From: Flavisolibacter ginsengisoli DSM 18119
GTDB taxonomy: Bacteria; Bacteroidota; Bacteroidia; Chitinophagales; Chitinophagaceae
Reading direction: 5' to 3'
NCBI RefSeq assembly: GCF_900129295.1
Contig: NZ_FQUU01000001.1
Span: 62,001-126,000 of the forward strand
Length of the DNA: 64,000 bases
A program made the position numbers and the translations under genes. Of this stretch, positions 1 to 64,000 are shown one piece after another; position 1 is the first letter of the stretch, and every line of letters begins with the position of its first letter. The notes beneath the pieces were generated by a model. The model was not told the origin of the DNA, made no database searches, and was given only the letters and a program-made list of their open reading frames with translations.

Positions 1-2
1 AA

Positions 3-539
3 GATATACTGCTGAACATATTAAAAGAGATATATAGCAAGAAAATAGAAGCAAGTAAAATACGAATACATGGTAATCTTCACCTCCAGCAGATCTTATT
101 TACCGGGAAAGATATTGCAATACATGATTTTGGTGGTAACCCACATCGCAATTACAGTGAAAGAAGACTAAAGCGATCGGCATTCCGTGATGTAGCATCA
201 ATGATACGATCATTTTATTATGTTGCCCATAAGACCTTTCTTAATAGCAACCAGTTTGATAAAGATGAAATGAATGCATTACTGCCTTTTGCTACAATAT
301 GGTCACACTATATGAGCGGGTTCTTTTTAAAGGCATACCTGGAAAAAAGTAAGGGCAATAGCTTTATTCCTGAAAACAGGTCTGAACTTGAAATATTGAT
401 CAGGACCCAACTTTTAGAAGGAGCAATCAACGACCTTAATTTTGAATTAAACCATAGGCCTGAATATATTTTTATCCCATTAAAAATTATTGATGCGATA
501 GTTAACCCGGTGGAAACAAAAAAAATCCCCGTGGCTTAA
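3..539 (+). CDS. Trehalose synthase/maltokinase, C-terminal part (5' end outside window)
   Basis: The reading frame is open from the first bases of the window, so this is the last 178 residues of a longer protein. The stretch 'SERRLKRS..RDVASMIRSFYY' and the C-terminal 'YLEKSKGNSFIPE' block are typical of the aminoglycoside-phosphotransferase-like maltokinase domain (Mak/Pep2), which in many Bacteroidota is fused to trehalose synthase TreS. The family makes maltose-1-phosphate from maltose and ATP. The catalytic loop normally reads HGD; here it is HGN (Asn codon 75-77), and the usual DFE is DFG (126-134), so kinase activity is doubtful. Whether the missing N-terminal part is a TreS domain cannot be seen. 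The stop codon lies inside the hairpin of the oppositely oriented small RNA terminator. Confidence 0.8.
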   Translation, partial: DILLNILKEIYSKKIEASKIRIHGNLHLQQILFTGKDIAIHDFGGNPHRNYSERRLKRSAFRDVASMIRSFYYVAHKTFLNSNQFDKDEMNALLPFATIWSHYMSGFFLKAYLEKSKGNSFIPENRSELEILIRTQLLEGAINDLNFELNHRPEYIFIPLKIIDAIVNPVETKKIPVA

Positions 540-547
540 CACGGGGA
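518..547 (-). terminator. Intrinsic terminator of the minus-strand small RNA (copy A)
   Basis: Perfect 8-bp stem TCCCCGTG (526-533) / CACGGGGA (540-547) with a 6-nt loop. Read on the minus strand it is followed by eight U (518-525). It overlaps the last codons and stop of the maltokinase gene. The plus-strand side has no U tract, so it acts on minus-strand transcripts. Confidence 0.8.
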
Positions 548-794
548 CAAATATTGTCAGGCGATCAGTCTTGGCTGTTTGTATGGTTGATCATTATTGG
601 ACGCCTGGGTTCTCAAAGGTTCGGATAAGGATAGGATTGGATTTAAACGGTCTTCTAAGGATAATCAGAACATTGGTTATTCGAAAGGATAAGGAAAGAA
701 GTTGACTGATATTGGATTTAGTTTTGGTTTTTCAGGACTTGGATAGTTCGGTTTTCTGGACATTGGATGGATTGATATGTATCAATCAACTTCT
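518..794 (-). ncRNA. Putative A/C-rich small RNA, copy A of a two-copy family
   Basis: This 277-nt stretch has no convincing ORF and is very poor in C on the plus strand, so the minus-strand RNA would be A/C-rich and G-poor. It is homologous by eye, over its whole length, to 37410-37683 on the other strand, including 20 identical bases (697-716). A Bacteroidota-type promoter ends four bases before the predicted first base (794), and a hairpin plus U8 closes the other end. The predicted 5' end AGAAGUUGA (794-786) can pair with UCAACUUCU (705-697). A smaller hairpin GATTGATA/TATCAATC lies inside. Runs of AUCC and AACC recur. No known RNA family is recognised; it does not look like 6S RNA, because the 5' end pairs internally and not with the 3' end. 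Confidence 0.65.
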
Positions 795-798
795 GACA

Positions 799-829
799 CA
801 AAAATAGCTCAGCCTGCTATACAAGGCAA
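799..829 (-). promoter_or_regulatory. Promoter of small RNA copy A
   Basis: Minus strand: -33 TTG (829-827), 20-nt spacer, -7 TATTTTTG (806-799), a perfect match to the Bacteroidota TAnnTTTG consensus. The predicted start is at 794, four bases after the box, exactly as in copy B. Confidence 0.6.
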
Positions 830-962
830 TGGCATTTTTGCCCTATTTTTTTATTATGGTTTTTACTTAAAAGCCACATTATTATTAGTGTGATTACGAA
901 TCAGGGCACGTAGATATACGAAAGTTGTATAGCAGAATAAATAGAATCTAATAGTAATAGAG

Positions 963-1766
963 TTAGAGCGATCCATTGAGCCGACCCCTTTTAGTGCTGT
1001 CATATACAAACCTGACCTTTGCACTTTTCACTTCAGTGGAAGATAGAAACAATTGGTATCGCCGCTCCCCTGCAGTTACTATCAGCAATGCAGTATTAGG
1101 AGGAATAGAGCCGAGATTTTCAGCGATCATTTCAACTTCCTGGAATCTATGTTGCAGGTCGATAGTTACTGTTGCAGTTATAGGCTTAGCTGTTAATCTT
1201 TGGTGTGTTAGAATCATCTGGCCGTTTACAAGCACCGAAATAGAATCTCCATCTATTTCATTATTATCATAGAAATCCAGCCTGAGTGTACCCGTATCTA
1301 CCGCAACTTCAGGTATTTCCTTAAATGCAGATTCTTTGATTCGTGATAACACGATAGTGCCGTCTTCACAACTAATGTTGGTTCCTAAAATCACACCTGT
1401 CCATCCACCAGAAAGTGTTTCTAATTTGCCTTCACGCCTATAAACAAGCTGGTATTTTTTTATGCATACCCTACACTCCGGCCGGATTTTAAAAGTTGTA
1501 ACTTCTTCTTCCTGCATCACTATTTTTTTCTCATCAGGGTTATACGACCCCTTAAAGTTCTTTTTTACATAGTTATCAATATCCATATAATGATACGAAT
1601 CCCCAGTTACTTCTGTTCCTGAATTGGTTATTTGTAATTCGATATTATTTATGGGGAAACAGCCACCGGCCATTGTAAGGGTTCCTTTCCAGAATCCATT
1701 TATATTTTGTGCATTGATACATTGTGATAATAATAAAAGAACCAGTATGACAAGGTTGCGTTTCAC
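963..1766 (-). CDS. Secreted protein of unknown function
   Basis: 267 residues with a clear signal peptide (hydrophobic residues 5-15, cleavage after 'CINAQ'). The N-terminal half begins 'NINGFWKGTLTMAGG', a beta-rich start of the type seen in lipocalin-like exported proteins, and holds four cysteines. The C-terminal half from about residue 160 ('LRLDFYDNNEIDGDSISVLVNG') matches a domain I recall from many Bacteroidota exported proteins; its role is unknown to me. It stands alone on the minus strand, with its own -7 box upstream and a terminator separating it from amtB. Probably envelope-located; no enzymatic motif is visible. Confidence 0.7.
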   Translation of the reverse strand: MKRNLVILVLLLLSQCINAQNINGFWKGTLTMAGGCFPINNIELQITNSGTEVTGDSYHYMDIDNYVKKNFKGSYNPDEKKIVMQEEEVTTFKIRPECRVCIKKYQLVYRREGKLETLSGGWTGVILGTNISCEDGTIVLSRIKESAFKEIPEVAVDTGTLRLDFYDNNEIDGDSISVLVNGQMILTHQRLTAKPITATVTIDLQHRFQEVEMIAENLGSIPPNTALLIVTAGERRYQLFLSSTEVKSAKVRFVYDSTKRGRLNGSL

Positions 1767-1802
1767 ATAAGGAATTTACTACTATTTCCTGCGGTGGATT
1801 CA

Positions 1803-1810
1803 CAAAGTTA
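1803..1810 (-). promoter_or_regulatory. -7 box for the secreted protein gene
   Basis: TAACTTTG on the minus strand matches TAnnTTTG; the predicted transcript would begin about 30 nt before the start codon at 1766. At the -33 position the sequence is ATG where TTG is expected, so the match is partial. Confidence 0.4.
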
Positions 1811-1846
1811 TGTGAACCCTATTGACGGAACATTCATAAAGCTCTT

Positions 1847-1883
1847 ATAATAAAACAGTAAAGCCAGGAATCCTGGCTTTACT
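1847..1883 (-). terminator. Terminator of the porin-amtB operon
   Basis: Almost perfect palindrome: arms 1857-1869 and 1871-1883 (AGTAAAGCCAGGA and its complement), followed on the minus strand by a U-rich tract. It lies 36 bases beyond the amtB stop. Confidence 0.8.
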
Positions 1884-1918
1884 CAATCAATGAAAAAGAA
1901 TACTTATGACTTCTTATG

Positions 1919-3301
1919 CTAATTAACAATTTCCTCTTCAACCAACCCTTCTTTTGTAGCTACCAAAAGGGTACCCTGTACATATTTTTCATTATGTTGG
2001 GTGGCATCTAGCCCTTCTTCTTCTTCTTTGCCGCTTACCCGGATAGGCACGAAGAAATTGATCAATTTAAAAATGAGAAAAGAAACCGTAAAGCTATAGG
2101 TTACTGCTATTGCCATTGCCTTAGCCTGTATAAGGAAAAATGAAAAATTTCCATTGGCCCAACCATTAGCACCTGCAGCATTAACAGCTGTGGTAGCAAA
2201 AATTCCAGTCATAAGCATGCCCACCATTCCACCAATACCATGGCAGGGAAAAACGTCCAGGGTATCATCTACATCAGATTTGGATTTGAAATGCACTGCC
2301 AGGTTAGAGATTACAGCAGCTACCACACCTATAAAAATACTTTGAGGGATAGCTACAAATCCGGCAGCAGGGGTAATAGCCACCAGGCCAACAACCGCAC
2401 CTACACAAAAACCTACAACAGAGGGCTTCTTACCTCTCATGATATCGAAGAACATCCATGACAGGCCAGCAGCCGCTGCTGCAGTATTAGTAGTGGAGAA
2501 GGCGGAAACTGCAAGCGCATTAGCACCTAATGCAGATCCTGCATTAAAACCGAACCATCCAAACCAAAGAAGACCTGTTCCTATCAATACATAAGGTATA
2601 TTGGCAGGTACATTTTCCTTTTGTTCAATATGAGATTGTCTTCTTTTTAATACAAGAGCACCTGCAAGTGCAGCACATCCTGCAGAAATATGTACAACAG
2701 TTCCCCCTGCAAAATCCAGTGCTCCCATTTTAAACAAAAATCCATTTGGGTGCCAGCTCCAATGGGCTAAGGGTGCATATACCAATAAACTAAAAAGAAC
2801 AGTAAATAAAACATAGGCAGTAAATCGCATTCTTTCGGCAATGGCACCTACAACTAATCCAGGAGTAATAATAGCAAACATCAATTGAAACATGGAAAAT
2901 AATGGCTTTGGAATTGTTGTAGCCAGCCCCCATGGCTCACCTGAAGCAACATCCTTATAAAAAAGATGTGTCATGGGGTTACCTATAAATCCACCAATAG
3001 AAGTTCCGAAACATAAACTATAACCAACTACGATCCACAAAACACCAACCACCCCTGCAGCTACAATACTCTTCATCATAGTAGAGAGTACATTTTTACG
3101 GTTTACCATACCCCCATAAAAAAACGCAAGGCCAGGGGTCATGAGAAAAACAAGAGCAGTGGAAACAAGGATCCATGCTATATCTGCACTATTATATTGC
3201 CCTTTATCAAAATTGGGGAGAGAAGGTACAAATACGGCTGCTAATGCTATGCAGGCCAATACAAGAAAAGGAGCGGAAGATTTTAAGTTCAGTTTTTTCA
3301 T
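1919..3301 (-). CDS. amtB: Ammonium transporter AmtB
   Basis: 460-residue Amt/Mep/Rh channel of the inner membrane that brings ammonium into the cell. About eleven membrane helices are readable. The twin pore histidines are present in 'VVHISAG' (His204) and 'CHGIGGMVG' (His354). The first hydrophobic stretch (9-27) may be an extra helix or a cleaved signal. It follows the porin gene by 29 bases on the same strand, so the two are surely co-transcribed. No glnB/PII gene adjoins it, although amtB-glnB pairing is common. The divergent neighbour is gltB, which fits a shared nitrogen role. Confidence 0.95.
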   Translation of the reverse strand: MKKLNLKSSAPFLVLACIALAAVFVPSLPNFDKGQYNSADIAWILVSTALVFLMTPGLAFFYGGMVNRKNVLSTMMKSIVAAGVVGVLWIVVGYSLCFGTSIGGFIGNPMTHLFYKDVASGEPWGLATTIPKPLFSMFQLMFAIITPGLVVGAIAERMRFTAYVLFTVLFSLLVYAPLAHWSWHPNGFLFKMGALDFAGGTVVHISAGCAALAGALVLKRRQSHIEQKENVPANIPYVLIGTGLLWFGWFGFNAGSALGANALAVSAFSTTNTAAAAAGLSWMFFDIMRGKKPSVVGFCVGAVVGLVAITPAAGFVAIPQSIFIGVVAAVISNLAVHFKSKSDVDDTLDVFPCHGIGGMVGMLMTGIFATTAVNAAGANGWANGNFSFFLIQAKAMAIAVTYSFTVSFLIFKLINFFVPIRVSGKEEEEGLDATQHNEKYVQGTLLVATKEGLVEEEIVN

Positions 3302-3330
3302 TGATTTAATATTTATAGTGAATAATTCAT

Positions 3331-4395
3331 TTAGAATTGATAAACAGCCGCTAATAAAATATTGGATGCGGTTTTGGAAGGGTTGCTGTTTTTATTGGTG
3401 AACAGGTATTTACTTGCCTTATCTATTCGGAGCTCGGGAATGAAAATAAAATTGTCGACTTTGAAATTTGCAGATAGCGTACTCGCTATTACTGTACCAC
3501 CAACGGGGGATGAACTGTATACTTTTAAACCATCTTTATCACTGAAGTATTCCTCCCTGAGTGTTAGACCGAAATGAGAAGAAGCATCAAAATTCAGGTA
3601 TAATGCAGAGCCCCACCAGTTCTTATTCTTATCATATGCCTTATTCCCCAGGTAAATACTGGTATTGTTATAAGTTCCATTGAAAGCAAGGTTGAAATGA
3701 TCTGAAAGCTTACTGGTAAAAACTACATCATATTGTTTTGTTTTTGTAGTATCTATATTCTCACTGTTTACATAGTTAAAATAGGCTTTGAAAACATCAG
3801 ATGGGGCAAAGCTATACTGAGCTATGAATGCTTTTTTATTGATGAATCCATCAGGTACATATTTGTAATCCGTAGGATTGGCCAGGCCTATCATTAATCC
3901 ATGAGGACCATAATTCGCTTCACCTTTTACCCCTGTATGTGAAAACGGTCCATTGGTAAACATATAGGACATACTATAGTTACGGTTCAAATAGGCATCA
4001 AGAACTTCATATCCTACATGTGTTGACCAACTACCTGCAGTAAACTTCAACCAACTTGCAGGAGAATAACTAATATATAATTGCTTAATGGCGGCTGATA
4101 TACCATCATCAGTATAGGAAAACTCTTTTGCTCTTTTTCCAAAGCCAAGGTCAGTTACCAATTCCACCTTAGGTGTTTTATAATCGAATTTTACACTGGC
4201 CATGCCTGGTTCGAAAGTGTTGTGTGAATTGGTGAAAGAAGTAAGGTTGTTGGATTTTGATTTTCCAAAATCGTATTTATAATAAACATCGGCAGACCCT
4301 GAAATAATAAGCGAAGGTTTGGTTAAGGAATCTTGTGCAAATGCCATATTTAAGGCTGATACGGCAATGCCTGAAGAGATAATTTTTCTTAACAT
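3331..4395 (-). CDS. Outer-membrane porin-like beta-barrel protein
   Basis: 354 residues with a signal peptide (cleavage near 'NMAFAQ') and alternating hydrophobic/polar strands ending in an aromatic residue ('LLAAVYQF'), as expected for a barrel recognised by the BAM machinery. It resembles the 'putative beta-barrel porin-2' group that often accompanies amtB in Bacteroidota, which suggests it lets ammonium or small nitrogen compounds through the outer membrane; that role is inferred from context. It is the first gene of the porin-amtB operon and is preceded by an unusual structured leader. Confidence 0.8.
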   Translation of the reverse strand: MLRKIISSGIAVSALNMAFAQDSLTKPSLIISGSADVYYKYDFGKSKSNNLTSFTNSHNTFEPGMASVKFDYKTPKVELVTDLGFGKRAKEFSYTDDGISAAIKQLYISYSPASWLKFTAGSWSTHVGYEVLDAYLNRNYSMSYMFTNGPFSHTGVKGEANYGPHGLMIGLANPTDYKYVPDGFINKKAFIAQYSFAPSDVFKAYFNYVNSENIDTTKTKQYDVVFTSKLSDHFNLAFNGTYNNTSIYLGNKAYDKNKNWWGSALYLNFDASSHFGLTLREEYFSDKDGLKVYSSSPVGGTVIASTLSANFKVDNFIFIPELRIDKASKYLFTNKNSNPSKTASNILLAAVYQF

Positions 4396-4957
4396 TGTGA
4401 TGGTATTTAAGTTAAAAAAGAAGGTATTGCCTGCCCTAAGCTTGTTCCAGAAGCTTAAATAGTTGCAAGCAATACCTTTTGTTTATTTGTTCTTTCTGCT
4501 TTCTCCGCGGAAATCACAGAATTAGATTTTTCTGTAAAACTTTTACAAACCGTAAATCTTTCTATTACCAGCCCAATTTATCCCAGCTTTTACATCATTT
4601 ACTTTTCTAAAAGTAGTTAACCTATACATTTATTTCAAATATTTTTTATGATAATGTGTGTTTCATGTTTAAAATTCTACCTATTAAAACAAATAATCTG
4701 ATTAATTACATGGTTTAAAGTTAAATCGCAATACTTTATTCAAATATTTGGGCATAAATAATATATATTATTCAATTTAATATTAAAGAAGCCAAAGGTC
4801 TTATTACTACTTCCAGTACATTCCTTTATGCTTTAGAAACCGTAATTCTTGAAAATAATGGAGTGGAAAAGGGATTTTACTCTGTGCTGAATTAGTATAT
4901 TCGTAAGGTTCGCTTGCTATCAATTATTCAACAGTTAACGCCTTAAAGTAATTAGAT
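4396..4957. other. AT-rich divergent intergenic region between porin-amtB and gltBD
   Basis: 562 bases without a gene. It must hold the promoters of two nitrogen-related operons facing apart. The hairpin at 4421-4478 is the only strong structure; from 4560 to 4900 I find very AT-rich sequence and no perfect TAnnTTTG box on either strand. Confidence 0.6.
4413..4478 (-). promoter_or_regulatory. Terminator-like hairpin in the porin-amtB leader
   Basis: On the minus strand a 10-bp stem (4478-4469 with 4430-4421) encloses a second 7-bp hairpin (AAGCTTA 4457-4451 with TAAGCTT 4443-4437). It is followed by CTTTTTT (4420-4414) and then, 18 bases later, the porin ATG. That is the shape of an intrinsic terminator inside a 5' leader, i.e. 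possible attenuation. A U-rich tract also flanks the other side (4477-4490), so it could work in both directions. Confidence 0.5.
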
Positions 4958-7900
4958 ATGGTAAGCAACACAGGTCTTTATTCTCCCTCCTTTGAACACG
5001 ATTCCTGCGGAATAGGTTTTGTTGCCAATATAAAAAGTTCCAAATCTCACCAGATTGTTTCAGATGCATTAACCATTCTCGAAAACATGGAGCACAGGGG
5101 TGCTTGTGGATGTGAGAATAATACCGGTGATGGTGCCGGAATAATGATACAGGTACCTCATGAATTCTTTTTTGATGAGTGTAGTAAACTGGGAGTTCAC
5201 CTACCCGCCTTTGGAAAATATGGTATAGGCGTTTTATTTTTTCCTAAGGATATCCGGCTGAAAGAAGAATGCAGGGATATCTTCAATCGCTGTGCTGAAA
5301 AGTTGTCATTGGAAGTATTAGTATACAGAAAAGTTCCGGTTGATGCAGATACTATAGGCTTTACTGCACTGAGCGTGGAGCCGGAGATGGAACATGTAAT
5401 TGTTACTTGTCCAGACCACATAACCAATCCGGAAGATTTTGAACGTAAACTGTTTTTGTTACGCAATTATGCTTCACATACTATAAATAATACAGTAAAA
5501 CGTGATGCAGTTGGATTTTACATAGCGTCACTTTCCTATAAAACAATTGTATATAAAGGCCAGCTAACCAGCAAACAGGTAAGAGAATATTTTCCTGACC
5601 TAAGGAATAAAAGAATGGTATCAGCATTTGGACTGGTACACTCACGCTTTGCTACCAATACGTTTCCTTCCTGGAAGTTGGCTCAACCATTTCGGTTTAT
5701 TGCGCATAATGGTGAAATCAATACACTACAGGGTAATTTAAACTGGCTTAAGACAAGTGAAAGAAATTTCACTTCGCCCTACTTCACAAAAGAAGAGATG
5801 GACATGCTTTTGCCAATCATTACTGAAGGGCAGTCTGATTCAGCCTGCCTTGATAATATGATAGAGCTCCTGACACTTTGCGGCAGATCTCTTCCTCATG
5901 TAATGATGATGCTTATACCTGAAGCCTGGGATGATAATGATCTTATGGATCCTTTGAAAAAAGCCTTTTATGAATTTCATGCCTCATTTATGGAACCCTG
6001 GGATGGACCGGCTTCCATCTCATTCACCAATGGAAAGATAATAGGTGCTACCCTGGATAGAAATGGCCTAAGGCCTTCCCGCTATTGCGTTACCAAAGAC
6101 GACAGGGTTATAATGGCGTCGGAAACTGGTGTACTTCCTGTTGATCCTTCTATGATCCTTGAAAAGGGAAGACTACAGCCAGGTAAAATGTTTGTGGTGG
6201 ACCTGGAACAGGGAAGAATTATAAGTGATGAAGAATTAAAACAAACCATTTGTTCACAGAAACCATATGGTGACTGGTTAAATAAATATAAGATCAGGCT
6301 GGAAGAACTTCCCGAACCCCGTGTACAATTTACAGATCTGCATCATGAACAGGTTTTTAAATACCAGAAAGCTTTTGGATATTCTGCAGAGGACCTTGAT
6401 ACAATCATAACTCCCATGGCGCTTGATGGTAAAGAACCACTAGGATCAATGGGTTCTGATGTTCCCCTGGCTATCTTAAGTGATCAGCCCCAACACCTGA
6501 GCAGCTATTTTAAACAGTTGTTTGCACAGGTCACCAACCCTCCTATTGATCCCATAAGAGAGAGAATGGTGATGTCGCTGGCAACTTTTGTTGGTAACAA
6601 TGGTAATTTATTAAACGAAGATCCCCTGTCCTGCCATAGTGTGGCTTTAAAACAGCCCGTACTTTCCAACCATGAAATGGAGACACTGCGGAGTATAGAT
6701 ACGGGTATTTTCCAGGCTAAGACTTTGCAATCCTATTTCCGCGCAGATGGCAGAAATGGTTCATTAAAAAGAGGGCTTGACCGTTTATGCCGTTATGCTA
6801 CAGATGCAGTTGAGGATGGGTTTGAAGTATTGATCATTTCTGACCGGGCCATTGATTCAGAACACGCACCTATTCCTTCGTTATTAGCTACTGCGGCTGT
6901 TCACCATCACCTTATCAGAAAAGGACTTCGTGGCCAGGTTGGGCTGGTTATTGAAGCAGGAGATGTCTGGGAGGTTCATCACTTTGCGTGCCTGATCGGT
7001 TTTGGAGCTACTGCTATTAATCCATACCTGGCATTATCTACTATTAATGATCTTAATGAATCTAAAAAGCTGGGGCATGTTCATGATGTAAAGCAGTTGA
7101 CAAAAAATTACATCAAGGCTGTCAATGATGGATTGTTGAAAGTGTTTTCAAAAATGGGCATCTCGACGCTTCAGTCCTACCAGGGTGCGCAAATCTTTGA
7201 GATCATAGGGCTGAACAGATCTGTAGTGGATCAATACTTCACAGGCGCCACTTCAAGGATTGAAGGAATGGGCATTGATGAAATAGCTAAAGAAGCATTG
7301 GCCAAACACCATTTTGCATTTACTAAAAAAACACAACCCATAGAGCGCTTACCCATAGGTGGTATCTATGAATGGAAACGAAAAGGTGAGTTTCATTTAT
7401 TTAATCCTCAAACCATTCATTTGTTGCAGTATGCTACCAAAATGAATGATTATACAACTTTTAAAAAATATTCTAAGCTTGTTAATGACCAGTCCCAACG
7501 GGCCTGTACGTTGAGAAGCCTGTTCCAGTTTAAAAGGAACCGCCAGGCTATTTCCATTGAAGAAGTAGAACCTGCAGAAAACATATATAAGAGGTTTGCT
7601 ACCGGCGCTATGAGCTTTGGGTCGATCTCTCATGAAGCCCATTCCACGCTTGCCATAGCAATGAATCGTATTGGCGCAAAAAGCAATACTGGTGAAGGTG
7701 GGGAAGATGAACTCAGGTATGAGCCTTTGCCTAATGGCGATTCGATGAGATCAGCCATCAAGCAAGTGGCGTCTGCCCGTTTTGGTGTAACGAGTTATTA
7801 TCTTTCCATGGCAGATGAGTTGCAGATCAAAATGGCCCAGGGAGCAAAACCTGGAGAGGGAGGACAATTACCCGGCCACAAAGTAGATGAATGGATAGGA

Positions 7901-9481
7901 AAGGTTCGGCATTCAACTCCGGGTGTTGGTTTGATTTCTCCACCCCCACATCATGACATTTATTCTATTGAAGATCTTGCCCAGTTAATCTTTGATTTAA
8001 AAAATGCTAACCGTGAAGCAAGGATCAGTGTGAAGCTGGTTTCAAAAGCTGGAGTAGGCACTATTGCTGCGGGTGTAGCCAAAGCCAAGGCGGATGTTAT
8101 TTTGATAGCTGGACATGATGGAGGCACAGGGGCTTCACCTATCAGCTCCATCAAACATGCAGGCTTACCCTGGGAAATGGGTCTTGCAGAAACACATCAG
8201 ACCCTGGTAAAAAATAAATTAAGAAGCAGGGTCGTAGTGCAATCAGACGGCCAGTTAAGAACAGGAAGAGATATTGCCATCGCCACTTTGTTGGGGGCGG
8301 AAGAATGGGGAATAGCAACTGCTGCCCTTATCGTGGAAGGCTGTATCATGATGCGTAAATGCCATTTAAATACCTGCCCTGTAGGTATAGCTACACAAGA
8401 TGCAGAATTAAGAAAACGTTTTAATGGTGATGCCGATCATGTAGTTAACTTTTTCAGGTTTATAACCGAGGAATTAAGAGAGATAATGGCAGAACTAGGA
8501 TTCCGTACCATTAATGAAATGGTGGGTCAGGTAGACAGTCTTGAAGCACGTCCGGATATTAAGCATTGGAAATATAGCAAACTTGACCTTTCACCTATTC
8601 TCTATAAAGAACCGCTTTCGTTATATACAGGTTTGTATAAGCAGGAAGAACAAGACCATGGATTAGAGAATATTCTTGATTGGAAATTAATTGAAGCTGC
8701 AAAACCTGCCCTGGAAAACAATGAAACTATTTCGGCTGCATTTAAAATACTAAATACAGATCGCACAGCCGGAACATTATTATCTAATGAGATTTCAAAA
8801 AAGTTCAAGTCTGCAGGGCTGCCTGATGATACCATTCATTTCAAATTTACTGGCACTGCAGGCCAAAGCTTTGGAGCTTTTGGGGCTAATGGCCTTACCC
8901 TTGAATTGGAAGGTGATGCAAACGACTATTTCGGAAAGGGACTTTCAGGAGCAAGGCTAGTAGTATATCCGCCAACTCAATCAACCTTTTCTCCGGAAGA
9001 AAATATTATTATCGGCAATGTTGCATTTTACGGCGCCACATCAGGCAATGCATATATAAGAGGAAAAGCAGGAGAGCGTTTTTGCGTACGCAATTCAGGT
9101 GTTAATGCTGTGGTGGAAAGTATAGGCGATCATGGCTGCGAATATATGACCGGGGGAAGGGTAGTTATTTTAGGTGAAACAGGTAGAAATTTTGCTGCTG
9201 GTATGAGTGGAGGTATTGCCTATGTGTACAATACAAAAGCGAATTTCGACATAATGTGCAATAAAGAAATGGTTGACCTTGACCTGGTAGAAGAAGCTGA
9301 CATAGATGAAATAAAAAAAATGATTATGGATCACTACAGGTTTACCGGAAGTACGGTTGCCAAATTTATCCTCGATGATTTTGACAACCAGCTTAAGAAT
9401 TTCATCAAAGTTTTTCCTAAAGATTACAAAAAAGTTCTGCAAGCTGACCTACGAAGAGAGCTTCAGAAAAACATCGCTTAA
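4958..9481 (+). CDS. gltB: Glutamate synthase, large (alpha) subunit
   Basis: 1507 residues, the usual length. It takes the amide nitrogen of glutamine and transfers it to 2-oxoglutarate. The class II amidotransferase domain begins at Cys17 ('EHDSCGIGF') after a 16-residue propeptide, so this ATG is right. The FMN-binding synthase domain includes '[12 protein letters not shown]' and '[10 protein letters not shown]'. The [3Fe-4S] cysteines are in '[15 protein letters not shown]'. A GXGXG beta-helix domain ends the protein ('[21 protein letters not shown]'). The gltD gene follows 84 bases downstream on the same strand. Confidence 0.98.
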
Positions 9482-9565
9482 GGACGCTTGCTTTTGCTGC
9501 TATTTGAAGCTAACGATTGCTGCTATATTGATTCGTGTATTACTGTAAAATAAAAACATTATTTC

Positions 9566-11047
9566 ATGGGCAAAACAACAGGGTTTTTAGAATTTACACG
9601 TGAACTTCCGGATAAAAGACCGGTACAGGAAAGAATTCATGACTATAATGAATTTGTTCAGCGGTACAGTGAGCAAAAGCTCCATGAACAATCTGCCAGG
9701 TGCATGAATTGTGGTGTTCCATTTTGCCATAATGGTTGCCCGTTGGGAAATTTCATTCCTGAATTTAATGATGCAGTATATAGGGGCCAGTGGGAAGAAG
9801 CATATGAACTGCTGAGTTTTACAAATAATTTCCCTGAATTCACGGGACGCATCTGCCCTGCCCCATGCGAAAGCTCTTGCGTACTGGGCATCAATCAGCC
9901 GGCCATAACTATTGAAGAAATAGAAAAGCATATTATTGAAATAGCTTTTGAAAAAGGCTTGGTAAAGCCTAACAAACCAACTTTCCAGACAGGCAAAAAA
10001 GTGGCAGTCATCGGTTCAGGACCTGCAGGTCTTGCGGCAGCTGCTCAACTAAATTATGCTGGTCATTCTGTCACGGTTTTTGAAAGAGATGAAAAACCGG
10101 GTGGTTTGTTAAGATATGGAATACCGGATTTTAAATTAGAGAAATGGGTAATAGAAAGACGCATATCAATTTTAGAACAAGAAGGGATCGTTTTTAAATG
10201 CAATGCTAATGTTGGAGTGAACATTCGCATCAATGATATTTTAAGAGAATACCAGGCTGTTGTTCTCGCCGGGGGATCCACTATACCGAGAAATCTTGAC
10301 ATTCCAGGCAGGGATCTTAAAGGAGTGCACTTTGCCATGGATTTTTTGAAACAGCAGAACAAACGGGTAAGCCAGCATGCAGTTGAAGGAGAGGACATAC
10401 TCGCAGCGGGCAAAAACGTAATAGTAATTGGTGGAGGAGATACAGGTAGTGATTGTATTGGAACTTCCAACAGGCAAGGCGCTGCATCAGTCACTCAATT
10501 TGAATTACTTCCCAAACCTGCATCAGAAAGAACTCCGTTCATGCCATGGCCTACTTATCCAATGATTTTAAAAGTGACCTCTTCGCATGAAGAAGGTGCT
10601 GACAGGCATTGGGCTATAGCTACCAAGGAATTCATTGGTGATGATAAGGGTAATCTCAAAGGTTTGAAAGTGGTAAACCTGGAATGGAAATTAACTGCTG
10701 ACGGGAAAACAGCCGGCTTTAGTGAAATCCCAGGTTCAGAAAAAGAGCTGCCTTGTGAATTGGCCCTATTGGCAATGGGTTTTATTCATCCGCAACACCA
10801 GGGATTGATCAATGAGTTGGCTGTAGAACTAGATGAAAGAGGCAATGTTAAAGCTTCAGAAACATCCTACCAAACCAATATTTCCAAGATATTTTCCGCA
10901 GGTGATATGAGAAGAGGTCAATCACTGGTGGTATGGGCCATCAGTGAAGGAAGGGAATGCGCCCGCAAAGTAGATGAGTTTCTTATGGGTGCTTCCTCCC
11001 TGGAATCAAAAGATCAAAGTTACCTCTCACGGCAGGTACAATTTTAA
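9566..11047 (+). CDS. gltD: Glutamate synthase, small (beta) subunit
   Basis: 493 residues. It supplies electrons from NADPH through FAD and two [4Fe-4S] clusters to GltB. The N-terminal cysteine sets are clear ('CMNCGVPFCHNGCPLGN' and 'CPAPCESSC'); the FAD-binding 'GSGPAGLAAAAQL' lies near residue 150 and the NADPH-binding 'GGGDTGSDC' near 295. It closes the gltBD operon and meets ppc head-on across a shared terminator. Confidence 0.97.
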   Translation: MGKTTGFLEFTRELPDKRPVQERIHDYNEFVQRYSEQKLHEQSARCMNCGVPFCHNGCPLGNFIPEFNDAVYRGQWEEAYELLSFTNNFPEFTGRICPAPCESSCVLGINQPAITIEEIEKHIIEIAFEKGLVKPNKPTFQTGKKVAVIGSGPAGLAAAAQLNYAGHSVTVFERDEKPGGLLRYGIPDFKLEKWVIERRISILEQEGIVFKCNANVGVNIRINDILREYQAVVLAGGSTIPRNLDIPGRDLKGVHFAMDFLKQQNKRVSQHAVEGEDILAAGKNVIVIGGGDTGSDCIGTSNRQGAASVTQFELLPKPASERTPFMPWPTYPMILKVTSSHEEGADRHWAIATKEFIGDDKGNLKGLKVVNLEWKLTADGKTAGFSEIPGSEKELPCELALLAMGFIHPQHQGLINELAVELDERGNVKASETSYQTNISKIFSAGDMRRGQSLVVWAISEGRECARKVDEFLMGASSLESKDQSYLSRQVQF

Positions 11048-11050
11048 TAT

Positions 11051-11088
11051 TATTGTGCTCTGTCTTTAGTATAGAACAGAGCACAATA
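11051..11088. terminator. Bidirectional terminator between gltD and ppc
   Basis: 13-bp perfect stem TATTGTGCTCTGT (11051-11063) / complement (11076-11088), with a 12-nt loop and AT-rich flanks on both sides. It sits in the 45-base gap between the two converging genes. Confidence 0.8.
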
Positions 11089-11092
11089 TTAA

Positions 11093-13681
11093 TTATACTG
11101 AATTTCTTCCCGCATTAATAATACCAAAGGAACTTCTGACTACCAGGTGCTCTAATATTTCTTTTTCTTCAGCATTCATATGCTGCACTTCTCTCATCCT
11201 TGTTAAGGCATATTGCTGAATGGTAGTCAATGGGAGCACTATCTTTTCCCGCATTTGTATGGAAAGCTGCTCAACTGGATAATTACTCATTAACTCATTT
11301 TGTCCTGATAATTTTAGAAGATACCTGTTTGTACGTTCAAACTCTTCGTATATAATATTCCAGATCTCTCCATATTGAGGATGTTCAGACAAATAAGCAG
11401 TGAGAGGAAAGAAATTTTTTTTCATTGCCATCTCACAGTTATCAATGAGTGTTTTAACATAAGGTGAAAGCAAGTAAATCTTTCTTACCTCCTCAAACTT
11501 ACCGGCTTTATCCATTTTTTCCAGTGCTGTACCTAAGCCATAAAAACCAGGTACATTTTGCTTTAATTGACTCCAGGCACCTACGAAAGGAATGGCCCTA
11601 AGATCAGTAAGCGAAAGTTTGTAGGATTTACCTCTCTTCGAGGGGCGGCTACTTATGTTTGTTTCACTATAAAAGTTTAAAGGACTGACTTGAGATAGAT
11701 AATCAAGGAAATAGGGATGTTCCTTTAGCTGTTTATAGCTCTCAAAACTATAGTTAGCTACTTCTTCGATGACCTTTTCCTGCTCAGGAGTTAAATTCTT
11801 TTGGGATTCAGCAAAAACATCATTGGATATACCGGCATTAAGCAACTGCTCAATATTAAATTGGGCAGAATCAACAGTTCCAAAGTTAGAACTAACTGTT
11901 TGCCCCTGTATGGTCAATTGAATTTCCCTTGATGAAATCCTTTTTCCCATGGATGCATAAAACTTATGAGTTTTTCCTCCGCCCCGCGCTGGAGGGCCAC
12001 CCCTGCCATCAAAGAATATTACATTGATACCATATTCTTTAGAAACAGCTGTAAGTTCTTCCTTTGCCTTATAAATACCCCAGTTGGCCATCAGGTAACC
12101 CCCATCTTTAGTACCATCAGAAAACCCAACCATTATTGTTTGAATATTATTACGTTGCTGTAAATGTGCATTGTAGGTTGTATTCCTATATAATGAACGC
12201 ATTACATTAGAAGCATTTTTCAGATCATCGACTGTTTCAAACAAAGGCACAATATCTATAGGTAAATTATTCTTATCCCAACCAGCAATCAAAAACAACC
12301 CAAATACCTCCATTACATTTAACGCGCTATCGCAATGGCTGATAATATAACGATCACAACCTTCTGGTCCATTGAATTGTTGTATGGTCCTGATCGCATC
12401 TATAGAAAGTAAGGTATCTTTTACTATATCTTCAAACAATTCAATATTTACAGGAGCTGCGATGTTTGTAAGTACATTGATCTTTTCCTCATTTCCAAGC
12501 TGGGCGTAATTTGAAGGTAGTACGTCAGATTTTTCAGCAATAGTTTCCAACACCTGGTTGTGCACGGAACTATCCTGCCTTATATCCAATGAAGCAAAAT
12601 GCAAACCGAAAACCTGCACTTTATTAATAAAATTATCCAACAAGTGCAGGAATAACCCATTGTGTTGGTGAACGATGATTTCCCTGATCTCAAAAAGAGA
12701 TTGTAGTATCTCTGACCTTGTAAGGTTTGTTCGTTCGCCGGGTATAAAAATGTTGCGGTATAATATAGATTCCAGGTCAGCTAGTATAACATCTACGCCT
12801 TTAAAAGTTAACCTGCGTTTTAGTCTTCTGACATCCAGGTAATAACATTTTATAATACTGGAACGTAAGGCTTCGGCAACACGTAAAGTAATGTCTGTGG
12901 TAACATATGGATTTCCATCTCGGTCTCCTCCCGGCCAGAAGCCCATTTTAATAATAGGATTGCTATTAAGATCAACATCTACAAAATGGTCTTTCAAATA
13001 ATAGATGATTCGGCCCACAGCATTATAGAAAACATTTTCAAGATACCATACCAGGCTTATAGCTTCATCATATGGTGTCGGCTTATGTTTTTTAAATAAT
13101 GGTGTTTTTCCCAATTGCTGCAGGTACATATTAATAAGCCCTGCATTGTTATCTTTTAAAGCTTTAGCCAGGTCATTAATAATAGCCAAAACTGGCCCGG
13201 GATAAAACTGTGTAGGATGTGCTGTGAGAACAACTGATACTGCAAAATCTTTAAGTGTCTTCAGCAGTTCCTTCTGCTTGCCTTGCTGGATCACCTCTGT
13301 TTCTAGCTGTTTAAGTGTTCCTATTCCTACCACATCATGGGTTTCTTTAAATGCTGCATCTTCAAGTGCATCAAATAGGACTACCTGTCTTTCAGCATAT
13401 TGAACAAAACGAAAAAGCAAGTCAGTTTTTTCCTGCTGGGTTTTTACAGTTGTAAACCTTTCAAAGAAATCTTCAACAATAAAGCTTGGGCTTTGTTTCT
13501 TCTTAAACTGCTCCTCGGCATGGTTTAAAAAAAGTGACAATAATATCCCGGTTTTTTCAATCCTGTGAAAAGGAAGAGAAGTAAACAGGCTATTGTATAA
13601 CTGAAATTTTATACCGACATGATTCCTAAAATTTTCTAAAGCCCGGGCTGAAAGATGGTCCATATTAATAAATTTAAACAA
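11093..13681 (-). CDS. ppc: Phosphoenolpyruvate carboxylase
   Basis: 862 residues, close to the family length. It carboxylates PEP to oxaloacetate, topping up the TCA cycle and supplying carbon for glutamate and aspartate synthesis. Key motifs: 'VVLTAHPTQ' (catalytic His), 'GFWPGGDRDGNP', 'MVGFSDGTKDGG' and the C-terminal 'QGQTVSSNFG'. The glycine loop, usually HGRGGxVGRGG, reads 'DGRGGPPARGGG', a variant I associate with Bacteroidota enzymes. It stands as a single gene with leuB 70 bases upstream on the same strand, so read-through from the leu operon is possible. Confidence 0.95.
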   Translation of the reverse strand: MFKFINMDHLSARALENFRNHVGIKFQLYNSLFTSLPFHRIEKTGILLSLFLNHAEEQFKKKQSPSFIVEDFFERFTTVKTQQEKTDLLFRFVQYAERQVVLFDALEDAAFKETHDVVGIGTLKQLETEVIQQGKQKELLKTLKDFAVSVVLTAHPTQFYPGPVLAIINDLAKALKDNNAGLINMYLQQLGKTPLFKKHKPTPYDEAISLVWYLENVFYNAVGRIIYYLKDHFVDVDLNSNPIIKMGFWPGGDRDGNPYVTTDITLRVAEALRSSIIKCYYLDVRRLKRRLTFKGVDVILADLESILYRNIFIPGERTNLTRSEILQSLFEIREIIVHQHNGLFLHLLDNFINKVQVFGLHFASLDIRQDSSVHNQVLETIAEKSDVLPSNYAQLGNEEKINVLTNIAAPVNIELFEDIVKDTLLSIDAIRTIQQFNGPEGCDRYIISHCDSALNVMEVFGLFLIAGWDKNNLPIDIVPLFETVDDLKNASNVMRSLYRNTTYNAHLQQRNNIQTIMVGFSDGTKDGGYLMANWGIYKAKEELTAVSKEYGINVIFFDGRGGPPARGGGKTHKFYASMGKRISSREIQLTIQGQTVSSNFGTVDSAQFNIEQLLNAGISNDVFAESQKNLTPEQEKVIEEVANYSFESYKQLKEHPYFLDYLSQVSPLNFYSETNISSRPSKRGKSYKLSLTDLRAIPFVGAWSQLKQNVPGFYGLGTALEKMDKAGKFEEVRKIYLLSPYVKTLIDNCEMAMKKNFFPLTAYLSEHPQYGEIWNIIYEEFERTNRYLLKLSGQNELMSNYPVEQLSIQMREKIVLPLTTIQQYALTRMREVQHMNAEEKEILEHLVVRSSFGIINAGRNSV

Positions 13682-13751
13682 AAAACAATAGCAAGCTTCC
13701 CGTTTAAATATAATGGTGCTTTGATGAGCCGGTTGTAAGCAACTTAATAAA

Positions 13752-14867
13752 CTAAATAAGAGTGGATTTTCTTAGTTCAATATTTAATAAATTGACATCT
13801 GAGGGAATCTTCTCGGTCACATAATCACAGATAAGGTCACCAATGGTTGAGGTAAAATAATAATTTACAGGATCAATATCCTTAGTCACGAATTTCGAAT
13901 TCAGTGTCCAGTCTACTGCTGCCCGCACTAGGTTAGCCTCTTCATACAATTTAAAATGATCAAGCATCATGGCTGCAGATAAGATGGAGCCAACAGGATT
14001 AGCAATATCTTTCCCTGCAGCCTTGGGATAGGATCCATGAATAGGTTCAAATAAGGCTGAAGAAACACCAATGGAAGCGGAAGGAAGCAATCCCAGTGAG
14101 CCGCTGATTACACTTGCCTCATCACTTATAATATCTCCAAACATATTTTCCGTAAGGATCACATCAAATTGCCCGGGATTTAGAATAATCTGCATGGCTG
14201 CATTATCTACAAAAAGATAATCAACAGTAACATCTGTATATTCTTTCGAAATCTCCTGCACGACCTTTCTCCATAGTCTTGAGGTTTCAAGTACATTGGC
14301 TTTATCTACAAGAGTCAGTTTCTTCTTTCTTTGTTGAGCTGATTGAAAAGCCAGGTGTGCTATCCGCTCTATTTCAGTTTTAGTATAACTGCAAAGATCA
14401 GAAGCTTCAGTATAATCTGCATTAACCTCTTTTTTGCCGAAATAAATTCCACCGGTAAGTTCCCTATAAATAATGAAATCCACACCTTGCAGTTGCTGGC
14501 TTTTTAAAGGGGATAAATGCTCAAGTGATGAATAAGTATTAACAGGGCGAATATTGGCAAATAATTGCAGTGTTTTTCTTAATTGAAGCAAGCCCTGCTC
14601 AGGGCGAACTTTTGCTGTCGGATCGTTATCATACTTTGGATGACCAATAGCTCCAAATAAAACAGCATCGCTATCAAGGCAGGTGGTAATTGTTTCTTCA
14701 GGCAAAGCACTACCCGTCTTATCTATAGCATCTGCGCCCATCAGGCCATAATTATATATGAATCGATGTCCAAATTGTTTAGCAATGCAATTCAAAACTT
14801 TAATAGACTGCTGGGTAACTTCTGGTCCTATACCATCTCCTAAAATAACTGCGATCTTCTTTTCCAT
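13752..14867 (-). CDS. leuB: 3-Isopropylmalate dehydrogenase
   Basis: 371 residues. It oxidises and decarboxylates 3-isopropylmalate with NAD+, the third leucine-specific step. 'ILGDGIGPEV' at the start, 'ENMFGDIISDEASVISGSLGLLPSASIG' (metal and substrate site) and 'EPIHGSYPKAAGKDIANP' (NAD site) are diagnostic. It is the last gene of leuACDB, 12 bases after leuD. Confidence 0.97.
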   Translation of the reverse strand: MEKKIAVILGDGIGPEVTQQSIKVLNCIAKQFGHRFIYNYGLMGADAIDKTGSALPEETITTCLDSDAVLFGAIGHPKYDNDPTAKVRPEQGLLQLRKTLQLFANIRPVNTYSSLEHLSPLKSQQLQGVDFIIYRELTGGIYFGKKEVNADYTEASDLCSYTKTEIERIAHLAFQSAQQRKKKLTLVDKANVLETSRLWRKVVQEISKEYTDVTVDYLFVDNAAMQIILNPGQFDVILTENMFGDIISDEASVISGSLGLLPSASIGVSSALFEPIHGSYPKAAGKDIANPVGSILSAAMMLDHFKLYEEANLVRAAVDWTLNSKFVTKDIDPVNYYFTSTIGDLICDYVTEKIPSDVNLLNIELRKSTLI

Positions 14868-14879
14868 AACCTACTTTCT

Positions 14880-15464
14880 TTAATACTGTTGTTGTTCATA
14901 TTGTTCGATATCTTCCTTTATGCTCAAAAGAAAATCTATATCATCATATCCATTAAGCAGGCAGGTTTTTTTATAATTATTGATCTGGAAAACCTCCTTT
15001 TGTCCTGTATTGTCGATTGTTATTGATTGATCTTCCAGGTTAACTGTCAATGATGCATCCGGATGTTGCTTAAATAGCTCCTGGAGAAATGATTCACTTA
15101 CCTGTACTGGAAGAACCCCGTTATTTAATGCATTATTCTTAAAGATGTCTGCAAAAAAACTACTAACAACCACAGTGAATCCATAATCATGGATAGCCCA
15201 GGCAGCGTGTTCCCTTGAGGACCCACAACCAAAATTTTTACCTGCTACCAATATTTTACCTTGATAAACGCGTTGATTAAGTACAAATTCCTTTACCGGT
15301 CTCGATTCTTCGCCATTTTCATAACGCCAGTCACGAAAAAGATTCTTTCCAAACCCCTCCTTAGTAGTAGCTTTTAAAAACCGCGCTGGAATGATTTGGT
15401 CCGTATCAATATTCTCCATTGCAAGAGGAACAAATGTGCTATGTATGATCTTTATCGGTTCCAT
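14880..15464 (-). CDS. leuD: 3-Isopropylmalate dehydratase, small subunit
   Basis: 194 residues, the usual size. It forms the swivelling domain partner of LeuC that isomerises 2- to 3-isopropylmalate. '[14 protein letters not shown]' near residue 20 and '[16 protein letters not shown]' near residue 75 are family hallmarks. It lies between leuC and leuB on the same strand with short gaps. Confidence 0.97.
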
Positions 15465-15492
15465 ATTAAAAAGCTTTATTTTATGGAGTCAT

Positions 15493-16899
15493 TTATTGCT
15501 CCATCAATTCACGAACGTCCGAAACTACCCCCGTTATGGCTGCAGCGGCAGCGGTTAAAGGGCTAGCCAATAAAGTTCGTGCACCTGCGCCCTGTCGTCC
15601 TTCAAAGTTCCTGTTGCTGGTAGATATACAATATTCTCCAGATGGTATTTTATCCTCATTCATACCCAGGCAGGCACTGCAGCCAGCCTGGCGAACTTCG
15701 AAACCAGCTTCTTCAAAAATGCGATTCAGACCTTCTTCTTTTGCCTGGGCAGCCACCTGTTGTGATCCGGGAACTATCATGACCTTAACATTTTCACTTT
15801 TCTTCCGTCCTTTAACAACACTGGCAACTAGGCGAAGATCTTCAATACGTGAATTGGTGCAACTGCCTATAAATACATTTTGGACCGGCATTCCTTTAAG
15901 CGGTTTACCTGCCTGAAGTCCCATATATTCCAGCGCTTTGATAATATTTTTTCTTTCACCTTCTTCCGTAATAGATTCAATCGAGGGTATCAATGCATTT
16001 ATGGCAATTCCAAGCCCTGGATTAGTGCCATATGTGATCATTGGTTCAATATTTTCTGCATTGATAGCGATTTCTTTATCGAATTGAGCATCTTCATCGC
16101 TAAACAACTGTTTCCATTGACTTGTTTTCCGTTCCCATTCTTCTCCACTTGGGGCAAAATGCCTTCCCTTTATATAATTGAAGGTTGTTTCATCAGGAGC
16201 AATCATACCTCCCCTGGCTCCCATTTCTATACTCATATTGCATATGGTCATACGTGACTCCATCGACAGAGATCTTATGGCAGAACCAGCAAATTCAATA
16301 AAATAACCTGTGCCACCACTGGCAGAGATCTTAGATATGATATACAGGATAATATCCTTTGACACAACACCTTTATTCAGGGAACCTTCTATATTAATGC
16401 GCATTAATTTAGGCCTGTTCTGCAATAAGCATTGAGAAGCAAAGACCATTTCCACTTCACTTGTTCCTATACCAAAGGCTATAGAACCAAAAGCGCCATG
16501 TGTGGAAGTATGGCTATCTCCACAAACTATAGTCATACCCGGCTGAGTGATGCCCAGTTCAGGACCGATTACATGAACTATTCCCTGGAAGGGATGCCCC
16601 AGTCCATATAGCTCAACGCCAAAGTTCTTACAGTTTTCAATCAACTGGTCAACCTGCAACCTGGATAAACGGTCTTTTATAGGCAGGTGTTGATCTTTGG
16701 TAGGTACATTATGGTCCGCCGTAGCAATAGTCCTATCAGGACGAAACAATGCCAGGCCTCGCTTTGCAAGCCCAGCAAATGCCTGTGGGCTCGTTACTTC
16801 ATGGATAAAATGCTTATCAATATATAATACATCAGGGCCATCTTCTATGGTACGCACCACATGCTTATCCCAGATCTTTTCAAACAGTGTTTTTCCCAT
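15493..16899 (-). CDS. leuC: 3-Isopropylmalate dehydratase, large subunit
   Basis: 468 residues of the aconitase superfamily. The [4Fe-4S] ligands are in '[14 protein letters not shown]' and '[13 protein letters not shown]', and the substrate-binding '[13 protein letters not shown]' is intact. It follows leuA by only 5 bases, so translation of the two is probably coupled. Confidence 0.97.
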
Positions 16900-16904
16900 A
16901 ATTA

Positions 16905-18077
16905 TTAAGCTACTCTTTGTATTTCAGGTTGGTATTCCCTGGCCAACTGCGCCAGGTCTTCTTCCATAACCTCTTTTTTTGAATCCGCCAGTTTTAAAAA
17001 GGCCAGATACAATATATCAATATCATCGCGTGTATATTGAAACCCTAATTTGTGAAACCTATGTGCAAGGGCACTACGTCCACTTCTTGCTGTTAATACG
17101 ATCTTGCTTTCTTCAGCTCCTACTTCTTCCGGATTAATAATCTCGTAAGTTTGAGCATCTTTAAGAAACCCATCCTGGTGAATACCTGACGAATGTGAGA
17201 ATGCATTGGCTCCAACAATGGCTTTATTGGGCTGAACAGGCATTCGCATTGTTTCTGACACTTTCCTGCTTAAAGGGTTTAATTGTTTGGAATTTATGTC
17301 AGTGTAAAGGTCAAGGTCCTTATGCTGCTTCAGTATCATGACAACTTCCTCCAGCGAAGTATTACCAGCTCTTTCACCAAGTCCATTGATCGTACATTCT
17401 ATTTGCCTTGCACCGCTTATGACCCCGGAAATAGAATTGGCGGTAGCCAACCCAAGATCATTATGACAATGACAGGATATAACAGCCCTATCAATATTAC
17501 TAACATGGTTGACAAGGTAGGATATCTTTTCACCATATTGCTGCGGAAGACAATAGCCTGTCGTATCGGGAATATTAACCGTAGTGGCGCCCGCGGCTAT
17601 AACTGCTTCTATTACCCTTGCCAAATATTCATTATCAGTTCTGCCTGCATCTTCTGCGTAAAATTCCACATCATCTGTGAAATTACGCGCCCATTTTACA
17701 CATTGTACTGCCCTATTCAAAATGTCTTCCCTTGTGGAATTGAACTTGCTTTTTATATGATAGTCTGAAGTACCTATTCCTGTATGTATTCTCCCCCTTC
17801 TGGCATACTTCAAAGCCTGGGCGGCCACCTCGATATCCTTTTGCACCGCACGGCTAAGGCCACAAATAACAGCATCCTTAATAGTCCTGGATATTTGCGT
17901 AACAGATTCAAAGTCGCCAGGACTTGATATAGGGAATCCGGCCTCTATTATATCAACTCCTAGGCTTTCAAGTTCAAGGGCGAGCTCTACTTTTTCACTA
18001 GTATTCAACTTGCAGCCAGGTACTTGTTCCCCATCACGAAGTGTGGTATCGAATATGTAAATTTTTTGTGAAGGCAT
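16905..18077 (-). CDS. leuA: 2-Isopropylmalate synthase, short form
   Basis: 390 residues. It condenses acetyl-CoA with 2-oxoisovalerate, the committed step to leucine. The TIM-barrel HMGL-like domain is complete: '[13 protein letters not shown]' with catalytic Arg and metal-binding Asp, '[15 protein letters not shown]' with the metal histidines, and '[14 protein letters not shown]'. The protein stops soon after the linker region ('[15 protein letters not shown]'), so the usual C-terminal leucine-binding regulatory domain (about 120 residues) is missing. Homocitrate and citramalate synthases have the same fold, but the leuCDB context makes LeuA the best call. First gene of the operon. Confidence 0.92.
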
Positions 18078-18252
18078 ACAAAAATGTTGTATGTATTTTT
18101 GAATAAAAGAAATCTATTGTATTATAACCCCGAAAATAGACGGTATAATGCCTTTTTAGGCTATCATCTTTTAAGGGTTTTCCGGCTTCAACACAGTCCG
18201 ATTATAAGCCGAAACACTTAACTGCATTGAATTTGATAAAATTTCTGATACG

Positions 18253-19794
18253 ATGCCCAATCAACAAAACGACTCACTGTTTACACTGATCCAATCCCTT
18301 ACCAAAACGGAAAAACGCTATTTTTCATTGTATATAGCTCAACAGCACTCCGAGAACATTAGTAAATACATGAAGCTGTTTACCGTCATGGAAAAGATGA
18401 ATTCCTATGATGAAAAGCAGATATTAAAAAAAGAACCTTCCATTAAGCCCTCCCAGTTATCCAATTTAAAAGCACATTTATACAAGGAATTACTTACGGC
18501 ATTAAGACTATGTCATAGCGGAAAATTTGGTGAGATCCAGATAAGGGAACAAATAGACTTTGCCCGCATATTGTATAACAGGGGCCTCGTAACGCAAAGC
18601 CTTAAGATCCTTGAGAAAGCTAAACAGGTTGCCAAGACAAACAGTCATTTTATTTTGACCCTGGAAATATTGCAGTTTGAGAAGAATATTGAAGCCAGGC
18701 ATATAACAAGAAGTATTAAAGGGCGGGCCGAAGAGCTGGAAAAAGAAACAGAATATATCATTAAACAGGTGGACGAAGTGGCCCAACTTTCGTCCCTGGC
18801 CTTGCGTATGTATGGACTATACCTTGAAAAAGGCCATATTAAAAATGAAAAGGAAAGTAAGGCTCTTGAGAAGTTTTTCAAAACCAGGCTCCAGGATATT
18901 CAATATGACCAGGTAAGTTTTTTTGGAAAGGCATATCTCCATCAGTCTTATTGCTGGTATTATTACATCCAACTTGATTTTCCTTCTTATTTCGCACATG
19001 CACAAAAATGGGTCAACCTTTTCATCCATCATCCGAAGGTTAAAGAAGAAGACCCCTTACTCTATGTCAAAGCATTGCATAATTTATTAAATGCTCTATT
19101 CATTATTGGAAAACAAGACAGGTTGAAACAGGAAATCGAAAGACTGGAAGAAGTGTACCAGGAGGCAGGACAACATCAAAACCTGGAAATCCAAACATTT
19201 ATTTACCTGTATACAGCAAAGATCAATTTTCATTTTCTGACAGGCACTTTTACAAAAGGACTGAAGATTATTCCAGAGATAGAAAAAGGATTAAAGGAGT
19301 ACCAGCGCTATATTGACACCCATCGTATCATGATCTTTCATTTCAAGATAGCCTGCCTCTATTTTGGTGCTGGTGATAATGAGAATTGTATTTTATATCT
19401 CAATAAAATTATAAACCTGAAGGTGGGTCATTTACGTACAGACATCCAATGTTTTGCCCGCCTCCTTCATTTAATTGCTCATTATGAATTGGGCAATACG
19501 GATATCCTGGAACACCTTATAAAGTCGGTTTACCGGTTCCTTTCTAAAATGGATAGTCTTGATGAAGTACAATTACAAATACTCCGTTTTCTGCGCAGGT
19601 CATTAACCTCCCGCCCAAAAGATCTTATTCAAAGCTTTATGGAATTAAAAGAGAAACTGGAAAAGATATCAGAAAGCAAATACGCAAGGCGGTCCTATCA
19701 ATACCTTGACATTGTTTCCTGGTTGGAAAGTAAAATAAAACGTAAACCGGTGGAGTATATCGTTCAAAGCAGGCATCATACCCATTCTGCCTGA
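18253..19794 (+). CDS. Helical repeat protein of unknown function
   Basis: 513 residues, almost entirely alpha-helical by composition, rich in Leu, Lys, Glu and Tyr and without a signal peptide or membrane segment. The N-terminal 'LIQSLTKTEKRYFSLYI' block and the regularly spaced helices suggest a TPR-like solenoid that binds another protein. I recall similar proteins scattered through Bacteroidota but know no function. It is transcribed away from leuA across a 175-base gap and is followed by a SET-domain gene 107 bases downstream. Confidence 0.7.
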   Translation: MPNQQNDSLFTLIQSLTKTEKRYFSLYIAQQHSENISKYMKLFTVMEKMNSYDEKQILKKEPSIKPSQLSNLKAHLYKELLTALRLCHSGKFGEIQIREQIDFARILYNRGLVTQSLKILEKAKQVAKTNSHFILTLEILQFEKNIEARHITRSIKGRAEELEKETEYIIKQVDEVAQLSSLALRMYGLYLEKGHIKNEKESKALEKFFKTRLQDIQYDQVSFFGKAYLHQSYCWYYYIQLDFPSYFAHAQKWVNLFIHHPKVKEEDPLLYVKALHNLLNALFIIGKQDRLKQEIERLEEVYQEAGQHQNLEIQTFIYLYTAKINFHFLTGTFTKGLKIIPEIEKGLKEYQRYIDTHRIMIFHFKIACLYFGAGDNENCILYLNKIINLKVGHLRTDIQCFARLLHLIAHYELGNTDILEHLIKSVYRFLSKMDSLDEVQLQILRFLRRSLTSRPKDLIQSFMELKEKLEKISESKYARRSYQYLDIVSWLESKIKRKPVEYIVQSRHHTHSA

Positions 19795-19901
19795 TCAACC
19801 ATACATCGCCAGTAAAATTATTAGTGCTGCAAAAAATTCTATGCAGGCATCAACCTATTGCTCCTTATCTTCACGGCCTTTAAAATATACTTACTTGTTG
19901 C

Positions 19902-20354
19902 ATGGCATTACTTGAAAAACAATTGGAAGTTAAAGAATCCACCATACCTAATTCCGGCAAGGGTTTATTTACCACGGCATTTATTCCAAAGGGAACAAGG
20001 ATTGTTGAATACAAAGGGAGAATCACTACCTGGAAAGAAGTAAAAAATGACAGCGGCAATGGGTACATCTATACCATCAATAACAACCATGTGATAGATG
20101 CCCAAAAAACATTAAAAGCGCTTGCCCGTTATGCCAATGATGCCCGCGGACTTATAAGAATAAAAGGCGTAACAAATAATTGCACTTATGTTAATGATGG
20201 ACTCAAAGCCTATATCGAATCTATAAAGGATATCCCTGCAGGTGCGGAGATATTTGTTGATTATGGTAAAGAATATTGGGATGTTGTCAGGGAAAACCTG
20301 AAAAGAGATAAACAAAAGAATTCCAAAGCAAGTGCCAAATCAAAAAGAGCATGA
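19902..20354 (+). CDS. SET-domain protein (putative protein lysine methyltransferase)
   Basis: 150 residues, nearly all a compact SET domain: 'GKGLF' (19-23) for S-adenosylmethionine binding, 'ARYANDA' (75-81), 'NC' (93-94) and 'EIFVDYGKEYW' (116-126) containing the catalytic-type Tyr. The last 20 residues are a basic Lys/Ser/Ala tail, possibly for binding nucleic acid or an acidic partner. There are no pre-SET or post-SET cysteines. The family methylates lysines in eukaryotes, and bacterial members are known in a few groups with mostly unknown targets. Convergent with the glucose dehydrogenase gene 46 bases downstream. Confidence 0.8.
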   Translation: MALLEKQLEVKESTIPNSGKGLFTTAFIPKGTRIVEYKGRITTWKEVKNDSGNGYIYTINNNHVIDAQKTLKALARYANDARGLIRIKGVTNNCTYVNDGLKAYIESIKDIPAGAEIFVDYGKEYWDVVRENLKRDKQKNSKASAKSKRA

Positions 20355-20400
20355 TTATACAGGATTTTCCAGCAAAGCATTGCATCGAACCCTGAATGCG

Positions 20401-21504
20401 CTATTTCCACTCAACCACTACCTTAATTTCTTCGGGTGTAGGGTGTTTTAATGCCCTGGAAAAATCTTTATACGGCACTCTGTCTGTTATAACCGATTTT
20501 ATCACTGAAGGCCATCTTTCCAGGCTCCCCTGCAAATCTGCCACTGCCATTTGGTAGTGATGAAGGCTTGCATTTACACTTCCAAGTAAAACCTGGTTTT
20601 TCAAAACCAATTGCTTCATAAGGCTATCTGCGGACAAATTTAAAGGCCTGTTACCACCAGGTATCCCGGTAGCCACATAAATACCATTTACAGCCAGGGC
20701 ATCGATCAATTGCAATTGTAAATCGGCAATTCCTGTAGCTTCAAAAATAAAATCTGCTTCACCATAGGTTGTATCAATATCTGACACCTGGATCTTTCTT
20801 CCATCAAGGTATTTCCCTCCTATCTGTTTTAGTAATTGAGACCGCAGGGAATCTTCATCAACTATATCCAGTCCAATCACTTCAGCTCCACGCAGCCGCA
20901 ATGCAAAAGCAGCCATTAATCCTATTGGGCCAAGGCCTGCAATAAGCGCTTTTTTCCCTTCCAGCCAATTTTTGTTATTTGTAAAAGAACCAAGTCTTGC
21001 TTGCTGTATTTGCATGGATTCATCAATAGCCTTTGAAGCAACTGACATAGGTTCTGTTAAAACACCTATTTCTTTCATGCCCTCAGGCACCTTTACAAGG
21101 TATTGTTCCTCGTCCACAACATATTCTGACTGGAAGCCATTGGCAGCTTTAATACCCCTTTCAGTATAATTACCTGTATAACACATATCACTTCTTCCAT
21201 TCCTGCAGGCATCGCATTCACCACATCCCCTTCTTACCATAAAAACACCATAATCCCCTTTTTGTACTTTTGTCACTGCATTTCCTGTTTCAGTAACCTG
21301 GCCAAACATCTCATGACCAATCACTAATTGTTTTTGACCTTCTGGTGCGTCGGCCCTTCCCCCTGATACTTCTTCCCGGTCTGTACCACATATTCCTACT
21401 TCCCATACTTTTAATTTGACCTGGTTGGGAGAACTAATGACTGGTTCTTGAACTTCAATTAATGAAACTTCAGTTGTTCCCGGAATTAATGCAATGGCTT
21501 TCAT
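20401..21504 (-). CDS. Zinc-dependent glucose dehydrogenase (MDR family)
   Basis: 367 residues of the medium-chain dehydrogenase family. 'GICGTDREEVSGG' and 'IGHEMFGQV' hold the catalytic zinc ligands; the structural zinc cysteines are in 'GCGECDACRNGRSDMC'; the nucleotide site is 'GLGPIGLMAAFALRLRGAEV'. The GTDRE variant is the one I know from archaeal-type glucose dehydrogenases, which oxidise glucose or galactose with NAD(P)+. Its start overlaps the end of the GH15 gene by 4 bases (ATGA type), so the two are translated together: the hydrolase would release glucose and this enzyme would oxidise it. Another sugar or polyol substrate is possible. Confidence 0.85.
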   Translation of the reverse strand: MKAIALIPGTTEVSLIEVQEPVISSPNQVKLKVWEVGICGTDREEVSGGRADAPEGQKQLVIGHEMFGQVTETGNAVTKVQKGDYGVFMVRRGCGECDACRNGRSDMCYTGNYTERGIKAANGFQSEYVVDEEQYLVKVPEGMKEIGVLTEPMSVASKAIDESMQIQQARLGSFTNNKNWLEGKKALIAGLGPIGLMAAFALRLRGAEVIGLDIVDEDSLRSQLLKQIGGKYLDGRKIQVSDIDTTYGEADFIFEATGIADLQLQLIDALAVNGIYVATGIPGGNRPLNLSADSLMKQLVLKNQVLLGSVNASLHHYQMAVADLQGSLERWPSVIKSVITDRVPYKDFSRALKHPTPEEIKVVVEWK

Positions 21505-23330
21505 AAATTAAGGTTTAGGCTTTTATTCCTGCTGTCGTTTAATTGCTGGTTTAAGTTGTAAGCTGCACTGATCAATCCCAGGTGTGTAAAAGCCTGTGGG
21601 AAATTACCCAGGTGCTCACCTTCAAAACCTAATTGCTCTGAATATAAACCCAGGTGGTTGGCGTACCCTAACATCTTCTCAAAGTAAAACCGCGCCTTTT
21701 CCAATTGTCCGGATCTTGACAGGCATTCCACATACCAGAATGAACACATAGAGAAAGTTCCCTCATGGCTGATTAGGCCATCAGGTGCCGCTACTTCTGG
21801 TCTATACCTGTATACAAGTGAATCTGATACCAATTCCTCTTCAATTCTTTTTAATGTAGATAGCCAGCGTGGGTCTTTGGGACTAATAAACCTTGCCAAT
21901 GGCATAAGTAAAGAGGAAGCGTCAACTGTTGTTGCACCTGGATATTGCATGAACGCTTTATATTCATCACTCCAAAAATCTGTATAAATACTATTATAAA
22001 TTTTGTCCCTTTGCACCTTCCAGTGTCCATTAATAGGAAACGATCGTTGCCGTGCAATTTTTATCGCCCGGTCAAGTGCTACCCAACAATACATACGAGA
22101 ATACAAAAAATTCTTTTTACCACCCCTCACTTCCCAAATGCCTTCATCGGGCTGGTTCCAGTTTTCACTCAACCAATCCATCTGCTCACTCAGGTCTTTC
22201 CAAAAATCATAGGAAATAGGTTCTCCATATTTGTTATACAGGTAAACAGAGTCCATCAATTCGCCATAGATGTCCAGTTGTAATTGACTATATGCATTAT
22301 TACCTATGCGAACAGGCGATGACTTTTTGTATCCTTCAAGATTGTCCAATATTTTTTCTTCCAATTGACGGTCCCCATCAATACTATACATAATTCCCAG
22401 CCTGTTTTTCCCTTTAATATCCCGGCACAATTTTTCCACCCAATTCATAAAAGCTCCAGCCTCTTTAGTATATCCCAATCGTAGCAATGCATAAACAGTA
22501 AAGGACGCATCCCTTATCCAAGTGAACCTGTAATCCCAGTTGCGCTTAAAACCGATACTCTCTGGTAAGCTAAAAGTTGGTGCTGCAACGATGGAACCAT
22601 AACGAAACGAAGTCAACAGTTTTAAGACTAGTGCAGAACGGTTTACTATTTCCATCCACCTTCCTTTATAGTTAGACTGCGCAATCCAGTTCTTCCAATA
22701 ATTCATTGTCCGGAATAAGCTTTCTGTAACAAATTCCTTGAAGTTTCGTTCATTACCTGGCTGTTTATCAATGTGTTCTAATAAAAAGTCTGCTGTTTCA
22801 TTAGGCTTTAAAGTAAATTCAGCAATAACATGATCATTTATTATTTGAAGCGGCACGGTACTTAATAAACGTAACTCCGTTTTATCCTCTCCCTGGCTGG
22901 TAAATATTACCTCCATATCTGAACGCTTATCTATGGTATGCAAACTTCTGGCATAATTAAACCTTGGCTCGCAATGCATTTTATACTTTACGTTCCCACG
23001 TATGGTTGTTACCCGTCTTATCAATTCTTTCCCACTGTACAATTCTTCAACAGGCATAAAATCCGTGATCTCTCCAACACCATCCTTTGACAAAAACCTG
23101 GTTAACAATACATTTGTATCCGGAACATACAATTGCTTTGTCTTCATTTCATCGAAGGCCGGAGTAATCAAAAATCGTCCACCTTTGTCTGCATCAAGCA
23201 GTGCAGCAAATATTGATGGAGAATCAAAATTGGGGAAACACATAAAATCTATTGAACCACTAAGGCTTACCAACGCGATAGTATTTAAATCCCCAACAAT
23301 CCCATAATTTTCAATAGGCTGATACCTCAT
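21501..23330 (-). CDS. Glycoside hydrolase family 15 (glucoamylase/trehalase type)
   Basis: 609 residues, the standard length for bacterial GH15 enzymes. The N-terminal supersandwich domain starts 'PIENYGIVGDLNTIALVSLSGSIDFMCFP'. The (alpha/alpha)6 barrel has 'RNWDYRFTWIRDASFT' and the two catalytic glutamates: the acid in 'EGIWEVRGG' and the base in 'YSEQLG'. There is no signal peptide, so it is cytoplasmic. Family members cleave glucose from alpha-1,4-glucans or trehalose; the trehalose synthase/maltokinase gene elsewhere in the window makes trehalose an attractive substrate, but the sequence alone does not decide. First gene of a two-gene operon with the glucose dehydrogenase. Confidence 0.9.
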   Translation of the reverse strand: MRYQPIENYGIVGDLNTIALVSLSGSIDFMCFPNFDSPSIFAALLDADKGGRFLITPAFDEMKTKQLYVPDTNVLLTRFLSKDGVGEITDFMPVEELYSGKELIRRVTTIRGNVKYKMHCEPRFNYARSLHTIDKRSDMEVIFTSQGEDKTELRLLSTVPLQIINDHVIAEFTLKPNETADFLLEHIDKQPGNERNFKEFVTESLFRTMNYWKNWIAQSNYKGRWMEIVNRSALVLKLLTSFRYGSIVAAPTFSLPESIGFKRNWDYRFTWIRDASFTVYALLRLGYTKEAGAFMNWVEKLCRDIKGKNRLGIMYSIDGDRQLEEKILDNLEGYKKSSPVRIGNNAYSQLQLDIYGELMDSVYLYNKYGEPISYDFWKDLSEQMDWLSENWNQPDEGIWEVRGGKKNFLYSRMYCWVALDRAIKIARQRSFPINGHWKVQRDKIYNSIYTDFWSDEYKAFMQYPGATTVDASSLLMPLARFISPKDPRWLSTLKRIEEELVSDSLVYRYRPEVAAPDGLISHEGTFSMCSFWYVECLSRSGQLEKARFYFEKMLGYANHLGLYSEQLGFEGEHLGNFPQAFTHLGLISAAYNLNQQLNDSRNKSLNLNL

Positions 23331-23741
23331 ACATGTTTTTATACAATAGGCATTCCAGCCTTTCCTATAAAATATTTATAATCCCCTAATTCTAATTCAA
23401 TTATAATATCAATTGACTTTTTAGAATAAACTAAAATCTAATTAAAGGAAACTTTTGATAACTCATCAGTTGAAAATATTACTGTGACTGATATACGAAA
23501 GAATAGCCCGGTATCGGATACAAGTTTAAATTTCTTATTAAAGTGATCCAATTCTCACTTTATCACCATTCCTATTTGGACAAGTGGCCATCCTGTTATT
23601 ATCTGGCAATATAGTTGAACCGTGCTTATAAAGCATCGCTTTTACTCAGGTAAATCTTTTGGAATTTGAAGTTTTTAATTATTTACACTGCCGCTTTCTA
23701 ACCATACTTCGGGGACTATCATAACAAATATTCAATATTTA
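23331..23741. other. Divergent intergenic region, no gene seen
   Basis: 411 AT-rich bases between two genes transcribed apart. I found no perfect TAnnTTTG box, no convincing ORF and only a short palindrome, GTATCGGATAC, near 23511-23521. It must contain promoters for the GH15 and AI-2E-family genes. Confidence 0.5.
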
Positions 23742-24767
23742 ATGGAAAAAGATAACGCATATAATCTAAAGGATTTCACGAAAAAGGCATGGATCGCTGG
23801 AGGTATACTTGCATTTATCCTCATACTATTATTATTATTTAAAGCTACTTTCAATGTACTATTGTTAATACTGGCTGGTACCCTTATTGCCGTTTTCTTT
23901 AGAGGTTTCTCCGGATTGATTAAACGCAAAACAAAATGGAAAACGGGCACTTCATTGATCATTTCAGTGACAATATCCCTTTTATTTCTAATCCTAATAT
24001 TTTGGTTGATGGGATCCAAATTGGCAACACAAGTAACACAATTCAATGAATCATTTCCTACAACAATAGAGAACGCCAAACAACAATTGAATAAAACCGA
24101 AATTGGTAAACAGGTAGTGCAAAAATTATCATCAGAAAAAACCCATAAAAAACTAACATCGGTTGCCCAAACATTCTTTAAAACAAGTTTCGGAGTGTTG
24201 GGTGATATATATGTGATCTTATTCATTGGGCTCTTCTTTACTGTTTCTCCTGGTGTTTATAAGAAAGGATTGGTAAAACTTGTACCTGCAGCAGGAAAAC
24301 ATACAGCAGAAGATATACTCGAAAAAATGGCAGGCAACCTGGAGAAATGGTTAAAGGGAAAATTATTTGCAATGCTTGTTGTCTTTGTGCTTACAGCCAC
24401 TGGTTTACTTATCATTGGGGTACCTATGTGGCTGGTCCTTGCGCTTATTGCAGGCATACTTAATTTCATTCCCAATTTTGGCCCCCTGATAGCTCTTATA
24501 CCTGCTGTACTGGTAGCCTTATTACAGGGACCATCAACAGCAGCATGGGTGGCGGGCTTATATATATTTGTTCAAATAGCTGAAAGCAATTTCATTACAC
24601 CAATGGTTCAGCAAAAATTGATCAACATTCCCCCTGCCCTAATCATCATTGCGCAATTGATGATAGCCCCACTCTCGGGTGGGTGGGGCCTGGTAGTTGC
24701 CACTCCGTTAATGATCCTCATCATAGTGCTTGTTCAGGAATTGTATATTAAAAAACAGCAGGCCTGA
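23742..24767 (+). CDS. AI-2E family (PerM/YdiK-like) membrane transporter
   Basis: 341 residues with about seven or eight membrane helices and a central soluble loop (90-150) between the N- and C-terminal membrane sections. 'IAGILNFIPNFGPLIALIPAVLVALLQGP' near residue 240 is the family signature. Members export small solutes; AI-2, Na+/H+ and others have been proposed, so the substrate is open. Single gene, ended by a long hairpin shared with the converging PepSY-like gene. Confidence 0.85.
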   Translation: MEKDNAYNLKDFTKKAWIAGGILAFILILLLLFKATFNVLLLILAGTLIAVFFRGFSGLIKRKTKWKTGTSLIISVTISLLFLILIFWLMGSKLATQVTQFNESFPTTIENAKQQLNKTEIGKQVVQKLSSEKTHKKLTSVAQTFFKTSFGVLGDIYVILFIGLFFTVSPGVYKKGLVKLVPAAGKHTAEDILEKMAGNLEKWLKGKLFAMLVVFVLTATGLLIIGVPMWLVLALIAGILNFIPNFGPLIALIPAVLVALLQGPSTAAWVAGLYIFVQIAESNFITPMVQQKLINIPPALIIIAQLMIAPLSGGWGLVVATPLMILIIVLVQELYIKKQQA

Positions 24768-24793
24768 ATTATTGCAATCATGAATTGAGACCT

Positions 24794-24839
24794 AATTAAA
24801 AACTTTTGAATAGCAAAGCGTATTCAAAAGTTTTAATTA
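24794..24839. terminator. Bidirectional terminator
   Basis: Long stem with arms of about 18 bases (AATTAAAA.ACTTTTGAATA and complement, one bulged A) around the 8-nt loop GCAAAGCG. A- and T-rich ends give a U tract in both directions. It lies between two converging genes. Confidence 0.75.
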
Positions 24840-24852
24840 AATGAGTAAACTT

Positions 24853-25347
24853 TTAACCAGCCTTATTATAATTTTCAACTTCATCCAATTGCCCTTCTTC
24901 TACCCGCACAATTATCCATTTCTTCAATCCCTCCAGGTTCACCACCCATAGATCCCTGTTATCCATCTTTACATTCACAGCTCTTGTAATATTGTAGTCC
25001 GGGTATGCTGACATTACCTGTGTTTTTATCTCTTCCGGAAGATTGTTTTCCTTCCCAAATCGAATATGGTAAACCATTCTTCCATTCTTTTTGAATAGGG
25101 CATTGTTTTTCATATCTCCTGTAATAAAAGTTACCAGGTAATTTTTATTCATGCGGTACCATTGAGGATCCATAGCATCCTTAAACCTTTTTTCAAAAGC
25201 ATCCGTAACAGCTTTATTGACATTAGATTTGGCATAAATAACAATAGGCTCCATCATCTTCATGGTATCTTCCTGGGCAAACGTTGTATGGAAAAAGCCA
25301 GTCAAAACCAATGCAAGACTTATGGGAGCAAAAAGACTTTTTTTCAT
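24853..25347 (-). CDS. Secreted PepSY-like protein
   Basis: 164 residues from the ATG at 25347. A longer frame to 25431 exists, but this start places a good signal peptide ('MKKSLFAPISLALVLTG', cleavage after 'TTFAQ') at the N terminus. The C-terminal half ('VYHIRFGKENNLPEEIKTQVMSAYPDYNI...NRDLWVVNLEG') looks like the PepSY-like, beta-lactamase-inhibitor-like fold common in Bacteroidota periplasmic proteins. No catalytic residues are seen; a binding or inhibitory role is likely. Stands alone between converging and same-strand neighbours. Confidence 0.7.
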   Translation of the reverse strand: MKKSLFAPISLALVLTGFFHTTFAQEDTMKMMEPIVIYAKSNVNKAVTDAFEKRFKDAMDPQWYRMNKNYLVTFITGDMKNNALFKKNGRMVYHIRFGKENNLPEEIKTQVMSAYPDYNITRAVNVKMDNRDLWVVNLEGLKKWIIVRVEEGQLDEVENYNKAG

Positions 25348-25535
25348 ATAATTATTTTTTAGTTCAAGAAAAGTACAATGTGAAGTTTCCAATAAATAAA
25401 GAATCATTACAATGACCATTGTCAAAAACAACGGTGATGCCTGTCAGTGAGACCAGGGTTTACAAATAATTATCTCTGCTATAAACCAGTTTAAAATAAT
25501 TTGACTTTGGCCAGGCATATACCTGAGAGGTTAGG

Positions 25536-28067
25536 CTAAAATTTTCGAATAAGATACTTTTTAGAAAACTCAGCAACAACTACATATAGAACCACTACAA
25601 GTATAATAGCTATCAATACCATTATGGGAAGTGGAGAAAGTTCAAAAAGGTGAGCAATAGGAAGATAAGGTAAAATAACCGCAACAATAAATGTAAATAA
25701 TGAGGCCCATAACAGGTATGTTGAAGGCTTGCTTTTAAAAAATGGACGCCTGGTACGAATGACAAGCAAAATAAGTATTTCGGTTAACAGGCTTTCAAGG
25801 AACCATGCAGTTCTAAATTCTTTCACATTAGCATGAAAGTAATAATACAGTAGCCCAAAAGTTGCAAAATCAAAAACAGAACTCTGCAAACCAAAAACAA
25901 CCATAAATCTCCGGATATTGGAAATGCTCCATTTTTTGGGCTCATGAACCAACTCATCATCCACCTTATCTGATGCGATAGTTATGGCAGGAAGGTCGGA
26001 AAGAAAATTATTGAGAAGTATTTGCACTGGCAATAAAGGTAAAAAAGGCAATAACAGGGAAGCAATTGCCATGCTGAACATATTTCCAAAATTGGCACTG
26101 GTGGTAACAAAAATGTATTTCAATGTGTTGGCAAAGGTCTTTCTGCCCTCCTCTATACCTTCATTGATCACATTAATATCCTGGTCAAGCAAAACCAGGT
26201 CAGCAGCTTCTTTTGCTACATCTACTGCATTCTGAATAGAAATGCCTACATCTGCAGCTTTTAATGCATTGGCATCATTAATTCCATCGCCAAGGTATCC
26301 AACACAAGACCCTGAACTTTGAAAAGCTTTAACGATCCTTTCTTTTTGCGAAGGTAATATCTCAGCAAACACATCCACTTCACTGCATTTTCTTTGCAAC
26401 GCTTCTGTAGTCATATTATTCAGGTCTGATCCTTTCAAAATTTCACTGTGTTTTAAATGGATCTGCTTTGCCAGGTAACCAGCAACAAGGCCGTTGTCGC
26501 CAGTTATAATTTTTAAAGAAATACCCTTTGCCCTTAAATTTTCAATGGAGCCCATTATCCCGGATTTAATTGGGTCGGAAAAAACAAGAAACCCAAAAAA
26601 GATCATTTCCCGTTCATCATCCTTATTTATAACAGGATCCCCGGTTACATCTTTGTAGCTCACCGCTATTACACGGAAACCTTCATTACTGAAGTGGTCG
26701 TACTGTTGCAATATTTTTTGGCGTTCATTCTCTATAGGCAACACCATATCAGACCCACTTGCAACACTTGTACAAACCTGCAGGATATTATTTACAGCAC
26801 CCTTTGTGATCATAGTATGCTTATTAGCTGAAGCAACAACAATACTCAAGCGTTTGCGTATAAAATCATAAGGCACTTCATCGCATTTATCAAACCCATT
26901 AATATCTATATTGGTCAGCTGCCTGATAGAGGCATCAATGGGATTAGCAAAGCCAGTCTCGAAGGTTGCATTCAGGAATGCATATCGTAGAAGCTTCTCA
27001 TTTTCTTTACCATCAATATCACAACTGCAATTAAGTTTTACAATCCCTTCCGTTATGGTACCTGTTTTATCAGAACATAAAATATCTATTGCTCCGAGGT
27101 TTTGAATAGCGCTTAGCTTTTTCACAATCACTTTTCTTGAGGCCATTCTTTTTGCTCCGGCAGCCAGGGTAATCGTCATAATAGCAGGTAATAATTCGGG
27201 TGTCAATCCCACGGTTAATGCCAGGGCAAATAATATAGATTCAATAAAGGATCGGTGAAAGACAATATTCAGAATAAGAATGATGCCTGTAAATAATATG
27301 GTTAACCTCATTAATAAATTGCCAAATTGAATAACACCTTTTTCAAAAGCAGTCAAAGGTGAAGCCTTATCAAGTGAACTTGCGATTTTGCCTAGTTCTG
27401 CTTCAGCCGCTGTGTTTACGCATACTATAGTGGCCGTACCATTAATGACACTTGTTCCTTTAAAGACGGAATTGGTAACTTTTGAAAGTACTTTAGCATC
27501 AGAGGATCCTGCAAACTTTTCAGCAGGAAAAGACTCCCCCGTCAATGTTGATTCATTAACGTGCAGATCATTCGCTTTCAATATAAGTGCATCTGCGGGA
27601 ATAATATCCCCGGCATTTAAAAGAACTATGTCGCCAGGCACTACCTCATCAACTGGAATTTCGTATTCTTTATGATCTCTGGAAACCATCGCCATACTAT
27701 GTACAAGAGCTATCAGTTTTTGCACTGCCTTGCCAGCATTTCGTTCCTGAAAGAAGCCAAGGATACCTGTAGTAACCAGTACAGTAAGAATTATAATGCT
27801 ATCAGAATACTCTTTTAAAAAGATTGATAATATAACGGCAAATACCAGTAATAAAATAAGAGGACTTTTGAATTGAGATGCAAGAAGCTTAAAGTCTGCA
27901 AGCCAGGGTTTTACTAATTTTTGCCTGCTTTTTTGTGCTTTAAGTCTTTTTTGAGCTTCAGTTTCTGATAAACCTTCCTCAGATGAATGAATTCTTTCTA
28001 AAAGATCATCAGTATCCAGTAGCCAAAATTGTGGTATAGCTTCCAATTCGGAAATTATATAATGCAA
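25536..28067 (-). CDS. mgtA: Magnesium-importing P-type ATPase
   Basis: 843 residues, type IIIB P-ATPase. The phosphorylation site 'DKTGTITEG', the 'TLTGESFPAEK' actuator motif and the hinge 'GDGINDANALKAADVGIS' are intact. The membrane segment after the hinge ('LLPVQILLNNFLSDLPAITIASD') is characteristic of MgtA/MgtB. It imports Mg2+ down its gradient at the cost of ATP. The N-terminal extension before the first helix is shorter than in E. coli MgtA. The 160-base leader shows no structure that I recognise as a magnesium riboswitch. Confidence 0.92.
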   Translation of the reverse strand: MHYIISELEAIPQFWLLDTDDLLERIHSSEEGLSETEAQKRLKAQKSRQKLVKPWLADFKLLASQFKSPLILLLVFAVILSIFLKEYSDSIIILTVLVTTGILGFFQERNAGKAVQKLIALVHSMAMVSRDHKEYEIPVDEVVPGDIVLLNAGDIIPADALILKANDLHVNESTLTGESFPAEKFAGSSDAKVLSKVTNSVFKGTSVINGTATIVCVNTAAEAELGKIASSLDKASPLTAFEKGVIQFGNLLMRLTILFTGIILILNIVFHRSFIESILFALALTVGLTPELLPAIMTITLAAGAKRMASRKVIVKKLSAIQNLGAIDILCSDKTGTITEGIVKLNCSCDIDGKENEKLLRYAFLNATFETGFANPIDASIRQLTNIDINGFDKCDEVPYDFIRKRLSIVVASANKHTMITKGAVNNILQVCTSVASGSDMVLPIENERQKILQQYDHFSNEGFRVIAVSYKDVTGDPVINKDDEREMIFFGFLVFSDPIKSGIMGSIENLRAKGISLKIITGDNGLVAGYLAKQIHLKHSEILKGSDLNNMTTEALQRKCSEVDVFAEILPSQKERIVKAFQSSGSCVGYLGDGINDANALKAADVGISIQNAVDVAKEAADLVLLDQDINVINEGIEEGRKTFANTLKYIFVTTSANFGNMFSMAIASLLLPFLPLLPVQILLNNFLSDLPAITIASDKVDDELVHEPKKWSISNIRRFMVVFGLQSSVFDFATFGLLYYYFHANVKEFRTAWFLESLLTEILILLVIRTRRPFFKSKPSTYLLWASLFTFIVAVILPYLPIAHLFELSPLPIMVLIAIILVVVLYVVVAEFSKKYLIRKF

Positions 28068-28363
28068 AATAGAAGAAGTATTGATTTAATACACTAACCA
28101 TAGTCACCACTTTTACTGATCAGCATCATTCTTACGAAATCTTCATCCATTACCCTAAAATTTAAAAAGGTGAATAGAATATTCCACACTATATAGATTC
28201 AATTCATTAATTAAAGTTCAAAATTTATGGCATGTTATTAGAAAAACTTAGGTATCACATTTATTTGGTTGAAAAGGTAAACAGCTTGCTGATTTTGAAG
28301 AGTCCGGGTACGAGAAAAGGCTGTTTACCTTTCTATATTTTCACACTTGAGCTTTCTAATATC

Positions 28364-28618
28364 ATGAATGCAGCAATTTTCAATAAACTAGACACAGAAT
28401 CGCAAATAAACATTGCTATGTCACAAGGCACCTTCCTGGCTCAGTCTAATAAATATAATTTACACTTATACCTGTTTCAACTTGATAAAACTTATATTGA
28501 ACTATTCAGTAAAGATGACTCCGGAGAAATCATTACAGTACGAGCCTTCGAAGACACCTCACACTTAGAGATCTATCTCCAGGAAATTGACATATCTTCT
28601 TTATTGGAAGTTTGTTGA
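28364..28618 (+). CDS. Small protein of unknown function
   Basis: 84 residues from the ATG at 28364. The frame is open back to 28232 (128 residues), but the extra N-terminal part looks unlike a protein start and is low in complexity. The body ('FLAQSNKYNLHLYLFQLDKTYIELF') reads as a small alpha/beta cytoplasmic protein. It converges on the response regulator gene with a 36-base gap. No family recognised. Confidence 0.5.
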   Translation: MNAAIFNKLDTESQINIAMSQGTFLAQSNKYNLHLYLFQLDKTYIELFSKDDSGEIITVRAFEDTSHLEIYLQEIDISSLLEVC

Positions 28619-28654
28619 TCACTTACCCTAAATTCAATAATCACCTTATAGATA

Positions 28655-29125
28655 TTAATAGGTGCCCGATTGAGAAGTAAATGGAACAAACCGGTTGTTC
28701 ATGAAATAATATTTGCAATCAGATTGTTGTTGTTTCCATTCCATTGTTAAAATGGATTCAAGTGCGTTTTGCAAGTGAAAAGAATTAAAAGGCTTTACCA
28801 TGTAAAGGTCTGCCTGGTGCAGGTAACTTTTCTGAATATCTGTCATATGGGTAGAACTACTATAGACTACGATGGTCAAATGTTTGAATTTATCCTGCTT
28901 CCTTATTTCAGATAGGCATTCAAACCCATTTTTACCAGGCATATTCAGATCCAGGAATAATAGATCAGGGGTATGATCAGAAAGAAAATTTATAAGTTCT
29001 TCTCCATCTTTCACAATGGATAGTGATCGAACAGCATCCACCTTTTTAAGCACGTAGTGAAACAAGAGACCGTGGTCCCGGTCATCATCAGCTAAAACAA
29101 CGTGATGTAATTCAAGAGCGCTCAT
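28655..29125 (-). CDS. Single-domain response regulator
   Basis: 156 residues consisting of one receiver domain. The acidic pair is in 'LADDDRDHG', the phospho-acceptor Asp59 in 'LLFLDLNMPGKNG', the Ser/Thr switch in 'VVYSSST' and the Lys in 'MVKPFN'. There is no output domain, so it acts by protein contact, as CheY-like and Rcp1-like proteins do. A histidine kinase is not adjacent. The last 25 residues after the receiver fold are unassigned. Confidence 0.9.
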   Translation of the reverse strand: MSALELHHVVLADDDRDHGLLFHYVLKKVDAVRSLSIVKDGEELINFLSDHTPDLLFLDLNMPGKNGFECLSEIRKQDKFKHLTIVVYSSSTHMTDIQKSYLHQADLYMVKPFNSFHLQNALESILTMEWKQQQSDCKYYFMNNRFVPFTSQSGTY

Positions 29126-29221
29126 TTTGCCCGTAACAATTTCAATGTAAAATGTATTGTTTCTATACGAAAGACTTGTTGTAATTATTGCGCCTGTCTT
29201 ATAAAATTATACTATTAAATA

Positions 29222-29365
29222 TCACCTTAGTTTAAGTTCTGCTTTTAAAACTTTAATCCTCTGCCATATACTACTTAAGGCATGAATATCCGCATTTGTC
29301 TTAAGAGCCTGCGTATATTCCTCCTCTAGTTGTGAGATACGTTCTTCGATCTCATTATTGGCCAT
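29222..29365 (-). CDS. 47-residue coiled-coil protein
   Basis: ATG at 29365, stop at 29222. The peptide starts 'MANNEIEERISQLEEEYTQ' and ends 'IKVLKAELKLR'; Leu/Ile/Val residues recur at heptad spacing among Glu, Lys and Gln, which is what a short coiled coil looks like and is unlikely in random sequence. It lies 96 bases upstream of the response regulator gene on the same strand and may be its co-transcribed partner. No family known to me. Confidence 0.5.
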   Translation of the reverse strand: MANNEIEERISQLEEEYTQALKTNADIHALSSIWQRIKVLKAELKLR

Positions 29366-29651
29366 TTGTTTTTCATCAGTATTCACTCCAATCCTTTTCC
29401 TTATTTAAACAATTTAGATACCAAGCTCTGTAAATACCCTGATAAAAGTTGATCTTCAGTGAGTTATAAACTATTTAATGCCAAGAGCAACAAGTGTGGA
29501 ATTGAGAAAATTTGTAGAAAAAATACTATTTCCCCATTCCGATTTTATAAATAATTGGTGATTCGTTTGGCTTCTATGTATAGGTATGAGGATCCTAAGA
29601 AAAACTATGGCCTTAAATACAATTACCTTAAATACTTCTTTGACAATACTT

Positions 29652-29927
29652 TTACTGGCACACAATCGAAGTGTCAGAATGTTGCAAATAATTTATAGTT
29701 TCCCTCTGTATGATCACTTCAACGATCTCTCTTGGCTGTATAAGAATGGAAGCTGGTTTTGAAAGAATAAATTTTTGGTTCTGATCGCCCTCTATTGAAA
29801 TAACCAGCCATACATTTCCTTCATTGCATTGTTCCTCACTCAAACTATCATTTGTCAAAAAATAATCAATCCTGCAGTCTTCAGCATTTGAGTGAAAAAA
29901 GTATTGGTACAAGGTATTTAGCTGCAT
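29652..29927 (-). CDS. Small protein of unknown function
   Basis: 91 residues with even amino-acid usage and no signal peptide. It contains a likely beta-rich centre ('NVWLVISIEGDQNQKFILSKPASILIQPREIVEVIIQRE'). Two cysteines near residues 18 and 34. It precedes the coiled-coil and response regulator genes on the same strand, with a 286-base gap that shows no other gene. Function unknown. Confidence 0.5.
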   Translation of the reverse strand: MQLNTLYQYFFHSNAEDCRIDYFLTNDSLSEEQCNEGNVWLVISIEGDQNQKFILSKPASILIQPREIVEVIIQRETINYLQHSDTSIVCQ

Positions 29928-30244
29928 AGGTTAGATTTGAGTTCAAGATAGAAACGATATTTCTATTCCCGGGAATATACATTTCCACAAAAAAACTTTG
30001 AACACTCCTGTAGCCCTTACCAGTAAAGCACTATACTACGAAAGTGGAATTTATACACAACATATAAATTTTACTACTTTCAGGAAAGCGATAAAAAAAA
30101 TAGTTTCAAAAGTGTGCGCCATTCTATGTACACAATAAGCATAATACATGTCTTGAATAATAACCCTGATCAAATAAATTTTCATAAAAGAATTGCAGCA
30201 CTGTTACAATTAAAAGGTAGCAGGTGAAATTAAAAGTAACCTGG
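29928..30244. other. Intergenic region with one perfect hairpin
   Basis: 317 bases without a gene. The inverted repeat AATTTATA (30048-30055) / TATAAATT (30063-30070) with a 7-nt loop is the only structure seen; it has no U tract and could be an operator or chance in AT-rich DNA. Confidence 0.4.
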
Positions 30245-33169
30245 TTATTTTCCTACCAGCGCTTCGTATAATATCTCAACAGGATGGAGCGCTTTCCTGG
30301 ACGTGCCATCTTTTATTTGATGGCGGCAGCTGGTGCCTGGTGCAGCAATTATTATATCATCCGCTTGTTCACGCACAGAAGGAAACAAAACCAATTCTCC
30401 TATTTGCATAGAGATTGCATAATGTTCTTTTTCATATCCGAATGATCCCGCCATTCCGCAACAACCAGAAGGAATAACCTGAACCTTATAATTCTTAGGG
30501 AAAGACAAAACCTGAATGGAAGATTTAAGTGCATTCCACGCTTTTTGCTGGCAATGACCATGAAGCTTTATAGTGCGCTCACTGGAAGTAAACATCTCCT
30601 TATTGATATTTCCCCTATCCATTTCTCTTGCCAGGAATTCTTCCACAAGAAAGGTATTTTGTGATAGAAGCTTTGCATCATCCAATTTTTCTTGATCTAC
30701 CAGGTCTAAGTATTCATCCCTGAAAGTGAGGATAGCAGAAGGCTCTATGCCTATCATTGGTGTAGTTGCTGTAATCACACTACTTAACAAGTCAACATTT
30801 TTATTAGCTATCTTTTTTGCCTTTCTCAATAATCCCTTGGATAGCCAGGTTCGACCGCTTTCGTCATGCTCTGTCAATAATACTTTATAACCCAGTTGCT
30901 CCAGTAACAGTATCGTTCGGATTCCTAATTCAACATCTGTATAATTGGTAAATTCATCGCAAAATAAATATACCGTTCTATTAAGATCAGTAAGGGCCTT
31001 GGACGCCACATGTTTTTTGTACCATCGACGCAAGGTGGTGCTATAGAGCGTGGGCATTGAGCGCTGAATTGCAAAACCCGAAAGCTTTTTTATAAACTGG
31101 CTTATGCCGGCACCCGTCATTGCATAATTATATAAACCTGGCACTAAAGCACCAAGGCTGGCACTTGCAGTAAATCTAGCTATAAGTTGGGAACGGAAAG
31201 GAACACCATTGGCATCATAATAATGTTGCAAAAATTCTGCTTTCAGCTTGGCCATATCAACATTAGACGGGCATTCACTTTTGCATCCCTTACAACTTAA
31301 ACACAGGTCCATCACCTCCTTTATCTCCTGGTGATCGAAACGATTTAATTTTGTTGAATGGGTAAGAAATTCACGCAGAATATTCGCCCTTGCTCTTGTT
31401 GTATCCTTCTCATTACGCGTTGCCATGAAGGATGGGCACATGGTTCCCCCCGATAGCTGCGTTTTACGGCAATCACCAGAACCATTACATTGTTCTGCAT
31501 GTTGCAAAACATCCTGGTTTTCGTACCTGAAAATTGTTTGAAATGGAGGAGTCTTTTGGCCAGGTGTATACCGAAGCATTTTGTTCATTGGCGGCGTATC
31601 CACAATCTTATGAGGATTGAAAATATTAGATGGATCCCAGCTTCGTTTGATTTCTTTCAGCAATTCGTAATTCTTTTCACCAACCATGAAAGGAATGAAT
31701 TCACCTCTCAACCTGCCGTCTCCGTGTTCACCACTTAAAGATCCCTTGTACTTTTTTACAAGGATAGCTATTTCTTCCGCTATTTGGCGAAACAAGCGGT
31801 TGCCCTCTTCAGTTTTCAGATTAATGATTGGCCGCAAGTGTATTTCGCCAGATCCGGCATGCGCATAGTGAACAGAATACAGGCCATATTTTTTAAGTAT
31901 CTCATTAAACTCCCTTATGTAAGCCGGGAGGTCTTGCACATCCACTGCAGTGTCTTCAATCACAGCCACTGCTTTTTCATCACCTGGCAAATTGCTTAAT
32001 AATCCAAGGCCTGCTTTCCGCAAGGTCCATATCTTCTTGGTATCATCTCCAAACAATAAGGGAAAATGATAGCCTAATCCATGTCCTCTCATTTCCGTTT
32101 CTACATGTTGGGCTATCTCCATTACTTCTGCCCTTGTTGTCCGGGCATATTCTATCACCAGAATGGCTCCGGGATCACCTAACACAAAAAAACGGTTCTG
32201 AGATTGCTCGATATTGTCCTTAGTACACTCGAGAATATAATGATCTATCAGTTCACTAGCACTGGGAGCATATTTCAATGCAATTAAATTAGCCCTTAAT
32301 GCTTCATCTATAGAATGAAAATGCACGCACAAAAGACCAGCTTCTTTGGGTGGCAGGGGCACTACATTCAACCTGATCTCCACAAGAAATGCCAGGGTGC
32401 CTTCCGACCCCGCTAACAATGTACAGAAATTAAAATCTTCTCCACCAGCTGTAAAAGGCGCCTGCTCAAGTAACAGGTCAATAGCATAACCTGTATTACG
32501 CCTCTCAATGCTCCTTTTTGGAAAATCTTTTCTTATGGACTCCTGGTTCTCGTATTGGCTTAATAGTTTCCTTGTGCTTTTGTATATGGAGGATTCCAAC
32601 GTATCTCCTTCGCATTTCTGGTGAAATGCCTCGAGGTCCATGGCTTTAAAGACCGCTTCTGAGCCATCACTTAAAATAGCGTGTACTTCCAGTAAATGTT
32701 CCCTGGTACTACCATAAACTACAGAGTTGGACCCACAGGAATTGTTCCCCACCATGCCACCAATCATCGCCCTGTTGGCAGTAGATGTTTCAGGGCCAAA
32801 AAACAAACCATGTGGTTTTAAATACAGGTTTAATTCATCACGAATAACACCAGGCTGCACGCTCACCCAACCCTCATCCGTATTCAGTTGCAATATCTGG
32901 TTAAAATATTTTGACACATCTACTACAATGCCTTCCCCCACCACCTGGCCTGCCAGTGAAGTACCTGCAGTCCTGGGAATAAGAGAGGTATGTTCCGCTT
33001 TGGCAAACGCCACCAATTTCTTTATATCTGCCTTTGACTTTGGCATAGCAACAGCCAATGGCATTTCACGATAGGCTGAAGCATCTGTCGCATAAAGAAT
33101 GCGCATAGTATCATCATAGAATAACTCACCTTCCAATTCTATTGCTAATTGTTGAAGTTTTTCCTTCAT
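30245..33169 (-). CDS. FAD-linked oxidase/Fe-S dehydrogenase (GlcD-GlpC type, YdiJ-like)
   Basis: 974 residues joining two modules. The N-terminal FAD domain of the PCMH type (35-450) contains 'PRTAGTSLAGQVVGEGIVVDVSKYF' and ends with 'GEHGDGRLRGEF'. The second module has ferredoxin-like cysteines ('CLSCKGCKSECPSNV', about residue 625) and a CCG domain ('GCCGMAGSFGYEKEHY') near the C terminus. Such fused proteins oxidise D-lactate, D-2-hydroxyglutarate or related 2-hydroxy acids and pass electrons to the membrane. An earlier cysteine cluster ('CNGSGDCRK') is also present. Single gene; the substrate cannot be told. Confidence 0.88.
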   Translation of the reverse strand: MKEKLQQLAIELEGELFYDDTMRILYATDASAYREMPLAVAMPKSKADIKKLVAFAKAEHTSLIPRTAGTSLAGQVVGEGIVVDVSKYFNQILQLNTDEGWVSVQPGVIRDELNLYLKPHGLFFGPETSTANRAMIGGMVGNNSCGSNSVVYGSTREHLLEVHAILSDGSEAVFKAMDLEAFHQKCEGDTLESSIYKSTRKLLSQYENQESIRKDFPKRSIERRNTGYAIDLLLEQAPFTAGGEDFNFCTLLAGSEGTLAFLVEIRLNVVPLPPKEAGLLCVHFHSIDEALRANLIALKYAPSASELIDHYILECTKDNIEQSQNRFFVLGDPGAILVIEYARTTRAEVMEIAQHVETEMRGHGLGYHFPLLFGDDTKKIWTLRKAGLGLLSNLPGDEKAVAVIEDTAVDVQDLPAYIREFNEILKKYGLYSVHYAHAGSGEIHLRPIINLKTEEGNRLFRQIAEEIAILVKKYKGSLSGEHGDGRLRGEFIPFMVGEKNYELLKEIKRSWDPSNIFNPHKIVDTPPMNKMLRYTPGQKTPPFQTIFRYENQDVLQHAEQCNGSGDCRKTQLSGGTMCPSFMATRNEKDTTRARANILREFLTHSTKLNRFDHQEIKEVMDLCLSCKGCKSECPSNVDMAKLKAEFLQHYYDANGVPFRSQLIARFTASASLGALVPGLYNYAMTGAGISQFIKKLSGFAIQRSMPTLYSTTLRRWYKKHVASKALTDLNRTVYLFCDEFTNYTDVELGIRTILLLEQLGYKVLLTEHDESGRTWLSKGLLRKAKKIANKNVDLLSSVITATTPMIGIEPSAILTFRDEYLDLVDQEKLDDAKLLSQNTFLVEEFLAREMDRGNINKEMFTSSERTIKLHGHCQQKAWNALKSSIQVLSFPKNYKVQVIPSGCCGMAGSFGYEKEHYAISMQIGELVLFPSVREQADDIIIAAPGTSCRHQIKDGTSRKALHPVEILYEALVGK

Positions 33170-33445
33170 TTCGTGAAAGTTAATTGAATATCCATTATCA
33201 GCTATTCTAAGTTATTGAATCATAAATTGTCACCCTTATTGACCTGCATATCTTATTCAATATTATTAAGAATTAAATTTAATAGCATATTCCAAAACCC
33301 AGGATGATTAAAAAAAGATGTCAATTTGGTTATGTATTTGAACAATTACATTAATATCAATTCCTAAAGAATTTATTTATCTATCATTTCCTATACAATC
33401 TCATTGATAAAAAATGATTATTTTTTCTCTTGTAAATTAAATTAC

Positions 33446-33892
33446 ATGCAAACCAACTTACCAATATCAGATCCAATTGTAATAGAAGTACTACTTGATG
33501 CGCCTGTAGAAAAAGTATGGAAAGCAATTACAGATAAAGAAGACATGAAAAAATGGTATTTCGATATGGAAGCATTCAAACCAGAGGTTGGTTTCACCTT
33601 TACGTTCTTAGGAGAAAAGGATGGGCGAAAATTTGTTCACCTGTGTACAATAAAGGAAGTCGAGATCAATAAAATGCTAAGTCATACCTGGACATATGAG
33701 GGTGTAGTAGGAGAAACAATGGTTCATTTTGCATTATATCCACAGGGTAAGCAAACTAAGCTACGGCTAACCCATGAAGGATTGGAAATGCTTCCCCAAA
33801 CTGAAGACTTCGCTAAAGAGAACTTTATGAAAGGATGGACATATATTATTGAAACTTCTCTCAAAAACTTTATAACTGCTGGTAATATTTAA
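33446..33892 (+). CDS. SRPBCC-fold protein (AHSA1-like)
   Basis: 148 residues from the ATG at 33446, chosen over 33404 because it puts the first fold strand near the start ('IVIEVLLDAPVEKVWKAITD'). The pattern 'ADPxEVWxAITD...W' and the C-terminal helix 'ENFMKGWTYIIETSLKNFI' fit the START-like/AHSA1 family, which bind hydrophobic ligands or chaperone clients. No partner gene is adjacent. Ended by a hairpin at 34150. Confidence 0.8.
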   Translation: MQTNLPISDPIVIEVLLDAPVEKVWKAITDKEDMKKWYFDMEAFKPEVGFTFTFLGEKDGRKFVHLCTIKEVEINKMLSHTWTYEGVVGETMVHFALYPQGKQTKLRLTHEGLEMLPQTEDFAKENFMKGWTYIIETSLKNFITAGNI

Positions 33893-34149
33893 AGAGGATT
33901 TTTTTGCCCTTGAGGATGTAGAACCCGGAGTATTTACTTATTTTATCCCTTATCAAGACACACTCTACAGCAATTACCATGTATGATTATTACACTTTAG
34001 AAATTTATTTTAAAGGTATATTGGTAATTAATGTAAACTGTTTGAGGAAAAATCGTTTTTGGCACCCATCTTGACCTTAATCAATTGGCTTTATAATCTA
34101 TGACTATTTCTGATAGTCTTAGATGGATGTAGACTTAAACAATAATACC

Positions 34150-34180
34150 AGGGCTGAATTTCCATTCGGCCCTTCTTTAT
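34150..34180 (+). terminator. Intrinsic terminator
   Basis: Stem AGGGCTGAA (34150-34158) / TTCGGCCCT (34165-34173), one G-T pair, 6-nt loop, followed by TCTTTATT. The 257 bases between the SRPBCC gene and this hairpin hold no gene that I can see. Confidence 0.65.
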
Positions 34181-34233
34181 TATTAATGCTTTAATTAGTT
34201 CAAATAAGTTTGGAAACGCATGGAAGTGTAATA

Positions 34234-34419
34234 CTATCTTTCTTTTTCCCTATCTGTGCTTTCTTCATTATCCCTTGAGGTAGGAGTAAACCGAACGGTG
34301 CAATGTTCAGTATCACTGTTTAAAGTACATTTATATTCACCTTCTTTCACTACCGCTTTGGTAAGAAGTAAATTCAATAACACCTCTCCTGTCCTGTTCA
34401 TTGGGATATCATCTCGCAT
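34234..34419 (-). CDS. Possible small protein
   Basis: 61 residues: 'MNRTGEVLLNLLLTKAVVKE' followed by a polar, charged tail. The protein-like mix and the Met at residue 7 give a sensible start, but the opposite frame is open too (34256-34486), so this is a tentative call. Confidence 0.4.
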   Translation of the reverse strand: MRDDIPMNRTGEVLLNLLLTKAVVKEGEYKCTLNSDTEHCTVRFTPTSRDNEESTDREKER

Positions 34420-34775
34420 TATTCTTCATTATGGCCCATTAAGTCCAATCATCGTGCCCTCCTGTAAAAAACTTTGTTTATTCTAGATGTAGACAGAAAT
34501 ACAACTATCCTAAACAATAGAATTCAGCTCATCCTTAAGTTTAAAGGAAAAAGCTCATTTTATTGTATAAAGGATTATAGCTGTTTTAATAGAAAGCATC
34601 ATTTCTCAATCCCATCATGAGGAAATCTATAGTCAAAAATTACAAAGCAAAACAGCTTTATACAAACTACCTTGATAATTCCTGGTGACAATTAAACTAT
34701 ATGCTCAACTTAAAGTCAGTAAGATGCGGCGTTTGCCGGAAACAAATACTTGTTTAATTAAAGAAACTGTAAATA
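34420..34775. other. Intergenic region, nothing firm
   Basis: 356 bases. A 23-codon plus-strand frame at 34617-34688 (Lys/Tyr-rich) is too short to call. No promoter of the perfect type and no terminator were found. Confidence 0.4.
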
Positions 34776-34976
34776 ATGAATTTTATAACTATAGCCTTCA
34801 CTTCCATGGAACAGCTTTGGGAATTTAAACAATTAACCAATACATTGAATTGCAGGATCAACTCGGTTGATTGTACCATTACCTCTGAATTTAATGAAGC
34901 TCAGGTTAAATTAGCTGAAACTATGTTCCAGGCAAGGGCTGTAGAAAACGAAAGATTAAAAGCCTTTGCATCATGA
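34776..34976 (+). CDS. Small conserved-looking protein
   Basis: 66 residues, 'MNFITIAFTSMEQLWEFKQL' followed by a second strand pair and a helix ('FNEAQVKLAETMFQARAVENERLKAF'). I recall short proteins with this layout in other Bacteroidota, which favours a real gene; no function is known to me. It precedes the HAD phosphatase gene by 162 bases. Confidence 0.55.
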   Translation: MNFITIAFTSMEQLWEFKQLTNTLNCRINSVDCTITSEFNEAQVKLAETMFQARAVENERLKAFAS

Positions 34977-35138
34977 TCTTTTTGTCTAACCCTATTCATT
35001 TCCTTCTCTTTTATTAAGGCTTGTTTGCCAAATAACATAAAAGCGCTTTCTTTAGAGTATACGATAGTCAATAGATATTGGACCTATGGGAATTCCCCAT
35101 GTTCATACTATTTTCGCGCACTTACCAATGAAAAAGCA

Positions 35139-35765
35139 ATGAATTACACGCTTGACCAGGTGAATAAAGACAAACTGGCGAAACTAAATGAACTTACTAA
35201 AGGAAAATACAAAGCCTTTTTATATGATTGCGATGGCACCCTGGCTGATAATATGGGGGCTCATAAGGCCGCATTCGTCAAAGTAGCAGCAAGTCATGGT
35301 ATTAAACTGGATGATTCAATTATAGATGAGCTGGCTGGCTGGCCTACAGTGCTGGTAGTAGAAGAAATTTGCAAAAGATATTCAGTAACCCTTGATATCC
35401 CCAATTTTGCACAATCAAAATCCAGGCTTTTTGTTGAAGAATTTATTTCAGAAACGCTTCCTATTCCTTTTGTGGTAGAACACCTGAGGTTACATGCTGG
35501 TGAAATAAAAATAGGTGTCGTATCAGGAGGCAGCCGCTCTACTGTTACAAAAACCCTCTCTATTCTTGGCATTGATCATTTGATTGAAGTGCTTGTATGC
35601 GCAGGAGAAACCCCTAACGGCAAACCATTCCCCGACCCTTTTTTATATGCAGCAAAGCAATTAGGAGTAGAACCCAAAGATTGTATGGTGTTTGAAGACG
35701 GCGAGCCGGGTGTGCAGGCAGCTATCAGTGCCGGTATGGATTGGATCCGTGTGGATCAATTGTAG
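35139..35765 (+). CDS. HAD-superfamily phosphatase (beta-phosphoglucomutase-like)
   Basis: 208 residues from the ATG at 35139; the frame extends to 35025, but the extra residues do not resemble a HAD start. Motif I is 'YDCDGTLADN' (nucleophile and acid Asp), motif II Ser in 'GVVSGGSR', then Lys in 'NGKPFPDPF' and the acidic motif IV in 'VFEDGEPGVQAA'. The helical cap after motif I places it with beta-phosphoglucomutase and sugar-phosphate phosphatases. Substrate unknown. Converges on the serine hydrolase gene. Confidence 0.88.
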   Translation: MNYTLDQVNKDKLAKLNELTKGKYKAFLYDCDGTLADNMGAHKAAFVKVAASHGIKLDDSIIDELAGWPTVLVVEEICKRYSVTLDIPNFAQSKSRLFVEEFISETLPIPFVVEHLRLHAGEIKIGVVSGGSRSTVTKTLSILGIDHLIEVLVCAGETPNGKPFPDPFLYAAKQLGVEPKDCMVFEDGEPGVQAAISAGMDWIRVDQL

Positions 35766-35831
35766 TTGAACTAAAGTATCTGTATTAAATTCCATCCCAA
35801 GTACAGTAAGGTTGGTTTTTACAAAGCATGT

Positions 35832-37211
35832 TTATTGTTGAATTGCCTGTATTATTTCTTTAAGCATCAGGTTTTCATCTATGGTGTGCAATCCCAACCT
35901 GACCACCACCAGCTTTTTGGAAGGAATGATATAGATATCCTGACCACCATATCCATCCGCAAAGAACATGTCATTAGGCACATCAGGATACATGCGTTTA
36001 GAGGGGTCTTTTTTATCATATCCATTCAACCAGAACTGGTAACCATAGTGCTTTAATTTATCAGCCACGGATGGCTGCACGCTCTGCTGCACCCAATCTT
36101 TAGGCAATATCTGTTCTCCTTTCCACAAACCATTATAATAATACAATAAGCCAAACCTGGCAAAGTCCCTGGCTGTAGCATAACTATATGAAGATCCAAT
36201 AAAAGTACCCCAGGCATCAGGCTCCAGCAATGTTGAGTACATATGAAGCTTATGGAACAATTCTTTGTAAGGAAAGGCTACATAATCTTTATCGCCTACA
36301 GTCTGCCTGATAATGCGGCTTAGAATATTACTGTTACCGCTGGAATAATTAAATTCAGTACCGGGCTCATATTTTAAAGGAAGGCTTGCTGTGAAGCTGG
36401 CCATGTCTCCACTCTTGAATAACATATTGGTAACCTCAGAAGGCTTCGTATAGTTTTCTTCAAAATCCAGCCCGCTTGTTTGCTGCAGCAGATCTTTCAA
36501 CCTGATCTTTTGCTTTTTTGTATGTTGCCATTCAGGCACCGGTGCAGGTGCATCCACATTTAGTTTTCCCTGCTGCACCAATACCCCTATTAAAGCACCG
36601 GTCAGGCTTTTGGAAATTGACCAACCCAACATTACAGTATGTTCATCAAAACCGTTTGCATATTGCTCTCCAACTAACTTACCGTCAAATACTACCAGCA
36701 TCGCCCTGGTATATGTGGACTTCCCATCTTTTTGGGCATGCATGGAATGATCAATGGCCTGTTGCAACAATGGCCTGTTGATCCCACCAGGCGCAGAATC
36801 CCTTACCTGGTCTCCATAAGGCCATGAAAGACTATCCAACTGTATGGTTGGTGTATCCGCCAACTGGTATACCTGCTTTCTCAATGCCTCTTCTGTGATA
36901 TCGTTTATTAAGGTGCAACCAAGGCCTGAACGGTAAATGGCTTTACGTTTTGCCAATCCCCATACAGACCCGGTAACAGATGAATCATTCATATTAACTG
37001 TATACTTACCAATTGTAAAAGGAAATTCGCCCAGGTCTTCCTTTAACACTGTGGCAACGTCACGGTGTTGCACAAATACGGCAGATGCCAGGTTTTTTGC
37101 GCCATATCCGCTGATGATGGGGAAAGCCTGCCAGGCATATATAATACCTGCAACAACCAGGAACACTATCACTAAAACTATAATACGTGAGATGAACTTC
37201 TTTGCAGGCAT
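35832..37211 (-). CDS. Membrane-anchored serine hydrolase, beta-lactamase class C family
   Basis: 459 residues. An N-terminal membrane helix (10-28) holds it in the inner membrane with the enzyme outside. The SxxK nucleophile is in 'GWSISKSLTG' and the second Tyr motif in 'EFNYSSGNSN'; the domain resembles class C beta-lactamases, esterases and DD-peptidases (6-aminohexanoate-dimer hydrolase group). A linked role in carbohydrate or peptide turnover cannot be assigned. Small RNA copy B lies upstream, reading away from it. Confidence 0.85.
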   Translation of the reverse strand: MPAKKFISRIIVLVIVFLVVAGIIYAWQAFPIISGYGAKNLASAVFVQHRDVATVLKEDLGEFPFTIGKYTVNMNDSSVTGSVWGLAKRKAIYRSGLGCTLINDITEEALRKQVYQLADTPTIQLDSLSWPYGDQVRDSAPGGINRPLLQQAIDHSMHAQKDGKSTYTRAMLVVFDGKLVGEQYANGFDEHTVMLGWSISKSLTGALIGVLVQQGKLNVDAPAPVPEWQHTKKQKIRLKDLLQQTSGLDFEENYTKPSEVTNMLFKSGDMASFTASLPLKYEPGTEFNYSSGNSNILSRIIRQTVGDKDYVAFPYKELFHKLHMYSTLLEPDAWGTFIGSSYSYATARDFARFGLLYYYNGLWKGEQILPKDWVQQSVQPSVADKLKHYGYQFWLNGYDKKDPSKRMYPDVPNDMFFADGYGGQDIYIIPSKKLVVVRLGLHTIDENLMLKEIIQAIQQ

Positions 37212-37374
37212 TTAATATATTGTAGTTATAGCTGCAAAATACAATAACCTGGCTTTTAAGCTTTATGGTTAAAAACAATGTTTATAGGCCAATAGATAAT
37301 AAAACAACCTCAAAAAGGTATATATACGCACCTTTGACAGGTAATCATTCATAGAAGATCGAGTTGTTTACCTC

Positions 37375-37405
37375 TTGTCCCGCAATGTCGCTTGCTATAG
37401 TTTTG
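37375..37405 (+). promoter_or_regulatory. Promoter of small RNA copy B
   Basis: -33 TTG (37375-37377), 20-nt spacer, -7 TAGTTTTG (37398-37405), a perfect TAnnTTTG. Predicted start at 37410. Spacer length and distance to the start equal those of copy A. Confidence 0.6.
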
Positions 37406-37409
37406 TATC

Positions 37410-37683
37410 AGAAGTTGATTGGTAGTTAAGCATTATCAATCAGATCCAATTCCTGAAGAAAAACCAATAATCCAAACAATCCAACAGGAAAACCAAAAAC
37501 CAAAATCCAATATCAGTCAACTTCTTTTTTTTCCATTTCCTTTGAAAGACAAAAAGATCCATTAGCCCGGTTAAACCAATTCAATCCTATCCAAAACCAA
37601 CGGCATCCAATGATCCTTAACCATAGGAATCCGCCAAATTCGACTTTAATCATATTGATGCCCCTCAAAAAGGGGCATCTTTT
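37410..37683 (+). ncRNA. Putative A/C-rich small RNA, copy B
   Basis: About 274 nt between its own promoter and terminator, in opposite orientation to copy A and 36.6 kb away. Predicted 5' end AGAAGUUGA (37410-37418) pairs with UCAACUUCU (37517-37525); both arms are identical in copy A, while the enclosed sequence differs in length (98 versus 107 bases). The hairpin GATTG...CAATC next to the stem is present with a different loop. Downstream, shared blocks include CAATCCTATCC (37582-37592). G is rare until the terminator. No protein frame with coding character in the RNA direction; a 67-codon frame at 37610-37813 crosses the terminator and is not credible. Confidence 0.65.
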
Positions 37684-37684
37684 A
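37657..37684 (+). terminator. Terminator of small RNA copy B
   Basis: 9-bp perfect stem GATGCCCCT (37657-37665) / AGGGGCATC (37671-37679), loop CAAAA, then TTTT. No plus-strand protein gene lies upstream of it within 1.8 kb, so a terminator here only makes sense for a noncoding transcript. Confidence 0.75.
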
Positions 37685-37917
37685 TATGGCATTGCTTGCT
37701 GGCTTTATTGCATTGTTATCATCATAGTATCCATCATTTCATTAACAATTAGTCCTGCTTTACTAAAATATCCGTCAAATAGTATTGGAGCATTTAAGGT
37801 AATGGATAATTAAAAAACTGATTTTAAAATAATTATAATGTTGATTAGCATATTGGCTGCCGATAACAAAGATGGAAGCATTGCTACTGTACAAATTCAG
37901 TTGGTCATGCCATGCTT

Positions 37918-38652
37918 TTACAAATGCACTTCTTGGACAAAGTTTTTGTAATGCTCAACAAGATTTGAAAAATCTTTGTCATTATATTTAAATCCTAGTT
38001 GATTGCTTAAGTCAAAATATTGAATTAATCCGTTTGTAAATCCAATAACAAATAATGCTTTTATCCATCTGCCAGGAAATCTGTAAACATAAAAAGTTTC
38101 TTGAATTTCATTCCAATTGAATACTTCGTCGTTTATAGTTAGATCTTTAGATGTAAAAATGATTGGTGAAGTCAAACTTTTTATAGTCAAGTTTTTGTAT
38201 CCAACAAATAGAAACAATATTATAAGAGAAGAGGGAACTATTACGCCAAAGATATTAACATCGTTGCTTTTAAGATCATTGACAATACCATAAATTAACG
38301 GTCCTAATATTAGAAAAGCCATAACAATCCATATGAATAAGTCAAGTTGTATGTTGCGATGAATTCTAAAAGGTTTATCATTTAAATCAAACTTAATTTT
38401 TGTGTTGGCAGCAACTTCTTTTGTCGTTTTAATTAGAGATTTTGGTGTCAACAAAACTCTCTTAGCTTTTTCTGTCTCTAAGATTTTATTCAGGAACTTT
38501 TGTTCCCATAAATCGTCGGTCATTAGTAAGGTTGTATTTTTTTCGCTCAACACATAAATATATGATGTAGGATTTAACCTATCAATAAAAACAGCTTTTG
38601 ATTCACAATTACTTCTTACTAAACTTTTTGTATTGTAGTTAGCATAATCCAC
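37918..38652 (-). CDS. Membrane protein of unknown function, AT-rich
   Basis: 244 residues with a soluble N-terminal part, two membrane helices in the middle (105-123 and 133-152) and a C-terminal soluble domain ('TSKDLTINDEVFNWNEIQETFYV') that resembles the PH-like domain seen in small bacterial membrane proteins. Codon use is clearly more AT-rich than in neighbouring genes, which hints at recent acquisition. Single gene between small RNA copy B and the 11-bp repeat array. No family assigned. Confidence 0.65.
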   Translation of the reverse strand: MDYANYNTKSLVRSNCESKAVFIDRLNPTSYIYVLSEKNTTLLMTDDLWEQKFLNKILETEKAKRVLLTPKSLIKTTKEVAANTKIKFDLNDKPFRIHRNIQLDLFIWIVMAFLILGPLIYGIVNDLKSNDVNIFGVIVPSSLIILFLFVGYKNLTIKSLTSPIIFTSKDLTINDEVFNWNEIQETFYVYRFPGRWIKALFVIGFTNGLIQYFDLSNQLGFKYNDKDFSNLVEHYKNFVQEVHL

Positions 38653-38696
38653 CCTGCTCTTACTTCATAATTCTTAATTCTCCGATAATAGTACAA

Positions 38697-38760
38697 CGCC
38701 TTTGAAACGCCTTTGCGCCGCCTATGTACCGCCTTTGTGCCGCCTTTTATAAAGCGGCGG
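38697..38760. repeat. 11-bp tandem repeat array ending in a hairpin
   Basis: Four units of 11 bases starting CGCCT(T/A)TG followed by a variable triplet (38697-38740), then a fifth partial unit that runs into GCGGCGG and can fold back on GCCGCC. It is far richer in GC than its surroundings. The spacing of about one helical turn would put each unit on the same face of the DNA. Located 120-180 bases upstream of the gene at 38880. Confidence 0.7.
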
Positions 38761-38810
38761 TGCATACGCATAGCATGGTCTTTTCATAGATTGATTACTG
38801 GTGTATAGAT

Positions 38811-38841
38811 TTGCTTATTACTAAATTATTTAGTATTTTAG
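38811..38841 (+). promoter_or_regulatory. Promoter of the unknown gene at 38880
   Basis: TTG (38811-38813), 20-nt spacer, TATTTTAG (38834-38841), one mismatch from TAnnTTTG. Leader of about 33 bases to the ATG. Confidence 0.5.
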
Positions 38842-38879
38842 CATTGTAATTAAATCCAAATCTTTAAAAACCCAATCTT

Positions 38880-39674
38880 ATGGCCAAATTAACAGGTCTG
38901 CTTTCCTTTACAGGCAAACTACAAGGCATATCCGCCCATAATCGAAGAGGCACTAATGCCATCATCATCAAACCACGCTATGGTCCCAGCAAAAAGGATA
39001 TTGATACCAAACCCTCGTATGCCAATACACGAAGGGTCAATAAAGAATTTGGCGGACGCTCTACCGCTTCTAAATATATCAGGGATGGATACCTTGCCTT
39101 AAAACAAATATTAGATCCTGATAACCTTGGCAGGCTCAATGCTTTACTTCAAGCTATCCAGGTACTGGATAGGGATAATGTATATGGCCAACGCTCAGTA
39201 GCCCTTTCCTTAAACAGGGGCTTATTGGAAGGCTTTAATTTAAATGCATGGCACCCTTTTGAATCCATGGTGCATAATCCTATTGGTTTTACTATTTCAA
39301 GGGAAGCGTTAAAAGCTATGGTTACAGTACCTCCCCTGCTGCCAGGTGTAAACTTCTTCCCTCCAGGCAAACATTCTTTCTTCAGGATGGTGGCCTCACT
39401 AAGCATAGTGCCGGATTTGCATTATCATGAAAATAAGTATAGGCCCCGGGAAAGTTATGGCGTGTTGCACCCACAGGTAATAAGGTCAGAATGGATGGCA
39501 GTGAATTCAGGCAGTGAGGCTGTAAGTATGGAGCTCCAAATGCGTGAAGCCCCACCCAATGAGGAGTTTAGCCTTGTACTTACCATTGGCATTCAGATGG
39601 GAACTGCTCAAAGCACCAGTGTAATACAGTGCGTAAAATATGCCGGCGGCGGCAAAATACTGGCAGTGGTATAA
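38880..39674 (+). CDS. Protein of unknown function, Bacteroidota-type
   Basis: 264 residues, no signal peptide or membrane helix. The basic N terminus ('GKLQGISAHNRRGTNAIIIKPRYGP') is followed by a helical, Arg/Asn-rich stretch with 'RRVNKEFGGRSTASKYIRDG' and a beta-rich C-terminal half. The layout is reminiscent by eye of the DUF6266-like proteins often found in several copies per genome in this phylum, but I cannot confirm that. Single gene with its own promoter; the 11-bp repeat array precedes it. Function unknown. Confidence 0.65.
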   Translation: MAKLTGLLSFTGKLQGISAHNRRGTNAIIIKPRYGPSKKDIDTKPSYANTRRVNKEFGGRSTASKYIRDGYLALKQILDPDNLGRLNALLQAIQVLDRDNVYGQRSVALSLNRGLLEGFNLNAWHPFESMVHNPIGFTISREALKAMVTVPPLLPGVNFFPPGKHSFFRMVASLSIVPDLHYHENKYRPRESYGVLHPQVIRSEWMAVNSGSEAVSMELQMREAPPNEEFSLVLTIGIQMGTAQSTSVIQCVKYAGGGKILAVV

Positions 39675-40150
39675 GAAAGGAGGAAGAGGTCAGAAACAAA
39701 TAGCTTCTCTAACCTTAATCCACATGCGTAGTTATCCTAAACTGCAGGCTTTAGTGCAGATTTGAAAATGATTCAAGGAGGTTTTTATAAACAGCGCTCG
39801 TATAAAGAGGTTCCTGTCATTAAATTGATCAGCAGCCAACTATTAGGAATTTTAGCCTGGCTCCATATTAGGGCTCTGCCAGGATGTTTCAATGACAACC
39901 CTGCAGATAAGTAAACAAATAGATTATTGCTTAGCTGTCAACTTACAGTGATGGAAACTGGAAATAATTAACTGCTCATGTTATAGAACAAGGTCCATGG
40001 TGAATCTATTACCGTTTATAGAAGTAGCTTTGCAACAGCGACGCTTTCCCATTTCAACTCATCATGCTTTGATTGACGTATGTTCCGTATCCCACCCAGG
40101 GAATAATGGATAATTAAACTTATTGATTTCTTACTTTTTAAATATACAAT
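39675..40150. other. Intergenic region, one weak small frame
   Basis: 476 bases. A plus-strand frame of 48 codons (39768-39914) begins 'MIQGGFYKQRSYKEVPVIK'; its composition is plausible, but no support beyond that exists. No terminator or perfect promoter box was seen. Confidence 0.35.
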
Positions 40151-40900
40151 ATGAAACAGTTAGAAAATAAGGTGGCGATCATTACAGGCGCTGGTTCGGG
40201 AATTGGAAGATCAACTGCAATGCTGTTTGCATCTGAGGGGGCAAAGGTGGTCATATCTGACGTTAACGAAGCACATGGCAATAGTGTTGTAGATGAGATA
40301 ACAAAAAATGGAGGTGCTGCATCATTCATAAAAGCCGATTCTTCAAAGCCTGAAGATAACGAGGCACTTGTAAAGCAAACATTGGACAAATATGGCGCAT
40401 TGGATATAGCAGTAAATAATGCAGGCATTGGAGGCCCGTTGGCAGTTACGGGTGAATACCCGCTAGATGGATGGAAGAAAGTTATTGATATAAATCTCTC
40501 CGGGGTATTTTATGGATTGCGTTATCAAATACCTGCCATGCTGAAAAACGGGGGAAGTATCATAAACGTAGCATCGATACTGGGCCAGGTCGCCACTAAA
40601 TTTTCCCCAGCATATGTGGCTGCCAAGCATGGCGTTGTGGGGTTAACAAGAGCTGCTGCCCTGGAATATGCAGATAAAAAGATACGTGTTAATTCTATAG
40701 GGCCAGGTTATATCAAAACACCCTTAGTAATGGATTCGCTTGATGCATCTACTTTGAATGGATTGGTCGGATTACATCCCATAGGACGGTTGGGCGAATC
40801 TGAAGAAGTTGCAGAATTATTACTCTGGCTAGCCTCTTCAAAAGCTTCTTTTATAACGGGTGCCTACTACCCTATTGACGGTGGCTACCTGGCACAATAA
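40151..40900 (+). CDS. Short-chain dehydrogenase/reductase
   Basis: 249 residues, classical SDR. Cofactor motif 'GAGSGIG' (13-19) and an acidic 'SDVNE' that favours NAD(H); 'NNAGIGG'; catalytic Ser in 'NVASILGQ' and Tyr/Lys in 'YVAAKHG'; 'PIDGGYLAQ' at the end. Substrate unknown. Single gene, facing the converging redox operon at 41187-43876. Confidence 0.9.
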   Translation: MKQLENKVAIITGAGSGIGRSTAMLFASEGAKVVISDVNEAHGNSVVDEITKNGGAASFIKADSSKPEDNEALVKQTLDKYGALDIAVNNAGIGGPLAVTGEYPLDGWKKVIDINLSGVFYGLRYQIPAMLKNGGSIINVASILGQVATKFSPAYVAAKHGVVGLTRAAALEYADKKIRVNSIGPGYIKTPLVMDSLDASTLNGLVGLHPIGRLGESEEVAELLLWLASSKASFITGAYYPIDGGYLAQ

Positions 40901-40943
40901 GACTACTTTTTAAAGATGTAGTTGGTGGGATAATCAATAGAAA

Positions 40944-41001
40944 ATAACTTACCTATATGAAAACGTAGCAGGTGCTCTATTGGGTAATCCTGGTAAGTTA
41001 T
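40944..41001 (-). terminator. Probable terminator of the DODA/DoxX/YceI operon
   Basis: Perfect 10-bp inverted repeat ATAACTTACC (40944-40953) / GGTAAGTTAT (40992-41001) with a 38-base loop; on the minus strand it is followed by TTTCTATTG. It lies about 190 bases beyond the last gene of the operon. The large loop is unusual for a terminator. Confidence 0.4.
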
Positions 41002-41186
41002 GTGTACGCATAGGCTTACAATAGATTCTATTACCTCCCTGGCGTAACGTATGTGGATCTAAAGGGCATATACTCCATGTGCTGCCAATACTTTTAGATC
41101 ATAAAGATTTTTATCATTTTGAACAAGGTGAGGTATCTGCTGCTGCATCCTTTTCCTTATCGAAATGATACCCTTTTCACTCCTGG

Positions 41187-42074
41187 TTAACCCAATTTTA
41201 CGGAGGTCATGGTTAGTGATCCCCCTACTGCTTTATCATTGAAAACTGAGACCTCATCTTTATTGTTCTTTAACCCCAGGGTGTACATCAAAGGCAGGTA
41301 GTGTTCAGGTGTAGGTATGGCAAGCATTGCTTCCCTGCCTAAACTGTTATAATTGATCAAAGGTTTATGGTCACCGGATTGAATCAGCTCTTTAAATTTA
41401 TCATTCATTTTTATCGTCCAGTCATAAGCATACTCCGGGTCATTCAATTTATCCCAGGCTACCATTCTCAGGTTGTGCACCATGTTACCACTACCGATGA
41501 TCAATACACCTTTTTTTCTAAGTGCATTTAACTCTTTGGCAAGGTCATAATGATATTGAGGACCTTTTGTATAGTCAATACTTAATTGTAATACAGGGAT
41601 ATTAGCTTCCGGGTACATATGTCTTACCACTGTCCAGGCACCATGATCTAAACCCCAGTCATGGTCCAGGTCAACATGTGCTGAGTGCAATAAAGCAGCG
41701 GTTTCTTTTGCCAGTACCGGGTTTCCCGGAGCCTTATATTGAACATCGAAAAGCTCTTGTGGGAATCCGCCAAAATCATGAATAGTCCGGGGAAAGTCCA
41801 TAGCCGTTATCTGCGTGCCTTTGGTGAACCAATGGGCTGAAATAACCAACACCGCTTTAGGTGTTGGTATTTCTTTGGCCATTTGTGTCCATCTGCGACT
41901 GAACTCTGTATCTTCAATTCCATTCATAGGTGAACCATGCCCAATGAACAGAACAGGCATTAATTGCTCCTGTTGGTCCAGGTTATTTGTAAATGATCTG
42001 AATGATGATAATGTGGTCATACCTACTACTCCTTTCAAAATTGTTTTAATAAAAAGTTTTCTTCTCATAATCAA
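41187..42074 (-). CDS. Exported extradiol dioxygenase, DODA/YgiD type
   Basis: 295 residues. The family opens the ring of 4,5-DOPA-like catechols using a metal held by histidines; here 'FIGHGSP', 'SAHWF', 'HDFGGFP' and 'DHGAW' carry them. Unlike E. coli YgiD it has a 35-residue N-terminal extension with twin arginines ('MRRKLFIKT') and a hydrophobic stretch, which looks like a Tat signal, so the enzyme probably folds with its metal before export. Last gene of a minus-strand group. Confidence 0.82.
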   Translation of the reverse strand: MIMRRKLFIKTILKGVVGMTTLSSFRSFTNNLDQQEQLMPVLFIGHGSPMNGIEDTEFSRRWTQMAKEIPTPKAVLVISAHWFTKGTQITAMDFPRTIHDFGGFPQELFDVQYKAPGNPVLAKETAALLHSAHVDLDHDWGLDHGAWTVVRHMYPEANIPVLQLSIDYTKGPQYHYDLAKELNALRKKGVLIIGSGNMVHNLRMVAWDKLNDPEYAYDWTIKMNDKFKELIQSGDHKPLINYNSLGREAMLAIPTPEHYLPLMYTLGLKNNKDEVSVFNDKAVGGSLTMTSVKLG

Positions 42075-42121
42075 AGGCAGGCTAATATTAATTCTATTTT
42101 CATTGTACCATGTTTAATAAC

Positions 42122-42586
42122 TTATTGATTCAGGGCCATAGCCGTTCTTTTTATGCTGTAGTTACCAGGTTGTTTTTTGCCCTGGAGCAGGTAATCAATT
42201 GAAAACTTGCCACTGCCGGCAAACAATAATACCAGGTACACCAGCAAATATTGGAAGGCAAGTTCCTGCTTTGCAAAAGGATCGGCTGCGTGAATGAATA
42301 CCAATGCTATGACCATGGTAATGATCAGTGGAATGACTGCCAACCGGGTAGCAAATCCTGCTAACAGCAGTATAGAACAAAACACTTCGGCAAAGACTGC
42401 AAGACCTAAAGAAAGTTCAGCGCTCATGCCCAATATGGGAGGAAACTGTACAGGCGCACCAGATAAAAGCATGAGCAATTTCGGGATGCCATGTGTTAAC
42501 ATAAAGGCTGCAATTCCAGTCCTGGCCACTAACAATGCAATGTCAGTGGCACTACTAGTCGTATTAACATTCAATATCTTCTTCAT
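42122..42586 (-). CDS. DoxX family membrane protein
   Basis: 154 residues, four membrane helices. 'RTGIAAFMLTHGIPKLL' in the first helix and 'FAEVFCSILLLAGFATRLAVIPLIITM' are DoxX marks. The family is linked to oxidative stress and sulfur or thiosulfate redox chemistry. It follows the YceI gene by 11 bases and is in the same transcript. Confidence 0.85.
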   Translation of the reverse strand: MKKILNVNTTSSATDIALLVARTGIAAFMLTHGIPKLLMLLSGAPVQFPPILGMSAELSLGLAVFAEVFCSILLLAGFATRLAVIPLIITMVIALVFIHAADPFAKQELAFQYLLVYLVLLFAGSGKFSIDYLLQGKKQPGNYSIKRTAMALNQ

Positions 42587-42597
42587 TAGCGTTTATT

Positions 42598-43182
42598 TTA
42601 TTTGTTTTCATTTTGAATGAATTCACCATCAGCTTTGATCATTACTTCATTACTGATCATAGGTGCAGGAAATTTAGGCCCAATATTAAAGTCAGAACGA
42701 TTAATCGTACCTGTTACCTGGAAGCCTGCTGTTTGATTCTTACTCATTGGATTTTCTATAGTTCCTTTATACAAAAGATCCATAGTTACTGGCTTTGTAA
42801 TACCGTGAAGCGTAAGATCACCGGTAAGCTTGTATTTGTTTTTGCCTGCGGGTTTTACTGCTGTGCTTTTGAAATTCATTGTGGGATATTTTTCCACATC
42901 AAAAAAGTCTGCACTTTTCAGGTGGTTATTTCTTGCTTCCACTCTTGTATCGATAGAGGCTGTTTTAGCACTTAGCTCAATTACGGCATCACTAAAGTCA
43001 GGCTTTGAAGATTGCAGGGTTACATCAAAGTCATTAAAAGTTCCGGAAACATCATTGATACCAAGGTGTGATACTGTAAATCCCAATTGTGAATGCGGAT
43101 CATCATTCTGCCAGGTTGGTAAAACTGTGGTGAATGCTGTTAGCGTAACAATTGCTGCGAGAATCAGGGCGATTTTTTTCAT
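42598..43182 (-). CDS. YceI family periplasmic lipid-binding protein
   Basis: 194 residues with a signal peptide ('MKKIALILAAIVTLTAFTTV'). The lipocalin-like barrel shows 'DPHSQLGFTVSHLGINDVSGTFNDFDVTL', 'HLKSADFFDVEKYPTMNFKST' and 'LTLHGITKPVTMD', typical of YceI, which binds isoprenoid quinones or similar lipids. Often induced with DoxX and oxidoreductases in stress clusters, as here. Confidence 0.92.
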   Translation of the reverse strand: MKKIALILAAIVTLTAFTTVLPTWQNDDPHSQLGFTVSHLGINDVSGTFNDFDVTLQSSKPDFSDAVIELSAKTASIDTRVEARNNHLKSADFFDVEKYPTMNFKSTAVKPAGKNKYKLTGDLTLHGITKPVTMDLLYKGTIENPMSKNQTAGFQVTGTINRSDFNIGPKFPAPMISNEVMIKADGEFIQNENK

Positions 43183-43213
43183 GTTGTATAATTTTTATTT
43201 TTATGTCAGGAGA

Positions 43214-43876
43214 TTAATTATGTAAGATCTTCCAACCGGCCAGCCAGTTGTAATTGTTTTTCATTCCCAGCTGTATCAATAACAGTTGCATATTTTCCAA
43301 TGTTCTGCTAACTGAAAGATCACCAGCAATGATGGGATTGAAGCCTGAAGTAGCTACGAGTTCGGATACTGTTTGTAAAGCTTCTTCATCATTACCCGCC
43401 ACGAAAGCATCGACCTGGGCACCATTGATAACCGGGGCACTAAAGTCTGCAGCGAACGTAGTATTGAAAGCCTTTACTATTTTAGAGTTCGGCAGTAGCT
43501 TTTGAAGTTCTTCTGCAGCACTGGTACCAGGTGCTGTTACCAATCCATCGTAGTTTTGATTAAGTGGATTAGCAATAGAGATCACTATTTTCTGGCTGGC
43601 TACTTCTTTGATCTGAGGAGCGATATCTTTTTCTGCCTCATATGGCACAGCCAGGATAATGATATCAGCTTCCCAGCTGGCCTCTGTGGGACATATGACC
43701 GATTCAACTTCAGCCTTGGGGCTTTGGCTTTGAATATCCTTAACAAGGGCATCCATCTTTTCCTGGTTGTTTGCCTTTAAAAGCAACCTGTATGGCCCTT
43801 TAGCTATTGATTTTGCTATGGCAGAGCCCATATTGCCTGTGGCTCCTATTATTGCTATGGTTTGTTTAGTTTGCAT
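43214..43876 (-). CDS. NADPH-dependent F420-like oxidoreductase family protein
   Basis: 220 residues from the ATG at 43876 (six residues shorter than the longest frame; the -7 box at 43896 supports it). Rossmann motif 'GATGNMGSAIAKSIA', then the 'ADIIILAVPYEAEKD' and 'VKAFNTTFAADFS' segments of the NADP oxidoreductase, coenzyme F420-dependent type. Bacteroidota lack F420, so it probably uses NADP(H) with another substrate. First gene of the four-gene minus-strand operon. Confidence 0.85.
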   Translation of the reverse strand: MQTKQTIAIIGATGNMGSAIAKSIAKGPYRLLLKANNQEKMDALVKDIQSQSPKAEVESVICPTEASWEADIIILAVPYEAEKDIAPQIKEVASQKIVISIANPLNQNYDGLVTAPGTSAAEELQKLLPNSKIVKAFNTTFAADFSAPVINGAQVDAFVAGNDEEALQTVSELVATSGFNPIIAGDLSVSRTLENMQLLLIQLGMKNNYNWLAGWKILHN

Positions 43877-43895
43877 GATCCTTAATTTGATCATA

Positions 43896-43903
43896 CAAAG
43901 CTA
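43896..43903 (-). promoter_or_regulatory. -7 box of the redox operon
   Basis: TAGCTTTG, perfect TAnnTTTG; predicted start about 43890, a 14-base leader. The -33 position is ATG, not TTG, consistent with activator dependence. Confidence 0.5.
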
Positions 43904-43948
43904 CCGTTACCCTTACCCCTTACCATTGCGTTAGGATAAGAAATGGTG

Positions 43949-43962
43949 TTGACATATATCAA
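43949..43962. promoter_or_regulatory. Crp/Fnr-type palindrome 1
   Basis: TTGACATATATCAA, i.e. TTGA-N6-TCAA, the Fnr half-site pattern. Its centre is about 66 bases before the predicted start of the minus-strand redox operon, a class I activator distance. Confidence 0.55.
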
Positions 43963-44054
43963 TGAAAGGAGGTGAAAAAGAAGTTTGGTTAACAGTTCCA
44001 TTAACATCATCTCTATAGGGATACTATGTTAACTTATTAACTGACATACATAGA

Positions 44055-44070
44055 CGTGACGTATATCACG
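44055..44070. promoter_or_regulatory. Crp/Fnr-type palindrome 2
   Basis: CGTGACGTATATCACG: perfect half-sites CGTGA/TCACG around six bases. A near-perfect -7 box CAGCTTTG lies at 44092-44099, so the site is centred near -43 of the tauE promoter and takes the place of the -33 element, as in class II activation. Confidence 0.6.
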
Positions 44071-44114
44071 GGTAATGATTATCTTATCTACCAGCTTTGC
44101 ATTAAATTAAGAGC

Positions 44115-44912
44115 ATGGAACTAGCTGGTTATATCGCATCCTTATTTATTGGCATCTCCCTTGGCCTGATTGGTGGCGGAGGATCCATATTAACTGTGCC
44201 TGTAATGGTGTATCTTTTTGGACTACAACCTTTGCTTGCTACCTCTTATTCCCTGTTTGTAGTTGGATCAACAAGTTTTGTAGGCGCTTTTAATAATCTG
44301 CGGAAAGGGATGGTGAATGTAAAAGCAGCCCTGCTTTTTGGTGCTTCTTCCATTGCCACTGTATTTCTTACCCGAAAATTCCTTGTACCTGCAATACCGA
44401 AAGATATTTTTACTATCAGGGGATTTACTATTACTGAATCAATGCTAACCATGGTATTGTTTGCCATATTGATGCTGGTTGCCTCAGTTAGTATGATCCG
44501 AAATAAAAAGGTTGTCAAACATGAGGAAGAGAACAAGGACCACTTCCGGTTTGGCAAGCTGGTGACCTATGGAATTACCATTGGACTGGTTACCGGGTTG
44601 TTGGGTGCGGGCGGAGGTTTCCTGTTGATACCGGCCCTGGTGCTACTATTAAAGTTGCCAATGAAGAAAGCAATTGGAACATCTCTTATGATCATTGCAT
44701 TGAATTCACTTGTTGGATTTACAGGGGACCTGGGGCATTTTTCCATTGACTGGTTCTTCCTTGTAAAAGTAACAGCCATTGCCATTGCAGGGATCTTTAT
44801 AGGGGGTGCTTTGAGCAAAAAAATTCCAGGTGAGAAGTTGAAGAAAGGCTTTGGATGGTTTGTGCTGGTAATGGGTATTTACATCATTGTTAAGGAAACG
44901 GTATTAAAGTAA
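44115..44912 (+). CDS. TauE/SafE-family sulfite/organosulfonate exporter
   Basis: 265 residues, about eight membrane helices. The repeated family motif is visible twice: 'GISLGLIGGGGSILTVPVMVYLFG' near the start and 'GLVTGLLGAGGGFLLIPALVLLL' in the second half. In persulfide operons this protein exports sulfite made by the downstream enzymes. A hairpin separates it from the next gene. Confidence 0.88.
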   Translation: MELAGYIASLFIGISLGLIGGGGSILTVPVMVYLFGLQPLLATSYSLFVVGSTSFVGAFNNLRKGMVNVKAALLFGASSIATVFLTRKFLVPAIPKDIFTIRGFTITESMLTMVLFAILMLVASVSMIRNKKVVKHEEENKDHFRFGKLVTYGITIGLVTGLLGAGGGFLLIPALVLLLKLPMKKAIGTSLMIIALNSLVGFTGDLGHFSIDWFFLVKVTAIAIAGIFIGGALSKKIPGEKLKKGFGWFVLVMGIYIIVKETVLK

Positions 44913-44939
44913 GATAGCAGGCCGGTTGTGACTGCTATC
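44913..44939 (+). other. Hairpin between tauE-like and cstB-like genes
   Basis: Perfect 8-bp stem GATAGCAG (44913-44920) / CTGCTATC (44932-44939), 11-nt loop, no U tract. It starts right after the stop codon and probably affects mRNA stability or relative expression, not termination. Confidence 0.5.
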
Positions 44940-44995
44940 ACGAAATAAGAAATGAACAGTAATGAATTTTACTATAATAATTTAAAAATTACAAA

Positions 44996-46417
44996 ATGAA
45001 AATAGAACAGATCTACACCGGATGTTTGGCACAGGGTGCCTACTATATAGAAAGCGAAGGTGAAGCTGTGATCATTGATCCATTGAGGGAAGTGGAATCT
45101 TATATAAAAAAAGCCGAGCAGGATGGCGCAAAGATCAAGTATGTTTTTGAAACACATTTTCATGCTGATTTCGTTTCTGGTCACCTGGACCTTTCCAGGC
45201 AAACCGGGGCAGCCATTATATATGGGCCCAATGCGAATCCATCCTTTGATGCAATTATAGCAAAAGACAATGAAGTATTTAAAGTGGGTAAAGTTAGCTT
45301 CAAAGTGCTTCATACGCCAGGGCATACAATGGAAAGCACCTGCTACCTGCTACGTGATGAGGAAGGAAGAGATTATGCGCTTTTCTCCGGTGATACTTTA
45401 TTTATTGGAGATGTAGGCAGGCCTGACCTGGCACAGAAAGCTGCACATATGACACAGGAAGAACTGGCAGGAACATTATATGATTCATTGCGCAATAAGG
45501 TTATGCCCCTCAGTGACAATGTAATTGTCTACCCGGCCCATGGCGCAGGAAGTGCCTGTGGCAAGAACATGAGTAAAGAAACTTCTGATACACTGGGTCA
45601 TCAAAAGCAAACAAACTATGCATTGCGGGCTAATATGAAAAAGGAAGAATTCATTAAGGAAGTGACAGAAGGATTAACTACGCCCCCGGCATATTTTCCT
45701 CTTAATGTGATGATGAATAAAGAGGGTTATGAGAGCATTGCTGAAGTGATGCAAAGAGGCAGGCATGCGCTTTCTCCCGAAGCCTTTGAAACGGCTGCTA
45801 ATGAAACAGGTGCCATAGTCCTGGATACAAGAGATGCTCAAATGTTTGCAAAAGGGTTTATTCCCAACTCCATCAATATTGGCATTGACGGTAGCTTTGC
45901 TCCTTGGGTGGGAGCATTGATACCTGACATTAAGCAGCAAATATTATTGGTAACTGATGAAGGCCGTGAAGAAGAAGTCATCACGCGCCTGGCCCGTGTA
46001 GGATATGATTATACCATTGGGTACCTGGAAGGTGGCTTTGAGGCCTGGAAAGCAGCAGGAAAAGATATTGACAAGATCACCTCGATTTCTGCAGAAGAAT
46101 TCAGCGCGCAATTAAAAGACAAGAAAACTAAAGTATTGGATGTGCGAAAGCCAGGTGAATACCAAAGCGAACATGTGGAAGGTGCTCTGAATACACCATT
46201 AGACAATATCAATGATCACCTGTCTTCGCTGGACAAAGACCAGCCTTATTTTGTTCATTGTGCAGGGGGTTACAGATCTATGATATTCAGCTCCATATTA
46301 AAAGCCAGGGGATTTGACAAACTGGTAGATATTAAAGGTGGCTTTAAAGCAATTAAGGAAGTTGGATCTATCCCTGTAACCGATTATGTATGTCCAACTA
46401 CATTGGTTAATAAATAA
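44996..46417 (+). CDS. CstB-like persulfide dioxygenase-rhodanese
   Basis: 473 residues in three domains. The N-terminal metallo-beta-lactamase fold (1-215) has the ETHE1-type signature 'THFHADFVSGH' (53-63), His106/His110 and Asp133 for one iron. The middle rhodanese-like domain (258-355) has 'VTDEGREEE' where the active cysteine should be, so it is inactive. The C-terminal rhodanese (365-460) has a proper 'CAGGYRS' with Cys422. This MBL-pseudorhodanese-rhodanese order is that of staphylococcal CstB, which turns low-molecular-weight persulfides into thiosulfate. Flanked by TauE and single rhodaneses. Confidence 0.9.
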   Translation: MKIEQIYTGCLAQGAYYIESEGEAVIIDPLREVESYIKKAEQDGAKIKYVFETHFHADFVSGHLDLSRQTGAAIIYGPNANPSFDAIIAKDNEVFKVGKVSFKVLHTPGHTMESTCYLLRDEEGRDYALFSGDTLFIGDVGRPDLAQKAAHMTQEELAGTLYDSLRNKVMPLSDNVIVYPAHGAGSACGKNMSKETSDTLGHQKQTNYALRANMKKEEFIKEVTEGLTTPPAYFPLNVMMNKEGYESIAEVMQRGRHALSPEAFETAANETGAIVLDTRDAQMFAKGFIPNSINIGIDGSFAPWVGALIPDIKQQILLVTDEGREEEVITRLARVGYDYTIGYLEGGFEAWKAAGKDIDKITSISAEEFSAQLKDKKTKVLDVRKPGEYQSEHVEGALNTPLDNINDHLSSLDKDQPYFVHCAGGYRSMIFSSILKARGFDKLVDIKGGFKAIKEVGSIPVTDYVCPTTLVNK

Positions 46418-46475
46418 ATAGTTTAACCCAGGGGAAACAAAACATTTCTCCTTTTAAAAACAAGAAAAGAATACT

Positions 46476-46742
46476 ATGAAAAACATACCCGAAAATGCAA
46501 CCATACTTGATGTACGGACAAAAGAAGAATTTTCAGGAGGACATTACCCAGATGCCATCAATATCCCTTTAGACGAATTGCCGCAAAGGATTAATGAAAT
46601 CAAAGAGATGAAACAACCAATCGTGGCCTATTGCCGTAGCGGTAATCGCAGTGAAATGGCTGTTTCCATCTTAAAACAAAACAGGCTTACAGAAGTATAC
46701 AATGCAGGTGGCCTGAGCGATCTTTTACAACAAAAAAAATAA
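46476..46742 (+). CDS. Single-domain rhodanese
   Basis: 88 residues. Sulfurtransferase with the active loop 'CRSGNRS' (Cys53) and 'LDVRTKEEFSGGHYPDAINIP'. Cytoplasmic. It carries or transfers sulfane sulfur in the persulfide pathway. Three bases separate it from the next rhodanese. Confidence 0.92.
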   Translation: MKNIPENATILDVRTKEEFSGGHYPDAINIPLDELPQRINEIKEMKQPIVAYCRSGNRSEMAVSILKQNRLTEVYNAGGLSDLLQQKK

Positions 46743-46745
46743 CTA

Positions 46746-47051
46746 ATGCTTTCATTTTTTAAACGATTGTTCCAACAAAGCTATGAGGGCCTTGAAAAGG
46801 CATTTCAAAAAGGGGCAGTGATCGTTGATGTCCGTACTAAATCCGAATATCAGCAAGGTCATGTTGCAGATTCAAAAAACATCCCGCTCAATGAGATCAA
46901 AATTAAATTAGACACGATCCGTAAATGGAATAAGCCTGTAATCACTGTATGCAGGAGTGGCAGCCGAAGCGCCATGGCAAAAAACCTGTTAAAGTCAGCA
47001 GGAATAGAAGTCTATAATGGCGGTGCTTGGACATCACTGAATAGAAAATAA
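46746..47051 (+). CDS. Single-domain rhodanese with amphipathic N terminus
   Basis: 101 residues, active loop 'CRSGSRS' (Cys69). The first 15 residues ('MLSFFKRLFQQSYEG') form a basic amphipathic helix that the first rhodanese lacks; it may bring the enzyme to the membrane near the TauE exporter. Last gene of the operon. The following 220 bases hold no gene that I can support. Confidence 0.9.
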   Translation: MLSFFKRLFQQSYEGLEKAFQKGAVIVDVRTKSEYQQGHVADSKNIPLNEIKIKLDTIRKWNKPVITVCRSGSRSAMAKNLLKSAGIEVYNGGAWTSLNRK

Positions 47052-47271
47052 AGAACATCAGGAATTGAAGTTATACTTCCCTGTAATACTTTAATTCAGG
47101 AGAATAGAATTGGCGAGGTTGAGGTTTCTGCCATCATCCCCTTGAACTCCATTTGTGCCATTGACAACCCCAAATTGAAGTCTTTGGCAAAAACAGTCAG
47201 TGGAAAATTAAAATAGGTCGTTGACAGCTAATAGCCTGATGGTTGGAGTATTTAATTCGTAATCATAGATA

Positions 47272-48168
47272 TCAATGTGCTTCCTGCGCCATTTCAATCG
47301 TACTGTGGTGAATGTTGTTGTGTTCCAGCTCGTGTTTGATTTCAGCAATGACATCCAACTTCCGGGTAAAAGGTAAGTGCTCATCAATAACCACATGAGC
47401 CGTCAATGCATTTTCCGTGGTACTTAATGGCCACACATGGACGTGATGAACATGCTTTACATGGGGTACTTTTTTAATTAACTTTTTGATGGCTTCCAGT
47501 TCTATCCCAACGGGCACGGCATCAATGGTCATTTTAAAGCTGTCTCTTAGTAAACCCCAGGTGCTTATTAAAATCACAACCATGATAGCAAGGCCAATAG
47601 CAGGGTCAATCCAATAGAGGTGAGTGCGGGAAATAATAATGCCGGCTACAACAACCCCTAACGACACCAATGCATCTGCCAGTAAATGCAGGTAAGCAGC
47701 TTTGGAGTTCAGTTCCTGCTTTTGCCTGAAGAATAAAAATGCAGAAACACTATTGACAACTATTCCCAGGCCAGCTACCCAGGCAATCACATCACCCTGC
47801 ACCGGTTCGGGGCGAGCAAGGCGGGTGCCTGCCTCATAACCCAGGATGCCAATGGCTACCAGCAATACAACTGCATTCAACAGGGCAGCCAATACGGTGG
47901 TTTTTTTATAACCATAGGTGTATACCGCACTGGACTTCTTTTTAGCCATCCAGAAAGCCACCATTGATATGACTAAGCTTGCCACATCACTCAAATTATG
48001 CCCCGCATCTGTGAGTAGGGCCATAGAATTGTAGATAAGGCCTGCTACCAACTCCGCTACTACAAATGCCAGGTTCAAGCCTATACCGATCAAAAAAACA
48101 TTTTGATTGCTTTTATTGATCTGCACTGAATGAGAATGGCCATGATCATGGCTATGTGAATGTTCCAT
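47272..48168 (-). CDS. Cation diffusion facilitator (CzcD-like metal exporter)
   Basis: 298 residues. His-rich N terminus ('HSHSHDHGHSHS'), six membrane helices and the metal sites 'LTDAGHNLSDV' in helix 2 and 'LHLLADALVSLG' in helix 5 (HxxxD). The C-terminal cytoplasmic domain carries 'VKHVHHVHVWPL'. It exports Zn2+, Co2+ or Cd2+ in exchange for protons. The gene starts one base after the TonB receptor stop, so it is translated with it. Confidence 0.93.
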   Translation of the reverse strand: MEHSHSHDHGHSHSVQINKSNQNVFLIGIGLNLAFVVAELVAGLIYNSMALLTDAGHNLSDVASLVISMVAFWMAKKKSSAVYTYGYKKTTVLAALLNAVVLLVAIGILGYEAGTRLARPEPVQGDVIAWVAGLGIVVNSVSAFLFFRQKQELNSKAAYLHLLADALVSLGVVVAGIIISRTHLYWIDPAIGLAIMVVILISTWGLLRDSFKMTIDAVPVGIELEAIKKLIKKVPHVKHVHHVHVWPLSTTENALTAHVVIDEHLPFTRKLDVIAEIKHELEHNNIHHSTIEMAQEAH

Positions 48169-48169
48169 T

Positions 48170-50344
48170 TTAAAATTTTATCTTAACTCCACCATTTATA
48201 ACAAATCCTTCCGTGTGTGTCCATATCTCATCAAAAACCGGGTCTAGATGTGAGCCATTCACCACATTTTTATACCTGCTTTGCCTGGTATCTGTAAAGT
48301 TCTCCAGGTTGACAAATAAAGAAAACTTTTTGAAGATCTTCTCGGCCATAAATCCATACTCTGCAAATGAAGGGGTTTTTGTTCCATCATGCAAATACTG
48401 CCTGCCAGTAAAATATCCTTCCAGGCCCAACTTTATGGAGCCTTCCCGCTCATAGATCATCGCCGTATTGAGTTTATCCCGCGGCACTAAAGGCAAAAAT
48501 TGTTCTCCTGTGAGGTATTTGGCCCTGGTATCTGTAAATGTATACCCAAGGAAAAGCTTGAAATTCTCTTTGAAGATAAATTTTGCATTGGTTTCAAAGC
48601 CCCCACTCTGCACCGGCGATGATGCGTTGATGAACCTGTATTGATCGGTCATAAATTTCTCTAATACCAGGGGGGTGCTGATCCATGTATAAAAGAACAT
48701 GTGGTTGAAAGAAAATACCAGGTCTTCGCTGATATTGGTTCTGAAGTTCACATCAGCGGTTCCACCGTAGCTTTTTTCGGAGCTTACTTTACTTAATTGT
48801 GACAGGTTTTGGTATTGCATGGTTTCCGTTTCCTCGGTGAACAAGGTAGGTGTTTTATAGCCCATGCCTGCACCCACTCTTGAAGACCATTGAGGACTGA
48901 ATTTTACCAACAGGGAAACCCTTGGCAATACAAATACTTCCGTGTTGGAATAAAGTGTATTCCTATAATTGGCAATATCAACCCGAAGGCCACTTTCCAG
49001 TTTTACTTTATCTGTAGCGTCCCATGTATGCTGCCCGTATAATCCTCCGGTGCTGGAAGTATTATCTTTATTGCTGTTCCCTTTATTTTTATCGTTGAAC
49101 TGATCGTAAATGAAATTGGCACCCAGCACAAAAGCATGTTTGTTGCCATTGCTCACCCATGAAACATCTGAGAAGCTATTGTAGTTAACGCCTGCAAATG
49201 TATAGCTAGGTATATTGATGGTTCGATAAAAAACGCTGAAACTTTGCCTGGCTATAAACCTGTTCTTATCATCTAACTTTTTGTCCAGCTCGAAACTGCT
49301 GCTATTTCGAATGGATTTGTTTTTCTCAAAGTACTGGTGCGAGGCATCTCCCTTTCCTTTGATCACCTGAATATCTCCACCTGTTCTTTCCCCCGTTGTA
49401 AAGCTATTACTGATGGTGATAGTAGTTTTTTCATTTGGGTAGATGAACAGTCTTGGGTTTATTATAAACTCATTGGATTTGGGTACTTCGGTAAATTCAT
49501 CTTTATCCACATCGAAAGCATTGGACCGGTTGTACAGGGCAAGCAGGGTATAACCCAGTTTCTTCCCCCTAGCAGAAGCAAATCCACCGATATTGCTTTG
49601 ACCAATATTTGACTGGTTAAGGATCAAACTGTATTCTGGCATGGTACGAGGTGTTTTTGAAATAAAGTTTACAACACCTGCTATAGCGCCACCTCCATAC
49701 AAGGGCGATGCCGGGCCCTTAATGATCTCCACCTTCTTTAAGTCAAGAGGTGGTATTTCCAACACACTCAACCCACTGGAAAAATTGCCAAAGTTGGGAA
49801 AGCCATCTTTTAGCAGTTGAGTGTACCTGCTATCAAGCCCCTGTATTCTGATGCTTGCATTCCCAGAAGTCGCCGATGTTTGCTGTACCTGGATGCCCGT
49901 GCTTTCATGCAAGATCATAGCCACATTGGAAGGTCTCATATTGGTCTTCTCGTCGATCTCTTCAAGAGAGATGGTTTCTACCCTGGTTGGAACATTAGCA
50001 ATTGCCCTGCTTGTCCTGGTGGATTGCACAATGATTTGTTCCATTTCATGTTCAATGCTTTCCAGTTCAATTTCAAGGGTATCTGAACTACATGGTATGG
50101 TTAATTTGATTTGCTTTTCTTCATAAGCTGCCGCGGTGATCAATAAAATGTATTCACCGTATGCAGGGAAAGGTATTATTAAGTGGCCCATCGAATCGGC
50201 TGTATAACCATTACCGGTTCCTTTTATTACAATGCTGGCTGGTACAGGAGATTTGTCCTCACTTTTTATTTGAACGTGCAGGGTTTGTTGTGCCCTGGTA
50301 ATGTAGCTGAAACCTGATAGAAGTAATAATATGAATAACCGCAT
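48170..50344 (-). CDS. TonB-dependent outer-membrane receptor
   Basis: 724 residues from the ATG at 50344; the frame runs to 50458, but only this start gives a signal peptide ('MRLFILLLLSGFSYITRAQ'). A carboxypeptidase-like regulatory domain (20-100) comes first, then the plug ('IVQSTRTSRAIANVPTRVE...VEIIKGPASPLYGGGAIAGVVNFIS') and the 22-strand barrel. It imports a ligand across the outer membrane. Between a Cys-rich small protein and a CDF exporter, a metal or metal chelate is the likely cargo. Confidence 0.92.
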   Translation of the reverse strand: MRLFILLLLSGFSYITRAQQTLHVQIKSEDKSPVPASIVIKGTGNGYTADSMGHLIIPFPAYGEYILLITAAAYEEKQIKLTIPCSSDTLEIELESIEHEMEQIIVQSTRTSRAIANVPTRVETISLEEIDEKTNMRPSNVAMILHESTGIQVQQTSATSGNASIRIQGLDSRYTQLLKDGFPNFGNFSSGLSVLEIPPLDLKKVEIIKGPASPLYGGGAIAGVVNFISKTPRTMPEYSLILNQSNIGQSNIGGFASARGKKLGYTLLALYNRSNAFDVDKDEFTEVPKSNEFIINPRLFIYPNEKTTITISNSFTTGERTGGDIQVIKGKGDASHQYFEKNKSIRNSSSFELDKKLDDKNRFIARQSFSVFYRTINIPSYTFAGVNYNSFSDVSWVSNGNKHAFVLGANFIYDQFNDKNKGNSNKDNTSSTGGLYGQHTWDATDKVKLESGLRVDIANYRNTLYSNTEVFVLPRVSLLVKFSPQWSSRVGAGMGYKTPTLFTEETETMQYQNLSQLSKVSSEKSYGGTADVNFRTNISEDLVFSFNHMFFYTWISTPLVLEKFMTDQYRFINASSPVQSGGFETNAKFIFKENFKLFLGYTFTDTRAKYLTGEQFLPLVPRDKLNTAMIYEREGSIKLGLEGYFTGRQYLHDGTKTPSFAEYGFMAEKIFKKFSLFVNLENFTDTRQSRYKNVVNGSHLDPVFDEIWTHTEGFVINGGVKIKF

Positions 50345-50420
50345 GTTGTAATGCCTTAATTGTATAAGGGAACGAATAGAATAAGAGGGTTTGCACTGCA
50401 AACCATAAGAGGTAGAAGAA

Positions 50421-50726
50421 TTAACTAAAGCGTGGCGGCTGCCAGAACGAGGAAGCATACGAAGTAAGATGGAAGTTCAGGATTCTTTCATGGTGCACTT
50501 GCTTTTCTGATACAGGCAAAACCAATTGTATAGGTTTTGACAGTCCAACAAAGCCGGGGCAAGTAGCGCAGGCAAAGAAAGGCGAACAATTGCCTTCAGG
50601 CTGGTGCTTTTCATGACTGGAAGATGTGGCCAACTGGTCTGCACAGCATTCATCAACAATACAGCAGGGAAATAATGTTCCTGCTGTCGTTATAATCAAC
50701 AATATGACAACCAAAAAGTTTTTCAA
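50421..50726 (-). CDS. Small Cys-rich exported protein of a metal operon
   Basis: 101 residues if translation begins at TTG 50726, which gives a good signal peptide ('KNFLVVILLIITTAGTLF'); the only in-frame ATG is at 50810 (129 residues) and leaves an odd 28-residue prefix that lies upstream of the promoter found here. The mature part is rich in Cys ('PCCIVDECC', 'CSPFFACATCPGF'), His and Ser. Similar short proteins precede metal TonB receptors in Bacteroidota. It probably binds metal in the periplasm or outer membrane. Confidence 0.65.
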   Translation of the reverse strand: MKNFLVVILLIITTAGTLFPCCIVDECCADQLATSSSHEKHQPEGNCSPFFACATCPGFVGLSKPIQLVLPVSEKQVHHERILNFHLTSYASSFWQPPRFS

Positions 50727-50732
50727 TCGGGC

Positions 50733-50765
50733 CAAAGGTATAACAACAGCAACTTTAGATACAAA
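50733..50765 (-). promoter_or_regulatory. Promoter of the metal operon
   Basis: Minus strand: TTTG (50765-50762), 21-nt spacer, TACCTTTG (50740-50733), a perfect -7 box. The predicted start falls within a few bases of the TTG codon at 50726, so this mRNA would be leaderless or nearly so. Confidence 0.6.
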
Positions 50766-50846
50766 ACAATGTTTGTAGCAGGGTTGCAGTCTATATGATT
50801 TCTTAATCATTATTTAAAACACAAAGCGATGGCCTTGATCAATACA

Positions 50847-51794
50847 TTATTCTTCCTGGGAAAAGGTGATCGGTTGACGGTGAAAGGATTTTACATACCT
50901 ACCATGAGACCTGGCAGGTATCCATTTGGGAGCTTTATAAAAAGCATTCAATGCGATCTTATCAAATTCCGGATGCAGAGGAATACTCACGAAAGGATCT
51001 GTAATATTGCCCTCCTCATCTATATACCAATCCACTGTTACTACTGCCTGCCCTGGTGTATCAAATTTCCATTGGGAGGGGAAATAAACTGATTTTGATA
51101 AATATTTCATCCATGCTTTCGGACCACCAGGAAAGCTGGCTTCTTTATCTGTACAAGAAGTATCTTTTATCGCTGCACCAGTTTCTGTATAATATTGCCT
51201 GGAAACCAGTTTGCCATGATCATATATTTCTACCGAACTCGTTTGACCATTCCTGTGAAAATATCTCCACTTGCCATCATGTTGAAAGTTGACAAACCTG
51301 CCTGCTGCTGCCGGAACTCCATTATCAAACCAGCTTACCATAACTCCACTCCCATCGGTCTGCCAGACGACTGAATCCATTAGATAACCATTAGGATACC
51401 ACATCTTACGGTTGCCAACAGGATTCCCTCTTACATGAAAAGCAGAATCACTCATCATGCCATTATAATGATAACTCAACCACAACCCTTCCCTGCTTCC
51501 TTTTTCATAATTACCAACTGCCTGCAATATTCCATTGGCATGATAATAATGAAACTCACCCTGCGGCGTTTTATAACTGGTATCGGTATAGGCACCATCC
51601 ATTTGTAATCTGCCGGTGCTGGCAAAATAATCTTTACGCCGCCATAGTCCATCCTTTTGCTCAATCACAGAATAATAACGTGCATTGGAAGCATCCGTAC
51701 TTTTCCAGTTCCAGTCAAAGTACTGCGTTAGTTTTTGGGCAGAAGAAAATAGAGCCAGGAAAAAAAATATACAAACCAGGGTAGCAGATTTCAT
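50847..51794 (-). CDS. MORN-repeat protein with TonB C-terminal domain
   Basis: 315 residues with a signal peptide ('FFFLALFSSAQ'). The middle (60-220) consists of MORN-like/YwqK repeats ('GEFHYYHANGILQAVGNYEKG...GLWLSYHYNGMM'). The last 80 residues form a TonB C-terminal domain ('AVVTVDWYIDEEGNITDPFVSIPLHPEFDKIALNAF'). It lacks the membrane anchor of a true TonB, so it is likely a periplasmic or surface structural protein. The RDD gene lies 23 bases upstream on the same strand. Confidence 0.82.
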   Translation of the reverse strand: MKSATLVCIFFFLALFSSAQKLTQYFDWNWKSTDASNARYYSVIEQKDGLWRRKDYFASTGRLQMDGAYTDTSYKTPQGEFHYYHANGILQAVGNYEKGSREGLWLSYHYNGMMSDSAFHVRGNPVGNRKMWYPNGYLMDSVVWQTDGSGVMVSWFDNGVPAAAGRFVNFQHDGKWRYFHRNGQTSSVEIYDHGKLVSRQYYTETGAAIKDTSCTDKEASFPGGPKAWMKYLSKSVYFPSQWKFDTPGQAVVTVDWYIDEEGNITDPFVSIPLHPEFDKIALNAFYKAPKWIPARSHGRYVKSFHRQPITFSQEE

Positions 51795-51817
51795 CGGGAC
51801 AATTAAAATGTTACGAT

Positions 51818-52285
51818 TTAATTAATGGTTGTATGAGTTGTACTAGTCAACTCCAATTCATTTAGTAAAATATTTGATGGATATAAATAAATAACCTTTG
51901 TTCCTGCCAGGTAATCACCCAGGCGTCTTTGCAAATTGAAAAAACTGACCTGTACTTCCACTGGCCACAGAATAATTAAAATATTCCGGACAAAACATTT
52001 CCCAACAGATGCAGGCAGGTTGGTTTTATTATCAACCACCTGGAGTTTTAGAATTCTTTTGGCAGGGCTTCTACCTTTAAAACTATCTTTCAAGAAGTAT
52101 ACGAACATCAGGCCCAGGAATAAAAACTGGTACCCGGCAGATTGCTGGAGGTCTCTTTGCCCTTCAATGGAAGCATTAACCAATGTCAATGCCAAAATAG
52201 GGACAAGCAGTGCAAGGCACATAATAAAATGATCCAGTAACATGGATCCTAATCTTACAGCTAACCTGGGTTTATCAAAATACAT
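51818..52285 (-). CDS. RDD family membrane protein
   Basis: 155 residues with three or four membrane helices and the RDD pattern ('PRLAVRLGSMLLDHFI', 'FKGRSPAKRILKLQVVD'). Small membrane proteins of this family have varied or unknown roles, some as Na+/H+ antiporters. Likely co-transcribed with the MORN/TonB gene. Confidence 0.82.
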   Translation of the reverse strand: MYFDKPRLAVRLGSMLLDHFIMCLALLVPILALTLVNASIEGQRDLQQSAGYQFLFLGLMFVYFLKDSFKGRSPAKRILKLQVVDNKTNLPASVGKCFVRNILIILWPVEVQVSFFNLQRRLGDYLAGTKVIYLYPSNILLNELELTSTTHTTIN

Positions 52286-52463
52286 AGGGAGGCAGTAGAT
52301 TTTGCAAGTGTTAGTAAAAAGGAAACCAGGATAACCTGCATTCCAAAAGCCTTCAAATTATATTATTGATTGTATAGATGCAAGCAGCCAGGGATCTAAA
52401 GGATCACATAATTACTTAACAGTTTCCCAACCATCCAACACCCTTTGCCAACCTTTTAACTTG

Positions 52464-52871
52464 TTAATCCCCGGAGTATTGTTCGTCGGTTACCTTTTCC
52501 ATCCAGTCAACCACTGTGCCATTCAGATTTTCCTGTATGGCCATATGTGTCATTCCGGTTTTCGCCGTGGCTCCATGCCAGTGCTTTTCATTGGGCTCAA
52601 ACCAAACGATATCACCTGGATGTACTTCCTCGACAGGACCACCCTGCCGCTGCACCCAACCGCAACCAGCTGTAATGATCAAAGTCTGGCCGAGGGGATG
52701 TGTATGCCAGGCCGTCCTGGCCCCTGGTTCAAATGTAACGCTGGCGGATGCGGCACGCCTGGCTTCGTTGGCTGCGAATAAAGGATCTATCCGAACCGCT
52801 CCGGTGAACCAATCTTCAGGACCTTTGGCAGAGGGCTGAGTACCAACTCTTGTTATTTCCATTAAGATCAT
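52464..52871 (-). CDS. Cupin-domain protein
   Basis: 135 residues, one cupin barrel: '[20 protein letters not shown]' (metal His-His-Gln) and '[17 protein letters not shown]' (second His). Similar small cupins act as manganese-dependent lyases or binding proteins. It is more GC-rich than its neighbours. Located downstream of the alcohol dehydrogenase on the same strand with a 129-base gap that holds inverted repeats. Confidence 0.85.
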
Positions 52872-52929
52872 TTTTAAATTTGATAATAAAGATTATGTTC
52901 TTGCTTTCCAAATAAGCAAGACAAGCTCT

Positions 52930-52959
52930 TTAACTATATCTATCTATTAAAATAGTTAA
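52930..52959. promoter_or_regulatory. Inverted repeat upstream of the cupin gene
   Basis: TTAACTAT (52930-52937) / ATAGTTAA (52952-52959), 14-base spacing, plus a second hairpin CTTGCTT/AAGCAAG at 52900-52920. Possible regulator binding sites; no regulator gene is adjacent. Confidence 0.35.
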
Positions 52960-53000
52960 CATGGCATTGTAAAAAGCATAATATTTATGAGGCCTGGCTC

Positions 53001-54095
53001 TTATCTTTTTAAAGAAGCCATATCAATAACAAAACGGTACTTGACATCACCTTTCAATAAACGTTCGTAAGCTTCATTGATTTGCTGTATGTTGATCATC
53101 TCTATATCTGCAACAATGTTATGTTTACCACAGAAGTCAAGCATTTCCTGTGTTTCTGCAATGCCGCCAATCATTGAACCAGCAAAACTTCTGCGGTAAG
53201 GGATAAGGCTGAATGCGGCTACCGGAAGCGGATGCTCCGGTGCTCCTACCAGGGCCAATGTACCATCTACCCTTAACAAGCTTAAATAAGCATTGATATC
53301 ATGCTGGGCGGAAACTGCATCTAATATAAAATTCAGCTTGCCTGCATAACGACCCATCTGTTCTTCATCTTTTGACAGCACCACGTCATCTGCACCAAGG
53401 CGCCTGGCATCTTCCACCTTGGAAAGTGATGTAGTAAATACAATCACTTCTGCACCCATCGCCTTTGCAATTTTAACCCCCATATGTCCAAGGCCTCCAA
53501 TACCAACAATCCCAACCTTTTTACCCGGACCCACATTCCAATGCTTTAAAGGAGAATAAGTAGTAATGCCAGCACAAAGCAAGGGTGCTGTAGCTGCAAG
53601 GTCAAGGTTTTCAGGTACCCGCAAAACGAAGGCCTCAGTGACAACAATACTTTCTGAATACCCGCCATAGGTTTGCGTGCCAAGGTATTTATCAGGTGAG
53701 TTATATGTACCTGTATTTCCTTCTTCACAGTATTGCTCCAGGTCTTCTTTACAATAGTCGCATTCACGGCAACTATCTACCATACAACCTACTGCAGCAA
53801 GGTCACCCACCTTAAATTTTTTAACATGTTCACCAACGTTAACAACTCTGCCCACAATTTCATGACCAGGCACACAGGGATAGACCGTACCATGCCATTC
53901 ATTCCTTGCTGTGTGAAGGTCTGAGTGGCAAACACCACAATAAAGGATGTCAATTTCAACATCATGTGGTTTAGGTTTCCTGCGATGAATATTCAATTGG
54001 TTTAAGGGCGCATCTGCTGCACTGGTGCCGAATGCTTTCACTTCTTTTGTTTTGATGGTAGTTGCACCTTCGGGTGTGGTTCTTACTGATTCCAT
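53001..54095 (-). CDS. NADP-dependent alcohol dehydrogenase (YahK/CAD-like)
   Basis: 364 residues from the ATG at 54095 (nine shorter than the longest frame). Catalytic zinc site 'CGVCHSDLH' and 'GHEIVGRV', structural zinc 'DSCRECDYCKEDLEQYC', cofactor motif 'GIGGLGHMGVKIAKAMGAEV'. It belongs with the YahK/cinnamyl alcohol dehydrogenase group that reduces a broad range of aldehydes. Single gene with a promoter about 150 bases upstream. Confidence 0.93.
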   Translation of the reverse strand: MESVRTTPEGATTIKTKEVKAFGTSAADAPLNQLNIHRRKPKPHDVEIDILYCGVCHSDLHTARNEWHGTVYPCVPGHEIVGRVVNVGEHVKKFKVGDLAAVGCMVDSCRECDYCKEDLEQYCEEGNTGTYNSPDKYLGTQTYGGYSESIVVTEAFVLRVPENLDLAATAPLLCAGITTYSPLKHWNVGPGKKVGIVGIGGLGHMGVKIAKAMGAEVIVFTTSLSKVEDARRLGADDVVLSKDEEQMGRYAGKLNFILDAVSAQHDINAYLSLLRVDGTLALVGAPEHPLPVAAFSLIPYRRSFAGSMIGGIAETQEMLDFCGKHNIVADIEMINIQQINEAYERLLKGDVKYRFVIDMASLKR

Positions 54096-54535
54096 ATTTC
54101 TAATTTTATGTTGATTGGTCAAAAGAATAATTTGTTAATTGATATATCTACCAAATTCACCAGGTTCAAAAATTTCTCTATGATCATGGGCTGAAAGATT
54201 TTTGATTTTACAGCTCATCCATAGTCACTGTATAAGATAATTCCAGCAAAGGTATTTTAGAATCGCCTCCTGCTGCAATGATTGTTAAACCCATCATTAA
54301 GAAATTAACTTCAACCATTCTCAGCGTTTTTGGGCACTGCTGATCTTCGTATAAACTATGAATGGATTTGCATATCCGAAAGAGTCAGGAATACATTAAA
54401 GGGTTTGACTTTACGCCTGTCATGATCACAATCCCGAAGTCTGATAACGGTCACTAGTTCCTTTGACGTCGCTCATTTTGTGGCAGGCAAAAGAACAATA
54501 GTTTCACAAAGGGACGTTTATATAGAATACTATTT
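54096..54535. other. Divergent intergenic region, long leader on the minus strand
   Basis: 440 bases between the dehydrogenase gene and the efflux operon. It contains the promoter at 54247-54278. Ahead of tolC a weaker match (TAGTTTCA, with TTTTG about 20 bases before it, near 54477-54510) may be the efflux promoter. No gene seen. Confidence 0.45.
54247..54278 (-). promoter_or_regulatory. Promoter reading toward the alcohol dehydrogenase
   Basis: Minus strand: TTG (54278-54276), 21-nt spacer, TACCTTTG (54254-54247), perfect -7. It leaves a leader of about 150 bases before the ATG, long enough to hold regulation. Confidence 0.5.
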
Positions 54536-55885
54536 ATGAAGCCAGTTCGTAAATATGGCTTGCTGATCATTGCATTCCTGCTTACAGCCGGGATCAATGC
54601 ACAGGTAAAAGATTCCCTGAAGGGCTGGACTTTAACGGACTGCATCAATTATGCAGGAGACCACAACCTGCAGGTGCGTACACTCCGCCTGAACGGCCAG
54701 GCAGCAGAGCAGGAATTGCTGCTGGCAAGAGGTTTAAAAATTCCTTCACTCTCTTTCAACCTTTCTAATGTATTTAACCACGCTAATAATCCTGTTAGTG
54801 ATCATAACCTGGTGAGCCAGTTAACATCCAGTGGCGTCTATGCCCTCAGTTCCACTCTTGTTATATGGAACGACAATTTCATCAACAAAACTATAGAGCA
54901 GCGGAAATTATCCATGGAACTGGCCAACCTGCAGGTAGAGCAATCACTCAACAACATGACACTGCAAATCACGCAGTATTATCTTTCCATTTTACTGGAT
55001 AAGGAAAACATTCAATATTTTAAGGATCTTGTGTCCACCTCTGAGGCAAGAGTACAGCAGGGCGAAATTTTTTATAAGGCCGGTAGCATGGCCAAAAAAG
55101 AATTGTTGCAATTGCAGGCCCAACTCGCCAGCGACCGTTACCTGCTGGTGCAAATTCAAAATGCCATTCGTAAGTCACTGCTCTTGTTGAAACAAAGCCT
55201 TCAATTGCCTGCAGATCTTTCATTTGATATTGCTACACCAGACACCCTTGTGGTAATCAAAAACCTTTTACCCTTTTTCGAGGTACGGCAAGCTGCCTTA
55301 AATAACTTCCCCGATATGAAAATTGGTAAAATTAGTGCAGAGATAGCTTCGCTTGACATAGTCAAAGCCTCTGCAGGCTTCAAACCTATGCTTTCGGCAA
55401 GCGGCAACCTGGCTACTGGCTACAGCAATGTGCTCACTAATGCTGTAGCGCCCAAGACGGGGTATTTTACACAAACCGGTGATAATTTTTACCAGCGTAT
55501 TGGATTAACATTATCTATTCCCATCTTTTCCAATTATGTCAATAAAGTGAACCGTGCTAAAGCGACCATTGCGTATAAAGAATCTTTGCTTAACTGGCAG
55601 AATGATCAACTGGTTTTATCCCAGGCGGTGGAGCAGGCTTACCTTCAGGCAAGCAATGCCATACAATCTTACCGGGCGGCTTCAGAACAATTGAATGCGG
55701 CTACGGAAAGCTACCGCATCTCCAACGAACAATTCAGGCTTGGAGCTATCAATAGTTATGACCTGCTGCAACAGCGCAATCAATACGTTCAGGCAGTGCA
55801 GGCCTTCACGCAAGCAAAATACAGTGCAGTGCTTCAGCAAAAAATTTATGAGTTCTACCTGGGCCAGCCCATACGATTACAATGA
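54536..55885 (+). CDS. TolC-family outer-membrane efflux protein
   Basis: 449 residues with a signal peptide ('IIAFLLTAGINAQ'). The two repeated halves with long coiled helices and 'LTDCINYAGDHNLQVRTLRLNGQ' at the start are typical of outer-membrane factors that form the exit duct of tripartite pumps. First gene of a six-gene efflux operon; the adaptor gene begins 6 bases later. Confidence 0.93.
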   Translation: MKPVRKYGLLIIAFLLTAGINAQVKDSLKGWTLTDCINYAGDHNLQVRTLRLNGQAAEQELLLARGLKIPSLSFNLSNVFNHANNPVSDHNLVSQLTSSGVYALSSTLVIWNDNFINKTIEQRKLSMELANLQVEQSLNNMTLQITQYYLSILLDKENIQYFKDLVSTSEARVQQGEIFYKAGSMAKKELLQLQAQLASDRYLLVQIQNAIRKSLLLLKQSLQLPADLSFDIATPDTLVVIKNLLPFFEVRQAALNNFPDMKIGKISAEIASLDIVKASAGFKPMLSASGNLATGYSNVLTNAVAPKTGYFTQTGDNFYQRIGLTLSIPIFSNYVNKVNRAKATIAYKESLLNWQNDQLVLSQAVEQAYLQASNAIQSYRAASEQLNAATESYRISNEQFRLGAINSYDLLQQRNQYVQAVQAFTQAKYSAVLQQKIYEFYLGQPIRLQ

Positions 55886-55891
55886 AATGAC

Positions 55892-57154
55892 ATGAAAAAA
55901 CGATCCATTATATTAATTGCCTTACTGATCCTGGCAGCAGTGGCTACAGTCATTTATTTTAGAAACAATAATAAAACAAGGCCCGTGGATCTGCAAACAA
56001 CCAAAGCACAATACGGTTATATAGGGAAATCAGTAACGGCTACGGGTACCATTCAGCCTGTAGACACTGTAATCGTTGGTGCACAGGTTTCAGGTGTGGT
56101 GAAGGCAGTGTATGCGGATTTCAACAACACAGTGAAAAAAGGACAACTTCTGGCTAAGGTAGATCCATCCATCGTCAGCACTCAAATTGAACAGGCAAAA
56201 GCCACACTGGCCAATGCACAAAGCAACCTGGAATACCAGGTAACCAATTTCAACCGCCAGCAACAATTGTTTGATCTTGGGGCTATTTCAAAAGCCGACT
56301 ACCAGTTGGCACTCAATCAATACAACATCGCCAAAGCAGTAGTGAACAATGCTTCGGCGCAGGTGAAGCTATCTCAACGCAATTTGTATTACACCAACAT
56401 TTATTCGCCCATCACCGGAGTGGTACTTAACAAAAACATAAGTGCGGGACAGACCATTGCTTCCAGTTTCAGCTCACCCACCTTGTTTGTCATTGCCAAA
56501 GACCTTTCCAAAATCCAGGTGAATGCCAATGTGGATGAAGCTGACATTGGTGGTGTGAAACCCGGCCAGCATGTAAGCTTTACAGTGGATGCTTTCCCAG
56601 ATGAACTGTTTTATGGAACCGTTCAGAAGATCTACCTCCATCCCTACGTTTCTGCCAATGTGGTAACCTATCCAACTTTGATCACCATCGACAACCGCCA
56701 GATGAAGCTCAGGCCCGGCATGACGGCAAGTATTACTATTTACACGCAGGAAGACAGCAATGCCTTGTTGATACCAGCAAAAGCACTACGATTTAAACCC
56801 GACAGTTCCTTACTGATAAAATACGTGCTAAAAAAAGCAGAAAGACTGCAGCATTCACAGCTGGAAAAAAATGCTTCACGTGGAGACAGTAGTGCTACAG
56901 GCAAAAATGAGAACAATAGAACCATTGCAATGATATGGATAAAATCAGGCGATACGCTTATTCAAAAGAAAGTCTGGACCGGCATGAATGATGGCACCTC
57001 TGCACAGGTAATAAAAGGCCTTAAAACGGATGAGGAAGTCATTACAGGTGTGAATGGAAATGGGAATGCAACAGCAACTAACGCACAGCGAAGTCCCTTT
57101 ATGCCCCAGATGCGAAGACAATCCGGCGGAGGACAAAGACAGAGAACGAACTAA
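55892..57154 (+). CDS. MacA/HlyD-type periplasmic adaptor
   Basis: 420 residues. One N-terminal membrane helix, the lipoyl halves ('TATGTIQPVDTVIVGAQVSG' and 'NIYSPITGVVLNKNISAGQTI') around a coiled-coil hairpin (95-160), then the beta-barrel and membrane-proximal domains. A Lys/Ser/Gly-rich insert near 310-335 is unusual. It links the TolC duct to the MacB transporter. Confidence 0.93.
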   Translation: MKKRSIILIALLILAAVATVIYFRNNNKTRPVDLQTTKAQYGYIGKSVTATGTIQPVDTVIVGAQVSGVVKAVYADFNNTVKKGQLLAKVDPSIVSTQIEQAKATLANAQSNLEYQVTNFNRQQQLFDLGAISKADYQLALNQYNIAKAVVNNASAQVKLSQRNLYYTNIYSPITGVVLNKNISAGQTIASSFSSPTLFVIAKDLSKIQVNANVDEADIGGVKPGQHVSFTVDAFPDELFYGTVQKIYLHPYVSANVVTYPTLITIDNRQMKLRPGMTASITIYTQEDSNALLIPAKALRFKPDSSLLIKYVLKKAERLQHSQLEKNASRGDSSATGKNENNRTIAMIWIKSGDTLIQKKVWTGMNDGTSAQVIKGLKTDEEVITGVNGNGNATATNAQRSPFMPQMRRQSGGGQRQRTN

Positions 57155-57173
57155 AATAATTCCTGTGGAATCA

Positions 57174-57923
57174 ATGATTGTTGATATCAGAAATCTTCGG
57201 CGTGAATTCAGGATGGGTGAAGAGATGGTGCGGGCACTCAATGACATCAGTTTTACCATTACTGCAGGTGAGTTCGTGACCATCATGGGTAGCAGCGGCT
57301 CAGGCAAAACAACACTGTTGAACATCATGGACTGTCTGGATCGCCCAACAAGCGGTGAATATTTTCTGGATGGCGTAGATGTTAGCCAACTTTCGAAGAA
57401 CGAACTGGCAGGGTACCACAACAGGAAACTGGGATTTATATTTCAAGCGTACAACCTACTGGCCAGGACCTCTGCATTAGAGAATGTTGAATTGCCACTG
57501 ATGTACAACAAGAAATTTTCGCCCCGGCAACGAAGGGACAAGGCCATGGAGACTTTGAAAAATGTCAGGCTTGCTGACAGGATGCACCATATGCCCAGCC
57601 AGCTTTCGGGAGGACAGCAACAGCGGGTGGCCATCGCAAGAGCACTGGTTAATGACCCCGTGATGGTGCTTGCGGATGAAGCAACCGGAAATCTTGATTC
57701 AAGAACGTCCTATGAGATCATGATGCTGATCCAGGAGTTGAATGAGATGCACGGAAAGACGATCGTATTTGTAACGCACGAACCTGATATTGCTTTGTTC
57801 AGCAAGCGCACCATCACCCTGCGTGATGGAAAGATCATTAAAGATGCCAACAATAACCATGTACGCAACGCTAAAGAAGTGCTGGCAAATCTTGCTTCAT
57901 TAACAGAAATACAGAACCCATGA
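57174..57923 (+). CDS. MacB-type ABC transporter, ATP-binding subunit
   Basis: 249 residues from ATG 57174; the frame goes back to 57054 inside the adaptor gene, but the domain starts here ('[22 protein letters not shown]'). Walker A 'GSSGSGKTT', signature 'LSGGQQQR', Walker B '[11 protein letters not shown]' (Ala in place of the common Pro). ATPase and permease are separate proteins, not one MacB chain. Overlaps the permease start by 4 bases. Confidence 0.93.
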
Positions 57924-59140
57924 AGATCGTCAACTTGTTACGCATTGCTTTACGGGCCATCAGGCGCAATAAGATGCGCTCTTTTCTCACCATGCTTGGG
58001 ATCATTATTGGTGTGGGAGCGGTAATTGCCATGATAGCTATTGGCCAGGGCTCCAAACAAAGTATTCAAAGCCAGATCACGGCCATGGGCAGCAACATGA
58101 TCACGATCCGCCCGAACAGCAATATACAGGGCGGAGCCCGGATGGATGCAGGCAATGTGCAAACACTATCAGAGCCTGATGTAACAGCCCTTCGGAATAA
58201 TGCCGCATCCATCAGCGCCCTTTCACCGCTGGTATCAGCCAGGGGCCAGGCCATCAATGGTCCTGACAACTGGACAAGCAGCCTCCAGGGGGTCTCCAGC
58301 GATTACCTCTCTATTCGAAGCTGGCCGCTGAAGGAAGGAGTTGTGTTTACAGACCAGGATGTAAAAGCAGCAACCAAAGTCTGCCTGGTTGGGCAAACTG
58401 TAGCCAGCAATCTTTTCCCTAACGGTGATGATCCTGTGGGAAAAACAATTCGCTTTAAAAACATTCCCTTCCGTATCATTGGACTGCTTGATAAAAAGGG
58501 CGAGAATGCTTTTGGACAAGACCAGGATGATATTATCCTGACACCTTTTACTACCGTACAGAAAAGGATCAGTGCCACCATTTATTACCAGGCCATTTTT
58601 GCTTCTGCCATTAATGACCAGTCAACTTCCAATGCAGTGGATGAAATTCAACAAATCCTTCGCACCAGTCACCGTTTACAAAAAGGCATGGATGATGATT
58701 TTACCGTGCGCACACAGGCAGAACTGATCAGCACCTTTACTTCAACCAGCCAGATCCTGACAGTGTTGCTGGCAGTTATTGCAGGCATATCCCTGGTTGT
58801 TGGTGGTATAGGGATTATGAATATCATGTATGTTTCAGTAACGGAACGCACCAAAGAAATAGGTTTGCGTATGTCAGTAGGTGCCAGGGGCGTTGACATC
58901 CTGATGCAGTTTTTAATTGAAGCTATTGTCATCAGCATCACCGGCGGATTGATTGGCGTGGTATTAGGCATTGCAGCTACAAGGGGGGTCTCATTGTTCC
59001 TGCACTGGCCCACCCTGATCACGCAGTCATCAGTGGTATTATCATTTATGGTCTGTTTTATTACCGGCGTTTTCTTTGGATACTACCCCGCTTTAAAAGC
59101 CTCGAGACTGGACCCGATAGAAGCCTTGCATTACGAATGA
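57920..59140 (+). CDS. MacB-type ABC transporter, permease subunit
   Basis: 406 residues. One helix, a large periplasmic MacB domain (45-270) and three C-terminal FtsX-like helices, with 'MYVSVTERTKEIGLRMSVGAR' in between. MacB-like proteins pump substrates from the periplasm to TolC by mechanotransmission; macrolides, peptides or lipids are known cargoes. ATGA overlap with the ATPase gene. Confidence 0.93.
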   Translation: MKIVNLLRIALRAIRRNKMRSFLTMLGIIIGVGAVIAMIAIGQGSKQSIQSQITAMGSNMITIRPNSNIQGGARMDAGNVQTLSEPDVTALRNNAASISALSPLVSARGQAINGPDNWTSSLQGVSSDYLSIRSWPLKEGVVFTDQDVKAATKVCLVGQTVASNLFPNGDDPVGKTIRFKNIPFRIIGLLDKKGENAFGQDQDDIILTPFTTVQKRISATIYYQAIFASAINDQSTSNAVDEIQQILRTSHRLQKGMDDDFTVRTQAELISTFTSTSQILTVLLAVIAGISLVVGGIGIMNIMYVSVTERTKEIGLRMSVGARGVDILMQFLIEAIVISITGGLIGVVLGIAATRGVSLFLHWPTLITQSSVVLSFMVCFITGVFFGYYPALKASRLDPIEALHYE

Positions 59141-59151
59141 ATAAATAGAAA

Positions 59152-59958
59152 ATGGCTATGGCTCTCCTGCTTACAACACAATACCTTACCAAACGCTTTC
59201 ATGCGTTCACAGCCCTTGACGCCCTGACAATTTCTATTGAAGAAGGAGAGATCTTCTCCCTGTTGGGACCAAATGGAGCCGGCAAATCAACCTGCATCAA
59301 ATTGCTGACCACTCTTTTGAAACCATCTTCAGGAGATGCCATTATAGATGGTGTAAGTGTGGTGGACCATCCGTTCCGGATCAGGAGACTGATTGGCTAT
59401 GTGCCACAAATGATTTCCGTGGATGGAACCCTGACCGGTTATGAGAACCTGTTGCTCTTTGCGAAACTTTATGACCTTCCTTCGCAAGAAGCAAAGCAAC
59501 GGGTGAATGAATACCTTGGGTTCATGGAACTGCAGGAGGCGGCCCACAAACCCGTGCGTACCTATTCAGGAGGCATGATCCGAAGACTGGAGATTGCGCA
59601 ATCCATGATGCACCGGCCGAAGATGTTATTCCTGGATGAACCCACCACAGGCCTTGATCCTATTGGGGTTCAAACAGTTTGGCAGCACATTCTCGAATTG
59701 AAAAAACAGTTCAATACCACCATTCTTTTAACAACGCACATCATGGATGAAGCAGATAAGCTCTCCGATCATGTAGCCTTTCTTTCCAGGGGCAAATTAG
59801 CAGCTGTTGGAACACCGGAAGAATTAAAGAAATCAGTACAGAGCATTGACAGTAGTATGGAGGACGTATTTATTCATTATACAAAGGAATCGCCCGACAG
59901 CGAACGAGGATTTCATGAAGTGGCAACTGAAAGGAAAACGACCAGACGACTGGGATAA
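59152..59958 (+). CDS. ABC-2 type exporter, ATP-binding subunit (DrrA-like)
   Basis: 268 residues. Walker A 'GPNGAGKST', signature 'YSGGMIRRLE', Walker B 'MLFLDEPTTGLDP', then the DrrA-like 'THIMDEADKLSDHVAFLSRGKLAAVGTPEEL'. It powers the permease downstream. A second exporter in the same operon as MacAB-TolC suggests a common cargo or inducer. Confidence 0.93.
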   Translation: MAMALLLTTQYLTKRFHAFTALDALTISIEEGEIFSLLGPNGAGKSTCIKLLTTLLKPSSGDAIIDGVSVVDHPFRIRRLIGYVPQMISVDGTLTGYENLLLFAKLYDLPSQEAKQRVNEYLGFMELQEAAHKPVRTYSGGMIRRLEIAQSMMHRPKMLFLDEPTTGLDPIGVQTVWQHILELKKQFNTTILLTTHIMDEADKLSDHVAFLSRGKLAAVGTPEELKKSVQSIDSSMEDVFIHYTKESPDSERGFHEVATERKTTRRLG

Positions 59959-60733
59959 ACAAAAGCATATGATACGCTTTATCAGGAAAACGACGGTTAT
60001 TGCTGAATTGGAACTGCGTAAGATTCTTCATGATCCAACCGAGATCCTGCTCAGAGGCGTGCAACCGGCGCTCTGGCTGCTGATCTTCGGACAGGTGTTC
60101 CAGCGCATGCACCCTATTAATGACAGCATTCCCTACATTGATTTTATGACTCCGGGTATATTGGCTCAAAGTGTATTGTTTATTTCTATCTTCTTTGGCA
60201 TTGCCATAATCTGGGAAAGAGATCTTGGGTTGACACAAAAGTTTTTGGTAACCCCTACACCCCGTACCGCTCTTGTGCTGGGAAAAGCCTTATCTGCCGG
60301 ACTGCGTTCCCTGCCAGTCATGTTGATTATTTATATCCTGGCAGCTTTGCTCAAAGTGCATCTGAACCTGCACCCGCTTGCCATTCTAACTGTTGCCCTC
60401 ACTGTTATTTTAGGAGCTGTTCTATTTTCCACTTTCTCGCTAATCATTGCTTGCCTTGTAAAAACAAGGGAACGATTTATGGGTATTGGCCAGGTATTAA
60501 CCATGCCTCTTTTTTTTGCCAGCAACGCCATCTACCCTATTAACATCATGCCCCGATGGCTGCAGGTTCTTTCGCATGGCAATCCCCTCACCTTTATGAT
60601 CAATATTCTGCGTCATAATATGCTTCATAGTTCCATAGCGGTAAATGATTTACCAGATACGGGTTTACTCTTTCTCATATCTTCCTTCCTGGTTGTAATT
60701 GGAGGTTCCTTATATAAACGGGTGGTTACCTGA
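59915..60733 (+). CDS. ABC-2 type exporter, permease subunit (DrrB-like)
   Basis: 272 residues if started at ATG 59915, overlapping the ATPase gene by 44 bases; ATG 59969 would give 254 residues and no overlap. Six membrane helices; 'PGILAQSVLFISIFFGIAIIWERDLGLTQKFLVTPTPRTALVLGKALSA' is the ABC-2 signature. Last gene of the operon. Partner of the DrrA-like ATPase. Confidence 0.9.
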   Translation: MKWQLKGKRPDDWDKQKHMIRFIRKTTVIAELELRKILHDPTEILLRGVQPALWLLIFGQVFQRMHPINDSIPYIDFMTPGILAQSVLFISIFFGIAIIWERDLGLTQKFLVTPTPRTALVLGKALSAGLRSLPVMLIIYILAALLKVHLNLHPLAILTVALTVILGAVLFSTFSLIIACLVKTRERFMGIGQVLTMPLFFASNAIYPINIMPRWLQVLSHGNPLTFMINILRHNMLHSSIAVNDLPDTGLLFLISSFLVVIGGSLYKRVVT

Positions 60734-60773
60734 AAAAATTCATGCACGAAAATATAACGAAAGCAGCGCAATG

Positions 60774-61843
60774 TTAAACATTCTCCAACCTGTGAAACGT
60801 TCGCTTCCATCTCCTATAAAAGAACAAGCCCAGGGGCATGGGAAGCCAGAATGATAAGAACCTATACAACAAGGTAACAACAACTGCACTACCCAATGGT
60901 AGGTGCAGCATGGTAAAAAAGAAAACCATACTGCTTTCATACAGAACTAATGAACCGGGAAGAAACGGCAGCAGGGAAACGATCTGAGTGCATACCAGGC
61001 CAAGCAGGACCAAATAAAAAGGAACTGAAACACCCAATCCTTTAAACAAAGCAAAGAGCGTCAATGCATCCGGTGCGGCTTTTGATATCTGCAAAAAATA
61101 CACGTTCAGCATTAAGCCTTTCTCCGACCTGATCAAACTTGCCAGTTGCATGCCCTGGCCTGCAACCGTGGGACGTGGTATATTTTTATAACGTCTTTCT
61201 ACAAGCTTAGCCAGCCACCTGCTTTTTTTCAACCGTGAATACAGGCGGCTAAAATAATTTTTCCTTCCAGCAAGGGCTATTAAGACACTAAAAAAAAGGT
61301 AGGCAGCAAGTCCCAGAACTAAAGTGGTAATAATTACATGTGGTGAATGCGTAATAAAGAAGGCCGTTAGCAGCAATAAAATAATCAGGGTTTCAATGGC
61401 AGCATAATATGAAAGCAACTCTGCAAGATCAGTGAAAAAGCATCACTTGCAGGAACGTTAAAAGATGAAACGTAACGAAAGAAGAATGCATTTCCGCTGA
61501 TACCTGCACTGGGTACTGTTTGATTGAAAAAAAGAGAAACTATGGATGCCTTAACCAGTGACCCTATACCTGGTAAGTTGACCAAATGAAAAGCCTGTAA
61601 TAATAACCGGTAAATAAAGGCTGTAAAAAAATATGTAGCCAATTGAGCTACAATGGCTGCCACCAGCCAGGCAGGCTGAACATGCCGTAACAGTAGGAAG
61701 TCTTTTTCAATTCCTGAGAAATGTTTTATAACCAAAACAAAAACAACAATAAAGAAGACAAAATATACAAGCCAGTAATGGCTTTTGACATCATTGACCG
61801 GAGCTGAGATTTGTTCACTACTATTGTTTGCAGTACTGTTCAT
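60774..61843 (-). pseudogene. Frameshifted lysylphosphatidylglycerol-synthase-TM/flippase-like membrane protein
   Basis: Two frames overlap and together make one protein of about 350 residues: 61843-61385 supplies the N-terminal half ('LVKASIVSLFFNQTVPSAGISGNAFFFR', a family signature) and 61418-60774 the rest ('FLPGSLVLYESSMVFFFTMLHLPLGSAVVVTLLYRFLSFW'). Continuity breaks near 61421-61427: adding one base after 'FSLIL' restores 'AELLSYYAAIE'. So either one base was lost (pseudogene), or it is a sequencing error, or slippage occurs. The family has eight helices and moves or modifies lipids. Converges on the efflux operon. Confidence 0.75.
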
Positions 61844-62529
61844 TTGAACTGCTGGTATTCAGTAAAACAGCATTGTTTTGTACCCATTTCAAAAGAAAAT
61901 CATTCAAAGCTATTCGAAATTCAACTCCAAATAACTGACAGTACTCATAGTTGAATAGCTAGCTACAATATGTTAATGAGGTTTTCATAGTGGCGAGTGC
62001 TTAAAGTGAACTCTTCCTTTAGTCAAAGCTAATGTGAAAGTAAAGTAAGAACACAGGCCATAAAGCCGGGAAGCTTAACAGGAAATACAGGATGAAAGAA
62101 CGGAAATTACAACAAGCTGACTGTTCGGAAGGAATTGGTGTCAATCTTTTAATGGGGTAGGATTTTCCCAATTTCAAATCATAATGACAGTCTGAAGTTT
62201 ACACTGCAAACTTCAGTTGTGTTTGGTCTGGTGTGATTACTTGAATCAAGGACTGGACAAAAATTGTACGTAAGTATTGAAAACTGGCAAGCGCTCTTAA
62301 TGTAAACCAGGTGCAATCCATACTACATTCAGATTTCTTTCCAGTAAAACATGTAACACACTCCTATTTATGAAAAGTACATTGTTTTATTTTTCAATCT
62401 CCATTCGTTTATTTTGATTGGGTTAATAGCTATGCTTTACACATTACAGTTGTCTCTATAAGTTTTTGCAATGTCTGGTCATTCTGATTTGCAAATACTA
62501 AATAATAATTTGTTGTTTTCATATGGCAT
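61844..62529. other. Long intergenic region with a 22-codon frame and hairpin
   Basis: 686 bases. A plus-strand frame at 62092-62160 ('MKERKLQQADCSEGIGVNLL') preceded by CAGG is followed 32 bases later by a 9-bp hairpin CTGAAGTTT/AAACTTCAG (62192-62216) and a U/G-rich tail, so a short transcript is possible. The rest, 62217-62529, is AT-rich and holds the promoter of the next operon; nothing else seen. Confidence 0.35.
61905..61912 (-). promoter_or_regulatory. -7 box upstream of the flippase-like gene
   Basis: TAGCTTTG on the minus strand, perfect TAnnTTTG, about 60 bases ahead of the start codon at 61843. The nearest TTG is 15 bases further, shorter than usual. Confidence 0.35.
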
Positions 62530-62550
62530 ATGCTTTGTCACAGTTGTAGC

Positions 62551-63867
62551 ATGTACCGAAAATTTATGTTTGCCACAGGAATTGAGAACAGTGTTCCGGT
62601 AGTAGGGCAAGCTAAAAGAAGAGTAGATGAACTTGAAAAATGTGGCCATTATAAATATTGGCAGAAGGATTTTGATCTCGTAAAGGAATTAGGAATCCAG
62701 TTCTTGAGGTATGGTCCGCCAATCTATAAAACATTTCTTGGCCCTGGAAAATATGATTGGACATTTGCAGACTTAACCTTTGAATATTTAAAAAAGCAGG
62801 AAATACTTCCTATAACAGATCTCTGTCATTTTGGTGTACCGGACTGGATAGGCGATTTTCAAAATCCGGATTTTCCTGAACTGTTTGCTCAGTACGCCGG
62901 CGATTTTGCCAAACGTTTTCATTGGATACAGTTATATACACCTGTAAATGAAATGTACATTACCGCCCTTTTTTCTTCTTATTATGGATGGTGGAATGAA
63001 CAGCTTACAACGGATTATTCATTTGTAACTGCATTGAAGCATATTGTAAAGGCAAATGTACTGGCAATGAAGGCCATCATAAATGTAAGGCCAGACGCTA
63101 TTTTTATACAAAGCGAATCTTCTGAATACTACCATGCAGAAAACCCAAAAGCAATTAAACCAGCAGAATTAATGAATGCAAGAAGGTTTTTATCGCTTGA
63201 TCTGAATTATGGTAAACGTATCGATTCCGAAATGTATGAATACCTTATGGATAACGGGATGACCAGGAAAGAATACCATTTCTTTCTGAATAATCACCTG
63301 AAACGCCATTGCATAATGGGCAATGATTATTATATCACAAATGAGCACCGGGTATCCGCTAACGGTTCCACCAGGGCGGCAGGTGAAATATTTGGTTACC
63401 ATGTAATCACTTCGCAGTACTATGAACGTTATAAGCTCCCGGTAATGCATACAGAAACCAATCTTAAACAAGGACCAAATGGAGATGAAGCTATAAACTG
63501 GCTTTGGAAGGAATGGGCCAATGTCTTAAGAGTTAGAAATGATGGTGTTCCGATTGTCGGTTTTACGTGGTATTCTCTTACAGACCAGGTTGATTGGGAT
63601 TCTGCTCTCAGGGAAGATAATAATAATGTTAACCCACTTGGGTTATTTGATCTCGACAGGAATATCCGGCCTGTTGGAAAAGCCTATAAACAACTCATAA
63701 AAGACTGGAGGGAAGTATTACCAACGCATAGCGATTGTCTCAAAGTGCCAATCCAGGTACCATCCAATAATAAAGAAACCAAAGAGGATAATGCAAAGAA
63801 AGATGAGGATAATGAAAATAAAACAGATACAAAAACATTGCTTCAGGCAAGTAAAAATACAATATGA
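62551..63867 (+). CDS. Glycoside hydrolase family 1-like protein
   Basis: 438 residues from ATG 62551 (frame opens at 62530; ATG 62566 is also possible). TIM-barrel features of GH1 are present: 'IQLYTPVNEMY' with the acid/base Glu in NE and 'LPVMHTETNL' with the nucleophile Glu, plus 'FTWYSLTDQVDW'. It diverges from ordinary beta-glucosidases: the N-terminal repeat and several sugar-binding residues are missing. A Lys/Glu/Asn-rich tail of about 40 residues ends it. No signal peptide. Its stop overlaps the next start (ATGA). Confidence 0.78.
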   Translation: MYRKFMFATGIENSVPVVGQAKRRVDELEKCGHYKYWQKDFDLVKELGIQFLRYGPPIYKTFLGPGKYDWTFADLTFEYLKKQEILPITDLCHFGVPDWIGDFQNPDFPELFAQYAGDFAKRFHWIQLYTPVNEMYITALFSSYYGWWNEQLTTDYSFVTALKHIVKANVLAMKAIINVRPDAIFIQSESSEYYHAENPKAIKPAELMNARRFLSLDLNYGKRIDSEMYEYLMDNGMTRKEYHFFLNNHLKRHCIMGNDYYITNEHRVSANGSTRAAGEIFGYHVITSQYYERYKLPVMHTETNLKQGPNGDEAINWLWKEWANVLRVRNDGVPIVGFTWYSLTDQVDWDSALREDNNNVNPLGLFDLDRNIRPVGKAYKQLIKDWREVLPTHSDCLKVPIQVPSNNKETKEDNAKKDEDNENKTDTKTLLQASKNTI

Positions 63868-64000
63868 GATTCAGTAATAAAACAGTGATAGTAACAGGTG
63901 GTGCAGGTGGCATTGGCCTGGCCATTGCTACAAGGTTTGCTTCAGAAGGCGCCAATATAGTATTGGCAGATATAAATATGGAACAATTGACCAAAGGAGC
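63864..64000 (+). CDS. Short-chain dehydrogenase, N-terminal part (runs off window)
   Basis: Only the first 45 residues are visible: 'VIVTGGAGGIGLAIATRFA' is the SDR cofactor-binding motif, and the Asp at the end of the second strand ('LADINM') suggests NAD(H). Coupled by an ATGA overlap to the GH1-like gene, so it may act on the sugar or aglycone that enzyme releases. Confidence 0.85.
   Translation, partial: MRFSNKTVIVTGGAGGIGLAIATRFASEGANIVLADINMEQLTKG

Follow-up and report, generated by a model that had tools for sequence, protein, structure and literature searches.

A predicted multicopy RNA family with RUCC and GAAAACC repeats in Flavisolibacter and other Chitinophagaceae

The minus strand beside the maltokinase gene at the start of the window (the whole 64,000-nucleotide stretch analysed) carries copy A of what is almost certainly a real, undescribed, multicopy RNA family, its transcript being predicted from sequence. 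The earlier note had read a complete minus-strand transcription unit here, and each element that it named was found in place: the TTG at 829-827, a 20-nt spacer to TATTTTTG, the predicted start with AGAAGTTGA from 794, the hairpin at 547-526 and the U8 tract (Table 1). The 5′ domain is closed by pairing as proposed, the closing stem (P1) having 15 bp in the fold instead of the first nine bases. The 3′ end does overlap the last maltokinase codons, with the ORF ending at 539, and the overlap is that of a terminator with the end of a convergent gene. No such overlap is seen at copies B, C35 and C18b. The maltokinase ORF matches the NCBIfam family TreS_Cterm ('putative maltokinase') at 2.2e-42, which is under the family cut-off because the window cuts the gene. 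Minimum free energy z-scores were -2.45 for copy A and -3.45 for copy B.

Table 1. Positions of the features of copies A and B in the window
Feature	Position	Strand	Description	Basis
Copy A RNA	518-794	minus	277 nt, from the predicted start (794) through the U tract	sequence, fold, paralogues in the same genome
Copy A promoter	799-866	minus	upstream box 866-858, GGGCA 843-839, TTG 829-827, -7 box TATTTTTG 806-799	
Copy A 5′ domain	697-794	minus	closed by P1, 794-780 with 711-697	folds, P1 pairing in 176 copies
Copy A alternative local hairpin	787-781 with 776-770	minus		folds, local-hairpin counts
Copy A repeat modules (RUCC ... GAAAACC type)	618-761	minus	761-750, 744-726, 662-649, 632-618	counts against dinucleotide shuffles
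Copy A second stem (P2)	558-607	minus	CAGGCG 607-602 with CGCCTG 563-558	alignment A5, pair counts
Copy A intrinsic terminator	518-547	minus	hairpin 547-526, U8 525-518	sequence, pair changes across 23 copies
Maltokinase gene, 3′ end	3-539	plus	truncated at the window edge, convergent with copy A	
Copy B RNA	37410-37687	plus	P1 37410-37424 with 37511-37525, A/C-rich body, terminator hairpin 37657-37679	
Copy B -7 box TAGTTTTG	37398-37405	plus	TTG 37375-37377, upstream boxes not kept	

Copy A was used as a BLAST query against its own genome (4.68 Mb, 55 contigs). Copy B was returned at 3.4e-14 and five more loci at 8.4e-6 or better, which is more than expected by chance. A covariance model of the 5′ domain (R1) was built from these seven loci, copy A included; it recovers its seven source copies at E ≤ 1.8e-15, by construction, and the next match has E = 0.047. 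A promoter search of the same genome with up to three mismatches found nine places, and its reversed control found none. Six of the nine are known copies, one is an eighth copy (C22:83382), and two promoter-like places with three mismatches each, C6:98433 and C14:26910, show no family RNA. In C22:83382 a different short hairpin at the start replaces P1, leaving P1 in seven of the eight copies in this genome. This P1-less copy keeps the promoter, an AUCC/GAAAACC body, CCCGUUUUAAAUCC, the P2 stem and the terminator, and BLAST with it matched C6 over body and promoter, C17 over the body and, at a weaker level, C13 over the promoter. The boxes given for the copy A promoter rest on a logo over 89 copies and on the family promoter pattern, to which copy A has no mismatch; copy B has six and is absent from the nine places. 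The two copies of the earlier note are both real, and their number was too low, with at least eight paralogues in this genome, the majority of which have the same extended kind of promoter. Copy B repeats the parts of copy A in the same order for P1, body, terminator, TTG and TAGTTTTG, but not for the extended upstream boxes. The bodies diverge in alignment, as had been said, but the grammar of their repeated motifs is kept.

R1 searches at E ≤ 0.01 with strict filters matched 36 of 98 genomes. All 18 genomes of the genus have a match (17 of 17 without the source genome). So do 18 of the 41 genomes that represent other Chitinophagaceae genera; none was found in 39 genomes belonging to other families of the order. 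When 296 genomes were drawn evenly across the phylum, five matched, all in the same bacterial family. A strict P1 pattern containing both P1 strands occurs in at least 117 stretches of named genomes; many among the matches listed are Chitinophagaceae, and others are titled only as Bacteroidetes or at the level of the order. Genera among the matches listed include Flavisolibacter, Ferruginibacter, Terrimonas, Paraflavitalea, Pseudoflavitalea, Cnuella, Pinibacter and Flavihumibacter, all of which we take to belong to Chitinophagaceae. R1 matched 79 of 80 listed stretches on which it was run, and the pattern match in Bifidobacterium (locus L217) gave no R1 match. The copies anticipated in related genomes are therefore present, across the genus and in other Chitinophagaceae genera. 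The functional-RNA argument of the earlier note gains from these relatives' copies, from the paralogues and from the kept promoter and frequent terminators described below. Tandem copies, two or three per locus and often a few hundred bases apart, were seen in other genomes at L153, L160, L162, L172, L176, L180, L190, L201 and L208.

Rfam searches gave no match bearing on the RNA in the window (gathering score) or in 12 loci (E ≤ 0.1), in agreement with the statement that it resembles no known RNA family. A match to HrrF at L021 (2772-2864) was discarded, as it lies outside the RNA and far under its gathering score. The minus strand of L130 (23-130) carries a Bacteroidales small SRP RNA above the gathering score. 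The top-ranked matches of a literature search contained no description of the RNA family and no small-RNA study of Chitinophagaceae.

For comparison of the copies, 184 were collected (90 places from the genome survey and 94 matches in named loci), of which 176 are distinct and were compared. The 90 survey places come from 101; the 10 weakest and one strong place (G017:C94) were left out, and one reverse-strand echo was dropped. R1 includes 12 nt of promoter together with P1, and the search models therefore raise the apparent frequency of the -7 box and of P1 pairing; TTG, GGGCA and the upstream box are not part of R1. A TAnnTTTR box could be placed in 89 of 90 copies, a figure that owes something to the presence of the -7 box in the search model. 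TTG stands 23 nt before this box in 83 of the 89, outside the model. The remaining upstream logo of the 89 copies, also outside the model, consists of GTAATTACC, AAAAT and GGGCA-N4-TGCTCTTG, the last of which forms a near dyad. PMC7366714 describes TAnnTTTG as the -7 element of Bacteroides. Homologous copies lacking both promoter and terminator would have spoken against the earlier note; the promoter is kept, and a terminator is frequent rather than general (70 of 176 copies).

Between 95 and 100% of the 176 copies have standard pairs at the 12 central positions of P1, a count inflated by the search models. One P1 position is U.G in 111 of these copies, which fits an RNA on this strand. Covariation was judged by pair counts, which exceeded nearly all shuffles. 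In alignment A4 (94 copies) four pairs are changed on both sides. Alignment A5 has six such pairs, one in P1, one in P2 and four in the terminator; its 23 rows were hand-picked from the genus for a terminator and a GGCG-type P2, include copy B and the P1-less copy and omit terminated copies with another 3′ end, so its P2 figures are no survey. P2 is 81% paired in this hand-picked set, and RNAalifold on A5 predicted P1 and the terminator but not P2. Covariation thus lends moderate support to the predicted RNA structure, and the share of P1 in it is modest because most P1 pairs never vary.

The 5′ strand of P1 has a second potential partner. A local hairpin of at least 9 bp can form with this strand in 63 of 176 copies, and in 5 of 176 when the sequence downstream is shuffled. 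For the seven P1 copies in the source genome, the first 34 nt fold at -4.7 to -9.7 kcal/mol, compared to -11.1 to -12.6 kcal/mol for bare P1. A run of at least four T follows P1 in 154 of 176 copies. In the 330 nt that follow P1, 70 of 176 copies have a terminator-like site compared to 2 of 176 after shuffling, and 106 copies have no terminator within the stretch scanned; controls for terminators and hairpins were single-base shuffles, one per copy. The 23 terminated copies have predicted lengths of 253-348 nt (mean 296), calculated from sequence. The parts common to the family are the promoter, P1 in competition with the local hairpin, and a G-poor body, and the terminated copies of the genus add P2 and the terminator. 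Loci L025 (copy C17), L105, L122, L130 and L131 have a CCUCCUG...CAGGAGG-type hairpin followed by GGUGAUAG or a similar sequence, in some cases with no U tract.

The body is a motif array. Its loops contain 10.7% G. RUCC occurs 11.9 times per RNA (range 8-16) in the 23 terminated copies compared to 4.05 in dinucleotide shuffles, and neighbouring RUCC motifs are spaced 5-8 or about 16-30 nt apart. RUCC has a mean unpaired probability of 0.68; the corresponding values are 0.53 over all bases and 0.57 for RUCC of shuffled sequences. RUCC doublets are present in 22 of the 23 RNAs at 3.13 per RNA (0.23 in dinucleotide shuffles, about 13-fold), and RUCC-GAAAACC units in 20 of the 23 at 2.48 per RNA (0.14 in dinucleotide shuffles, about 18-fold). 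Across all 176 copies, 164 have a doublet and 136 a unit, about 11 and 15 times over shuffles. Among the six copies listed from the source genome, B and C35 have one unit each and C18b has none. A protein-coding RNA was rejected, as the longest ORFs have 37.7 aa compared to 34.0 aa in shuffles.

RUCC clusters were scanned in 129 kb of the source genome, comprising the window and the loci around copies, RRM genes, and promoter or model matches. Fifteen clusters were found. Eight hold modules, and seven of these eight are family copies. The seven non-family clusters include six that lie opposite an open frame of at least 100 codons. L277 (about 26959-26830 of C14, minus strand) is the module-bearing cluster that is not a family copy, and it lies opposite a long open frame. 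It has a family-like promoter with three mismatches, a short leader, two AAUCC motifs and an open frame at ATGTTCTGT. This leader is possibly part of an mRNA that has the same sites, judging from the sequence.

A longer loop stretch, ACCGUCCA, is found in 54 of 176 loops compared to 0.4 in shuffles. Such a stretch could be the pairing seed of a trans-acting RNA family like FopS of Bacteroides, in which one conserved, unpaired segment binds to translation starts, and targets are common to the paralogues or split among them. Multicopy paralogues, several with their own promoter and terminator, would suit this main rival reading, and RbpB, an RRM protein, binds such small RNAs in Bacteroides (PMC11697453). 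ACCGUCC is absent from copies A and B, however, and the conservation sits in many short repeats. Pairing of the body to 90 translation starts of mechanically called genes at loci of the source genome showed no general excess over shuffles (P = 0.60), although specific targets may exist. A base-pairing family is rated somewhat unlikely.

Neighbouring genes were assigned from motif matches within 2 kb of the 176 copies, with some loci shortened. The receiver, metal-receptor and CBS families were checked for the source genome, and the PFK and NarL neighbours, named by motif, are presumably of these families. Upstream of 44 of the 176 copies, and on their strand, is a cystathionine beta-synthase-like gene; a NarL-type response regulator is divergent in 30. 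Downstream are a periplasmic-binding-like metal receptor (31 of 176) or PFK (5 of 176). Copies C18b and C22 of the source genome follow ECF sigma genes. The recurrent upstream and divergent neighbours argue against a dispersed repeat or a mobile element of MITE type, whose terminal inverted repeats P1 would form. Dispersed copies, the tandem copies of several genomes and the inverted repeat itself would agree with such an element, but P1 encloses only the 5′ domain, and promoter, P2 and terminator are conserved outside it on both sides. The frequent U.G pair in P1 moreover preserves pairing in RNA and not in DNA, and the strict P1 pattern had no viral-contig match. A mobile element is accordingly considered extremely improbable. 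Carriage by phage was also rejected on the lack of viral-contig matches to this pattern, which would miss diverged copies.

In 9 of 176 copies the next gene is a receiver-only response regulator and no terminator was found in the interval, making these copies terminator-less leaders of one gene type. A same-strand gene also stands close behind some terminated copies, such as C6 and C22. These arrangements, together with the excess of local 5′-strand hairpins, could point to a purely cis-acting leader that works by a P1/local-hairpin switch or by terminator attenuation, the gene of the stand-alone copies being further on or lost. Copies A, B, C35 and C18b are next to a convergent gene, so they are not its leaders and would act in trans. 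The genes behind the element come from several unrelated families, and no Rfam riboswitch matched the window or the 12 loci. A purely cis role is a distinctly unlikely account of the family, more so than base pairing.

The reading preferred here, tentatively and short of an even chance, is a CsrB-like RNA that titrates a protein, perhaps of the RRM type. Through its array, each RNA would bind several copies of an RNA-binding protein with sequence specificity and so titrate it, as CsrB does CsrA. P1 and the competing local hairpin may be a scaffold or a switch, and the P1-less paralogue, in which modules, promoter, P2 and terminator are retained, is in favour of this titration reading. Where the element is the 5′ leader of a response regulator, or precedes a metal-receptor or PFK gene, it could place these mRNAs under the same protein. 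A broader proposal is a sponge-and-leader system of Hfq-less Bacteroidota, in which the array is directed to an expanded RRM set, mRNAs bear the same module and the partners of the 5′ strand switch between two forms; as a whole it is unlikely, ranking between base pairing and the cis leader.

RRM proteins would be the best candidates for titration, with nine matches in the source genome. RRM matches are present in 83 of 98 genomes. In the other genera of the family the median is 4 in 18 RNA-positive genomes compared to 1 in 23 RNA-negative genomes (P = 5.6e-5, or 2.6e-4 after genome size, both being statistics without correction for the tree). At least two RRM matches are found in 18 of 18 RNA-positive and 10 of 23 RNA-negative genomes. 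Five of the 23 RNA-negative genera have three or more: G023 (5), G029 (7), G031 (3), G032 (4) and G053 (3). The CSD family, used as a control, shows no such excess in RNA-positive genera (mean 1.06 compared to 1.83, P = 0.12). Hfq (PF17209) was over cut-off in 0 of 98 genomes, with one weak match below it (G020) and none in the source genome, and CsrA (PF02599) has no match in the source genome. RbpB of Bacteroides prefers GUAGGAUA and gave no binding of a UCC-containing probe in the data reported in PMC12119571. The RRM reading thus needs another specificity here, and this preference speaks against a simple transfer.

The leaders of 89 genes at loci of the source genome are not RUCC-rich (0.45 per 120 nt), so they gave no sign of mRNAs targeted by such a protein. 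RRM genes were rejected as leader targets, since the array is missing upstream of 18 RRM genes inspected by eye, most of which show another leader. By eye, many RRM genes share a 5′ leader of their own, AATTTGAGCCTCGCATTAGTA ... TTAGTTAGTCTCTTACT ... CTCAGAT, within about 260 nt upstream (L296-L298, L300-L311 and L314). This leader is unrelated to the multicopy RNA and is possibly autoregulatory. A multicopy motif-array RNA in genomes with no recognisable Hfq, often with several RRM matches, offers a handle on post-transcriptional control in Chitinophagaceae. If the titration reading is true, it would allow a test of whether RRM proteins take on there the roles that CsrA and Hfq have elsewhere.

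Four known systems resemble the new family in part. 6S RNA, reported in Bacteroides (PMC7366714), is likewise a structured non-coding RNA with its own promoter. Copies A and B differ from it in not folding as one long hairpin, the new family has at least eight copies in the source genome, and the 6S covariance model found no match in the window (gathering score) or the 12 loci (E ≤ 0.1). CrcZ-type RNAs of Pseudomonas are A-rich sponge RNAs that titrate Hfq. An A/C-rich, G-poor array is common to both, but AAYAAYAA is nearly absent from the new family (0.04 per RNA); CrcZ-like Hfq titration was rejected on this count and on the lack of Hfq over cut-off in the 98 genomes. CsrB/CsrC and RsmY/Z are sponge RNAs with repeated GGA motifs, and CsrB titrates CsrA. 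Like the new family, they are long RNAs in which a single short motif recurs many times; the motif is GGA there and RUCC/GAAAACC here. GGA occurs 1.9 times per RNA, or 0.78 times without the last 45 nt (23 copies), and a CsrA sponge was rejected because GGA is scarce and CsrA is absent from the source genome. The FopS and GibS small RNAs of Bacteroides, studied with RbpB in PMC11697453, are likewise multicopy paralogues in RRM-bearing genomes of Bacteroidota, and the same source states that a FopS structure was deposited in Rfam. The comparison with multicopy Bacteroides small RNAs made in the earlier note holds for paralogy but not for length and shape relative to FopS. FopS RNAs are about 65 and 70 nt long with a single-stranded 5′ stretch (PMC11697453), whereas 253-348 nt is predicted here. 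Unlike in FopS, the 5′ end is paired in P1 in copies A and B and the 176-copy set, and C22:83382 begins with another hairpin; the new family thus differs from FopS in a 5′ end held mostly in a 13-15 bp stem and in its repeated RUCC/GAAAACC modules.
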